Shown here: piece after piece, positions 1-44,583 of the stretch
Layout of the letters: every line of letters starts with the position of its first letter
Position numbering within the stretch: position 1 is the first letter of the stretch
Source of the DNA: an uncultured Lachnospiraceae bacterium
GTDB lineage: Bacteria; Bacillota; Clostridia; Lachnospirales; Lachnospiraceae
Assembly: GCA_947630595.1 (NCBI GenBank)
Contig: CANRIG010000021.1
Location: forward strand, 1-44,583
Length of the DNA stretch: 44,583 nt
Direction of reading: 5' to 3'
Translations under genes and position numbers: made by a program
The notes under the pieces: model-generated
Databases searched by the model: none
What the model was told of the DNA's origin: nothing
The model's input: the letters and a program-made list of their open reading frames with translations, nothing else

Positions 1-356
1 GAATGTGCGCGATGCGATTTGCGAATACATTCAGGAACGCGGGAGTGCGCAGCACGGAGCGGTCCGCGGGCTTTCATTCCACAGCCCGGTCTCCGTGCAG
101 AGACGGACGGCAAACTGGTTTGCCGGGCGGGCTATGCACAGGAGACGCTGAATGTATGAGCAAAAAAGCAGCGCAAACGAATGTGCGCGATGCGATTTGC
201 GAATACATTCAGGAACGCGGGAGTGCGCAGCACGGAGCGGTCCGCGGGCTTTCATCCCACAGCGCGGTCTCTGTGCAGAGACGGACGGCAAACTGGTTTG
301 CCGGACGGGCTATGCACAGGAGACGCTGAATGTATGAGCAAAAAAGCAGCGCAAAC
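1..356. repeat. Two tandem copies of a 178-bp non-coding unit upstream of malQ
   Basis: Copy 1 spans 1-178 and copy 2 spans 179-356. Aligned by eye they differ at only four positions (78, 86, 94 and 127 of the unit). The array may continue left of the window. 178 is not a multiple of three, so reading frames shift from copy to copy and the unit is unlikely to code for protein. Each copy carries an 18-bp palindrome CGGCAAACTGGTTTGCCG (108-125 and 286-303), and copy 1 has a further stem cgggct/agcccg that a substitution breaks in copy 2. The second copy ends about 10 bp before the malQ ribosome binding site, so the array probably contains or displaces the malQ promoter region. The palindrome could be an operator or an RNA hairpin. 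Confidence 0.9.
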
Positions 357-381
357 AATCATAAAAAGGAGACCACCGCAC

Positions 382-1941
<1,560 letters not shown>

Positions 1942-1973
1942 AACAACGACGGAAAAAGAAAGGAACCCGCACC

Positions 1974-2720
1974 ATGATACGCATCGCACTAATCGCCATT
2001 TTTCTGGTTCTTTTCCTGACTCTCTCGATTCCGGTTTTTCTGATCGAGTGGATCATCGGAAAGTTTAACCCGTCGCTGCGCGACATCAGCTCGCTGCGCA
2101 TCGTGCAGCGGGCGTTCCGGGTGGTGATTCTGATTTCCGGCGTGCGCCTGAAGGTCATCGGCGAGGAACGCATCCCCCGCGATACCGCCGTGCTCTACAT
2201 CGGCAATCACCGCAGTTATTTCGATATCGTGCTCACCTATGCGCGCTGTCCGGGCCTGACCGGATATGTGGCAAAAAAAGAAATGCTGAAGATACCGCTG
2301 CTCTCGCGGTGGATGAAATTCTTATACTGCCTGTTCCTTGACCGCAGCGACATCCGGGAAGGTCTGAAAACCATCCTCGCCGCCATCGACCAGATCAAGC
2401 GCGGGATTTCCGTCATGATCTTCCCCGAGGGCACCCGCGGCGAGGCCGCCTCGGAGCTGGAGATGCTGCCGTTCCACGAGGGTTCGTTCAAGATTGCCGT
2501 CAAGAGCGGCTGCCCCATCGTGCCGGTCGCGATCAGCAACTCCTCGGCGCTCTTTGAAGACCATCTGCCGCGCGTGACGCCGGCTCCGGTCGTCATCGAG
2601 TACGGCGAGCCCATCTATCCGGGCGAGCTGCCGCGCGAACAGCAGAAATTCCTGGGCCGCTACGTGCGGGATGTGATTCTGGAGATGCTCAAAAAAAATC
2701 AGGGCTCCGGGGAGGCCTGA
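1974..2720 (+). CDS. plsC: 1-acyl-sn-glycerol-3-phosphate acyltransferase
   Basis: 248-aa PlsC-family enzyme that acylates lysophosphatidic acid to phosphatidic acid at the cytoplasmic membrane. An N-terminal hydrophobic segment (about residues 3-28) is followed by the acyltransferase box NHRSYFD (HX4D catalytic motif) and the substrate-binding motif FPEGTRG, then PIVPVAISNS, in the family order. The start is preceded by AAGAAAGGA. It is 32 bp downstream of malQ on the same strand and could be cotranscribed, although the functions are unrelated. The gene converges with the toxin gene that ends at 2760. Confidence 0.93.
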   Translation: MIRIALIAIFLVLFLTLSIPVFLIEWIIGKFNPSLRDISSLRIVQRAFRVVILISGVRLKVIGEERIPRDTAVLYIGNHRSYFDIVLTYARCPGLTGYVAKKEMLKIPLLSRWMKFLYCLFLDRSDIREGLKTILAAIDQIKRGISVMIFPEGTRGEAASELEMLPFHEGSFKIAVKSGCPIVPVAISNSSALFEDHLPRVTPAPVVIEYGEPIYPGELPREQQKFLGRYVRDVILEMLKKNQGSGEA

Positions 2721-2759
2721 CGCCGTACAGAAATTGGGAAAACGGGGAAACAGAAAAAA

Positions 2760-3182
2760 TCAGGAGGAGGCAGCTGTGTCCAGTATATCCAGCAGCTCCC
2801 TCGGGGTTACGACAAACGGTTCCCTTGGAAAATGTCTGGTATTCCCGGTGACGAGATAAGTATTGTCATCGCGCTTTTCAAGCACTACCTCATAAAATGG
2901 GAGGTCCTTCCTGTCCGGGAGAAGGATTCCGGACGGCGAAGGATCAACCAGAACACCGTATTTTTCAACAGCAGAAAGCAGATATTCGACGAGAGCGCCG
3001 GAAAACCCAAACTTTCTGCGGGACAAAACCTCTCTGTATTCTTTTATGATGGCGTTGCTGTATACGGGAATGATCTCACCGGCGATCATCCTGCCCAATA
3101 CCTGAACGGTAGCGGCATCCTCTCTGCCCGAAAGCAATGCGGATACGAGCACATTCGTGTCAATGACTGCACAACAAATCAT
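2760..3182 (-). CDS. PIN-domain toxin (COG1569-like) of a type II toxin-antitoxin pair
   Basis: 140-aa PIN-domain protein, expected to be a Mg-dependent ribonuclease toxin. The acidic residues typical of the fold are present: Asp8 in VIDTNVLVSALLSG, Glu48 in IIKEYREVLSRRKF, and Asp90/Asp93 in LPDRKDLPFYEVV, followed by LVTGNTRHFP, which is typical of the COG1569/PF13470 subfamily. Its ATG overlaps the antitoxin stop in an ATGA junction (3179-3182), the usual translational coupling. RelB/DinJ-type antitoxins are often paired with RelE/YafQ toxins, so this is a PIN variant of that arrangement. Confidence 0.87.
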   Translation of the reverse strand: MICCAVIDTNVLVSALLSGREDAATVQVLGRMIAGEIIPVYSNAIIKEYREVLSRRKFGFSGALVEYLLSAVEKYGVLVDPSPSGILLPDRKDLPFYEVVLEKRDDNTYLVTGNTRHFPREPFVVTPRELLDILDTAASS

Positions 3183-3478
3183 ATTTCATTCTCCATGCGT
3201 GCGAGATCGATCTCCCTGTTGATATCCTCAAGGCTCATATCAGCGACGCCATTTTCTCTGGCCTCCGCCCGCAGCGCCATAAACGCCTGCATTGCGCCTT
3301 CTCTGGTGATATCGGATTCCGGAGATGAAATCTCAAAAGGAATCCTGCGCTGCCTTACGACAGCTCTGGCGAATACATTGATTGCAGTGGATGCATTCAT
3401 TCCGAATTCCTGGCATAGTGCGTCAAACTGTTTTTTCAATACCTCGTCCATGCGAACGCTGAACGTCGCCTGCGCCAT
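3179..3478 (-). CDS. RelB/DinJ-family antitoxin
   Basis: 99-aa protein beginning MAQATFSVRMDE, with an N-terminal ribbon-helix-helix DNA-binding segment (roughly residues 3-45, including FGMNASTAINVFARAVV) and an acidic C-terminal half (SPESDITREG onwards) that would wrap the toxin. The frame extends 15 codons further up, but GGGAGG directly before ATG 3478 selects the shorter start. It sits first in the operon, overlaps the toxin by 4 bp, and has a near-consensus promoter. Autorepression through the upstream repeats is likely by analogy with the family. Confidence 0.87.
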   Translation of the reverse strand: MAQATFSVRMDEVLKKQFDALCQEFGMNASTAINVFARAVVRQRRIPFEISSPESDITREGAMQAFMALRAEARENGVADMSLEDINREIDLARMENEI

Positions 3479-3514
3479 CTTTCTCCCTCCCTTACGCCTT
3501 CCTACTTTTTCTAT

Positions 3515-3543
3515 AGTATACACATAAAGGCGCGAAAAGTCAA
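3515..3543 (-). promoter_or_regulatory. Sigma-A-like promoter of the toxin-antitoxin operon
   Basis: On the minus strand, TTGACT (3538-3543) and TATACT (3515-3520) are separated by exactly 17 bp, about 35 bp upstream of the antitoxin start. Only one mismatch is present in each hexamer. Confidence 0.85.
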
Positions 3544-3548
3544 TAAAA

Positions 3549-3586
3549 TGAACCTATTGTGTTCAATATTTCTATCTTTGTGTTCA
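3549..3586. promoter_or_regulatory. Candidate antitoxin operator repeats
   Basis: Just upstream of the antitoxin -35 box, the 9-mer TTGTGTTCA occurs at 3557-3565 and again at 3578-3586, exactly 21 bp apart (two helical turns). An inverted half (TGAAC, 3549-3553) pairs with GTTCA at 3561-3565. The position and phasing suit binding of ribbon-helix-helix antitoxin dimers on one DNA face. The operator role is inferred. Confidence 0.4.
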
Positions 3587-3619
3587 TCTAAAACATTCCT
3601 GACCGAAATCGTCCGCCGG

Positions 3620-4651
3620 TCACCCCTCCGCAAACTGCTCCATCGAATCGTAAAAATACTCCTCCGGCCGGTCGCTTTTCAGCACCTGCGCAAACAGCCG
3701 GTTGAACGCCTTGGTGCCCTCTTTGTTGAAGTGCATCCAGTCCTTGAACTTCTCGTTCGTAAAGACCGTGGTGCGTTCTTTGTACAGCAAAAAATTATAA
3801 TAATCCGCGCCCATCTCCTGCGTCAGGCCGCGCAGGCAGCGATCCATGCCGTCCAGGTCGCCGGCCATGTCTATAAAGACCTGTGTCCACGGCGGGATTA
3901 CCACCGTCAGATGGATTCCTTTCTTTTCGCAGAAATCTCCCAGCTTGTACATATACTCCAGCGCCTGTTCGTCGATCTGCTCCGCTCCTTTTGTGCCGTC
4001 CCAGTAGTCCTTCTGCCGCGCCGTGTCGCGCTTCGGGACGCCGTTAAACACCTTGTTGGCGCCGTCGTTGCGGAATCCGCGGCCCACATAGCACTTGGTC
4101 CCCAGATTCGGATTGAGCTTGTACTCAATGTTTTCCCGGATCAGCTCCGGCTGCATCCAGGAGTCGACGTTGGTCGAATAAAACAGCAGCGAAAGCGCCG
4201 TATCCTGGTCCTGCATCGCCAACAGGTAGCGCAGCTTCCACCGCCAGGTGCGCATATTGGAGTAGGCGGAGGTGTGCTGGAGGCCGTTTCGCTCCGATTT
4301 CAGCGAGGCCAGCGTCAGCACCAGGTATACGTTTTTGACCGGATTCTCGGCGACCGCGTCCCGCACCAGGAAATAGGAGCCGATCAGCGGCTGCGAGCCC
4401 GTGCCCAGGTTGAAGCTGCTGGTGCCGAACTGTTTGTCCAGATACCGCGGGTTCATCGCGTAATAGGTCACGGAGGTGCCACAGTAGATCGTGTCGATCG
4501 TCCCCCTGAGCTCACCGCGCTCCTGTTTGGAGAGCGTCACCATCTCCACGGTCTTCCAGTCCTCATAACAGAACCGCACAATGCTCTCCAGCGCAATCAC
4601 AAACGCCAGCACGACGCACAGGCGAACCAGGATTTTTCTAATACTGCGCAT
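3620..4651 (-). CDS. SGNH-hydrolase/AlgX-DltD-like membrane-anchored partner of an O-acyltransferase
   Basis: 343-aa protein with an N-terminal membrane anchor (about residues 4-25). An exported catalytic domain follows: GTS block with a candidate nucleophile Ser60 in TIYCGTSVTYY, then FNLGTGSQP, and the C-terminal DWMHFNKEG with Asp304 and His307 placed like an SGNH Asp-x-x-His pair. Such proteins transfer acetyl or other acyl groups onto extracellular polymers using a donor delivered by an MBOAT protein. The start at 4651 is chosen because GGGAGGG lies 8 nt upstream. It overlaps the MBOAT gene by 14 bp, so the two are translationally coupled. The acceptor polymer cannot be told; no polysaccharide genes adjoin. 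Confidence 0.8.
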   Translation of the reverse strand: MRSIRKILVRLCVVLAFVIALESIVRFCYEDWKTVEMVTLSKQERGELRGTIDTIYCGTSVTYYAMNPRYLDKQFGTSSFNLGTGSQPLIGSYFLVRDAVAENPVKNVYLVLTLASLKSERNGLQHTSAYSNMRTWRWKLRYLLAMQDQDTALSLLFYSTNVDSWMQPELIRENIEYKLNPNLGTKCYVGRGFRNDGANKVFNGVPKRDTARQKDYWDGTKGAEQIDEQALEYMYKLGDFCEKKGIHLTVVIPPWTQVFIDMAGDLDGMDRCLRGLTQEMGADYYNFLLYKERTTVFTNEKFKDWMHFNKEGTKAFNRLFAQVLKSDRPEEYFYDSMEQFAEG

Positions 4652-6203
4652 AAGCAAACCCTCCCGCCAAAGAAGTCTGGAAGCAGCCCATGCAGAGCAC
4701 GGCCGCAATCAGGAACAGATAGCAGCACCAGCGCACCGCAAGCGGCTTTCGCGCCAGCGCGTCCCGCACCGGCCTGCGCTCCTGAATCAGGTCCACCGCC
4801 GCGATCAGAAGCAGCGAGAACGCCAGAAACACGCCGTCCCCGAGCGTAAGCCCCGGCAGCAGCTCCGGCCATCCGGCCGGCATCCGCACCGCCGTAAACA
4901 GGTGCAGGATGAAGCGCAGCGAAGAACGCGTGTCCGCCGGCCCCGGGAAGACCTTGAGGATGCTCACCAGCAAAAAGGTGCGCACGATGCAGAACGCATT
5001 CCACCAGCGGCTGTCCTCACGGATGTGCAGAAATCCTTTGGCCGCCGCAAACTGCGGCTCCAGCACCATCGCCCCGATGATGACCACGCCGTTGGCCATG
5101 CCCCAGAAAATATAGCGCCAGCTCGCGTCATGCCAGAAGCCCGTGCAGGACCACACGAAAAACAGGGCGAACAGCGACGGAAACAGCTTGCCGATGCGCA
5201 CGCCGAAGCGCCTGCGGCCCATTTTCCCGAACCGGACGGCCGTCGGCGTCAGCGCCAGCGGGTAAAACATGTACTCGCGGAACCACGCGCCCAGCGTGAT
5301 GTGCCACCGGCGCCAGAACTCGGCCAGCGACTTTGAGAGGAAGGGCCGGCGGAAGTTTTCTTCGATGTGAACCCCGAACAGCTCCGACGCGCCGGCCACG
5401 ATGTCCATGTAGGCAGAAAAATCCGCGTACATCCACACCGTCATGTAAACGCAGCCCAGCAGGCAGGTGATGCTGCTCAGCTGCTCGAAATCGCGGAAAA
5501 TCTGGCTGACCATCGGCTGCATGCGGTCCGCCACCACCAGCTTTTTGAAAAAGCCCCACAGCATGCGCTGGCAGCCCCAGGAGATATTGTGGTAGTCAAA
5601 GCGGTGCCCCTCATAGAGCTGCGGCGCCGTCGCCTGATAGCGGCTGAACGGCCCCTGCGTAATCTGCGGGAAATACGCCAGAAACAGCAGCAGCTTCGCA
5701 TAATTGCGCTGCGCGCGGAAGCGGTTCTTGTAAAGGTCGAGCAGATAGCCGATGGCGATCAGGGTATAATAGGAAATGCCAAGCGGCGCCAGAAACGACG
5801 GCACCGGCAGAGCCAGGCCGCCCAGAGCCAGCACGGAATTGCCGATGCGGACAAAAAATCCGCCGTACTTCAGCACCAGCAGCATCGACAGGATGGCTAT
5901 GATCATCACGGCCGCCGCCCGCTTCTTTTTCGCCTTATAAACTTTGGTCAGCGACGGCGACGGGCCCTTTGCGGCCTTTTCCGCCTGAAACGCCTGCTCC
6001 AGACGGTCCAGCCACAGTCCCCCGGCCCAGGCGAGCACGCTCGTGAGAAACAGATAGACCGGCGAGGCCGCGCACGCCAGCAGATAAAAGCCGACGCTGG
6101 CCGCCAGCAGCACCGTCCAGCGGAAGCGCAGCGGACAGAGCAGATAATAGACGAGACACAGTCCTGCCAGAAACAGCAAAAACGGCAGTGAATTGACAGT
6201 CAT
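4638..6203 (-). CDS. MBOAT-family membrane O-acyltransferase (AlgI/DltB-like)
   Basis: 521-aa multi-pass membrane protein. MBOAT signatures are FPQITQGPFSRY (about 178-189), EFWRRWHITLGAWFREY (with His301) and TGFWHDASWRYIFWG with the presumed catalytic His358. It should move acyl groups from cytoplasmic acyl-CoA across the membrane to the SGNH partner encoded directly downstream. The start is supported by GGGGAGGAA before ATG 6203. A TATACT-like -10 element lies at 6315-6320 on the minus strand without a convincing -35. The pair resembles AlgI with AlgJ/AlgX, or PatA with PatB, but is not accompanied by biosynthetic genes. Confidence 0.9.
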   Translation of the reverse strand: MTVNSLPFLLFLAGLCLVYYLLCPLRFRWTVLLAASVGFYLLACAASPVYLFLTSVLAWAGGLWLDRLEQAFQAEKAAKGPSPSLTKVYKAKKKRAAAVMIIAILSMLLVLKYGGFFVRIGNSVLALGGLALPVPSFLAPLGISYYTLIAIGYLLDLYKNRFRAQRNYAKLLLFLAYFPQITQGPFSRYQATAPQLYEGHRFDYHNISWGCQRMLWGFFKKLVVADRMQPMVSQIFRDFEQLSSITCLLGCVYMTVWMYADFSAYMDIVAGASELFGVHIEENFRRPFLSKSLAEFWRRWHITLGAWFREYMFYPLALTPTAVRFGKMGRRRFGVRIGKLFPSLFALFFVWSCTGFWHDASWRYIFWGMANGVVIIGAMVLEPQFAAAKGFLHIREDSRWWNAFCIVRTFLLVSILKVFPGPADTRSSLRFILHLFTAVRMPAGWPELLPGLTLGDGVFLAFSLLLIAAVDLIQERRPVRDALARKPLAVRWCCYLFLIAAVLCMGCFQTSLAGGFAYAQY

Positions 6204-6372
6204 TTAGTTCCTCCCCTTCGGTAAAGCTCCTGCCGCATCCGCACGCCCCTCCCGCGCGGACGCCCGCAGCCCGATTTTTCTCCTGAAAACAACACGTTCA
6301 GACTTTGAATTTATAGTATATCACACATTTGATAGGAATATGACACAAAAATAAAATTTTTTCATGATGTGC

Positions 6373-6420
6373 AAAAACCGGGACTGCCGCAGATAAATTC
6401 TTTTATCTGCAGAGCCCCGG
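6373..6420 (-). terminator. Intrinsic terminator after spoVG
   Basis: A perfect 9-bp stem GCAGATAAA/TTTATCTGC with a 4-nt loop is enclosed by an outer CCGGG/CCCGG pairing (6378-6382 with 6416-6420). It is followed on the minus strand by TTTTT, about 25 bp after the spoVG stop. Confidence 0.85.
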
Positions 6421-6442
6421 CTCTCCCGTAACGCTGCACGGC

Positions 6443-6724
6443 CTATTCATCCGTGTCTTCTGACGATTCCAATGCTGCCTTCTCATACGCTTCAAGGATA
6501 ATATTCTGAATTCGCTCACGTGTTGTCGAATTGATGGGATGTGCGATATCTCGATATTCTCCGTCTGCGGCTTTGCGGCTGGGCATTGCGATGAACAAGC
6601 CCTTTTCGCCTTCGATGACCTTGATGTCGTGTACAACAAACGCATCATCCAGCGTAACGGAAACGACTGCTTTCATCTTTCCGTCCTTCGCCACTTTCCT
6701 CACTCTTACATCCGTTATCTCCAT
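6443..6724 (-). CDS. spoVG: Septation/sporulation regulator SpoVG
   Basis: 93-aa small RNA/DNA-binding regulator. The sequence starts [11 protein letters not shown] and carries the family blocks [29 protein letters not shown] and [15 protein letters not shown]; the length is typical. In Firmicutes SpoVG influences septation, sporulation, capsule and stress genes. GGAGGAAAG precedes the ATG. It lies 86 bp downstream of glgD on the same strand and ends at a clear terminator, so it may be read from the glgC promoter as well as from its own. I could not identify a sigma-H-type promoter with confidence. Confidence 0.96.
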
Positions 6725-6810
6725 ATGCTTTCCTCCGTGCTCTTATTAAATTCTTTTCCTGTTTACCGTGTGCTGGAGGCATTCTGTTTTCTCAATATTA
6801 TGTCCGAAAC

Positions 6811-7929
6811 TCACAGGACATATCTCTCATTGGACTCAATCACAATTTTTATTCCGTCTTCACCCACGTAGCGTGAATTCGCCCGTATTGTATCGCGGCT
6901 CTCCACGATGCAATTTTCAAGATATACGTTATCACCCAGATAAACATCGTTCAAAACTATAGAGTTCTTAATGACGCAGTTCTCACCGACGAATACCTTT
7001 TTAAATATGATGGAATTCTCCACATATCCGTTGATAATCGAGCCGTTGGCGACCAGGCTGTTTTTCACCCTGCCGCCTGGATTGTACTTCGCCGGCGGAT
7101 TGTCGTCCACCTTGGAGTGCACATCCGGGTATTCGCGGAAGAAATAATCCCTGACATCCTTTCGCAGGAAGTCCATGTTGGTCTGGTAGTATGATTCCAC
7201 CGACGCCACATTGCTCCAGTATTCCTGCATTTTGTATCCGTAAATCCGCCTCACGTCTTTGTAGCGGATCAGGACATCCTTGACAAAATCATGCCTCCCT
7301 TCTTCAATGGATTTCTCGATCAGCTCAATCAGCTGGCGTCTGCGGACCACATAGATGCCGCAGGAAATGGTGTGGGATGAGGCCGCCATCGGTTTTTCAT
7401 CAAACTGTATAATCCTGTTGTCGTCGTTCATCTGCAGGACGCCGAACCTGGTCAGGTCTTCGCTCCAGGGCACGTCCTTGCAGACGACCGTGATGTCAGC
7501 CTTCTTTGCAATGTGGTATTCCAACACCTTTGCGTAGTCGAGCTTGTACACGCCGTCGCCGGAAGCGATCACGACGTATGGCTCATGGCACTGCCGCAGG
7601 AAGTCAAGGTTCTGATGAATTGCATCTGCGGTGCCGCGGTACCAGAAATCGTTGTCCGAGGTCACCATCGGCGGGAACACATAGAGACCGCCCTGCTTCC
7701 GCCCGAAATTCCACCATTTGGAGGAGCTCAGATGCTCGTTCAGCGATCTGGAATTGTACTGTGTCAGCACCGCCACTTTCTGAATGCCTGAGTTTGTCAT
7801 GCTGCTCAGGGCGAAGTCGATGCTCCGGAAGCTGCCCGCAATCGGCATCGCCGCAATCGCCCTCTTGTTTGATAATTCTTTCATTCGGTAGCTGTTTCCG
7901 CCGGCCAGAATGATACCTACCGCCCTCAT
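6811..7929 (-). CDS. glgD: Glucose-1-phosphate adenylyltransferase, GlgD (regulatory-type) subunit
   Basis: 372-aa protein with an N-terminal nucleotidyltransferase domain ([15 protein letters not shown]) and a C-terminal left-handed beta-helix made of hexapeptide repeats ([19 protein letters not shown] and onward). The GlgC-type catalytic loop GGxGxRL is changed here (GGNSYRM), as expected of the GlgD subunit, which forms a heterotetramer with GlgC and modulates it in Firmicutes. ADP-glucose made by the complex feeds glycogen synthesis. It overlaps the glgC stop in an ATGA junction (7926-7929), consistent with fixed stoichiometry. Confidence 0.95.
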
Positions 7930-9200
7930 TGCACATCACCCGCCTTATCCAGTATCTCGCCGCCCGCAAGCATGCCGTCCGGGTAGTCCTCCGGCAGCGT
8001 GACTCCGGTCACAGCGGTATTCTTTCCGATTTTTACGTCCGCGGGGATCACGGCGTTCTCTCCGATCACCGCCAGCCCGAACGCGTAGACGGACGGCTTG
8101 ACCCTGTTCGGAACCGCCTCCCCCACGCCGAGCTGCGCGCGGGCGCCGATCTCCGCGTTCTCCGCGACAATGGACTTGTCGATCACCGCCCCCTCGTGAA
8201 CCACCGTATTCTGCATGATGATGGAATCGCGCACGACAGCGCCTTTCTCAATGACCACGCCGCAGCCGATGATGGAATTATAAATCTCGCCGTAAATCTC
8301 CGAGCCGTCGCCCACCAGGCTGCGCTCGATCACGGAATCCTCCGACACGTACTGCGGCGGCAGGATGTCGTTCTTGGTGTAAATCTTCCAGAATTCCTCG
8401 TAGAGGTTGAACTCCGGAATGATATCGATCAGCTCCATGTTGGCCTCCCAGTAGGAGCCCAGCGTCCCCACATCCTTCCAGTAGCCGTTGTACTCGTAGG
8501 CCACCAGCGTCTCGCCCTTCTCGTGGCAGTAGGGGATCACGTGCTTGCCGAAGTCGCAGTTGCTCTGCTCGGAGAGCGTCACCAGCGCCTCCTTCAGCGC
8601 CTCCCAGGTAAAGATATAAATGCCCATGGAGGCGAGATTGCTCTTCGGCTGCTCCGGCTTCTCCTGAAACTCGACGATCCTGCCGTTCTCATCGGCCACC
8701 ACGATGCCGAAACGGCTGGCCTCCTCGCGGGGCACCGGCATGACCGCGATGCTGACGTCGGCGCCGTGCGCCTTGTGAAAGTCCAGCATCACCTGGTAGT
8801 CCATCTTGTAAATGTGGTCGCCGGAGAGGATCAGAACGTAATCGGGATGAAACGACTCCATATAGGCCAGATTCTGGTAGATGGCGTTGGCGGTGCCGGT
8901 GTACCACTCGCTCTTTCCCACCTTTTCATACGGCGGAAGCACGGAAACGCCGCCCACATTCTTGTCCAGGTCCCACGGGATGCCGATCCCGATATGTGTG
9001 TTCAGCCGCAGCGGCTGGTACTGCGTCAGCACGCCCACGGTATCAATTCCGGAATTGATGCAATTGCTCAGCGGAAAGTCGATGATGCGGTACTTGCCGC
9101 CGAAGGCGACCGCCGGCTTCGCCACTCTGGAGGTGAGCACACCGAGACGGCTGCCCTGCCCGCCCGCCAGAAGCATTGCTATCATTTCTTTCTTAATCAC
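7926..9200 (-). CDS. glgC: Glucose-1-phosphate adenylyltransferase, catalytic subunit
   Basis: 424-aa ADP-glucose pyrophosphorylase (ATP + glucose-1-phosphate to ADP-glucose + PPi), the committed step of glycogen synthesis. It has the intact nucleotide loop [13 protein letters not shown], the [13 protein letters not shown] metal/substrate motif, EFQEKP, and a C-terminal beta-helix domain ([20 protein letters not shown] and following). Translation most likely begins at GTG 9200: AGAGGTGAT lies 7 nt upstream, whereas the ATG five codons later has no comparable site. First gene of glgC-glgD(-spoVG), with its own extended -10 promoter. Confidence 0.96.
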
Positions 9201-9233
9201 GCTATCACCTCTTGATGTTTAGTAATTTTAAAT

Positions 9234-9262
9234 ATTATAGCACAGCTTTTAAAAATAGTGAA
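9234..9262 (-). promoter_or_regulatory. Promoter of glgC-glgD
   Basis: Minus strand: TTCACT (9257-9262), 17-bp spacer, TATAAT (9234-9239) with an extended-minus-10 TG (TGCTATAAT). It lies about 35 bp upstream of the GTG start. The rest of the 313-bp glgC/murC divergent gap (9263-9448) is AT-rich and shows nothing else I can name. Confidence 0.8.
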
Positions 9263-9448
9263 CATATTTTACAACCTTTTCTTCTGTTTTTCTCGTTTTT
9301 TATTATAAATTAACACTTTCCTGTGATTTTCTCATATTTATGCAACGTTATAATCGACAGATTTTTCTGAAATAATACATCATCTTCTACAATTTTTATT
9401 ATGTGCTGATAACAAGGCGACATTTTTCCCCATGCTCCGGAAAAGCCC

Positions 9449-9477
9449 TTGGCAATTCTGCCTGAAAAGAGTATACT
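9449..9477 (+). promoter_or_regulatory. Promoter of murC
   Basis: TTGGCA (9449-9454), 17-bp spacer, TATACT (9472-9477), 36 bp upstream of the murC ATG. Divergent from the glgC promoter. Confidence 0.82.
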
Positions 9478-9513
9478 GTAACATAAAACAAGAAGATAAG
9501 GAGACGTCCCTAT

Positions 9514-10890
9514 ATGTATCAGATAAATTATGACCGGCCGGTGCACGTGCATTTTATCGGGATCGGCGGTATCAGTATGAGCGGACTGGCGGCCGTGCTG
9601 CTGCAGCGCGGGTTTGCCGTGAGCGGTTCGGACATGAAAGCCGGCCCGCTGACCAGATGGCTTGCGGATCAGGGGGCGGACATTTCCTATCCGCAGTCCG
9701 CCGCGAACATCATGGACGGGATCGACGTGGTCGTCTACACGGCCGCCATCCACCCGGACAACCCGGAGTTTCAGGCCGCGCTCGCACGGCAGATTCCGAT
9801 GCTGACCCGCGCGCAGCTGCTCGGCCAACTGATGCGCAACTACGAATCCGCCGTCGCCGTCGCCGGCACGCACGGAAAGACCACGACCACGTCCATGCTC
9901 TCGCACATCATGCTGGAGGCCGGGCTGGACCCCACGATCTCCGTCGGCGGCATGCTCCCGGCGATCGGCGGCAACGTCCGCATCGGCTCCTCCCGCTATT
10001 TCCTGACCGAGGCCTGCGAATATACCAACAGCTTCCTCGAGCTGTTCCCCTGGATCGGCGTCATCCTCAACGTGGACGCCGACCATCTCGACTTTTTTAA
10101 GGATCTCGACGATATCCGCCATTCCTTCCGCCGCTTCGCCGAACGCATACCTGAAGGCGGCGCGCTCGTGATCAACGCCGAAACCGGAGGCCTTGACGAA
10201 CTGACGCAGGGCCTTGCATGCCGGGTGTACACCTTCGGCGTCGGCTGCGGCGGCTACCAGGCGGTCAACGTCGCCTGGCACGACACCGGGATGGGCAGCT
10301 TTGACCTGCTGAAAAACGGCGAACCGTTCGGACACTTTTCCCTCAGCGTTCCCGGCGTGCACAACGTCGCCAACGCCGCGGCCGCGCTCGCGGCCGGCGA
10401 CCTGCTGGGCATCGCCCCGGACGTGATGGCGCGGGGGCTGGCCGGCTTTGGCGGCACCGAGCGGCGTTTCCAGAAGAAGGGCGAGGTCGGCGGCGTGACC
10501 ATCGTTGACGATTATGCGCACCATCCCACGGAGATCCGGGCCACGCTCGAGGCAGCCAAACGCTATCCGCACAAGCGCGTCTGGTGCGTGTTTCAGCCGC
10601 ACACCTACACGCGCACCCGGGCCCTGATGGACGAATTCGCAGACGCGCTGTCCCTGGCCGACCGCGTTGTGCTGGCCGACATCTACGCCGCGCGCGAGAC
10701 CGACACGCTCGGCGTCAGCTCCGCCCAGCTGCAGCAGAAGCTGGCCGCGCAGGGCAGGGAAGCCTGGTACTTCCCCACCTTTGACGAAATCGAAAAATTT
10801 TTATTGGAAAATTGTATCCCCGGCGACCTGTTGATAACCATGGGGGCCGGAGACGTCGTAAAAATCGGCGAAAGTCTGCTTGGAGCATAG
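9514..10890 (+). CDS. murC: UDP-N-acetylmuramate--L-alanine ligase
   Basis: 458-aa cytoplasmic Mur ligase adding L-Ala to UDP-MurNAc in peptidoglycan synthesis. It shows the N-terminal Rossmann motif HFIGIGGISMSG (about 13-24), the ATP loop AGTHGKTTTTS (117-127), LNVDADHLDFF (about 185-195), and the C-terminal ligase-domain block DDYAHHPTEI (332-341) with FQPHTYTRT. AAGGAG precedes the ATG. It is monocistronic, with its own promoter and a terminator directly behind it. It is not linked to other cell-wall genes in this window. Confidence 0.97.
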   Translation: MYQINYDRPVHVHFIGIGGISMSGLAAVLLQRGFAVSGSDMKAGPLTRWLADQGADISYPQSAANIMDGIDVVVYTAAIHPDNPEFQAALARQIPMLTRAQLLGQLMRNYESAVAVAGTHGKTTTTSMLSHIMLEAGLDPTISVGGMLPAIGGNVRIGSSRYFLTEACEYTNSFLELFPWIGVILNVDADHLDFFKDLDDIRHSFRRFAERIPEGGALVINAETGGLDELTQGLACRVYTFGVGCGGYQAVNVAWHDTGMGSFDLLKNGEPFGHFSLSVPGVHNVANAAAALAAGDLLGIAPDVMARGLAGFGGTERRFQKKGEVGGVTIVDDYAHHPTEIRATLEAAKRYPHKRVWCVFQPHTYTRTRALMDEFADALSLADRVVLADIYAARETDTLGVSSAQLQQKLAAQGREAWYFPTFDEIEKFLLENCIPGDLLITMGAGDVVKIGESLLGA

Positions 10891-11106
10891 TTATCCACAC
10901 TTTCCACACGCTTATTCACATAAAATGCGATTTTGCGTGTGGATTTTTTTGTGGACAGGGTCCTTTACATAAGTTTTTGACATGAGTCGCCTTTTTCCTG
11001 CCTTTCCCGGCCGCCGCAGCCGTTACGGTCAACCTTTTATCCACATCGTCCACACTTTCCACCGGAAGCGTCTTCCGGCGGCGGCCGCAAAAACTGCTTA
11101 TTCTCA
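10891..11106 (+). promoter_or_regulatory. DnaA-box cluster between murC and the helicase-loader operon
   Basis: Three matches to TTATNCACA lie on the plus strand: TTATCCACA at 10891-10899, TTATTCACA at 10912-10920 and TTATCCACA at 11037-11045. A one-mismatch site is TTATTCTCA at 11098-11106. Several two-mismatch sites (CTTTCCACA at 10900-10908, AAATCCACA on the minus strand at 10938-10946, TCGTCCACA near 11046) fill the gaps. The cluster lies directly ahead of genes for a DnaD-domain protein and a helicase loader. It could be a DnaA-responsive control region, a DnaA titration site or a secondary origin-like element; sequence alone does not choose. Confidence 0.65.
10904..10950 (+). terminator. 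Intrinsic terminator of murC built from DnaA-box-like arms
   Basis: CCACACGC (10904-10911) pairs with GCGTGTGG (10935-10942), and an inner AAAAT-GCG-ATTTT stem sits in the loop. The hairpin is followed by ATTTTTTT (10943-10950), 14 bp after the murC stop. Confidence 0.78.
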
Positions 11107-11129
11107 TTTTCCGGAGGATATGCTATACT
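11101..11129 (+). promoter_or_regulatory. Promoter of the DnaD/helicase-loader/prs operon
   Basis: TTCTCA (11101-11106), 17-bp spacer, extended -10 TGC-TATACT (hexamer 11124-11129), about 20-25 bp ahead of the first start codon. The -35 overlaps the weak DnaA box at 11098-11106, so DnaA bound there would be expected to interfere with RNA polymerase. Confidence 0.65.
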
Positions 11130-11149
11130 GTCCTGGAAAGCAGGAGTGA

Positions 11150-12268
11150 ATGAAAATGAAAGTATGTTCCAAAGCACCCGCAGGGGTGACCTTGATTGCC
11201 AATACCTTTATCGATCAGTATATGCCGCATGCCAACGGAGAATTCGTCAAAGTGTATCTCTATCTGCTGCGCTGCGCGGACAGCGGGCAGGAGCTCTCGC
11301 TCTCCTCGATCGCCGATGTCTTTGAGCACACGGAAAAGGACATCCGGCGGGCGCTGACCTACTGGCAGAACCAGCGGCTTCTGCGCGCCGAGACGGACGC
11401 GGAGGGCACGATTGTGTCCGTGACCCTGAACGAACTGCCGGGACAGGCGCCGGAGCGGACGCAGCCGCAGGGCGAGGAGTCCGATGTCATTGCGCCGGCG
11501 CAGGCGGGTTCCATGGATTCCGGCGCTTTCGCGCCCGCGCAGGCGGGTTCGATGGATTCCGGCGCTTTCGCACCCGCGCGGGCGGGTTCAGTGGATTCCG
11601 GCCGGAGCTCGTTCCTGTCTCCGGAGGATCAGCAGGAGATGCGGCAGCTTTTCTTCGTCGCCGAACAGTATTTGCAGCGGCCCCTGACCTCGTCGGAGCA
11701 GAGCGATTTCATCTACTACCATGATACCCTGCACTTTTCCGGGGACCTGATCGAGTACCTGATCGAGTATTGTATCTCCAAGGGCTCCGCGAACCGCCAT
11801 TACATGCGCAGGGTGGCGCTGGCCTGGGCGGAGGCCGGGGTGTCGACCGTGCGCGAGGCCAAGCAGGAGACCACCCTTTACAACCGCAATTACTTTACGG
11901 TGCTTAATGCCTTCGGCATCCGGGGGCGCGCCCCGGCGACGGATGAGCAGGAATTCATGGCCCGCTGGTTCGACGGGTTCGGCCTGCCCCTGGACGTAGT
12001 GCTCGAGGCCTGCCGGCGCACCATCCGGCAGACGCACCAGCCCAATTTCCAGTACGCAGACAAAATTCTGGAGCAGTGGCACCAGAACCAGGTGGCGTCG
12101 CTCGCCGATATCGAGCGGCTGGACGCCCTGCACAAAAAGGACCAGGCCAAAAAGGAGCCGAAAAAGCCGGCCGTACGGCCGCAGCGCTCCTCCGGCAACC
12201 GCTTCAACAACTTCCCGCAGCGGGAATACGACTATGACCAGCTTGAAAAACAGCTTCTGAGCCAGTGA
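11150..12268 (+). CDS. DnaD-domain replication protein (two DnaB_2/DDBH2 domains)
   Basis: 372-aa primosomal protein of the DnaB/DnaD superfamily, which helps load the replicative helicase at origins or restart sites. An N-terminal winged-helix (DDBH1-like) region covers about 10-90. A linker of 13-residue repeats follows (about 115-150). Two copies of the C-terminal DnaD domain come next, recognised by the YxxxIxxxW-type motif as YMRRVALAW and YADKILEQW. The tail is Lys/Pro-rich. ATG 11150 is only 3 nt from AGGAG (11142-11146); ATG 11156 has better 9-nt spacing and may be the true start. First gene of an operon with the helicase loader and prs. Confidence 0.88.
   Translation: MKMKVCSKAPAGVTLIANTFIDQYMPHANGEFVKVYLYLLRCADSGQELSLSSIADVFEHTEKDIRRALTYWQNQRLLRAETDAEGTIVSVTLNELPGQAPERTQPQGEESDVIAPAQAGSMDSGAFAPAQAGSMDSGAFAPARAGSVDSGRSSFLSPEDQQEMRQLFFVAEQYLQRPLTSSEQSDFIYYHDTLHFSGDLIEYLIEYCISKGSANRHYMRRVALAWAEAGVSTVREAKQETTLYNRNYFTVLNAFGIRGRAPATDEQEFMARWFDGFGLPLDVVLEACRRTIRQTHQPNFQYADKILEQWHQNQVASLADIERLDALHKKDQAKKEPKKPAVRPQRSSGNRFNNFPQREYDYDQLEKQLLSQ
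11492..11603 (+). repeat. 39-bp in-frame tandem repeat in the DnaD linker
   Basis: Units at 11492-11530, 11531-11569 and a partial third from 11570 encode APAQAGSMDSGAF, APAQAGSMDSGAF and APARAGSVDSG. The repeats lengthen a flexible linker between the winged-helix and DnaD domains without breaking the frame. Confidence 0.9.
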
Positions 12269-12314
12269 AACGGCTCCTGAATCACCGTTTTCAGACAGCC
12301 TGAGGGGGATACCT

Positions 12315-13313
12315 ATGGGACTGACAGATGCACAATACAATACGATCATGCGGGATTACCAGCGGCAGCAGGCCATGAACCGGCAGACGCTCTCGCAGCG
12401 CCGGCAGGAAATCTACGGCCGTTTCCCGGAATTTTCCAGGATTGACGAGGCCATAACGTCGGCCAGCCTCTCCTGCGCCCGCAGCCTGCTCTCGGACGGT
12501 TCCGCATCCGTCGCGGCGCTGCGCGCGCAGATCGACGGGCTTTCCGCGCGCCGGGCCGAGATTCTTCGCGGGGCCGGTTACCCCGAGGATTATCTTGCCC
12601 CGGTCTACCGCTGCCCGGACTGTCAGGACACCGGCTACATCGGCTCGCGCAAATGCCACTGCTTCCGGCAGGCGGCCATCGAGCTTCTGTACATGCAGTC
12701 CAATCTGAAAGAGATTCTGGAGCGCGAGAATTTCTCCGCCTTTTCGCTGGACTACTATGCGGAGGACATCATCGACCCGGCGACCGGGCTCTCGGCGCGG
12801 CAGACCGCGCTCCGCACGCTTGAGGCGTGCCGCGGCTTCGCCGACCGCTTTGATGCGGATTTCCAAAACCTGTTTCTCTACGGAGATACCGGCCTCGGCA
12901 AGACGTTTCTCTCCCACTGCATCGCGCGGGAGCTGCTGGAAAGCGCCCACGCGGTCGTGTATTTCTCGGCTTTCCGCCTCTTTGAGCTGTTTGCGGACGC
13001 CGCCTTCGGGCGCGGCGCCGCCGACGCCCCCAGCGAGGGGGAACAGCATATTTTTGACTGCGACCTGCTGATCATCGACGACCTCGGGACCGAGCTGGTC
13101 AACTCTTTCGTATCGACGCAGCTGTTTTACCTGCTGAACGAGCGGCTGATGCGCCGCAAAAGCACCCTGATCTCCACCAACCTCTCGCTGGCCACGTTTG
13201 CCGACACCTACTCGGAACGTATTTTTTCACGAATCTCCAGCAATTATACGATGCTGAAGCTGGTCGGCGAGGATATTCGCCTGAAAAAGAAAATTTCAAA
13301 TAAAACATCATAA
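12315..13313 (+). CDS. DnaC/DnaI-type AAA+ helicase loader
   Basis: 332-aa ATPase expected to load the replicative DNA helicase. The N-terminal helical region and zinc site (Cys100, Cys103, Cys114, Cys116 in RCPDC...CHCF) match DnaI-type loaders. The AAA+ core has Walker A GDTGLGKT (190-197), Walker B LLIIDDLGTE (251-260), sensor-1 STNLS (about 287-291) and a box-VII-like FSRISSN arginine. GAGGGGG precedes ATG 12315. It lies 46 bp after the DnaD-domain gene and 14 bp before prs. The pairing with a DnaD protein in one operon strongly supports the helicase-loading role. Confidence 0.92.
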   Translation: MGLTDAQYNTIMRDYQRQQAMNRQTLSQRRQEIYGRFPEFSRIDEAITSASLSCARSLLSDGSASVAALRAQIDGLSARRAEILRGAGYPEDYLAPVYRCPDCQDTGYIGSRKCHCFRQAAIELLYMQSNLKEILERENFSAFSLDYYAEDIIDPATGLSARQTALRTLEACRGFADRFDADFQNLFLYGDTGLGKTFLSHCIARELLESAHAVVYFSAFRLFELFADAAFGRGAADAPSEGEQHIFDCDLLIIDDLGTELVNSFVSTQLFYLLNERLMRRKSTLISTNLSLATFADTYSERIFSRISSNYTMLKLVGEDIRLKKKISNKTS

Positions 13314-13327
13314 AGGAGAAGCACAGA

Positions 13328-14506
13328 ATGAAATTCCAATCTGCCAACGAACGCAATATCGAAACGATTCCTGTCGGTGAGCTCGGCATCATCGCCCTTC
13401 AAAGCTGCGAGACGCTGGGCCGGAAAATCAACGCGCATATTGTCCAGTGGCGTCAGGAACGCGAGCACGAGCACAGCGAAAGCCCGCTGCTGCGCACGTA
13501 TTCCAAGTCCTCCTACCTTGTGGACACCAGCATTCCGCGCTTCGGCACCGGGGAGGCCAAGGGCGTGATCAACGACACCGTCCGCGGCGCGGACCTCTAC
13601 ATTCTCGTGGACGTCTGCAACTACAGCCTCACCTACCGGATGTTTAAATATGTCAACCGCATGTCCCCGGACGACCATTTTCAGGACCTCAAGCGCATCA
13701 TCGCCGCCGTCGGCGGAAAGGCGCGCCGGATCAACGTGATCATGCCGTTTTTGTACGAGAGCCGCCAGCACAAGCGCGACGGGCGCGAATCCCTTGACTG
13801 TGCGCTGGCTTTGCAGGAGCTGGTGAAAATGGGCGTGGACAACATCATCACCTTCGACGCGCACGACCCGCGGGTGCAGAACGCCATCCCCCTGCACGGC
13901 TTTGAGACGGTGCAGCCGGTCTACCAGTTCGTCAAGGGCCTGTTCCGCGCGGCGCCGGATTTAAAGGTCGACCCGGAGCACCTGATGATCATCAGCCCCG
14001 ACGAGGGCGCCGCCGGACGCGCCATCTACATGGCCAACGTCCTCGGCGTGGACATGGGCATGTTTTACAAGCGGCGCGACTACGCGCACATCGTCAACGG
14101 CCGCAATCCCATCGTCGCCCATGAATTTCTGGGCTCGGATCTCGGCGGCAAGGACGTCGTCATTCTCGACGATATGATTTCGTCCGGCGACAGCATGCTG
14201 GACGTCGCGCGCGGGCTCAAATCGCGCGAGGCCGGCCGCATCTTTATCTGCTCCACGTTCGGCCTGTTCACCAACGGCCTCGAGAAGTTTGACCGCGCTT
14301 ACGAGCAGGGCCTGTTCTACGCGATGCTGACGACCAATCTGGTCTACCAGACGCCGGAGCTGCTGCAGAAGCCGTACTACACCGGCTGCGACATGAGCAA
14401 GTACATCGCGCTCCTGATCGACACGCTGAACCACGACGGCTCGGTCAGCGACCTGCTGAATCCGACGGACCGCATCAACCATTTTCTTTCCAAACACAGA
14501 AATTAG
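13328..14506 (+). CDS. prs: Ribose-phosphate pyrophosphokinase (long clostridial form)
   Basis: 392-aa enzyme making PRPP from ribose-5-phosphate and ATP. The PRPP-binding loop DVVILDDMISSGDS (about 276-289), MPFLYESRQHKRDGRES (139-155, ATP/metal flag region) and FDAHDP (176-181) are clear. The protein is roughly 70 residues longer than the canonical class I enzyme (about 315 aa), with an altered N-terminus and an extended C-terminus, a form I associate with Lachnospiraceae. AAAGGAG supports the ATG. It is last in the operon with the two replication genes, linking nucleotide supply with replication initiation. Confidence 0.9.
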   Translation: MKFQSANERNIETIPVGELGIIALQSCETLGRKINAHIVQWRQEREHEHSESPLLRTYSKSSYLVDTSIPRFGTGEAKGVINDTVRGADLYILVDVCNYSLTYRMFKYVNRMSPDDHFQDLKRIIAAVGGKARRINVIMPFLYESRQHKRDGRESLDCALALQELVKMGVDNIITFDAHDPRVQNAIPLHGFETVQPVYQFVKGLFRAAPDLKVDPEHLMIISPDEGAAGRAIYMANVLGVDMGMFYKRRDYAHIVNGRNPIVAHEFLGSDLGGKDVVILDDMISSGDSMLDVARGLKSREAGRIFICSTFGLFTNGLEKFDRAYEQGLFYAMLTTNLVYQTPELLQKPYYTGCDMSKYIALLIDTLNHDGSVSDLLNPTDRINHFLSKHRN

Positions 14507-14572
14507 CCGCAGACAGGACGTCTCCGGGCGTGGGTTTCTCCCGGAGGCGTCCTGTTTTGCGGCTGTTTATTT
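14505..14572 (+). terminator. Strong intrinsic terminator after prs
   Basis: A 14-bp stem (14515-14528 with 14540-14553, one G-T pair) is extended by outer pairing AGCCGC/GCGGCT (14505-14510 with 14559-14564). It is followed by a T-rich tract. The outer arm overlaps the prs stop codon. Confidence 0.85.
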
Positions 14573-14585
14573 TTAACATATTATA

Positions 14586-14631
14586 ATGCCGGATTGTGGA
14601 AGTGCGAAGCACAGAACAATCTATGCGGCAT
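14586..14631 (-). terminator. Hairpin at the 3' end of the sulfur operon
   Basis: Nested stems ATGCCG/CGGCAT, GATTGT/ACAATC and GTGC-GAA-GCAC form a 46-nt imperfect hairpin at the stop of the last operon gene. No good T-run follows, so it may be a 3'-stabilising structure rather than a classic terminator. Confidence 0.5.
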
Positions 14632-15206
14632 CATTTTATATATGAAAGAATAGAATACATGAAAATGCCTGCGGCTCCTGTGCCCAGCATCACGCGAATG
14701 GGACTGGCTTTCCGTCTGCGCAGGATCAGCAGGCCCGCGCCGAAAATCAGCACAGAAATGATATTTACACTGCCGGGACGCTCCGGTACCGTCCGCTGTC
14801 CATAGAAAGACAGAATCAGCAGCGATACCGCGGCTGACGCAATCACAGCGACGACCGCCGGCCGCAGACCGGACAGGATTCCCTGCACCATAGTCAGCCC
14901 CCGGAACCGATAATAGGCATAGGCAAGTGTAGTCACAATCACACAGGCCGGCAGAATGCAGCCAACAGTCGCAACAATGGCGCCCGCGGTTCCGGCCACC
15001 TGAATCCCCACAAAAGTGGCTGAATTGATTGCCACCGGTCCCGGAGTCATTTCCGCTATAGTCATGATATCGGCAAATTGCGTCATAGTCAGCCATGGGT
15101 GCAGGTCGACAACCTGCCGCTGAATAAACGGCACGGCCGCATATCCCCCGCCAATGCTGAACAGGCCGACCTGAAAAAAGCTCCACAGCAATTCAAGGTA
15201 AATCAC
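14631..15206 (-). CDS. CHR-family (chromate/sulfate) transporter, second half-size subunit
   Basis: 191-aa membrane protein of the chromate ion transporter family, short-chain type. It has the diagnostic N-terminal SIGGGYAAVPFIQRQVV and AEMTPGPVAINSATFVG blocks and about six hydrophobic segments. GTG 15206 is chosen as start because GAGAGGAG lies 7 nt upstream and the family's N-terminal homology begins there; a longer open frame upstream is not used. It overlaps the first CHR gene by 14 bp. Short CHR proteins function as pairs (for example YwrB/YwrA of Bacillus subtilis). In this operon, export of sulfate, the natural analogue of chromate, is the likely role (inference). Confidence 0.85.
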   Translation of the reverse strand: MIYLELLWSFFQVGLFSIGGGYAAVPFIQRQVVDLHPWLTMTQFADIMTIAEMTPGPVAINSATFVGIQVAGTAGAIVATVGCILPACVIVTTLAYAYYRFRGLTMVQGILSGLRPAVVAVIASAAVSLLILSFYGQRTVPERPGSVNIISVLIFGAGLLILRRRKASPIRVMLGTGAAGIFMYSILSYIK

Positions 15207-15786
15207 GTTTTGGCTCCTCTCTCTTTCTGCAATAAAGCGTGTCCGCCGCGCCCAGAAGCCCGCAGGCCAGAATGACCAGGACAATGTTTACATTCAGGAA
15301 GCGGACCGCCGCAAACGATGCCAGCATTATCAGTACCGGAAACAGCCGTTTCTGCTTCAGAATTTCCTTTCCCATAGTAATTACTACATCGCAGATAACC
15401 GCGGCCACTCCGGCCAGCATACCGGTCATAGCCATATTGACTATATTGTTGTCCCGAAATGCCTCATAAAAAAGAGAGACCACGGATATGATTACAAACG
15501 GCGGCAGAATCGTTCCCAGCACTGTGAGCAGGGCTCCGGTTATGCCAGCAACATGGTAGCCCACAAGAATGGAAGCGTTGACCGCAATCGCCCCCGGAGA
15601 GGACTGTGCAATCGCAATAAAGTCCAGCATTTCCTGTTCTTCGATCCAGTGCAGTTCTTCCACAAATTTTTTCCGCATCAGTGAAATGATGACAAAGCCG
15701 CCGCCGAACGTACATGCGCTGAGCTGAAGAGTCGTCAGAAATAATGTCCTGTATGTCCGCCCGCTGTGTCTCAAATTCTTTCTCAA
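15193..15786 (-). CDS. CHR-family (chromate/sulfate) transporter, first half-size subunit
   Basis: 197-aa membrane protein with the CHR signature FGGGFVIISLMRKKFVEEL and AQSSPGAIAVNASILVGYHVAG. Start is TTG 15786, supported by AAGGTGAG about 6 nt upstream, and it overlaps the stop of the maturase gene as TTGA. It is about 190 aa, half the size of full-length ChrA, and is followed at once by its partner. True chromate resistance is possible, but the neighbours (sulfatase, maturase, ABC importer) point to sulfate as the physiological ion. Confidence 0.85.
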   Translation of the reverse strand: MRKNLRHSGRTYRTLFLTTLQLSACTFGGGFVIISLMRKKFVEELHWIEEQEMLDFIAIAQSSPGAIAVNASILVGYHVAGITGALLTVLGTILPPFVIISVVSLFYEAFRDNNIVNMAMTGMLAGVAAVICDVVITMGKEILKQKRLFPVLIMLASFAAVRFLNVNIVLVILACGLLGAADTLYCRKREEPKRDLP

Positions 15787-16910
15787 GCTCTCACCTTATT
15801 CATTATAATCCGATAAGCCTCAATCAGGCCCGGATATGCCGCCGCAAAAAACTCCTGATAGACTTCACAGTAATAATTTTTCTGCAGCCGGCCTGTAAAA
15901 AAGTCCCGGTCCCTCCTGCAGCCGCCCCGGCACAGCTGTCCCCATCTGCACTCCCGGCACTGCGGCGCAGGTATCATGCTCTCCTCAATGAAGCCGATTT
16001 TTTTCCGGCGCGTATCCATCTCTCCCAGGCTGTCCTCATTAAAATTGCCAATCCGGTACGCATCCAGCATATAAAAATCACAGGGGTACACACTCCCGTC
16101 TGCTTCCACCACGTATTCCATACCGCAGGTTCCGCTCATCCCGCAGACCGTCGGCGGCTGCCGGTTTAAAAGCAGCAGCAGGTTGTCAAAATAACCATGG
16201 TAGCTTTTCCGGCCCGCCTGCAGATCACGGAACCAGCAGTCAAAAGCGGTAAACAGATAATTTCGGTAATGCTCCGGCGTGAGCGACCAGGGATGGCCGC
16301 CCCGCACCTCGCCAATCGGATCCAGGCAGGGGATATACTGCTGGTAATCCCAGCCGTTTCTCCGGTAATAGCCGTACACCGCACGGTAATTGTCACAGAT
16401 TTCCGGGGTCAGTACCGTCAGGATATTAAAATCCACGCGGTGCTTTTTCAGCAGTTCCAGCCGCTTCTGCACTCTGGCGTGCGTGCCCCGGCCGGCCGCA
16501 TCCCGGCGGTTTGCATCGTGGATTTCCCGCATTCCGTCCATCGAAACACCCACCAGCACCCGGTGCTCCGCAAAAAAACGGCACCATTCCCGGTCCAGCA
16601 GCAGCCCGTTGGTCTGAAACGCATACTCCACCCGACACTGGTTGACGTTACAGCGGCGCACAATCTCTGTCATGTTTCGGTAAAAACCGAGCCCGGCCAG
16701 CGTCGGCTCACCGCCCTGAAAAGCAATGGTCAGCCACCCGCTGCACTCCTTCAATGTTTTTTCCAGAATATGCTCCAGCGTAGCCTCGCTCATAAGGCCA
16801 TAGTTCGGCACCTCTCTCTTGCCGGTTTCATCCGCGTAAAAGCAATAGCTGCAGCGCATGTTGCACATGCCGCTGACTGGCTTCAGCATGATACTCACAC
16901 AGGACCGCAT
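15783..16910 (-). CDS. Anaerobic sulfatase-maturating enzyme (radical SAM, SPASM domain)
   Basis: 375-aa oxygen-sensitive enzyme that oxidises the active-site Cys of a sulfatase to formylglycine. The radical-SAM cluster motif CNMRCSYC (Cys16, Cys20, Cys23), the GGEP motif (66-69) and the SPASM cysteines are all present (Cys256, 262, 277, 318, 321, 327, 331, 348) for two auxiliary 4Fe-4S clusters. The Asp in YPCDFY matches the proposed catalytic base of characterised maturases. It lies 58 bp downstream of its presumed substrate, the sulfatase, whose CMPSR motif is of the maturable Cys type. It implies an anaerobic host. Confidence 0.93.
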   Translation of the reverse strand: MRSCVSIMLKPVSGMCNMRCSYCFYADETGKREVPNYGLMSEATLEHILEKTLKECSGWLTIAFQGGEPTLAGLGFYRNMTEIVRRCNVNQCRVEYAFQTNGLLLDREWCRFFAEHRVLVGVSMDGMREIHDANRRDAAGRGTHARVQKRLELLKKHRVDFNILTVLTPEICDNYRAVYGYYRRNGWDYQQYIPCLDPIGEVRGGHPWSLTPEHYRNYLFTAFDCWFRDLQAGRKSYHGYFDNLLLLLNRQPPTVCGMSGTCGMEYVVEADGSVYPCDFYMLDAYRIGNFNEDSLGEMDTRRKKIGFIEESMIPAPQCRECRWGQLCRGGCRRDRDFFTGRLQKNYYCEVYQEFFAAAYPGLIEAYRIIMNKVRA

Positions 16911-16968
16911 CTGCTCACCGCCCTTCTCCTGTCGTCCTTATTGGCCGTTCTGACGCCGGCTTTTCGGA

Positions 16969-18390
16969 CTAATACGCCCAGATTTCCTTCTCCGCGGTCT
17001 TATATTCCAGCCAGAATTTCTGCCCCTCCTCGGAAGACAGGTCATCCCAGTCCTCAGCATACTGCCGCAGCAGCCTATGCAGACGCTCGACAATCGGCTG
17101 CGACTCCTCGCACCAGAACAGATCGTGCATTTCCAGCGGATCCTCACTGATCTTAAACAGCTGCTTTCTGCGCATATCGCCGCATTTATACTCGATCAGC
17201 TTGTACTCGTAGTCTTTAATGCTGCGAACCTTGTCGCCGAACACGGAGAACAGGTACTCCCGCGTATGCGCGCTGCTGTCGCAAATCATCTTCCTGAAGC
17301 TGACGCCCTCCACCGTCTCCGGTATCGGGATATCATTTAAATCGCACAGGGTCGGAAAGATGTCAAACAGATAGATATACCCGTCCCTGGTCTCGTTTTC
17401 CGGTATTCCGGGACCGCTGATGATAAACGGCACTTTGATGCTGTGCTCGTAGGTACTCTGCTTGCCGAGAAGCCCGTGCTCGCCGACTGCCAGCCCGTTG
17501 TCCGCGGAAAACAGGATAATCGTATCGTCATACATACCGGTCTTCTTCAGGGTCTCAATAATCTTGCCGACCGTATGATCAAGATGACTGATCATCGCAT
17601 AGTAATCACGGATCTGAATCTTCACATCATGCTCGTCGCGCGGATGCGGCAGCAGCGCCTCGTCGCGGACATTTTTGATTCCGAAATCGAACGGGTGCTC
17701 CCGGTAAAAGTTTGCCGGCAGCGAAATTTCATCCAGATCATACATGTCCACAAATTCCTGCGGCATGCTTCGGGGATCATGCGGCGCCATATACGCCACA
17801 TACATATAAAACGGCTTGTCGCTGTCATAGCCCTCCAGGTATCTGCACGCGGCATCCGCAAACAGATCTGTCGAATGTGTGCCGCCGTTTACATGGTCAT
17901 AAATCCGGTCCACCACAACATTGTCAAAGGCAGGGTTCATGACGTCGTGGAAACGGTTCGCATACTGCCCGCTCTCATCAAAATGATACACCGGTACTTT
18001 CCAGTGATCATACATGCCGCCGAAGAAAATCTCCGCGCCGTCGTTGAAGCTGCGTGCATAGGAACGCGTACAGTTGTGCCATTTTCCGGTTCCAAAGCAG
18101 TTGTACCCGTTCTGCAGAAGCGTCTCTCCCAGCAAAGCGTGTTCCTCCGGTATCATCTCCCCGAAATGGTTCAGGTGAAACAGGCTGCGGCCTGTATTCA
18201 GCATCGCTCTGCTCGGCATGCACACCGCCGCAAAGGAGCCGCCCGGTATATGTGCGTTGGTGAAACTCGTACCGCTTTTCGCAAGCTCGTCCAGATTCGG
18301 CGTTTTGATCTCCGGGTTCCCCAAAGCGCCGATTGTGCTGTATTTCATATCATCAGCGAATAAAAACAGAATGTTTTTTTTCTTTTCCAT
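16969..18390 (-). CDS. Cytoplasmic Cys-type formylglycine sulfatase
   Basis: 473-aa arylsulfatase-superfamily (S1) hydrolase. Visible active-site elements are the metal ligands Asp13-Asp14 in FLFADDMKY, the modification motif Cys57-Met-Pro-Ser-Arg61, GKWHN (Lys103, His105), MAPHDPR (His204), SADNG (Asp297-Asn298) and Lys310. The protein begins MEKKKNILFLFADDM, i.e. the catalytic fold starts at residue 6 and no signal peptide exists, so it acts in the cytoplasm on an imported sulfate ester. The substrate is unknown; the ABC importer suggests a small organosulfate. The start lacks a strong Shine-Dalgarno site and lies 14 bp after the ATPase gene, so coupled translation is likely. Confidence 0.92.
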   Translation of the reverse strand: MEKKKNILFLFADDMKYSTIGALGNPEIKTPNLDELAKSGTSFTNAHIPGGSFAAVCMPSRAMLNTGRSLFHLNHFGEMIPEEHALLGETLLQNGYNCFGTGKWHNCTRSYARSFNDGAEIFFGGMYDHWKVPVYHFDESGQYANRFHDVMNPAFDNVVVDRIYDHVNGGTHSTDLFADAACRYLEGYDSDKPFYMYVAYMAPHDPRSMPQEFVDMYDLDEISLPANFYREHPFDFGIKNVRDEALLPHPRDEHDVKIQIRDYYAMISHLDHTVGKIIETLKKTGMYDDTIILFSADNGLAVGEHGLLGKQSTYEHSIKVPFIISGPGIPENETRDGYIYLFDIFPTLCDLNDIPIPETVEGVSFRKMICDSSAHTREYLFSVFGDKVRSIKDYEYKLIEYKCGDMRRKQLFKISEDPLEMHDLFWCEESQPIVERLHRLLRQYAEDWDDLSSEEGQKFWLEYKTAEKEIWAY

Positions 18391-18404
18391 TTTTTACCAG
18401 TCCT

Positions 18405-19148
18405 TTACCACCATTTTATTAGTTCTGTTACTCGTTCCCGAATCTCCACAAATTCAGGCGCAGAAACCTTCCGCGGGCGCGGCAGCGGATTCTCGATGGA
18501 CTCCTTGACCTTGGTCGGCTTGTTCGTCAGCACCAGAATCCGGTTGCTCAGGTATACGGCCTCCTCAATATTGTGCGTGATGAAAATGACCGTCGTGCCC
18601 GTCTTCCTCCAGAGGTTGATCAGCTCATCCTCCAGATGATATTTCAGCTGCAGATCCAGCTGCCCATAGGGCTCGTCCATCAACAGAAGCTGCGGCTCCA
18701 CCGCAAAGGCACGCGCGATCACCACGCGCTGCAGCATGCTTGCCGAGAGCTGCCGCGGATAGTAATTGCGGTATTTCGTGAGGCCGACCATCTCCATCAC
18801 ATTTTCCACGCGCTCCCGCATAAGCGCTTCGCCGCAGTGCTTGATTTTCAGGCCATAACGGATATTTTCCTCCACGGTCAGCCAGCTCATGGTCGAATAT
18901 TCCTGAAAAATATAGGCGATGTCGTCCCGCTTCAGATCAATCGGCTTGCCGTTCATCGTGATCGAACCGCTGTCGATGTCGTACAGCTTGCAAAGGCTGT
19001 TCAGAAACGTCGTCTTGCCGCAGCCGGTCGGGCCTACAATGCAGAGAAATTCTCCCTTTTTCACCTCAAACGAAATGTCGTCGAGAACCAGCAGGTCTCC
19101 AAAACTCTTCGTCAGGTGCTCCACTTTTACCTTGATTTCTTCACTCAT
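18405..19148 (-). CDS. ABC importer ATPase A (NitT/TauT family) with degenerate signature motif
   Basis: 247-aa ATP-binding subunit of the nitrate/sulfonate/taurine type. Walker A GPTGCGKT (39-46), Q-loop Gln82, Walker B LLLMDE (154-159) and H-loop His192 (ITHNIEEA) are intact. The ABC signature, normally LSGGM/LSGGQ, reads LSASM (134-138), losing both glycines. TAAGGAGAGG supports ATG 19148, 9 bp after ATPase B. Together with the opposite defect in ATPase B this argues for an obligate heterodimer. The C-terminal region (PLPRPRKVSAPEF) matches that of ATPase B (NLPRPRNYVAPEF), so they are duplicates that diverged. Confidence 0.9.
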   Translation of the reverse strand: MSEEIKVKVEHLTKSFGDLLVLDDISFEVKKGEFLCIVGPTGCGKTTFLNSLCKLYDIDSGSITMNGKPIDLKRDDIAYIFQEYSTMSWLTVEENIRYGLKIKHCGEALMRERVENVMEMVGLTKYRNYYPRQLSASMLQRVVIARAFAVEPQLLLMDEPYGQLDLQLKYHLEDELINLWRKTGTTVIFITHNIEEAVYLSNRILVLTNKPTKVKESIENPLPRPRKVSAPEFVEIRERVTELIKWW

Positions 19149-19157
19149 AGCCTCTCC

Positions 19158-19928
19158 TTACCCGATCGTATCGTCCATATCTTTTGTGATCTGTTCGCGC
19201 AGCTCCAGAAATTCCGGTGCCACGTAATTCCGCGGTCTCGGCAGATTGACAAGATATTCCCGATGCACGGAGGTCGGGCAGTTATGCAGGAGGATGATCC
19301 GGTCCGCCAGATAGATTGCTTCTTCCGCGTTATTCGTCACAAAAACAACCGTCCGCTTCTCGGAAGCGCTGATCCGGTCCACTTCTTCCTCCATCAGATA
19401 CCGGGTCTGCGCGTCCAGATGACCGAAAGGCTCGTCCATGCAGATGATATCCGGCTCGTTGCAGTACGCCCGGGCGATGCCGACCCTCTGCTGCATACCG
19501 CCGGAGAGTTTGACCGGGAAATGCTTTTCAAAACCGGTCAGTCCGACCAGATCAATATAATACTGCGCCTTTTTGCGGCGCTCCGCCTTTTTCACTCCGC
19601 GCACGCAGGGCCCAAATTCCACATTTTTCATTACGTTGTACCACATGAAAAGGTTCGTTGTCTGGTACACCATCCCTCTGGAAGGAGATGGTCCGACTAC
19701 CTTCTCCCCGTTCACAACGACCTCGCCTCCGGTCGGCAGCTCCAAACCGGCGATCAGATTGAGCACGGTCGTCTTGCCGCACTGACCGGGCCCGAAAAGC
19801 ACTACAAATTCATTCTCATACACATTAAAGTTCAGGTGATCAACGACCAGATGGTCGCCTTCTCTATTGTAAAAGGTCTTTGAAACGTCTCTGACCTCAA
19901 TCACTGTTTTTTTCTTCTCCATTGTCAT
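19158..19928 (-). CDS. ABC importer ATPase B (NitT/TauT family) lacking the H-loop histidine
   Basis: 256-aa ATP-binding subunit. Walker A GPGQCGKT (46-53), Q-loop Gln89, canonical signature LSGGMQQR (141-148) and Walker B with catalytic Glu166 (CMDEP) are intact. The switch position that should be His reads VTNNAEEA (Asn199). Start is set at ATG 19928, which overlaps the permease stop as ATGA with GAGG 5 nt upstream; ATG 19922 is an alternative and a longer frame exists. In a heterodimer with ATPase A, this subunit's signature would complete ATPase A's intact site, leaving the other site doubly defective. Confidence 0.9.
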   Translation of the reverse strand: MTMEKKKTVIEVRDVSKTFYNREGDHLVVDHLNFNVYENEFVVLFGPGQCGKTTVLNLIAGLELPTGGEVVVNGEKVVGPSPSRGMVYQTTNLFMWYNVMKNVEFGPCVRGVKKAERRKKAQYYIDLVGLTGFEKHFPVKLSGGMQQRVGIARAYCNEPDIICMDEPFGHLDAQTRYLMEEEVDRISASEKRTVVFVTNNAEEAIYLADRIILLHNCPTSVHREYLVNLPRPRNYVAPEFLELREQITKDMDDTIG

Positions 19929-20707
19929 GACCCCCTCACTCTCCATCTGCACAGGACGCGTTCAAGAAGACGCATCAACGAGGCGAGCGCCAGTCCGGTC
20001 ACCGCAATCGCGATAATCCCGGCGAGAATCTGCGGCATATCCGCGTTCTGCTGTCCGGCTGTGATGATCCAGCCCACACCCTCCGTAGCTGACACCATCT
20101 CCGCCGCCAGCACCGCCATCCAAGATGTGGACAGACCGACCTGAAGACCGGAAAAGATGTAGGGGACGCAGGAGGGAATGACGATCTTAAAAAAGGCCTG
20201 CACCTTGTTCGCACCCAGCATATAGGCGGCGTTCAGAATATTCTCATCCACCTGTCGGGAACCGGAAAAGGTGTTGACGACGATATTGACAAAACCGCCG
20301 ATAAAGATGATAAAAATTTTTGCGGTCTCGCCAATGCCGAACCATACGATTGCCATCGGAATCCAGGCGACGCCGGGAATCGGGCGCACCAGCTCAAACA
20401 AAGGCCGCACAATCGCCCGGATCAGATCGGAACGCCCCATCGCAATGCCGATCACAATACCGCTGGCCGCGGAGAGGCCGAAACCGATCAGCACGCGCCG
20501 CAGGCTCACCAGCAGATGCATCGGGAGCGTATATTTCCGCCCCACCGTATTCGTGCACATAGTGACAAACCGCACCGCCACCGCCCACGGCGAAGGCAGG
20601 AGGTTGCCGACGCTGGTAAAACTGACGCCCAACTGCCAGATCAGAAGTATCGCGGCAAATCCGGCCAGAGAGAGCAGGAAGTTCTTTATGGAAGCAGCCA
20701 CCTTCAT
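19925..20707 (-). CDS. ABC importer permease A (NitT/TauT family)
   Basis: 260-aa inner-membrane permease with about six transmembrane helices and the EAA coupling loop AAYMLGANKVQAFFKIVIP, which contacts the ATPases. AGGAGG 8 nt upstream fixes ATG 20707; the open frame extends seven codons further to a TTG that is not used. One base separates it from the stop of permease B. Two different permeases and two different ATPases in one operon suggest a hetero-tetrameric transporter core instead of the homodimers of TauABC or SsuABC. Confidence 0.9.
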   Translation of the reverse strand: MKVAASIKNFLLSLAGFAAILLIWQLGVSFTSVGNLLPSPWAVAVRFVTMCTNTVGRKYTLPMHLLVSLRRVLIGFGLSAASGIVIGIAMGRSDLIRAIVRPLFELVRPIPGVAWIPMAIVWFGIGETAKIFIIFIGGFVNIVVNTFSGSRQVDENILNAAYMLGANKVQAFFKIVIPSCVPYIFSGLQVGLSTSWMAVLAAEMVSATEGVGWIITAGQQNADMPQILAGIIAIAVTGLALASLMRLLERVLCRWRVRGS

Positions 20708-20708
20708 C

Positions 20709-21494
20709 CTATTTTCCTCCTCTGACAAATTTTATTTCGATCAGATCAAAGACCAGCGAAATCACGATGCCGATAAACCCCAGCGTCAACAGCCCGACGA
20801 TGATGATATCCGCCCGCAGCAGATTTCTGGCTGTGGAAATCATGTATCCGATTCCTCTGGTCGCGCCCATCAGTTCCGCCGCCACGAGACCCATCCACGA
20901 GACGCCCATGGCCACGCGCAGGCCCGCGAAAATCATCGGCAGCGCTGACGGAATCGCCACGGTAAACAACTGCTGCAGGTTCGACGCGCCGAAAGTCCTG
21001 GCCACCCACAGATGAATCTGGCTGGTCTGCTTGATGCCGGAATAGGAGTTGACAATGGACGGGATGACTGTGGAGAAAAAGATGATACAGGCCTTGGACT
21101 CGATACCGATGCCGAACAGGGTAATCATCACCGGAATCAGGGCAATCGGCGGAATCGGTTTCAGGAAGTCAAAGACGGGCCGCACGATTTTTTCCACCCA
21201 GGAGACCCAGCCCATGGCTATGCCAAGCGGTACCCCGATCACCACGCCCATCAGATATCCGGCCATCGCGATTTTGAAGCTCTCCCAGATATGCTGCGGC
21301 AGCGTCGCGCCATCGGGAACTCTGGAGGATAATTTCGTCACAAAGCTCTGAAAAACCGTAATCGGATCCGGCAGAGAATAGGCCGGCGCCAGCCGCAAAA
21401 CCGCGGTACACACGTACCACACGGCCAGAAAGACAAGAATGGAGAGCAGAGAAACAATTCTCAGCCTGAACTGTCTTTTTTTGTATGTACTCAT
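20709..21494 (-). CDS. ABC importer permease B (NitT/TauT family)
   Basis: 261-aa paralogue of permease A with the same layout: an N-terminal helix, the IGVPLGIAMGWV and KPIPPIALIPVMITLFGIG blocks typical of the BPD_transp_1 domain, and an EAA loop in VARTFGASNLQQLFTVAIP. AAGGAG precedes ATG 21494. It follows the substrate-binding protein gene after a 116-bp gap containing a terminator-like hairpin, so it and downstream genes are probably made at lower levels than the binding protein. Confidence 0.9.
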   Translation of the reverse strand: MSTYKKRQFRLRIVSLLSILVFLAVWYVCTAVLRLAPAYSLPDPITVFQSFVTKLSSRVPDGATLPQHIWESFKIAMAGYLMGVVIGVPLGIAMGWVSWVEKIVRPVFDFLKPIPPIALIPVMITLFGIGIESKACIIFFSTVIPSIVNSYSGIKQTSQIHLWVARTFGASNLQQLFTVAIPSALPMIFAGLRVAMGVSWMGLVAAELMGATRGIGYMISTARNLLRADIIIVGLLTLGFIGIVISLVFDLIEIKFVRGGK

Positions 21495-21515
21495 TTATTA
21501 TGTACTCCTTCGCTA

Positions 21516-21588
21516 AAAACCGGCCGGTGAACCGGGCTTTTACAAATTCCGGGCAAATATCCCCAAAGGGCAAAATCCGTTCACCGGC
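21516..21588 (-). terminator. Attenuator-like hairpin between the binding-protein and permease genes
   Basis: On the minus strand GCCGGTGAAC (21579-21588) pairs with GTTCACCGGC (21523-21532), a 10-bp perfect stem. It is followed by CGG and TTTTT. The intervening 46 nt can form smaller stems. This is a plausible partial terminator that sets a high ratio of binding protein to membrane components. Confidence 0.7.
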
Positions 21589-21610
21589 AGTATCGGCCTT
21601 TGGGCCGGCT

Positions 21611-22615
21611 TTATTTTCCAAGCGCAGCCAGCGCGTCGTCCAGAACGTCGTTCGCACAGTTGGCTGTGATCGTCTCCACCTTGTCAGCCTCGATCAGATC
21701 CTGCGTCACATAATACTCGCCATACGCTGTCGCAAATTCGGTCAGATCCATCGCTGCCGCCTCTTCAAATGACGTGAACGGTTTCGCATTGCACTCCTTG
21801 CGGATGTCATCCTCAGTCTTTTCTTTCGCGTTGTCCGCATACCAGTTCATGACGGTCTCATACTGGATTTCCGGATCCGTCATGTCGTCCGTCGCCGTGC
21901 AGAGCATCTCGACAAATTTCACGACCTGATCATACTTATTATTATAAGCGTCCGCAGTACACACGGTAGCTTCCATCAGATTTCCGTTTACGCTGTCAAA
22001 GCTCGCAATAAATTCCGTGTCGTCGCTGACTTCATAGCAGTACGGGGATGTAATCACGGCATAATCGCTCTCGCCCGCCTCCCAGCTTGCGAAGCAGTTG
22101 TCGAAGCTCTGGCTGATAATATTGACGTCGGAAACGGACAGTCCCATCTGCTCCAGCCAAAGAACCAGCATATAATGTCCGGTAGTGCCGTAGTTGGTCA
22201 GAATGGTCTTTCCCTTTACGACCTCTGCCATCGCGTCGAAATCGCCCAGCACATCGAGGATCGGATCGCCCTTTCTGGCTGCCACGCCGTCGTCGCCGGT
22301 GCCGTCGCACTGGTGCGCAATCAGCTTGCAGTCATAGTTTGCAACCGCATAGATAAATGCTCCGCCCGTGATGGCGATATCCCACTCGCTGATCGCTTCA
22401 TTGATCGCCGGCCCTCCGTCGAACACTTCAATCTCGATCGGGCAGTCGAACGTTTCCGGCATGTTTTCGGAAAGGATTCTCCCAATCGGGGAACTGCAGT
22501 ACTGGCTCTGCACCGCGATTACCAATGGCTCCGTTTCCTCCGCATGGACACACACTCCGCCTGCAGTGCTCAATCCGAGTACGAGACTAAAAATTAACGC
22601 TAATTTTCTTTTCAT
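21611..22615 (-). CDS. ABC transporter substrate-binding protein (NitT/TauT-like, secreted type)
   Basis: 334-aa periplasmic-binding-protein-fold protein (NMT1/SsuA-like). The real start is ATG 22615 (MKRKLALIFSLVLGL...), with GGAGAAGG before it. A hydrophobic signal segment ends in CVHAEE. Cys22 is not in a lipobox (GGVC, with Val at -1), so a type I cleavage after VHA looks more likely than lipidation. Ligand identity is unknown; the mature part is acidic, with few homology landmarks I can name (AVQSQYCSSPIG, NYGTTGHYMLVLWLEQMG). First gene of the nine-gene operon. Confidence 0.85.
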   Translation of the reverse strand: MKRKLALIFSLVLGLSTAGGVCVHAEETEPLVIAVQSQYCSSPIGRILSENMPETFDCPIEIEVFDGGPAINEAISEWDIAITGGAFIYAVANYDCKLIAHQCDGTGDDGVAARKGDPILDVLGDFDAMAEVVKGKTILTNYGTTGHYMLVLWLEQMGLSVSDVNIISQSFDNCFASWEAGESDYAVITSPYCYEVSDDTEFIASFDSVNGNLMEATVCTADAYNNKYDQVVKFVEMLCTATDDMTDPEIQYETVMNWYADNAKEKTEDDIRKECNAKPFTSFEEAAAMDLTEFATAYGEYYVTQDLIEADKVETITANCANDVLDDALAALGK

Positions 22616-22997
22616 TTTCCTTCTCCTTTTCTGATTTTTGAATGCTTTGGTCCACTGGTTACTATCTTTTACATGCAAACCGGCAATCATCCCCCAATGC
22701 TGTTTTGCGTAAACAATCCCAAATACTGTGCCAGCCTTTGCCGTGCATGTGAAAAGCGTGCTTGAAATTTTTGCTGTTTTGTTATAAAATTAACACTATA
22801 CGGCATTTACCCAGATTATTTTTCTTACAATTTTCATTTTAATTGATTAAAGTCTATCATATTTTTTCATATAAGTAAATTATATTTTATTTATGGGATT
22901 CATAACAAATTTATTATGACAGATGCACGGAAATTCAGAAGATTTTTTTGTCGCCGCCGGCGATAATTTTACAGAGGATGTGGGGTGATCTGAGACA
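22616..22997. promoter_or_regulatory. AT-rich divergent control region of the sulfur operon and lysR
   Basis: 382 bp without a gene. A perfect palindrome TCATAA-N8-TTATGA lies at 22900-22919, a candidate LysR-type site. It covers a putative operon -35 (TTGTTA, 22903-22908 on the minus strand), which is 18 bp from TATAAT (22879-22884). This promoter would give a leader of about 260 nt. A second -10-like TATAGT occurs closer to the gene, near 22796, without a good -35. I see no recognisable riboswitch in the leader. Confidence 0.55.
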
Positions 22998-23894
22998 ATG
23001 ACAATCAGAAATATGCAGATATTTGTAGCGGTCTGCCAGGAGGGTTCCGTCACAAAGGCAGCTGAAAAACTGTTTCTGGCGCAGCCGGCAGTCAGTCTGG
23101 CGGTCAAAGAACTGGAAAAAGAGTGCGGGCAGCCTCTCTTTGAACGTTTCGCGAGGAAACTGCACATCACTCCTTTCGGAAAAGAAATTTACGACTATTC
23201 CCAGCGGATTTTATCTATCTACACAGAGATGGAAGCTGCCGTGACCGAGCTGGATTTTACGAATACGCTCCGCGTCGGCACCGGAACCTTCCTCGGAAAA
23301 ATGATTTTTCCGCAGTATGTGCGCAGGTTTCAGGACGAAAATCCCGGCACCTCTGTACGGCTGTTCATAGACCGCACGGAAAACAATGCCGGCAGCCTGC
23401 TGGAGAACAAGGTTGATTTCGTAATCATGGAGACCTTTCCCAACCTGCCCAATGTCTGCATAAAGGTGCTGCAGACCGCACCAATCGTAGCACTGTGCAA
23501 CATCCGCCATCCGCTGGCCCGGCAGGAACACGTGACGCCGCAGGACATCGTCCGCTATCCGCTTCTGCTGCGCGAGAGCACCAGCCATATCCATAACGAT
23601 GTCAGACACTATTTTGATGAGCACGGAATCCTTATTCACCCGTACTGGGAGAGCATCAGCGTGTCGGCGCTGTTAAACGCAGTGCGCGAAAATCTGGGCG
23701 TGGCCTTCCTCTCCACCAGCAATCTGCGCGAGGTCGATCTGCAGGAAATCAAAATCATCCCTCTGCCGGATCTGCACGCGCAGCGGCTTGTGAGCCTTTA
23801 CTACCATAAAGACAAAAAAATCACACCGCTGATGCGCCGGTTTATCGACGGCTTTGAACAGTTCCTGCGGGAAGAAACTCTGGTTGACTTTTAA
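22998..23894 (+). CDS. LysR-family transcriptional regulator
   Basis: 298-aa LTTR with a typical N-terminal winged helix-turn-helix (1-60; TKAAEKLFLAQPAVSLAVKELEKECG) and a two-lobed effector-binding domain (about 90-295). It is divergent from the ABC/sulfatase operon and separated from it by the palindrome-bearing control region, the classic arrangement for a LysR activator of the neighbouring operon. By analogy with CysB/Cbl-type regulators it could sense sulfur status or the imported organosulfate; this is inference from context, because the effector domain alone does not tell. Confidence 0.9.
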   Translation: MTIRNMQIFVAVCQEGSVTKAAEKLFLAQPAVSLAVKELEKECGQPLFERFARKLHITPFGKEIYDYSQRILSIYTEMEAAVTELDFTNTLRVGTGTFLGKMIFPQYVRRFQDENPGTSVRLFIDRTENNAGSLLENKVDFVIMETFPNLPNVCIKVLQTAPIVALCNIRHPLARQEHVTPQDIVRYPLLLRESTSHIHNDVRHYFDEHGILIHPYWESISVSALLNAVRENLGVAFLSTSNLREVDLQEIKIIPLPDLHAQRLVSLYYHKDKKITPLMRRFIDGFEQFLREETLVDF

Positions 23895-23946
23895 AAATAC
23901 AGTTTTACCGCATCTTTTAAACACTCCCGGCAAAGAAATCGCCTTG

Positions 23947-23977
23947 TCGGAACAGTGATGCTCTCGCGCCTGTCCGA
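23947..23977. terminator. Hairpin between convergent lysR and nfo
   Basis: TCGG-a-ACAG pairs with CTGTCCGA around a 14-nt loop. There is no strong T-run on either side, so it is at best a weak bidirectional terminator. Confidence 0.35.
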
Positions 23978-23991
23978 TATAGGAGAAATTT

Positions 23992-24819
23992 TCAGGCCTC
24001 TTTCCGCAGCAGCGCGATCTCGGCGGCGTAGCCCGGCAGCTCGTTCGGCGTCTCCAAGCAGAACGGCAGTCCGGCCAGACGCGGATGATGCACCACCCGG
24101 TGCAGCGCCTCCGCGCCGAGAAAGCCCTCGCCGATTTTTTCGTGGCGGTCTTTGTGGCTGCCAAACGGGTTTTTGGTGTCGTTGACGTGCACGGCGCGCA
24201 GGCGGGAAAGCCCGATCACGCGGTCAAACTCATCGAGCACGCCGTCCAGGTCTTCGCGGATATCGTAACCGGCATCGTACACGTGGCAGGTATCCAGGCA
24301 GACGCCCATCTTCTCTTTCAGTTCCACGCGCTCCAAAATCGCCGCCAGCTCCTCAAAGCGGCCGCCGACCTCTGAGCCCTTGCCGGCCATGGTTTCCAGC
24401 AGTACCGTCGTCTGCTGCTCCGGCCGCAGCAGCTCGTTGAGCTGCGCCGTAATCAGCTCGATGCCCTTCTCCACACCCTGTCCGACATGGCTGCCGGGAT
24501 GAAAATTGTAGAGGTTGCCCGGCAGGCAGTCCAGCCGCCGCAGGTCGTCCTGCATGGTCTGCTGCGCAAATTCCCGCACGTGCTCGTCCGCCGAGCAGGC
24601 GTTGAGCGTATACGGGGCGTGCGCCACGATCACGCCGATCCCGTGCTCCGCCGCGTAGGCCCGATACGCCTCTACATCCGCCATATCCAGCTCCTTTGCC
24701 CTGCTGCCCCGCGGGTTTCTCGTAAAAAACTGAAAGGTATCGGCCCCGATCGAGACCGCCGTCTTTCCCATGTGCAGAAAGCCCTTTGAGGAAGATAGAT
24801 GGCATCCTATATGTATCAT
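23992..24819 (-). CDS. nfo: Deoxyribonuclease IV (AP endonuclease)
   Basis: 275-aa endonuclease IV, a three-zinc TIM-barrel enzyme that cuts 5' to abasic sites in base-excision repair. It starts [14 protein letters not shown] and has [67 protein letters not shown] and the C-terminal LETPNE metal ligands, all in family order. GGGAGA precedes the ATG. It lies upstream of no other minus-strand gene; the following YhaN/YhaO genes, also linked to DNA metabolism, are separated by about 285 bp. Confidence 0.96.
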
Positions 24820-24857
24820 ATGTTTTTCTCCCGTTTCTCCTGTTGTATCTTTATTAT

Positions 24858-24900
24858 AGCTCTATGGTATCTATATACTTTTACAGCAGCTCTATGGTAT
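24858..24900. repeat. Pair of 13-bp direct repeats upstream of nfo
   Basis: AGCTCTATGGTAT occurs at 24858-24870 and 24888-24900 (30-bp period), 40-80 bp upstream of the nfo start. The first copy overlaps a minus-strand TATAAT (24852-24857 region). A regulator site is possible. The remainder of the 24820-25104 gap shows only a small TTGCTTT/AAAGCAA hairpin. Confidence 0.45.
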
Positions 24901-25104
24901 TTTTACTGTATCCCTGTCAAGTTTCTGTCCAGGATCATCAATTGCTTTCTGAAAGCAAAACATCATGCCGGTAATGTCCCGCCTGCCGGGCAGGATTTCG
25001 GGACGCAAAGCGCAGGACAGTCTGTATGGCATTTTGGAATCCAATGTCATGGCATTGAATTTCTTTTACGATAAAATCCTCCAAAATTTGGCTCAGCGTC
25101 AGCT

Positions 25105-27063
25105 TCAGAGCCGCTCCAATATCTCGCGTTCCCGCTTCTGGCAGCTGAACAAAATCACCTGTTTCCCGCTTTTCTTCAGCCAGCGCAGCGCCGCCTCCAG
25201 CCGCGCATCATCGTACAGGGCAAACGTCTCGTCGAGAATCACCGGCAGCTTTCGCCCGCCGCCCAGCAGTTCCCCGGAAGCCATGCGCAGCGCAAAATAA
25301 ATCTGCTGCATCGTGCCGCCGCTGACCTGGTGCAGGCCCAGCACACGCTCGGGCGTGTAAATTCGCACCTCCGCCGTCTTATCCAGCACAATGCGGCTAT
25401 AGCGTCCCTGTGTAATACCGGCCAGAATCTCCGACGCCCGCTGATTCAGACGGCCGCCCGACTTCGCATAGATGCCGGAGGAAAGCGCGCAGATGCGGTC
25501 GATGGCCTCCGTCAGCGCCGCGATTTCCGTCTCTGTCCCGTCTGTTTTTACATGGCTGTGGTACAGCGTCTCCAGATCGTTCTGCAGCTTCCGGTACGCT
25601 TCCTCGCGTCTGCGGATTTCCTCCCGCAAGTGCTGTTCCCGGTCTTGATCCGGCAAGGCTGGGAATACTCCGGCTCTGCGTCTGTCCGGCGGCATCTGTC
25701 CGGCTGTTCCCTGGCGGGGCTGCCCTGCATACGGTTCCGGCAAAGTACGGCCGGCGGTTCCGGTTCTGTATTCTCCCGACGGCATCTGTCCGGCTGTTCC
25801 CGGGCGGGGCTGCCCTGCATACGGTTCCGGCAAAGTACGGCCGGCGGTTCCAGTTCTGTATTCTCCCGACGGCATCTGTCCGGCGGTTCCGGCTTTTGGC
25901 CACCCGCCGCTCGTTTCCTGTCCTTTTTCGCGCTTCTGGCGGCGCGCATGCACCGGAAAAATCAACAGCAACAATACTGCGCCGAGCGCTCCGAGGCCGA
26001 GCTTCGCCAGCCATTCCGGCCGCAGATACGCGCCGGCCAACGCCAGAAAACCAAACACAAACAATAAAAGCTCTGGAAGCTGTCCGCTGCCCGCAGACTC
26101 CGGCCCGTTCTCCCAGCCGTCATCCCAGTTATCATCAAAATCATCGTCCCAGTCCCGTCCGGCTTTCCGACCGCGTTCACCCAGACTATCGTCCCGGTCC
26201 TGCCTGACTTTCCGGCCGTGTTCACCCAGACCATCGTCCCGGTCCTGCCTGACTTTCCGACCGCGTTCACCCAGACTATCGTCCCAGTCCCGTCCGGCTT
26301 TCCGGCCGCGGTCAACCCAGCTGCTGTTCCAATCCCGCCCGTCTTTCCGGCCGTGGCTGCTCTGTCTGCGGTTGTCTTCTCGGACTGCGCCGCCCGTCTC
26401 ATAATCCAGCTGCTCCTGCAGCAGCACCAGTTCTCCGCGCAGCCGCTCCGCCTGCGCCTGCACCTTTTCGATACGCGCCTCTGTCTGCGCGTCCTCTTTC
26501 TTTTTCTGCTGTTCCAGCAGCCGTTTCTTTCTGCGCAAATTCTCCAGCGCCCGCGTTACATCCGTCTGCCCGTCGGCCGAGGTATCGCTGTTGATCATAT
26601 AGCGCCGCAGCTCCTGCGCCAGCGCTTCATCCGTCTCGCAATGCGCCTGCGGAATAAACACGGTGTTCACAAACGCGGCCTCGCTGATTCCGCCCAGCAG
26701 CGCATCCAGCGTTTCCTGAGGCTGCTTCGCCTCCCATCCCTCCGTCTCATTCGTCACCTGCAGAGGCTCCGCGCTGCGGTCAAAGCAGCGGTCGATACGG
26801 TATATCTGCCCGTCCTCCTGCACCCACATGCTTCCTGTGAACGCGCCCGGCGTATCCCATGGCTGCCGGATCTGGTATTCGTCGGTTTTGGCCGCCCGGC
26901 CCCGGCTCCGCTGCAGTCCGAACAGCATGGCGCAGATAAACGAATGCACCGTCGATTTCCCGGTCTCGTTGCCCCCGTAAATGACGTTAATGCCCGGCTT
27001 TAAGTCGATGCGGTGATGTTCAAATTTTCCGTAATGCTTCAGAAGCAACGCCCTTATTTCCAT
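25105..27063 (-). CDS. YhaN/SbcC-like ATPase with a central transmembrane hairpin
   Basis: 652-aa SMC/Rad50-type ATPase half-molecule. Walker A GGNETGKST (30-38) is N-terminal; the signature VSGGTMQQ (about 580-587) and Walker B LPVILDE (606-612) are C-terminal, as in Rad50/SbcC. The middle differs from a long coiled coil: a short coiled coil (about 170-222), five 15-aa charged repeats (237-311), two predicted transmembrane helices (about 329-346 and 352-370), and a 30-aa repeat (392-460) before a second helix (475-505). The partner is the phosphoesterase encoded just upstream (start order YhaO then YhaN). The role is probably DNA-end or structured-DNA processing at the membrane. GGGGAG precedes the ATG. 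Confidence 0.85.
   Translation of the reverse strand: MEIRALLLKHYGKFEHHRIDLKPGINVIYGGNETGKSTVHSFICAMLFGLQRSRGRAAKTDEYQIRQPWDTPGAFTGSMWVQEDGQIYRIDRCFDRSAEPLQVTNETEGWEAKQPQETLDALLGGISEAAFVNTVFIPQAHCETDEALAQELRRYMINSDTSADGQTDVTRALENLRRKKRLLEQQKKKEDAQTEARIEKVQAQAERLRGELVLLQEQLDYETGGAVREDNRRQSSHGRKDGRDWNSSWVDRGRKAGRDWDDSLGERGRKVRQDRDDGLGEHGRKVRQDRDDSLGERGRKAGRDWDDDFDDNWDDGWENGPESAGSGQLPELLLFVFGFLALAGAYLRPEWLAKLGLGALGAVLLLLIFPVHARRQKREKGQETSGGWPKAGTAGQMPSGEYRTGTAGRTLPEPYAGQPRPGTAGQMPSGEYRTGTAGRTLPEPYAGQPRQGTAGQMPPDRRRAGVFPALPDQDREQHLREEIRRREEAYRKLQNDLETLYHSHVKTDGTETEIAALTEAIDRICALSSGIYAKSGGRLNQRASEILAGITQGRYSRIVLDKTAEVRIYTPERVLGLHQVSGGTMQQIYFALRMASGELLGGGRKLPVILDETFALYDDARLEAALRWLKKSGKQVILFSCQKREREILERL
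25684..25890 (-). repeat. 90-bp in-frame tandem repeat in the YhaN-like gene
   Basis: Two full copies and a partial third encode a 30-residue Gly/Pro/Thr-rich unit starting GTAGQMPSGEYRTG (residues 392-421, 422-451, 452-460), immediately after the second transmembrane helix. Confidence 0.88.
26131..26355 (-). repeat. 45-bp in-frame tandem repeat in the YhaN-like gene
   Basis: Five 15-residue units (residues 237-311) with consensus RGRKxxRDxDDSLGE, alternating strongly basic and acidic segments, lie just before the transmembrane hairpin. Confidence 0.88.
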
Positions 27064-27197
27064 AACATTCTCCCCGCCGCCCGTTTTCCAGAGCTTCCTC
27101 CCGCCGCTCCCGGCGAACCGCTGCCATTTCCATCTGTCTCTGTATTCCGGTTCTACCGCCGGGCTTTCAACGACATTCTCCAGCTCTGTCCTCCGGC

Positions 27198-28250
27198 TCA
27201 GCGCTCCGGATACAGCAGTGCTTCCAGCCCGTAATAAAGGGCCTTCTGCTCGACCGTCCCCTGCGGTCCGTCGCCAAAGCTCTCAATATAATCTCCGATC
27301 AGCTGTCCGCGGTACTGACGGCGCAGTTCCTCCAGATGGAACGCCGGCAGCGAACGATCATTGATCTCCAGAATCCGTCCGCACTTCATGTATTCCCGGA
27401 TATCCGGGCGGAATCTCGGATGATGTTGTCCGGTGAGATCAATACGGTATGTATGCTGCGCCCCGCAGGCCCGAATTTTGTCGGCAATCTTTTCCCGCAC
27501 GGAATACGCCGTGTCCTCCTCTGTAATCTCCACTTTCTCCCGGCAGTAGCGCCGCGACGCCGCCTCCACAAAGGAAAGCCGCACCCGCTTTTTCTGCACC
27601 TCGCCCAGCACGTAGCCGTGCGGCCCTATATCATCGCAGTCGATCGGCTCCAGCGCCCCTGCAAACATCGCCAAATTGCGGATGTATACCTGCGGCCTGT
27701 GAATGTGGCCGAGCGCAATGTAATCAAAACCGGCCTCCGAAAGCCGCTCGCGGTTCAGCGGTATGTGCTCCGCATCTCCGCCGTGCGCCAGCAGAATCTT
27801 GAAATAATCGTCCTTTTCCGCCTGCAGGTCATCGTAACGCGGCTCCGGAATCTCCCGCCGGTGATAGCTGAATCCGTAGATCTCCGTCCGCAGCTCCGGC
27901 AGGCGCACCCGCTCGCACTCCGGCGAAAACAGCGTGACCACATTTTCATTCCATGGAAAGCTCAGATACGGCGAATGTGGCTGCAGGTAATCGTGATTGC
28001 CCGCAATCAACGCCACCACCGTCTTTTCCAGCGTGGAAAACAGATAATTGACCTCGCGCAGCTCCTGCGGCTGCGGCTGGCGGTGAAACAGGTCGCCGGC
28101 AATCAGCAGCAAGTCGACTTTTTTCTCATTGGCATCGGCAATACAGCGCCGGAAGCTCTCCCACAGCTCCCGGCCCCGCTCCTGCGACCACGGAAATCCC
28201 CGGTCCGGCGCGGCCCCCAGATGCACGTCCGCAATATGCATAAATCGCAT
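27198..28250 (-). CDS. YhaO/SbcD-like metallophosphoesterase (DNA exonuclease)
   Basis: 350-aa calcineurin-like phosphoesterase related to SbcD/Mre11. The metal-binding motifs appear in order: HIADVHLG (5-12), AGDLFH, AGNHDYL, LLAHGG and GHIHRPQ. It should form a nuclease complex with the YhaN-like ATPase encoded 134 bp downstream. That 134-bp gap holds no convincing gene. It lies 12 bp after the EEP-nuclease gene on the same strand. The start is the ATG of MRFMHIADVHLG, where the fold begins. Confidence 0.9.
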   Translation of the reverse strand: MRFMHIADVHLGAAPDRGFPWSQERGRELWESFRRCIADANEKKVDLLLIAGDLFHRQPQPQELREVNYLFSTLEKTVVALIAGNHDYLQPHSPYLSFPWNENVVTLFSPECERVRLPELRTEIYGFSYHRREIPEPRYDDLQAEKDDYFKILLAHGGDAEHIPLNRERLSEAGFDYIALGHIHRPQVYIRNLAMFAGALEPIDCDDIGPHGYVLGEVQKKRVRLSFVEAASRRYCREKVEITEEDTAYSVREKIADKIRACGAQHTYRIDLTGQHHPRFRPDIREYMKCGRILEINDRSLPAFHLEELRRQYRGQLIGDYIESFGDGPQGTVEQKALYYGLEALLYPER

Positions 28251-28262
28251 AATCTTTCTCCC

Positions 28263-28934
28263 CTATAAGCGTTTACGGTCTATCGACACTGCAATTCCTT
28301 TATGATCCGATAACGTTTTATCACAATTCCACTCTTCCACCGTCACATCAGCATCGACAGTAAAGTCTTCTGAAATGGCAATATGGTCAATGCACTCGGA
28401 TCTTTCTGCAGTCAGGGCGGATATTTTATTTTCCTTCAGACACCGGCGCAGCAGTTCCCGCCCTTTCTTTGTATAATAATAATCGTCGGAAAAGCTGCAG
28501 TTATAGTCGCCTATGACACATATTCTGCCCAGCTCAGACAGCCGCCTGATATCCTCAATTTGCTTTTGCAAATCCTGCCCGTAAGACATTTCTCTGTTTC
28601 CGAACACGCCCATGATTGTGCCATATACAATCAAGTTTCCAAGTTCTGTCTCCAATTCCGCGCAAAGCGCAGTATATTTATCATAAGTTGCATATATTCC
28701 AGAACATTGATATTTTGTATATAAAGATACTCTGTTTTCTGTATACCGGTACAGTTCAGGGTATGCTTCTTTTGTCGGAGGCGTTTTAAAACAATATTGA
28801 TACGGCAGGCTTATCCGACTGTCTGTCTCAGTCAGAACCAGAATATCCGCCTGCGTTTCCCTGCAGCATTCCAGTATCCTGTCCAGCTCGTTCTTATGTT
28901 TTAATCGTTCCACATTCCAGGTTGCGATCCTCAT
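28263..28934 (-). CDS. Endonuclease/exonuclease/phosphatase-fold hydrolase
   Basis: 223-aa member of the EEP (DNase I-like) superfamily. Catalytic landmarks are WNVERL, LTETD (metal Glu), GDYNCSF (Asp/Asn), CIDHIAI and the terminal LSDHKGI (Asp-His). Substrate is unknown; small bacterial EEP proteins of this size hydrolyse DNA, RNA or phosphodiesters. GGAG 9 nt before the ATG supports the start, which overlaps the preceding small ORF as ATGA. The gene is clearly poorer in GC than its neighbours and uses many A/T-ending codons, suggesting more recent acquisition. Confidence 0.8.
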   Translation of the reverse strand: MRIATWNVERLKHKNELDRILECCRETQADILVLTETDSRISLPYQYCFKTPPTKEAYPELYRYTENRVSLYTKYQCSGIYATYDKYTALCAELETELGNLIVYGTIMGVFGNREMSYGQDLQKQIEDIRRLSELGRICVIGDYNCSFSDDYYYTKKGRELLRRCLKENKISALTAERSECIDHIAISEDFTVDADVTVEEWNCDKTLSDHKGIAVSIDRKRL

Positions 28935-29185
28935 GACACATTGCTCCGAAATTCACCCTGTTCTTCGGCATCATCCTGTTTTTCAGCCACCCTTTCAGTC
29001 ACCTTTTCAGTCACCTTTTCAGTCACCCTTTCAGTCACCTTTTCAGTCACCTTTTCAGTCGCCTTTGCTCTTTCTGCATATCGCGCGGTTCCGCACAGCG
29101 TAAGGAACGGATGTGGTTTCATGCCAATCTTTTTCTCTGCACCTGATTTTCCACAGACTGACTGGAACGCCTCTGCGTCTTCCAT
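28931..29185 (-). CDS. Small TEKV-repeat ORF, possibly a gene remnant
   Basis: 84-codon frame whose centre is a run of VTEK/VTER tetrapeptides encoded by a 12-bp tandem repeat. The stop overlaps the next ATG (ATGA) and a promoter (TCGACC-17-TATAAT) lies directly upstream, but no Shine-Dalgarno site is visible. Similar TEKV runs occur in linkers of AlbA_2/RecG-like regulators (COG2865), so this may be a 3' fragment of such a gene. I do not recognise a function, and it could be non-coding leader sequence of the EEP gene. Confidence 0.35.
   Translation of the reverse strand: MEDAEAFQSVCGKSGAEKKIGMKPHPFLTLCGTARYAERAKATEKVTEKVTERVTEKVTEKVTERVAEKQDDAEEQGEFRSNVS
28991..29062. repeat. Six copies of a 12-bp tandem repeat
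   Basis: The unit CYTTTCAGTCAC is repeated about six times with C/T variation, with a degenerate copy at 28981-28990. A multiple of three, so copy-number change would keep the frame of the small ORF. Confidence 0.88.
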
Positions 29186-29628
29186 ACGGATTTGACAGGC
29201 TCATATTATTATACATTAAGCAGGCCAACGGGTCGAGAGACAATATGAAAATTTAACCGGCTTATCTGGGAAATCTCCGATCCTCCGGAGCAAACCGCGA
29301 GCAAGCCGGATGCATACTTGGTTTTCGGATAACTGGCAGCTTCGTCTTTATGAGTATGTCTTTGCTAATTATATCTAATATAGCAAAAACGGTGTCTAAA
29401 AAAACCGACACCAGGAAGGATCAGATGACAAATGTGAAATTCTATATCAAGGCACAGATCATCTGACAGCGGCAGACATTACAGCAGGCCACAAAATGCT
29501 TTGTCCTGGCATAGAGAAAGAGAAGCCGCAAAACTCAATTTTTCCCATAATTGACAAAATATGCTTCCTTTTATATACTGAAAATATACATGGGAACTGT
29601 CCCAAAACCAAACGCAAAGGAGACGGAT
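29186..29628. other. 443-bp gap between the TEKV ORF and mscL
   Basis: Holds a minus-strand promoter (TCGACC 29231-29236, 17 bp, TATAAT 29208-29213) for the EEP-side genes. It also holds an AT-rich hairpin TTTGCTA...TAGCAAA (29361-29397), a GGTGTC/GACACC hairpin (about 29401-29423) and the mscL promoter. No open frame, tRNA or riboswitch is recognised in the rest; it may be decayed sequence. Confidence 0.5.
29551..29579 (+). promoter_or_regulatory. Consensus promoter of mscL
   Basis: TTGACA (29551-29556), 17-bp spacer, TATACT (29574-29579), 50 bp upstream of the mscL start. Confidence 0.88.
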
Positions 29629-30075
29629 ATGAGTAAGATATTGCAGGAATTCAAAACATTTATCATGCGCGGCAATGTGATGGATATGGCAGTTGGTGTT
29701 ATCGTCGGCGGCGCATTCAGCAGCATCATCAACTCGCTGGTCGACGACATCATCATGCCCGTTGTCACCCTGATCACCGGAAAGATCAATTTTTCCGACA
29801 TGATGCTCACGCTCAACGGCGAAACGTACGCATCCCTCCAGGCCGCAAGAGACGCAGGCGCGCCGGTGATTGCATACGGCAACTTTATTCAGATTGTCAT
29901 CCAGTTTCTGCTGACGGCGTTCGTGATCTTTATGGTCATCAAAGCGATCAACCGCCTGCATAAAAAACCGGAAGAAGTGGTGGTTCCGACTACCAAGATA
30001 TGCCCCTACTGCAAATCTGAGATTCACATAGAAGCAGTGAAATGTCCGCACTGCGCTTCGGAGCTGAAAGACTGA
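29629..30075 (+). CDS. mscL: Large-conductance mechanosensitive channel with C-terminal zinc ribbon
   Basis: 148-aa pentameric channel that opens on hypo-osmotic shock. The N-terminal amphipathic segment and first transmembrane helix (EFKTFIMRGNVMDMAVGVIVGGAFSSI region), the periplasmic loop, and the second helix (FIQIVIQFLLTAFVIFMVIKAINR region) are typical. The C-terminus carries CPYC...CPHC, a zinc ribbon often seen on Firmicute MscL. The start at 29629 follows AAAGGAGA by 7 nt; an in-frame ATG further up falls within the promoter and is rejected. Monocistronic. Confidence 0.95.
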   Translation: MSKILQEFKTFIMRGNVMDMAVGVIVGGAFSSIINSLVDDIIMPVVTLITGKINFSDMMLTLNGETYASLQAARDAGAPVIAYGNFIQIVIQFLLTAFVIFMVIKAINRLHKKPEEVVVPTTKICPYCKSEIHIEAVKCPHCASELKD

Positions 30076-30095
30076 GGCTCTAAGACTGAGGCTCT
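30068..30095 (+). repeat. 14-bp exact tandem duplication across the mscL stop codon
   Basis: AAGACTGAGGCTCT at 30068-30081 is repeated at 30082-30095. The first copy contains the TGA stop of mscL. Confidence 0.85.
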
Positions 30096-30110
30096 GCATG
30101 TAAAATAATG

Positions 30111-30175
30111 AAAATCCCCCGTACTGTTTCGGATCAATGAAAAATACCGTGATATCGGCAGTACAGGGGATTTTT
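30111..30175. terminator. Bidirectional terminator between mscL and metY
   Basis: AAAATCCCC-c-GTACTG pairs with CAGTAC-a-GGGGATTTTT, with T-runs on both strands. It serves mscL directly and can stop minus-strand transcription from metY. Between it and the metY stop lie AT-rich 14-bp repeats (TTCTATTATTATAA, about 30188-30217). Confidence 0.82.
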
Positions 30176-30314
30176 AATGACTCACAATTCTATTATTATA
30201 ATTCTATTATTATAATTCTATTTCCATTATTCACAGTTCTGTTATCCGCAGCCCATTTATCCTTCACAGCCCATTCTCAGAATGATTTCAAAACCACCTT
30301 GGCAGGACTCCCGG

Positions 30315-31595
30315 TCACGCCTGCTCCAGCGCCTGCTCCAGGTCAGCGATGATGTCATCCACATGCTCGATGCCGACTGAAAGCCGAATCAGGCCCGGGG
30401 AAATGCCGGCCTCTTTCAGCTGCTGGTCATTCATCTGGCGATGGGTGTGGCTCGCCGGATGCAGCACGCAGGTCTTAGCGTCGGCCACGTGAGTCGCAAT
30501 CGAAGCCAGTTTCAGCGAATCCATGAAGCGGACCGCAGAATCCCGGCCGCCGCACAGCTCAAACGAAATTACGCCGCAGGTGCCGTTCGGCATGTATTTC
30601 TTCGCCACCTCATAATATTTGTCGCCGGGCAGGCCCGCAAAGTTCACTTTTGCCACCTTCTCGTGCGCGTTGAGGTACTCCGCAATCTTCTGCGCGTTGT
30701 AGCAGTGCCGCTCGACGCGCAGCGGCAGCGTCTCCAGCCCCGCGTTGAGCATGAAGCTGTTCATCGGCGAAGGCACGGAACCGAGATCGCGCATCAGCTG
30801 TGCCGTAGCCTTGGTAATGTAAGCCGCTTTGCCGAATCTCTTTGTGTAAGTGATGCCATGGTAGGATTCGTCCGGCGTCGTCAGGCCCGGGAACTTGTCC
30901 GCATGCGCCTCCCAGTCAAAATTGCCGCTGTCGACGATAGCTCCGCCGACCTGAATCGCATGGCCGTCCATGTATTTCGTGGTCGAATGCACCACAATGT
31001 CCGCGCCCCACTCAAACGGGCGGCAGTTTACCGGCGTCGCAAACGTGTTGTCTACGATCAGTGGAACGCCGTGCGCATGCGCCAGCCTGGCCATCTTTTC
31101 AATGTCCAGCACTACCAGCGCCGGATTGGAAATGCTCTCCGCAAGTACGGCTTTGGTATTCGGCCGGAATGCTTTCGCCAGCGTCTCCTCATCCTCATCC
31201 ACATCAATAAAGGTACACTCGATCCCCTGCTTTTTGAGCGTGACGCCCAGCAGGTTAAACGTGCCGCCGTAAATCGCTGAAGCACAAATCACGTGGTCGC
31301 CTGCCTCACAGATGTTGAATACTGCATAATAATTGGCCGCCTGACCGGACGATGTCAGCATCGCCGCAACGCCGCCCTCCAGATCGGCGATCTTGGCCGC
31401 CACCGCATCATTGGTCGGATTCTGAAGTCTTGTATAAAAATACCCTTCCTCCTCCAGATCAAACAGCCGCCCCATCTGCTCGGTGTCATCGTACTGAAAT
31501 GTCGTGCTCTGATAGATCGGCAGCATCCGCGGTTCTCCGGTCTTCGGCTTCCAGCCGGACTGAATGCATTTCGTCTCAATTCTGTAATCGCTCAT
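30315..31595 (-). CDS. metY: O-acetylhomoserine sulfhydrylase (aminocarboxypropyltransferase)
   Basis: 426-aa PLP enzyme of the Cys/Met metabolism family that makes homocysteine from O-acetylhomoserine and sulfide, and may also act in cysteine synthesis. The PLP lysine is Lys207 in VVHSTTKYMDGH. YTRLQNPTNDA, SSGQAANYYAVFN and VDNTFATPVNCRPFEWGADI are family blocks, and the length above 420 aa separates it from MetB/MetC. GGAGGGAG precedes the ATG. The 75-bp upstream gap is too short for a SAM riboswitch. It may be the sulfide-assimilating enzyme of this host, but it is not in the sulfatase operon. Confidence 0.93.
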   Translation of the reverse strand: MSDYRIETKCIQSGWKPKTGEPRMLPIYQSTTFQYDDTEQMGRLFDLEEEGYFYTRLQNPTNDAVAAKIADLEGGVAAMLTSSGQAANYYAVFNICEAGDHVICASAIYGGTFNLLGVTLKKQGIECTFIDVDEDEETLAKAFRPNTKAVLAESISNPALVVLDIEKMARLAHAHGVPLIVDNTFATPVNCRPFEWGADIVVHSTTKYMDGHAIQVGGAIVDSGNFDWEAHADKFPGLTTPDESYHGITYTKRFGKAAYITKATAQLMRDLGSVPSPMNSFMLNAGLETLPLRVERHCYNAQKIAEYLNAHEKVAKVNFAGLPGDKYYEVAKKYMPNGTCGVISFELCGGRDSAVRFMDSLKLASIATHVADAKTCVLHPASHTHRQMNDQQLKEAGISPGLIRLSVGIEHVDDIIADLEQALEQA

Positions 31596-31670
31596 GTTTT
31601 CTCCCTCCGTTTTCTGCTTTTGCTTCTGCTTTCCGCTTCACGCGCTAAGCAATTTTCCAAGGCATCTCTC

Positions 31671-32354
31671 TCAGCAAAAATAAACCGGCCGCCCGCAGCA
31701 GCACCCGCAGAGCGCGTTCAACAGGCAAATCCGCATGCACCAGTCGCTGCCGCCCGCCATCGGGCTGCCGTACATACTGCCCCGGGTCTGATACCACTGT
31801 CCGCCGTTTTCCATCTGCGACAGAAGCTGCCGGTAAACCATGTTGTCCGGCTCCAGGGAAACCGCTTTCTGCGCCTGCTCCTTCGCGAGGACGTTGTTGC
31901 CCTGGCCGGCGTTCGCCATTGCGCTCAGATAATACCAGCGCGCGTTGTGCACCTTGATCTCAGACAGCACATGCAGCGCCTCCGCGAAGTGATTGCTGCG
32001 GATGTAATTCTCCGCCGCCTGCATATGCACGTCCTCCTCCGACCAGTTTGCGTTCTGTCCGGCATTGCCGCCAAAGCCTCCAAAACCACCGAAACCTCCA
32101 AAGCCGCCGAATCCGCCCTGGTAGCCGCCTCCCTGATAACTGCCCTGGTAGCTGCCGCCGGACTCGCGCTCACGCATGATCTGCTGGTAGGCCTGCTGGA
32201 TTTCCTTGAATTTTTCCTCCGCCTGCGCCTTGTTTGGATTATTGATGTTGGCGTCCGGATGATATTTTCTGCTGAGCGCCCTGTATGCCTTTTTGATCTC
32301 GTCCTCCGACGCGTTTTCCGGCACACCCAGCACCGTATACGGATTTTTCATCAT
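31671..32354 (-). CDS. J-domain protein with Gly/Phe linker and Cys-rich tail
   Basis: 227-aa DnaJ-like co-chaperone. The N-terminal J domain (2-62, with HPD at 32-34) should stimulate a DnaK ATPase. It is followed by a GGF-repeat linker, a helical TPR-like region (about 115-185) and a hydrophobic Cys-rich tail ([17 protein letters not shown]). It has no DnaJ-type zinc centre. Start is ATG 32354, overlapping the DUF5685 stop as ATGA, with GGAGG upstream. Last gene of a three-gene operon; client unknown, plausibly the DUF5685 protein. Confidence 0.87.
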
Positions 32355-33385
32355 TCTCCCTGTTTCCTCCGCACCACATGACTGCGGCTTCTGTTCCATC
32401 TGCCTGTTTTCTTCCCGTGCCGTCTCCCGCGGCCCGGTTTTCTTCGGATGTGTCCGTTCCGACTATCCCGCTTTCCGACATGCCTTCTCCGGCTATCCCG
32501 CTTCCCGGCATACCCGCCCGCGCCCTCGTCCTTCTGCGCAGCGTCCTCCCGGCCCTTTTTCAGCGCGCGCTCCCGGAGCGCGGCGTATTTGCACCAGACG
32601 CCGGAATACAATATGTTGCGTATGATCTCTGCATGCTCCAGCACCGGCAGCCGCTCAAACGCCCGCGCCGCCTCCGTCATCATGTCCATGAGCATGTCCC
32701 GGATCTGCGCCTCCCGCGGGGTGCCCCAGATGGGAACATAATCCGAAAAAAGATTGTAGCTGCCCTTCCGGCGGTCGCGCTCCGCATCTTCGAGCGCATC
32801 GATCAGATAAATGAATTTGCCCAGATAAAAGCCCATCGCCCGCAGGTCGTCCTGCCAGGCATCCTCTTTCCAGACGTACACCTCCGCCAGAAACTGCCCG
32901 GTCAGGCCGGACACGGCGTCGACGTCGTGCAGGCCCTGACGCTCCGCTTCATGCAGCCGGCGGATGCTCTCCTCCACCGACCGCGCCTGCCGCGGCCAGC
33001 GCTGCGCCGCCTGCTCATAAGCCTTGTGCAGCAGGGCGGCAGCCGCCCGCTTCGGGTAGCTGTGATCGTCCTCCCAGTCATCCTGCAGCTTCTGCCACGA
33101 CAAAAGCACGCTCATGTCGGCGGCGTAATCCATCACCTCGTTGGCGATCATCCGATGCTTCCGCAGCGGGTGCGGCACGCACCGGTACTCCTCCGTCTTT
33201 GTCTCCGGCTCATAGAGACCGGTATGCAGAAGTGCAAGAAACGTCAGGTCATAGTTTAACATCATCTGCGCCGGACGTCCATACCGTAAATGCAAATTAC
33301 GGCATAATCCGCAGTAAAAGCTGCGGTATGCCGCAAATTCCTTCAATTTGAGCTCCTGCTCATTCACATAGATATATCCAAACAT
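32351..33385 (-). CDS. DUF5685-family protein with Asp-rich motifs
   Basis: 344-aa mainly helical protein of unknown function. It begins [17 protein letters not shown] and has a conserved YCGLCRNL motif (Cys25, Cys28). Two acidic motifs, LQDDWEDD (101-107) and [11 protein letters not shown] (194-204), are spaced and surrounded like those of all-alpha isoprenoid synthases such as phytoene synthase. The C-terminal 55 residues are a strongly basic tail with a 10-residue repeat ([20 protein letters not shown]). It starts 5 bp after the zinc-ribbon gene and overlaps the J-domain gene by 4 bp. A prenyl-metabolic role is only a hypothesis. Confidence 0.8.
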
Positions 33386-33390
33386 TCCGC

Positions 33391-33786
33391 TCAGCTCTTT
33401 TTCTCAAATTCATGCCTGCATTTGGGGCAGGTGATGCAGATCCGGCCCTTGCCCCGGGGGATGCGGATCTTCTGCCCGCAGGACGGGCATTTATAAATAT
33501 GATAATCTTTGCTTTGAATCAGGCGGTTCTTCCTGCGCTGAAACCATGTGCGCGCGCCTCTGGTCGCGTCCAGATAGCGCTGATTCTCCGCACTGCGCTT
33601 TGCATAATTCCGGGAAAACATCCGGAAATAGCAGACGCCCAGAATCACCAGCGCCAGCACATAGACCGCCTGCTCCCTGGTAAAAATGTTGATCACCAGA
33701 CAGACAATGCACAGCCCCAGCATGAATCTGGAGAGCTGGTCCGCCCCGTACCGCCCGTTCATAAACTCCGCAAAACGTCTTTTCAT
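33391..33786 (-). CDS. Small membrane protein with C-terminal zinc ribbon
   Basis: 131-aa protein with two transmembrane helices (about 20-36 and 40-55), a basic stretch, and a zinc ribbon CPSC...CPKC (about 99-123). Function unknown; the ribbon probably faces the cytoplasm and may bind nucleic acid or a partner. First gene of the operon with the DUF5685 and J-domain proteins, 5 bp before the former, with a clear promoter upstream. AAGGATG is a modest ribosome binding site. Confidence 0.75.
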   Translation of the reverse strand: MKRRFAEFMNGRYGADQLSRFMLGLCIVCLVINIFTREQAVYVLALVILGVCYFRMFSRNYAKRSAENQRYLDATRGARTWFQRRKNRLIQSKDYHIYKCPSCGQKIRIPRGKGRICITCPKCRHEFEKKS

Positions 33787-33913
33787 TCACGCTCACATCC
33801 TTCTGTTTTCTCTTCTTCTCCTGCGAATATACCGCCGCTCCCGCATCCAATGCGCCGTCGCTTCTGTGCCAGCCGGCACTTCGCCCGTGTCCACAGACAT
33901 CCCACTGATGTAA

Positions 33914-33942
33914 ACTCTACTGCGAAAAAAACGGAATGTCAA
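33914..33942 (-). promoter_or_regulatory. Promoter of the zinc-ribbon/DUF5685/J-protein operon
   Basis: Minus strand: consensus TTGACA (33937-33942), 17-bp spacer, TAGAGT (33914-33919). The weak -10 with a perfect -35 would suit a modulated promoter. Confidence 0.7.
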
Positions 33943-33956
33943 CGGATGACCGCATA

Positions 33957-33987
33957 AATTCAGAGAAATTTCAGAATCATTTCAGAA
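33957..33987. promoter_or_regulatory. Three 11-bp-phased direct repeats, candidate OmpR/PhoB-type site
   Basis: On the plus strand ATTTCAGAA occurs at 33968-33976 and 33979-33987, and AATTCAGAG at 33957-33965: an exact 11-bp period. The repeats lie 14 bp upstream of the -35 of the DUF5685 operon and just behind the histidine-kinase gene. Direct repeats with 11-bp phasing are the usual target of OmpR/PhoB-family dimers, and such a regulator is encoded at 36335-37033. The link is inferred. Confidence 0.5.
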
Positions 33988-33995
33988 TTCCCGCG

Positions 33996-36338
33996 CTACT
34001 CTCCCACAACCGGAAAGGCGATCGTCGCCCGGAACTGATCGGAATCGACCGTGATTTCAAACGTTCCGCCCTGCAGCTGTACGAGGCTCTGCGCAATCGA
34101 AAGCCCCAGCCCGCTGCCCTCGGTGCTCCGGCTGCGGTCGCCGCGCACAAAGCGGCCCGTCAACTCCTCCGCTTCCACGGTCAGCGTCTCGTGCGAGGTA
34201 TTCTGCAGGGAGAGGTATACCGTGCGGTCCTCGCGGTGCAGGTCGATGTAGACGCGCGTGCCCTCGGAGGCATATTTGCAGATATTGCCCAGCAGATTCT
34301 CCAGAATCCGCCACAGCTGCCTGCCGTCCGCCATAATATAGACCGGCTCCTTTTCCATCTCCCACACCGGAATCAGCCCGTGCTCGTCCAGGCGCTCCTG
34401 GAACTCGCCGAACGCCTGCATCACCATGCTCTGAAACTGCATTTTGACCATCTGCAGCTCGATGTTGCCGGAGCTGATCTTGCTGGCTTCCACGAGGTCC
34501 TCCGTCAGCTGCCGCAGGCGCTGCGATTTCTGGTCGAGCACTTCCAGATAGTGCTGTACCCGCTCGCCCGGAAGGTTCTCCCGCTTGAGCAGGTCCACGT
34601 AATTGACGATCGAGGTCAGCGGCGTTTTAATATCGTGTGAGACATTTGTGATCAGCTCCGCCTTCAGGCGCTCATTCTTGATAATCGCGTCCACGGCCTT
34701 CTGCAGTCCGTCACCCATCTCGTTGACCGCTTTCGCCATCTCGTACGTCTCCCCCTGGAGCGCGCCGGTGTCGATCTTGTAGGTCAGGTCGCCTCTGGAA
34801 ATCTGCTGAATCCCCTCGTAAACGCTCTGCTTGCCCGCCATGTCGCGCAGGAGGTAAAGCAAAACGGCCAGGTTCAGCACCAGCGCCAGGAAAATGCCCA
34901 CCTTTCCGAACAGGAGAAAGCTGAAATTGAGGATAAAGAAAATCATATATAAAAACAGAAGCTGCCCGGAAGCCGCGCGGGCCGCCGTCACCTGCCGCCA
35001 GACGTGCAGCAGCATCCGGGAGATGCTGTTGGACCACAGGGTCTTCGTCCGCATGCGCCGCAGAAAGCTCAGGCAGGCCGACAAAAACACCAGATATGCG
35101 GACGCTCCCGCCAGCGCCACCGCCAGGCGCTGCCGCCCGAACAAATCCGCCGGCCGCGGGCAGTAGCCCGTGAAAAACATCAGGTACAGCACCGCCGCGA
35201 TCATATACAGGCCGGCCGCCAGCTCCGTCGGCACCCGGTCCGCCCGCAGCAGCTGCGGGGTATACCTGCCCTCGACCCAGCCAGCGCCGAGCACGGACAG
35301 GACAAAACCGCCCGCCAGCAGCAGGGCGCTGACCGCCGCCGCCGCCATGGAACCGAACACAATGCTTTCCCTCTGCGCAAACGCCTTTGCGCCGCGCTGC
35401 AGCTCGTCGCCGACCGGATAATCCGTATTCACCGCCAGGTACACGCGTTCGTTGGTGTCCAGAAACCGGTCCTGCATAAACCAGGCCTCGGCCTCCCCGT
35501 TGAGCACGCTGTCCGGATTGGTAACCATGATATTGAAGCTGCGCTCGCCCTCATAGAGGCTGACGAAGGCTTTTTCCTTCTGAATCGCCTGCACGGCTTC
35601 CTCGTAGCTGTCCGCCTTTACATTCGTGTAGAGCGCGCCCGAGCTGCTGCGCTCGATGCAGTAGCGCAGATTGCTCGGCGCCCCGCTCGACCAGCTTTCC
35701 TGCTGGCGCGTCGTATACTCCTGATAGCGCGTGTAGATCTCCGCGCTGACTTCGTCCAGCCGGCGGTACATGCGCAGCAGGAAGTCCGCGGAATCGGAGT
35801 ACCAGCGGGAACACTCGGAGAGCAGAATGCCGGTCACCGGGCAGATCGTCTCCAGCGTATCCGCCTGGCCGTCCAGAATCTCCCCGGCCTCGCGCCCGTT
35901 CTTCCCCTGCTGCTCCATGGCCTCGTCGATCGCCGTGTGCAGCAGAGCCTGCCCGCCGCTCTCGACAAAATCCAGCAAATCCTCCAGCAGGTAAGTGGTA
36001 TTCATGTCCTGTACCGTGCTGTACTCCGAACCGTACGACTGGATGTCGATCTCCTGCGATAAATCCAGCTCCCCGCCGCGCTCAAACAGCGCCGTGTTCT
36101 GCTGGCCGCGGATTTTGTTGGTGAGCACGGTATCCACCTGACGGAAAAAGAGGTCGCTCTCCTCATAGCTGCCGGACATCTCCCGCAGGCTGTAGCTGCC
36201 CTCCATCCAGAAGCCGATCGTCAGCAGGCTGTAGGCCAGCACCAGGGCGGCCAGCGCCTGTATCACGGCCAGCGCTCTTTTTATGCTTTTTTTGTAGATC
36301 AGTTTTCCCAAATCCCAGCCTCCCGGCAGCCGCCTCAC
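33996..36338 (-). CDS. Large sensor histidine kinase
   Basis: 780-aa membrane kinase. One transmembrane helix (about 22-44) is followed by a large extracellular sensor (about 45-325), then several helices (328-352, 371-390, 404-425, 460-495), a HAMP-like linker (505-560), the phospho-acceptor domain NVSHDIKTPLTS with His568, and a HATPase_c domain (N-box LLGNICKYA; GSGLGLSIAQSLV). The response-regulator gene precedes it with a 4-bp overlap. GTG 36338 has no good ribosome site; TTG 36311 has GGGAGG 7 nt upstream and may be the true start. The ligand is unknown; a cell-envelope signal is plausible. Confidence 0.9.
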   Translation of the reverse strand: MRRLPGGWDLGKLIYKKSIKRALAVIQALAALVLAYSLLTIGFWMEGSYSLREMSGSYEESDLFFRQVDTVLTNKIRGQQNTALFERGGELDLSQEIDIQSYGSEYSTVQDMNTTYLLEDLLDFVESGGQALLHTAIDEAMEQQGKNGREAGEILDGQADTLETICPVTGILLSECSRWYSDSADFLLRMYRRLDEVSAEIYTRYQEYTTRQQESWSSGAPSNLRYCIERSSSGALYTNVKADSYEEAVQAIQKEKAFVSLYEGERSFNIMVTNPDSVLNGEAEAWFMQDRFLDTNERVYLAVNTDYPVGDELQRGAKAFAQRESIVFGSMAAAAVSALLLAGGFVLSVLGAGWVEGRYTPQLLRADRVPTELAAGLYMIAAVLYLMFFTGYCPRPADLFGRQRLAVALAGASAYLVFLSACLSFLRRMRTKTLWSNSISRMLLHVWRQVTAARAASGQLLFLYMIFFILNFSFLLFGKVGIFLALVLNLAVLLYLLRDMAGKQSVYEGIQQISRGDLTYKIDTGALQGETYEMAKAVNEMGDGLQKAVDAIIKNERLKAELITNVSHDIKTPLTSIVNYVDLLKRENLPGERVQHYLEVLDQKSQRLRQLTEDLVEASKISSGNIELQMVKMQFQSMVMQAFGEFQERLDEHGLIPVWEMEKEPVYIMADGRQLWRILENLLGNICKYASEGTRVYIDLHREDRTVYLSLQNTSHETLTVEAEELTGRFVRGDRSRSTEGSGLGLSIAQSLVQLQGGTFEITVDSDQFRATIAFPVVGE

Positions 36339-37033
36339 AGATTCTCGACTTTATAACCGATGCCCCAGATCACCTTGAGATATTTCGGATTCTTGGGGTC
36401 GATCTCAATCTTTTCGCGGATATGGCGGATGTGTACAGTCACCGTATTGTCCGCGCCGAACGCCTCCTCCTGCCAGATCTGCTCGTAAATCTGGTCGATC
36501 GAAAACACCTTGCCTTTGTTCTGCACCAGAAACAGCAGGATGTTGTACTCGATCCGCGTCAGCTTCACCGGCTCTCCGTCCACCGTGACCTCCTTGCGGT
36601 CGTCGTTGATCACCAGACCGCCGGTCGAATAAATTTTTTCCGACGCCTCCGGGCCGGCCGCCTGGCTGAAACTCGTGTAGCGGCGGATCTGCGATTTCAC
36701 GCGGGCGATCAGCTCCAGCGGATTAAACGGCTTCGCCACGTAGTCGTCCGCGCCCAGGTTGAGCCCCAGAATCTTGTCGGCGTCCTGCGTCTTTGCGGAC
36801 AGGACAATGATCGGGATGCTGCTCTCCTTGCGGATCTCCATCATCGCATGAATCCCATCCATCTTCGGCATCATCAGGTCGAGAATCAGCAGATGAACAT
36901 TCCCGCGCTTCAGAATCTCCAGCGCCTGCTCGCCGTCATACGCCTTCAGCACATGGAAGCCCTCCTGTGCCAGATAAATCTCGATCGCGTCCACAATTTC
37001 CTTCTCATCGTCGCAAACCAGTATGTTGTACAT
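36335..37033 (-). CDS. OmpR/PhoB-family response regulator
   Basis: 232-aa regulator. The receiver domain has Asp8-Asp9, phospho-acceptor Asp52 (LLILDLMMPKMDG), Ser79 and Lys100 (DDYVAKPF). The C-terminal winged helix (about 130-230) has LTRIEYNILLFL and the recognition region NTVTVHIRHIREKIE. AAAGGAG precedes the ATG. It is cotranscribed with and overlaps the kinase gene; a VanR/VanS-like layout. Candidate targets with 11-bp repeats lie directly behind the kinase gene. Confidence 0.94.
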   Translation of the reverse strand: MYNILVCDDEKEIVDAIEIYLAQEGFHVLKAYDGEQALEILKRGNVHLLILDLMMPKMDGIHAMMEIRKESSIPIIVLSAKTQDADKILGLNLGADDYVAKPFNPLELIARVKSQIRRYTSFSQAAGPEASEKIYSTGGLVINDDRKEVTVDGEPVKLTRIEYNILLFLVQNKGKVFSIDQIYEQIWQEEAFGADNTVTVHIRHIREKIEIDPKNPKYLKVIWGIGYKVENL

Positions 37034-37097
37034 CCCGTTCTCCTTTCCCCGAAATGTGCATGAAAGCCTGCGGACTGCTCCGGGCTCTCAAGGCAAA

Positions 37098-37148
37098 AGC
37101 TCCTGCACACGCACACGGTAATTGTCACCGTCCAGTATAGCAGGAGCT
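37098..37148 (-). terminator. Hairpin between pyk and the two-component operon, overlapping a promoter -10
   Basis: AGCTCCTGC on one side pairs with GCAGGAGCT on the other (37140-37148 with 37098-37106). An inner ACGGT/ACCGT stem sits in the loop, and a short T-run follows on the minus strand. It probably ends pyk transcription. An extended -10 (TGC-TATACT; hexamer 37134-37139) lies inside the hairpin and may be the start signal for the response-regulator operon. Confidence 0.6.
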
Positions 37149-37183
37149 GCTTAAATTCTTCTCAAAATATTATTAAGTTTTTC

Positions 37184-38620
<1,437 letters not shown>

Positions 38621-38690
38621 AGTACGTTTTCCTCCATATCTCTGCCCGCGAAACATTTGAAATCCGCCCCAGATTTCAGATATTCCCGGG

Positions 38691-39422
38691 TTATTGATCC
38701 AGTTCGATCTGGTCGCCCGACATGCGCAGGATGTCGCGGATCTCCGACAGCGGCATCTCCAGGTAGGCCGACAGCTCCTCCGCTGTCACCTTGTGGCCGA
38801 GATCCCGCTCCAGATTCTGCACCGCCTCGTGCAGGTGATTGACCCGGCTGACGATCCCGTCCGCCATCTGCCTGGTCTCGCGGCTGCTGCCGATCGCGCC
38901 CTCCATCGCCCGGCTGATGTGATTCAGGATGTGCGCCCGGCAGGCGGCCGCGCTCTCAAACTGCGCCAGCGATTCCAGGGCCGTCAGAAGCCCCAGATTG
39001 CCCTCCTGAATCAGGTCCTCCGCCGGCAGGTCCGTGCCCTCGTACTCGCCCGCCATCTCGCAGATCAGCGGCAGATAGCTCTCGATGACGCGCACGCGCG
39101 CCTCCGCATCGCCCTCCAGCAGACGCTCCAGAAGCCGGCGCTCGTCCTGCTCCATCTCCGGCGTCAGCGCTTCGAGCTCGTCAAGATACATCGAAAGGCT
39201 CCGCTGCGGCCCGGCGGTCTCCTCCTGCAGCTCTTCCCGGGAATCCACCACGCGGATCCGCTGCTCCGCCAGGTAATCGTAAATCAGCTGAAAATGTTCT
39301 TCCTCGAGAGGGAGATCCCGCAGGATTTCGCGGATTTCTCCCTTCGTAATGACGTCGCCGGCGGCATCCGCCGCCGTTTTGATTTCCGAAAGCATTTCGC
39401 GGAAAATGATTTTATGTTCCAT
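38691..39422 (-). CDS. Sigma-70-like protein lacking region 4
   Basis: 243-aa protein aligning with primary sigma factors over region 1.1 (about 8-60), 1.2 (SLSMYLDELEALTPEM), 2.1-2.2 (LPAEDLIQEGNLGLLTALE, the core-RNA-polymerase contact) and 3.0-3.1 (LERDLGHKVTAEELSAYLEM ...), then stopping at the point where region 3.2 would begin. Region 2.3 is shortened, and the aromatic FSTYATWW-type melting residues are replaced (QFESAAACRAHI). Region 4 (-35 recognition) is absent. AGGAG 8 nt before ATG supports the start. It probably binds core polymerase but cannot act as a normal sigma. Lies between an S41 protease gene and pyk. Confidence 0.75.
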   Translation of the reverse strand: MEHKIIFREMLSEIKTAADAAGDVITKGEIREILRDLPLEEEHFQLIYDYLAEQRIRVVDSREELQEETAGPQRSLSMYLDELEALTPEMEQDERRLLERLLEGDAEARVRVIESYLPLICEMAGEYEGTDLPAEDLIQEGNLGLLTALESLAQFESAAACRAHILNHISRAMEGAIGSSRETRQMADGIVSRVNHLHEAVQNLERDLGHKVTAEELSAYLEMPLSEIRDILRMSGDQIELDQ

Positions 39423-39449
39423 ATGAATGCTCCTGTCGCTTTCAATTGA

Positions 39450-40985
39450 TCAGTCGTCCGCCGCGGGCAGATCTTTTGCGAGCTCCTCCAGGGCACGGGT
39501 GAGCACCGCGTCGTTCTCTGTGTCCGTTTCTGCCCCGGCTGTCTCATTTCCGGCCTCCGTTTCCATTCCGGCTGCCGCATCCCCGGCGTTTACATCCGTC
39601 CCGGCTTCTTCATCTCCGGCACCCGCCGCATCCTCGACGACGATGTCCGGCGTGATGCCGTGGCCGTCGATGTCCTGCCCGTTGGGGGTAAAATATTTTT
39701 CCACCGTCAGCTTAAACGCGGAACCGTCCCGGAGCGAATAGGTCTTCTGTACCACGCCCTTGCCGTACGTCTGGGTGCCGATGATCGGGCCCAGGCCATG
39801 ATCCTGCACCGCGCCCGCAAAAATCTCCGAGGCGCTGGCCGAATCCCCGTTGACCAGAACAGCAGTTTCACAGTCCACCGTGCGCTGGTCGTCCGCGGAA
39901 AACTCAGAGCGTTTTCCGTCCCTGTCCTCGGTATAGACGATCAGCCCGCCCGGCAGAATCTCGTCCAGCATGTCGCAGACCGCGTCAAACACGCCGCCCG
40001 GATTGTTCCGCAAATCGACGATCAGCTTCCGCATGCCCTGCGCTTTCAGCTCCTGCAGGGCCGCCCGGAACTGCTCCGCCGCGCTGTCGGTAAACTCGCT
40101 GACGCGCACATAGCCGATCTGTCCCTTTTCCATCCGATATTCTACGTAATTAAGCTCGACCTCGCCGCACTCCAGCGTGAAATCAAGCTCCTCTCCGGTA
40201 TCCGGGCGCAGCACGCGGAGCGTAAACTCGCCCTCCTGCGACTTGATCTGCATCGCCGCATCCGAGAGCCGGACGCCCTCCAGCGGCTCATCGTTCAGCG
40301 CCAGCAGGATATCGCCCACCTGCAGGCCCGCCTTCTGCGCCGGACCGCCGTCGTACACCTCGAGAATGTGCAGCTCGCCCGTCTGCGCGTCCGCCTGCAG
40401 CGTCACTCCGATTCCGAAATACTCGCCGTGCGAGAGATCCATCACCGACCGCAGCTCTGCGCTGGAATAATAACTGGCATAGACGTCCTCCAGCCCGGCC
40501 GCCACGCCCTTAAACAGATAGGAAGACAGCGTCTCGCTGTCCACCTCATGCAGATAATGCTGCTCGATCAGGCTCTGCACCTCGTCGAGTTTATACAGGG
40601 TCTCATTGTCCGTCAGCACCGCCGCGCCCGGGCCGTCCGTCCCTTGTGTATCCCGTCCCAGCCCGGTGCGCCGCGCCAGGTTCCAGCCCAGCAAAAAGAC
40701 GGCCGCGCAGGCCAGTGTAAATAAAATGCCGGCAAAGAATCCGGGAGCGAATCCCCGCGGGGTCTTCCCGTCGTCCGCTTCCTCCGCCGTATGCTTTCCC
40801 GTATCCACAGGTTCCGCAGCGTCCTTCTCCGTATCCGCGGGTTCCGCAGCGGAATTCTTCTCCATATCCGCAGGTTCCGCCGCCGCGTCCTCTGTCTGCG
40901 CTTCCTCTTTTGTATTCACCTCGTCCGGGGATGCCGTCTCCTCATGCGTCAGCCGTTCCTCCCCGGCGCCGGGTAAATGCTCCAT
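39450..40985 (-). CDS. S41-family C-terminal processing peptidase (CtpA/Prc-like)
   Basis: 511-aa membrane-anchored serine protease. An acidic cytoplasmic N-tail contains degenerate AEPADTEKDA repeats (about 33-70). A single transmembrane helix follows (82-101), then a PDZ domain (about 185-275), and the S41 domain with LRNNPGG, catalytic Ser384 in NGDSASASEI and Lys409 in TYGKGVVQ (25 residues apart, as in CtpB). An acidic Ala/Glu/Gly-rich tail ends the protein. AAGGAGG precedes the ATG. It lies between the PucR-type regulator gene (31 bp) and the sigma-like gene (27 bp), so a regulatory cascade including a protease and a sigma relative is conceivable. Confidence 0.92.
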   Translation of the reverse strand: MEHLPGAGEERLTHEETASPDEVNTKEEAQTEDAAAEPADMEKNSAAEPADTEKDAAEPVDTGKHTAEEADDGKTPRGFAPGFFAGILFTLACAAVFLLGWNLARRTGLGRDTQGTDGPGAAVLTDNETLYKLDEVQSLIEQHYLHEVDSETLSSYLFKGVAAGLEDVYASYYSSAELRSVMDLSHGEYFGIGVTLQADAQTGELHILEVYDGGPAQKAGLQVGDILLALNDEPLEGVRLSDAAMQIKSQEGEFTLRVLRPDTGEELDFTLECGEVELNYVEYRMEKGQIGYVRVSEFTDSAAEQFRAALQELKAQGMRKLIVDLRNNPGGVFDAVCDMLDEILPGGLIVYTEDRDGKRSEFSADDQRTVDCETAVLVNGDSASASEIFAGAVQDHGLGPIIGTQTYGKGVVQKTYSLRDGSAFKLTVEKYFTPNGQDIDGHGITPDIVVEDAAGAGDEEAGTDVNAGDAAAGMETEAGNETAGAETDTENDAVLTRALEELAKDLPAADD

Positions 40986-41016
40986 TCGCGATGCCTCCTT
41001 CAGTGTCCGGCGCGCA

Positions 41017-42105
41017 TCAGTACTCCTGATGCTCCATATATCTCATATATTTTACTACCATCAGCGCGATTTTAAACGTGATCGCGTCCTCAAATACGCG
41101 CAGGTCGAGCCCCGTGGACTTCTGGAGCTTATCCAGACGGTAGACCAGCGTGTTCCGGTGAATGTAGAGCTGACGCGAGGTCTCCGAGACGTTGAGGCTG
41201 TTTTCAAAGAATTTGTTGATCGTGATCAGCGTCTCCTCATCGAAATCGTCCGGCGACTTGACGTCAAAGATTTCGCGGATAAACATCTTGCACAGCGGAA
41301 TCGGCAGCTGATAGATCAGACGCCCGATACCCAGCGAGCTGTAGGCGATCACGGAACGCTCCGCAAAGAAAATCTTGCCCACGTTCAGCGCCATCCGCGC
41401 CTCCTTGTAGGAGCGGGATACTTCCTTGATCTCGCTGACGATGGTGCCGTAGGCGATCAGGGAATCCTTTTTCTTTTCCTCGCCCAGCGAATCGAGAATC
41501 ATCTCTGCGATCCGCTCCATCTCCGGATAGCCCTCCTGCGCATTCAGCTCCTTGACCACGATGATGCTCCGCTCGTCGACGGCCGTGATAAAATCGCCGG
41601 AGCGCGAACTGAACAGGGAGCGCACGGTCTCCAGGGAACTGTTTTCCTTTTCGTTGTTGATCTCAAGAATAAATACAATACGGCGCGCCTCGGTATCGAT
41701 GTGCAGCCGTTTGGAACGATTGTAAATGTCGACCAGAAGCAGATTGTCAAGCAGAAGATTTTTAATGAAATTATCCCGGTCGAAGCGCTCTTTGTAGGCA
41801 ACCAGAAGATTCTGAATCTGAAACGCCGCCATTCGGCCTACCATATGAACGTCGTCGCTGTTGCCGTTCGCCAGCAGGATATACTCCAGCTGATGTTCGT
41901 CAAATACCTTGAAAAACTGGCATCCGGACACGACCTGGCTGTCTGCGGGAGATTCCACGAAACCGATCACGGAATCCCGGAAATCCTCAGCCTCCGGGAA
42001 TGTGGTCGCCAGTACAATGCCTTCGGTATCCAGCACGCACAAATCCACTCTGCTGATTCCTTTCAAACCGTCCAGTGTCGTCTGTAAAACCTGATTTGAT
42101 ATCAC
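41017..42105 (-). CDS. PucR/CdaR-type helix-turn-helix regulator
   Basis: 362-aa regulator. The N-terminal part (about 1-110) is a putative ligand-sensing domain with VDLCVLDTEGIVLATT; the middle is a GGDEF-like degenerate domain (about 130-270, as in CdaR). The C-terminal HTH_30 is NVSETSRQLYIHRNTLVYRL, the PucR-family hallmark. The start is GTG 42105 with GGAGG 8 nt upstream. The promoter is close. The effector is unknown; family members respond to sugar diacids, purines or nitrogen compounds, and glutamine synthetase is the next gene upstream, which may hint at nitrogen or carbon status. Confidence 0.85.
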   Translation of the reverse strand: MISNQVLQTTLDGLKGISRVDLCVLDTEGIVLATTFPEAEDFRDSVIGFVESPADSQVVSGCQFFKVFDEHQLEYILLANGNSDDVHMVGRMAAFQIQNLLVAYKERFDRDNFIKNLLLDNLLLVDIYNRSKRLHIDTEARRIVFILEINNEKENSSLETVRSLFSSRSGDFITAVDERSIIVVKELNAQEGYPEMERIAEMILDSLGEEKKKDSLIAYGTIVSEIKEVSRSYKEARMALNVGKIFFAERSVIAYSSLGIGRLIYQLPIPLCKMFIREIFDVKSPDDFDEETLITINKFFENSLNVSETSRQLYIHRNTLVYRLDKLQKSTGLDLRVFEDAITFKIALMVVKYMRYMEHQEY

Positions 42106-42181
42106 TCGAACATCCTCCTTCTCCCATAATTCTATGTTCCTTACAACGCCTTATGGCTCTTTTCCATTTCCTGATGGCATT

Positions 42182-42210
42182 ATTTTAATATATGGCCTAA
42201 AAAAAATCAA
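42182..42210 (-). promoter_or_regulatory. Promoter of the PucR-type/S41/sigma-like operon
   Basis: Minus strand: TTGATT (42205-42210), 17-bp spacer, TAAAAT (42182-42187), about 75 bp before the GTG start. The rest of the gap up to 42320 shows nothing I can name. Confidence 0.7.
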
Positions 42211-42319
42211 CAATAATTGTGAAAACTGCATAAAATAGAATTTTCCGGGCATTTCCTGCGGCATAAGAAAACCGCCGCCCTGCATGCAAAAGATTACCCG
42301 CATCATTTCAAGATTACGT

Positions 42320-42361
42320 TAAAAGCTGCCGCATCAGCATTAAAAATCTGATGCGGCAGCT
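42320..42361 (-). terminator. Intrinsic terminator after glutamine synthetase
   Basis: A perfect 14-bp stem AGCTGCCGCATCAG/CTGATGCGGCAGCT with a 10-nt loop is followed on the minus strand by TTTTAACG, about 40 bp behind the glutamine synthetase stop. Confidence 0.85.
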
Positions 42362-42398
42362 CCTTATGTAACATATTATTTTATTAACCGAACTTTCC

Positions 42399-44510
42399 TT
42401 ATACCTCAAAAATCAGGTCGCCGTAGGACGGCATCGGCCACATTTCCTTGTCGACGATCATCTCCAGCTTGTCAACCGGCGCTCTCAGCTCGGCCATCAC
42501 AGCCATCACCACGTCGTGGAAGAACTTCGCCTGTCCCTGGCCTTCCTCCATGGCAGCCGCCTCGTTGACGACGCCGGTCAGCTTCGACAAAGCAGCCTTG
42601 GTCTCCGCGAGCAGCGCGCTCGTCTCTTTCAGCAGGTCCGCCTGCACGGAGGTGTCCGCGCCCGCTTCCTTCACCGCGTTGATGGTGTCGGCAAGGCTTC
42701 TGGTGTAGCGGATAACCGCCGGGATAATCTGCTTGCTGGCGATATCGATCATCGCGCGCGCCTCGATGTTGATCGCTTTCGCGTACGCCTCGTACTTGAT
42801 CTCCACGCGGGACTGCAGCTCGGCTCTGGTGAAGACGCCGAATTTCTCAAACAGCGCCACCGCCTTGTCGGTAATCAGCGCCGGGATGGCGTCGACCATC
42901 GACTTGATGTTCGGCAGTCCTCTGCGCTCCGCTTCCTCGACCCACTCCTCAGAGTAGCCGTTGCCGTTGAAGACGATTCTCTGATGCTCGCGCGCATACT
43001 GCTTGATCAGATCGTGCACCGCGTCGTCAAAATTGTCCGCCTGCTCCAGCACGTCGCAGGCCTCGGAGAACGCCTCCGCCACGATCGTGTTGAGAACGAT
43101 GTTCGGGGATGCGATGGAATCGCGGGAGCCGACCATACGGAACTCAAATTTGTTGCCGGTGAAGGCGAACGGTGAGGTACGGTTGCGGTCGGTCGCGTCC
43201 TTCGCCAGGTTCGGCAGCGTTTTCACGCCGGTCTCCAGCACGCCGCCCTTGATCGAGTGCGTCGCCATGCCGGTGCTGATCAGCTGTGAGAGCACATCCT
43301 GCAGCTGCTCGCCGAGGAAGATCGAAACGATTGCCGGCGGCGCCTCGTTCGCGCCCAGACGGTGATCGTTGCCCGGGTCGGCCGCCGACTCACGCAGCAG
43401 ATCCGCATGGCGGTCAACCGCCTTGAGGATACAGGTCAGCACCAGCAGGAACTGGATGTTTTCGTGCGGCGTCTTGCCGGGGTCGAGCAGGTTGATGCCG
43501 TCGTCCGTGGTGATCGACCAGTTGTTGTGCTTGCCGGAGCCGTTGACGCCCGCGAACGGCTTCTCATGCAGCAGGCACTTCATGCCGTGCTCGCAGGCCA
43601 CGCGCTTCAGCGTCTGCATCACGATCTGGTTGTGGTCCACCGCCACGTTGGCCTCCGCGTAGATCGGAGCCAGCTCGTGCTGCGCCGGGGCCACCTCGTT
43701 ATGCTGCGTCTTGGCCGTCACGCCCAGTCTCCACAGCTCCAGGTTGACGTCCTTCATAAAGCCGGCGATCCGCTGGCGGATGGTGCCGAAATAGTGATCG
43801 TCCAGCTCCTGCCCCTTCGGCGGCATCGCGCCGAAAAGCGTGCGGCCGGTGAAAATGAGGTCTTTCCTCTGCAGGAACTTCTTCTCATCCACAAGGAAAT
43901 ACTCCTGCTCCGGGCCCACGGACGGGGTCACGCGTTTGGAGGTCGTGTTGCCGAACAGACGCAGCAGGCGCAGCGCCTGGGTGTTGATCGCTTCCATGGA
44001 GCGCAGCAGCGGGGTCTTCTGGTCAAGCGCCTCGCCGGTGTAGGAACAGAACGCGGTCGGGATGCAGAGAATCGCGCCCGCCGCATCGTGTCTCACGAAA
44101 GCCGGGGACGTGCAGTCCCACGCCGTGTAGCCTCTCGCCTCGAAGGTCGCCCGCAGGCCGCCCGACGGGAACGAGGAAGCGTCCGGCTCGCCCTTGATCA
44201 GCTCTTTGCCGGAGAACTCCATCAGCACCGTGCCGTCGGCGTCGGGAGCCGTGATGAACGCGTCGTGCTTCTCCGCCGTGACGCCGGTCAGCGGCTGGAA
44301 CCAGTGTGTATAATGGGTAGCGCCCTTCTCGATGGCCCAGTCCTTCATGGCCGCCGCAATCACGTCAGCCGTCGCCAGATCAAGCTCCGTGCCTTCCTCA
44401 ATCGTCTTTTTCAGCGCTTTGTATACCTTTTTGGGAAGCCGCTCGCGCATGACCTTCTCACTGAATACATCTTCGCCGAAAATGTCCGCTACGTTGAAAT
44501 ATTCGCTCAT
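42399..44510 (-). CDS. glnN: Glutamine synthetase type III
   Basis: 703-aa GSIII enzyme joining ammonia to glutamate with ATP. The long length (about 700 aa against 450 for type I) and the blocks [76 protein letters not shown] and the GSIII C-terminal extension identify the class. ATG 44510 ([16 protein letters not shown]) is preceded by GGAG at 6 nt; a longer frame upstream lacks support. GSIII is common in Clostridia and Bacteroidetes and is usually nitrogen-regulated; the promoter lies beyond the window edge. Confidence 0.96.
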
Positions 44511-44583
44511 AATAATCTCCATTCCGCCGCCCTTCGGTTGGCGGCACAAATAGTAATGAAAGTCTCGACTCCCTCTACATTTT

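Follow-up and report, generated by a model that had tools for sequence, protein, structure and literature searches.

Gene Organization of the Locus

The stretch of DNA analysed here, 44,583 nucleotides in its whole length and hereafter called the window, carries on its minus strand an operon for a putative importer, in which the genes follow each other in the order of substrate-binding protein (SBP, 21611..22690), permease 2 (20709..21494), permease 1 (19925..20728), ATPase B (19158..19952 as the longest open reading frame), ATPase A (18405..19148), sulfatase (16969..18390), a radical-SAM gene resembling sulfatase maturases (anSME, 15783..16910) and two overlapping CHR genes, similar to chromate transporters (14631..15786). 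The intergenic gaps range from -92 to 116 bases, with nine bases separating B from A and the sulfatase starting 14 bases after A; a LysR-type regulator recognized by Pfam lies divergently on the plus strand (22998..23894).

Pfam assigns both ATPases to ABC_tran and both permeases to BPD_transp_1, which places them in the NitT/TauT sequence family (SsuABC/TauABC-like). The nearest NCBIfam models include SaoA, TauB, NtrCD and TauC, all below their curated cut-off. Permease 1 matches best SaoP and then TauC, permease 2 matches best TauC, again below cut-off in each case, and the SBP may be SsuA-like (TIGR01728, E 1.2e-12, below cut-off), with no Pfam match at 1e-5. The SaoA equivalog, NF040729, was ruled out, since A scores 222.8 bits and B 219.1 bits against a cut-off of 360. 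Downstream of the ATPases, the sulfatase (Pfam PF00884, E 2.6e-46) bears a Cys-x-Pro-Ser-Arg motif of the formylglycine type, the maturase-like protein reaches 396.5 bits with PRK13758 of NCBIfam (E 1.2e-118, cut-off 441), and the CHR frame at 15193-15786 matches TIGR00937 below cut-off (E 3.3e-24). NitT/TauT importers usually have a single ATPase gene and a single permease gene; the window departs from this form in having two ATPases and two permeases.

Complementary Changes in the Two ATPases

ATPase A has the motifs GPTGCGKTT (Walker A), IFQEYS (Q-loop), QLSASMLQR (signature), LLLMDEP, YGQLD (D-loop) and FITHNIEEA (H-loop). It keeps the Walker A Lys, Walker B, the Q-loop Gln and the H-loop His (His192, 18573..18575, minus strand, as all positions in this section), and is altered in the signature, where Ala136-Ser137 (18738..18743) replace the Gly-Gly of canonical relatives, and in the D-loop, where Gln163 (18660..18662) stands at a position occupied by Ala in at least 95% of 39 canonical relatives. 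ATPase B, with GPGQCGKTT, VYQTTN, KLSGGMQQR, IICMDEP, FGHLD and FVTNNAEEA in the same order, keeps the signature glycines (Gly151-Gly152, 19497..19502) and has Asn207 in place of the canonical H-loop His (19332..19334). It also has Gln57 at the fourth residue of Walker A, which is canonically Gly (19782..19784). If the two proteins paired head to tail, one composite site (site 1) would combine the Walker A, Walker B and H-loop of A with the LSGGM of B and would thus contain all classical catalytic residues, while the other (site 2) would combine the Walker A Gln and H-loop Asn of B with the LS-x-S and D-loop Gln of A. All three changes, those in the Walker A and H-loop of B and that in the signature of A, map to this same composite site.

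The earlier note on this DNA had read correctly the LSASM and retained His of A, as well as the intact LSGGMQQR and the Asn of VTNNAEEA in B. Its deduction of one fully canonical and one doubly defective site holds as regards the complementarity of the changes and their convergence on one composite site, but it missed the third change, Gln57 of B.

AlphaFold predicts the fold of a complete ABC ATPase for both proteins (mean pLDDT 90.8 for A and 91.6 for B), and for both the nearest folds in the PDB are those of CmpBCD/NrtBCD. Residues 1-11 of the longest frame of B have pLDDT below 50, and hence its translation may begin at an internal ATG.

Distribution of the A-B Pair among Bacteria

Protein A was scanned against one genome per species in 84,980 species, which returned at least 571 relatives among 597 stretches; the best 80 loci, which were kept, belong to Bacillota (65), Spirochaetota (13) and Actinomycetota (one), with one being unplaced. 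Within the window's own family, A is present at E 1e-75 in 16 of 299 genomes, the window's genome included. The window's genus is represented in this search by one further genome (G152), which has no A at E 1e-75, and the operon therefore appears patchy within the genus. Another genome, G253, contains six copies of A at E 1e-75 or better (L090, L102, L107, L110, L218 and L219), which suggests expansion to several substrates.

Motifs were compared in loci L001-L110 less L081 (a copy of the window), L141-L180, L186-L213 and the window, a set that comprises 138 A genes (123 distinct), 134 B genes (121 distinct) and 134 pairs (122 distinct), together with a canonical comparison set of 39 relatives. 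Two pieces of a broken B from L005 were dropped, and L147, which passed the 250-bit line for B with 251 bits despite having canonical motifs and no A partner, was moved by hand to the canonical set; the tree also puts it among canonical sequences.

In every one of the 122 distinct pairs, which derive from Bacillota, Spirochaetota and one actinobacterial MAG, B is without the H-loop His and the Walker A Gly and A is without at least the second signature Gly. Hence, the co-occurrence of an LSASM-type loss with the Asn, which the earlier note had proposed to look for in orthologous pairs, extends to the full set of changes. The pairs of L218 and L219, outside the 122, also fit the pattern. For A, the signature reads AS, TS, VS, IS, SS or MS, and GS once (L074), so that the second Gly is always lost: across 122 A proteins, Gly136 is kept in 1% and Gly137 in 0%, with Ser137, the D-loop Gln163 and a Thr for the Walker A Ser each found in 122 of 122, and the H-loop His in all 123 distinct A. 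The protein ends with Lys/Arg-Trp-Trp in 121 of 123 cases (KWW in the window), a feature present in none of the 121 B and 41 canonical sequences. For B (n = 121), the fourth residue of Walker A is Gln in 112, Arg in four, His in four and Leu in one, never the Gly found in 39 of 39 canonical relatives; the H-loop residue is Asn in 120 and Ser in one, never His (121 and one, respectively, when counted over the 122 pairs); and both the signature Gly-Gly and Gly56, in place of the canonical Walker A Ser, are invariant (121/121). The Walker Lys, Walker B Asp and Q-loop Gln are also kept, as is the catalytic Glu in 120 of 121, and the D-loop position is His in 81, with Ala in just 21%. Two B proteins stand apart. 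That of L072 (6043-6972, plus strand) has Gln for the catalytic Walker B Glu (DQP), at the altered site, thereby resembling the usual laboratory mutant of hydrolysis, and that of L145 (7661-8446, plus strand) is the one with Ser for Asn at the position of the H-loop His, combined with a Walker A of GPGQAGKT.

Among the outcomes named in advance as damaging to the original claim were a sequencing error and the occurrence of one defect without the other. The former is ruled out, because 122 distinct pairs share these residues while using different codons for them: the Asn of B is encoded by AAT in 61 and AAC in 59 (the Ser by TCA), and the second signature residue of A by AGT in 76, AGC in 37 and TCN in 10. 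Regarding the latter, a search with B of 398 genomes of the phylum gave 40 listed places that were opened, of which seven are family loci (274-364 bits) and 33 canonical (251 bits at most); the gap in score to the window B between family and canonical proteins is narrow, since the lowest family B elsewhere, that of L110, has 261 bits. The gap is wide with a B profile in 198 genomes of the spirochaete phylum, where the family occurs in 12 (above 386 bits) and seven places below 315 bits are canonical. Among 149 genomes of the phylum of the actinobacterial MAG, the family is present in that MAG only. A pattern scan for non-His H-loops in 291 genomes of the class produced five matches in three genomes (the window's included), all being B with an adjoining A, and a homology-free scan of 250 genomes of the family produced 32 matches in 19 genomes; 25 of these are B genes, and all 25 adjoin an A gene when coordinates are compared by eye. 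The other seven were matched by phmmer to neither A nor B. One of these (L229), a frame of 58 residues, has a MalK-like H-loop with Tyr for His and is likely a gene scrap. No intermediate with one defect was found among the places opened in the phylum and spirochaete searches with B or in the non-His H-loop scans. A plasmid search with B returned 155 records, all below 60% identity.

Conservation and Origin of the Altered Site

A priori, two defects would share a composite site with a probability of 1 in 2, and three with a probability of 1 in 4. The argument of the earlier note, that the coincidence in the window is unlikely to be due to chance, is consequently weak as worded for a single genome, and the weight rests on conservation. 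Loci diverge by up to 50% in A and 53% in B, and in sets of 20 the identity to the window is 56-71% for A and 49-67% for B; the key positions nevertheless hold. We examined 46 alignment columns that are at least 95% identical among the 39 canonical relatives, counting as lost those kept in less than 10%. B has lost four of these columns, namely two in Walker A (Gly for Ser and Gln for Gly), that of the H-loop His (now Asn) and Gly227. The nine lost by A comprise the Walker A Ser, replaced by Thr, then Ala53, Gly54 and Leu86, the two glycines of the signature, the D-loop Ala, replaced by Gln, the Thr that follows the D-loop, and Gly212. The D-loop faces the Walker A of the partner, and the losses, mostly in the Walker/H-loop half of B and including the signature and D-loop half of A, thus point to the same composite site. 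The split is not clean, however, for four of the nine losses of A lie on its own Walker/Q-loop half, with Ala53 and Gly54 just past Walker A and Leu86 just past the Q-loop.

To call the remaining site fully canonical, as previously done, is therefore too strong. Site 1 has departures of its own: in A the Walker A Ser is replaced by Thr and Ala53, Gly54 and Leu86 are lost, while the D-loop of B, which would face this site, is mostly His (81/121). Its classical residues, that is Walker A Gly and Lys, Q-loop Gln, Walker B Asp and Glu, H-loop His and signature Gly-Gly, show one change only, GPTSCGK in one A, and the changes of classical catalytic residues are confined to one composite site bar this single case in 123.

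Phylogenetically, the A proteins group in a single clade and so do the B proteins, with support of 1.0 and 0.997, respectively, in FastTree (142 rows) and of 100 and 99 SH-aLRT in a quick tree of 57 rows. The altered pair thus had a single origin and was retained, and the 122 pairs are not independent events. The AU test does not reject A and B together as one clade (p 0.69), and FastTree did not recover that clade. A single origin would suit neutral decay, too: a redundant site that became functionless after gene duplication, as exporters show similar degenerate sites. Under this explanation one would expect drift, yet the replacing residues are held near fixation over 50-53% divergence with synonymous change of their codons, the pattern expected from selection on an alternative site, and we judge neutral decay to be very improbable.

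The terms dead and decay, used in the earlier note for this site, are too strong also because B keeps the Walker Lys and Asp, the Q-loop Gln and, with one exception, the catalytic Glu, alongside near-invariant residues of its own; a His-to-Asn change at site 2 of ABCC1 retains transport like that of the wild type, according to the review PMC7756269. From sequence comparison, a re-specialised site appears to fit better than decay. In its strongest form, this would mean that site 2 is unimpaired and follows its own consensus (GPGQCGKT, TNN-x-EEA, LS-x-S, YGQLD), being active or regulatory with other kinetics or another ligand. The near invariance of Ser137 and Gln163 in A (122/122 each) and of Asn (120/121) and Gly56 (121/121) in B would agree with this, as would the retention of Glu, Asp, Lys and Q-loop Gln and the transport by the ABCC1 variant (PMC7756269). 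Against it are the degenerate site of the exporter Pdr5, which combines signature and H-loop changes (PMC7756269), and the existence of one natural Glu-to-Gln B, in L072; a site 2 of this unimpaired kind seems to us unlikely.

Probable Partnership of the ATPases and Their Permeases

The genes for A and B are adjacent, with B first, in 114 of the 122 distinct pairs; in five A comes first with genes in between, and in three B comes first with frames starting at least 1.3 kb apart. A B gene is present at 134 of 138 A loci, and the four A genes without a scored B are those of L005 (broken B frame), L028 (a piece of B near the contig start), L061 (contig start) and L092 (contig ending about 200 bases past A). 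Three loci (L141, L143 and L145) have the order A, SBP, permease, permease, B, indicating that A and B remain in one operon after rearrangement; none of the three has an open reading frame matching the window sulfatase. The distance matrices of A and B correlate with r 0.84, compared with a highest value of 0.14 in 500 permutations, a co-divergence that is also expected from shared species history.

Of 88 pair loci, 85 have two permease genes, so that the membrane part is probably heteromeric as well, whereas 32 of 33 canonical loci have a single one. The latter have one ordinary NitT-type ATPase in 33 of 33 cases, a single ATPase thus being usual among these relatives; the earlier note had described NitT/TauT importers as normally using a homodimeric ATPase. 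Could A and B instead form separate homodimers, belonging to two transporters or to alternative states of one? An A2 dimer would have no intact signature, and a B2 dimer neither H-loop His nor Walker A Gly; the sharing of the locus by 134 of 138 A genes with B, the co-divergence and the two permeases also speak against homodimers, for which we see scarcely any likelihood.

Proposed Mechanism

The reading that we favour, and consider probable from the conserved motifs and gene order, is that of a heteromeric importer family with one binding protein, two permeases and two ATPases, in which A and B would form an obligate head-to-tail heterodimer for the uptake of anionic substrates. Site 1 would hydrolyse ATP. 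Site 2 still has the residues for binding Mg-nucleotide but would be expected to show slow hydrolysis at best; its nucleotide is probably retained as a hinge or clamp, with one ATP per cycle being spent at site 1. The cargo would most likely consist of anionic organic molecules, sulfated or otherwise, of which the neighbouring sulfatase may then hydrolyse some.

For heteromeric exporters, hydrolysis of one ATP is thought sufficient to reset the pump (PMC7756565). The catalytic Glu and the H-loop His are both described as required for efficient hydrolysis, and loss of the Glu as a hallmark of degenerate sites in exporters (PMC7544095). In this respect the family argues against the proposed mechanism, because B retains the Glu in 120 of 121 proteins, unlike the exporter hallmark, with Gln in L072 alone. 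The latter change would be in keeping with a site 2 that has no need to hydrolyse. A possible variant, which we advance tentatively, is that of an alternative site with a consensus of its own across both subunits (GPGQCGKT and TNN in B, LS-x-S and YGQLD in A), again with one hydrolysis per cycle, in which the second site would be a lasting hinge that depends on nucleotide or a protein-protein staple matched to the two different permeases.

Association with Sulfatases and Possible Substrates

A sulfatase is found in 64 of 88 pair loci and in none of 33 canonical controls; since the controls are the next-best homologues of B and belong to different operons, this is a contrast between families rather than a matched test. 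The gene lies immediately downstream of A in 55 of the 80 pair loci that have room for it, and 24 of the 88 show no sulfatase in the stretch examined, some because their contigs end. All 88 sulfatase frames of the 64 loci contain C-x-P-[SA]-R. With C-M-P-S-R and a sulfatase domain, the window protein is a formylglycine (S1) sulfatase; its best solved chain by sequence is a choline-sulfatase (E 6.7e-37). By eye it has no signal sequence, which suggests cytoplasmic hydrolysis following uptake. A maturase-like gene accompanies 21 of 88 pair loci.

The SBPs share 22-48% identity with that of the window in an alignment of 18 and are thus more diverse than the ATPases, making several substrates likely. 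Our best guess is that the substrates would be sulfate esters or sulfonates. As to the CHR genes, one might guess that they export the sulfate freed by the sulfatase. They were ruled out as a trait of the family, given that CHR-like frames occur in three of 88 pair loci (L029, L038 and L186) versus one of 33 controls.

Comparison with Known Systems

Whether importers that depend on a binding protein require both ATP sites, and whether a single hydrolysis per cycle is enough, has been debated mainly on the basis of engineered mutants. Here a family of Bacillota and Spirochaetota has made such a change naturally, and with a separate gene for each ATPase and each permease either site can be altered alone, offering a natural test case for the requirement of two sites. 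The family also points to a route of uptake that is frequently linked with sulfatases. It can be recognised by the sequence rule of GPGQCGKT/TNN beside LS-x-S/KWW; no NCBIfam model reaches its cut-off among the matches listed.

Both in sequence and in fold, the closest solved relatives of A and B are the cyanobacterial importers of nitrate and bicarbonate, NrtBCD and CmpBCD, in which NrtCD and CmpCD likewise constitute two different ATPases in one NitT-type importer. The chains of NrtC, NrtD and CmpD carry His, SGGM and G-H-S-G-C-G-K, with no one-sided site in those chains, unlike A and B. NrtBCD and CmpBCD have one permease gene per complex. Importers of the SsuBC, TauBC and SaoAP type share their ATPase and permease families with the window, as their models are its best NCBIfam matches, albeit below cut-off, but three SaoA proteins (L214-L216) have canonical motifs, unlike A and B. 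Degenerate sites have been described in the mycobacterial peptide importers OppABCD and DppABCD.

One consensus and one degenerate composite site, as proposed here, characterize TM287/288, TAP, ABCB11 and Pdr5, according to PMC7756269 and PMC7544095; these are exporters, however, and many of them are without the catalytic Glu that the A/B family keeps. The asymmetry was previously presented as a trait of exporters rather than of importers. This stands insofar as canonical relatives have one ATPase, and does not insofar as NrtCD and CmpCD are heteromeric and RbsA and NupO, fused proteins of Bacillus subtilis, are importers reported to have one degenerate ATP site (PMC11466899). RbsA and NupO have two ATPase domains per chain, the second without the Walker Lys, whereas A and B are separate chains that keep this Lys. 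In the literature searched, most subscription papers lying outside its scope, we found no paper on this family, nor any NitT-type importer in which the ATPases are separate chains and one site is altered. Degenerate sites in importers and heteromeric NitT-type ATPases are already known, and what appears to be new in the present family is their combination: separate NitT-type ATPases with one altered site.
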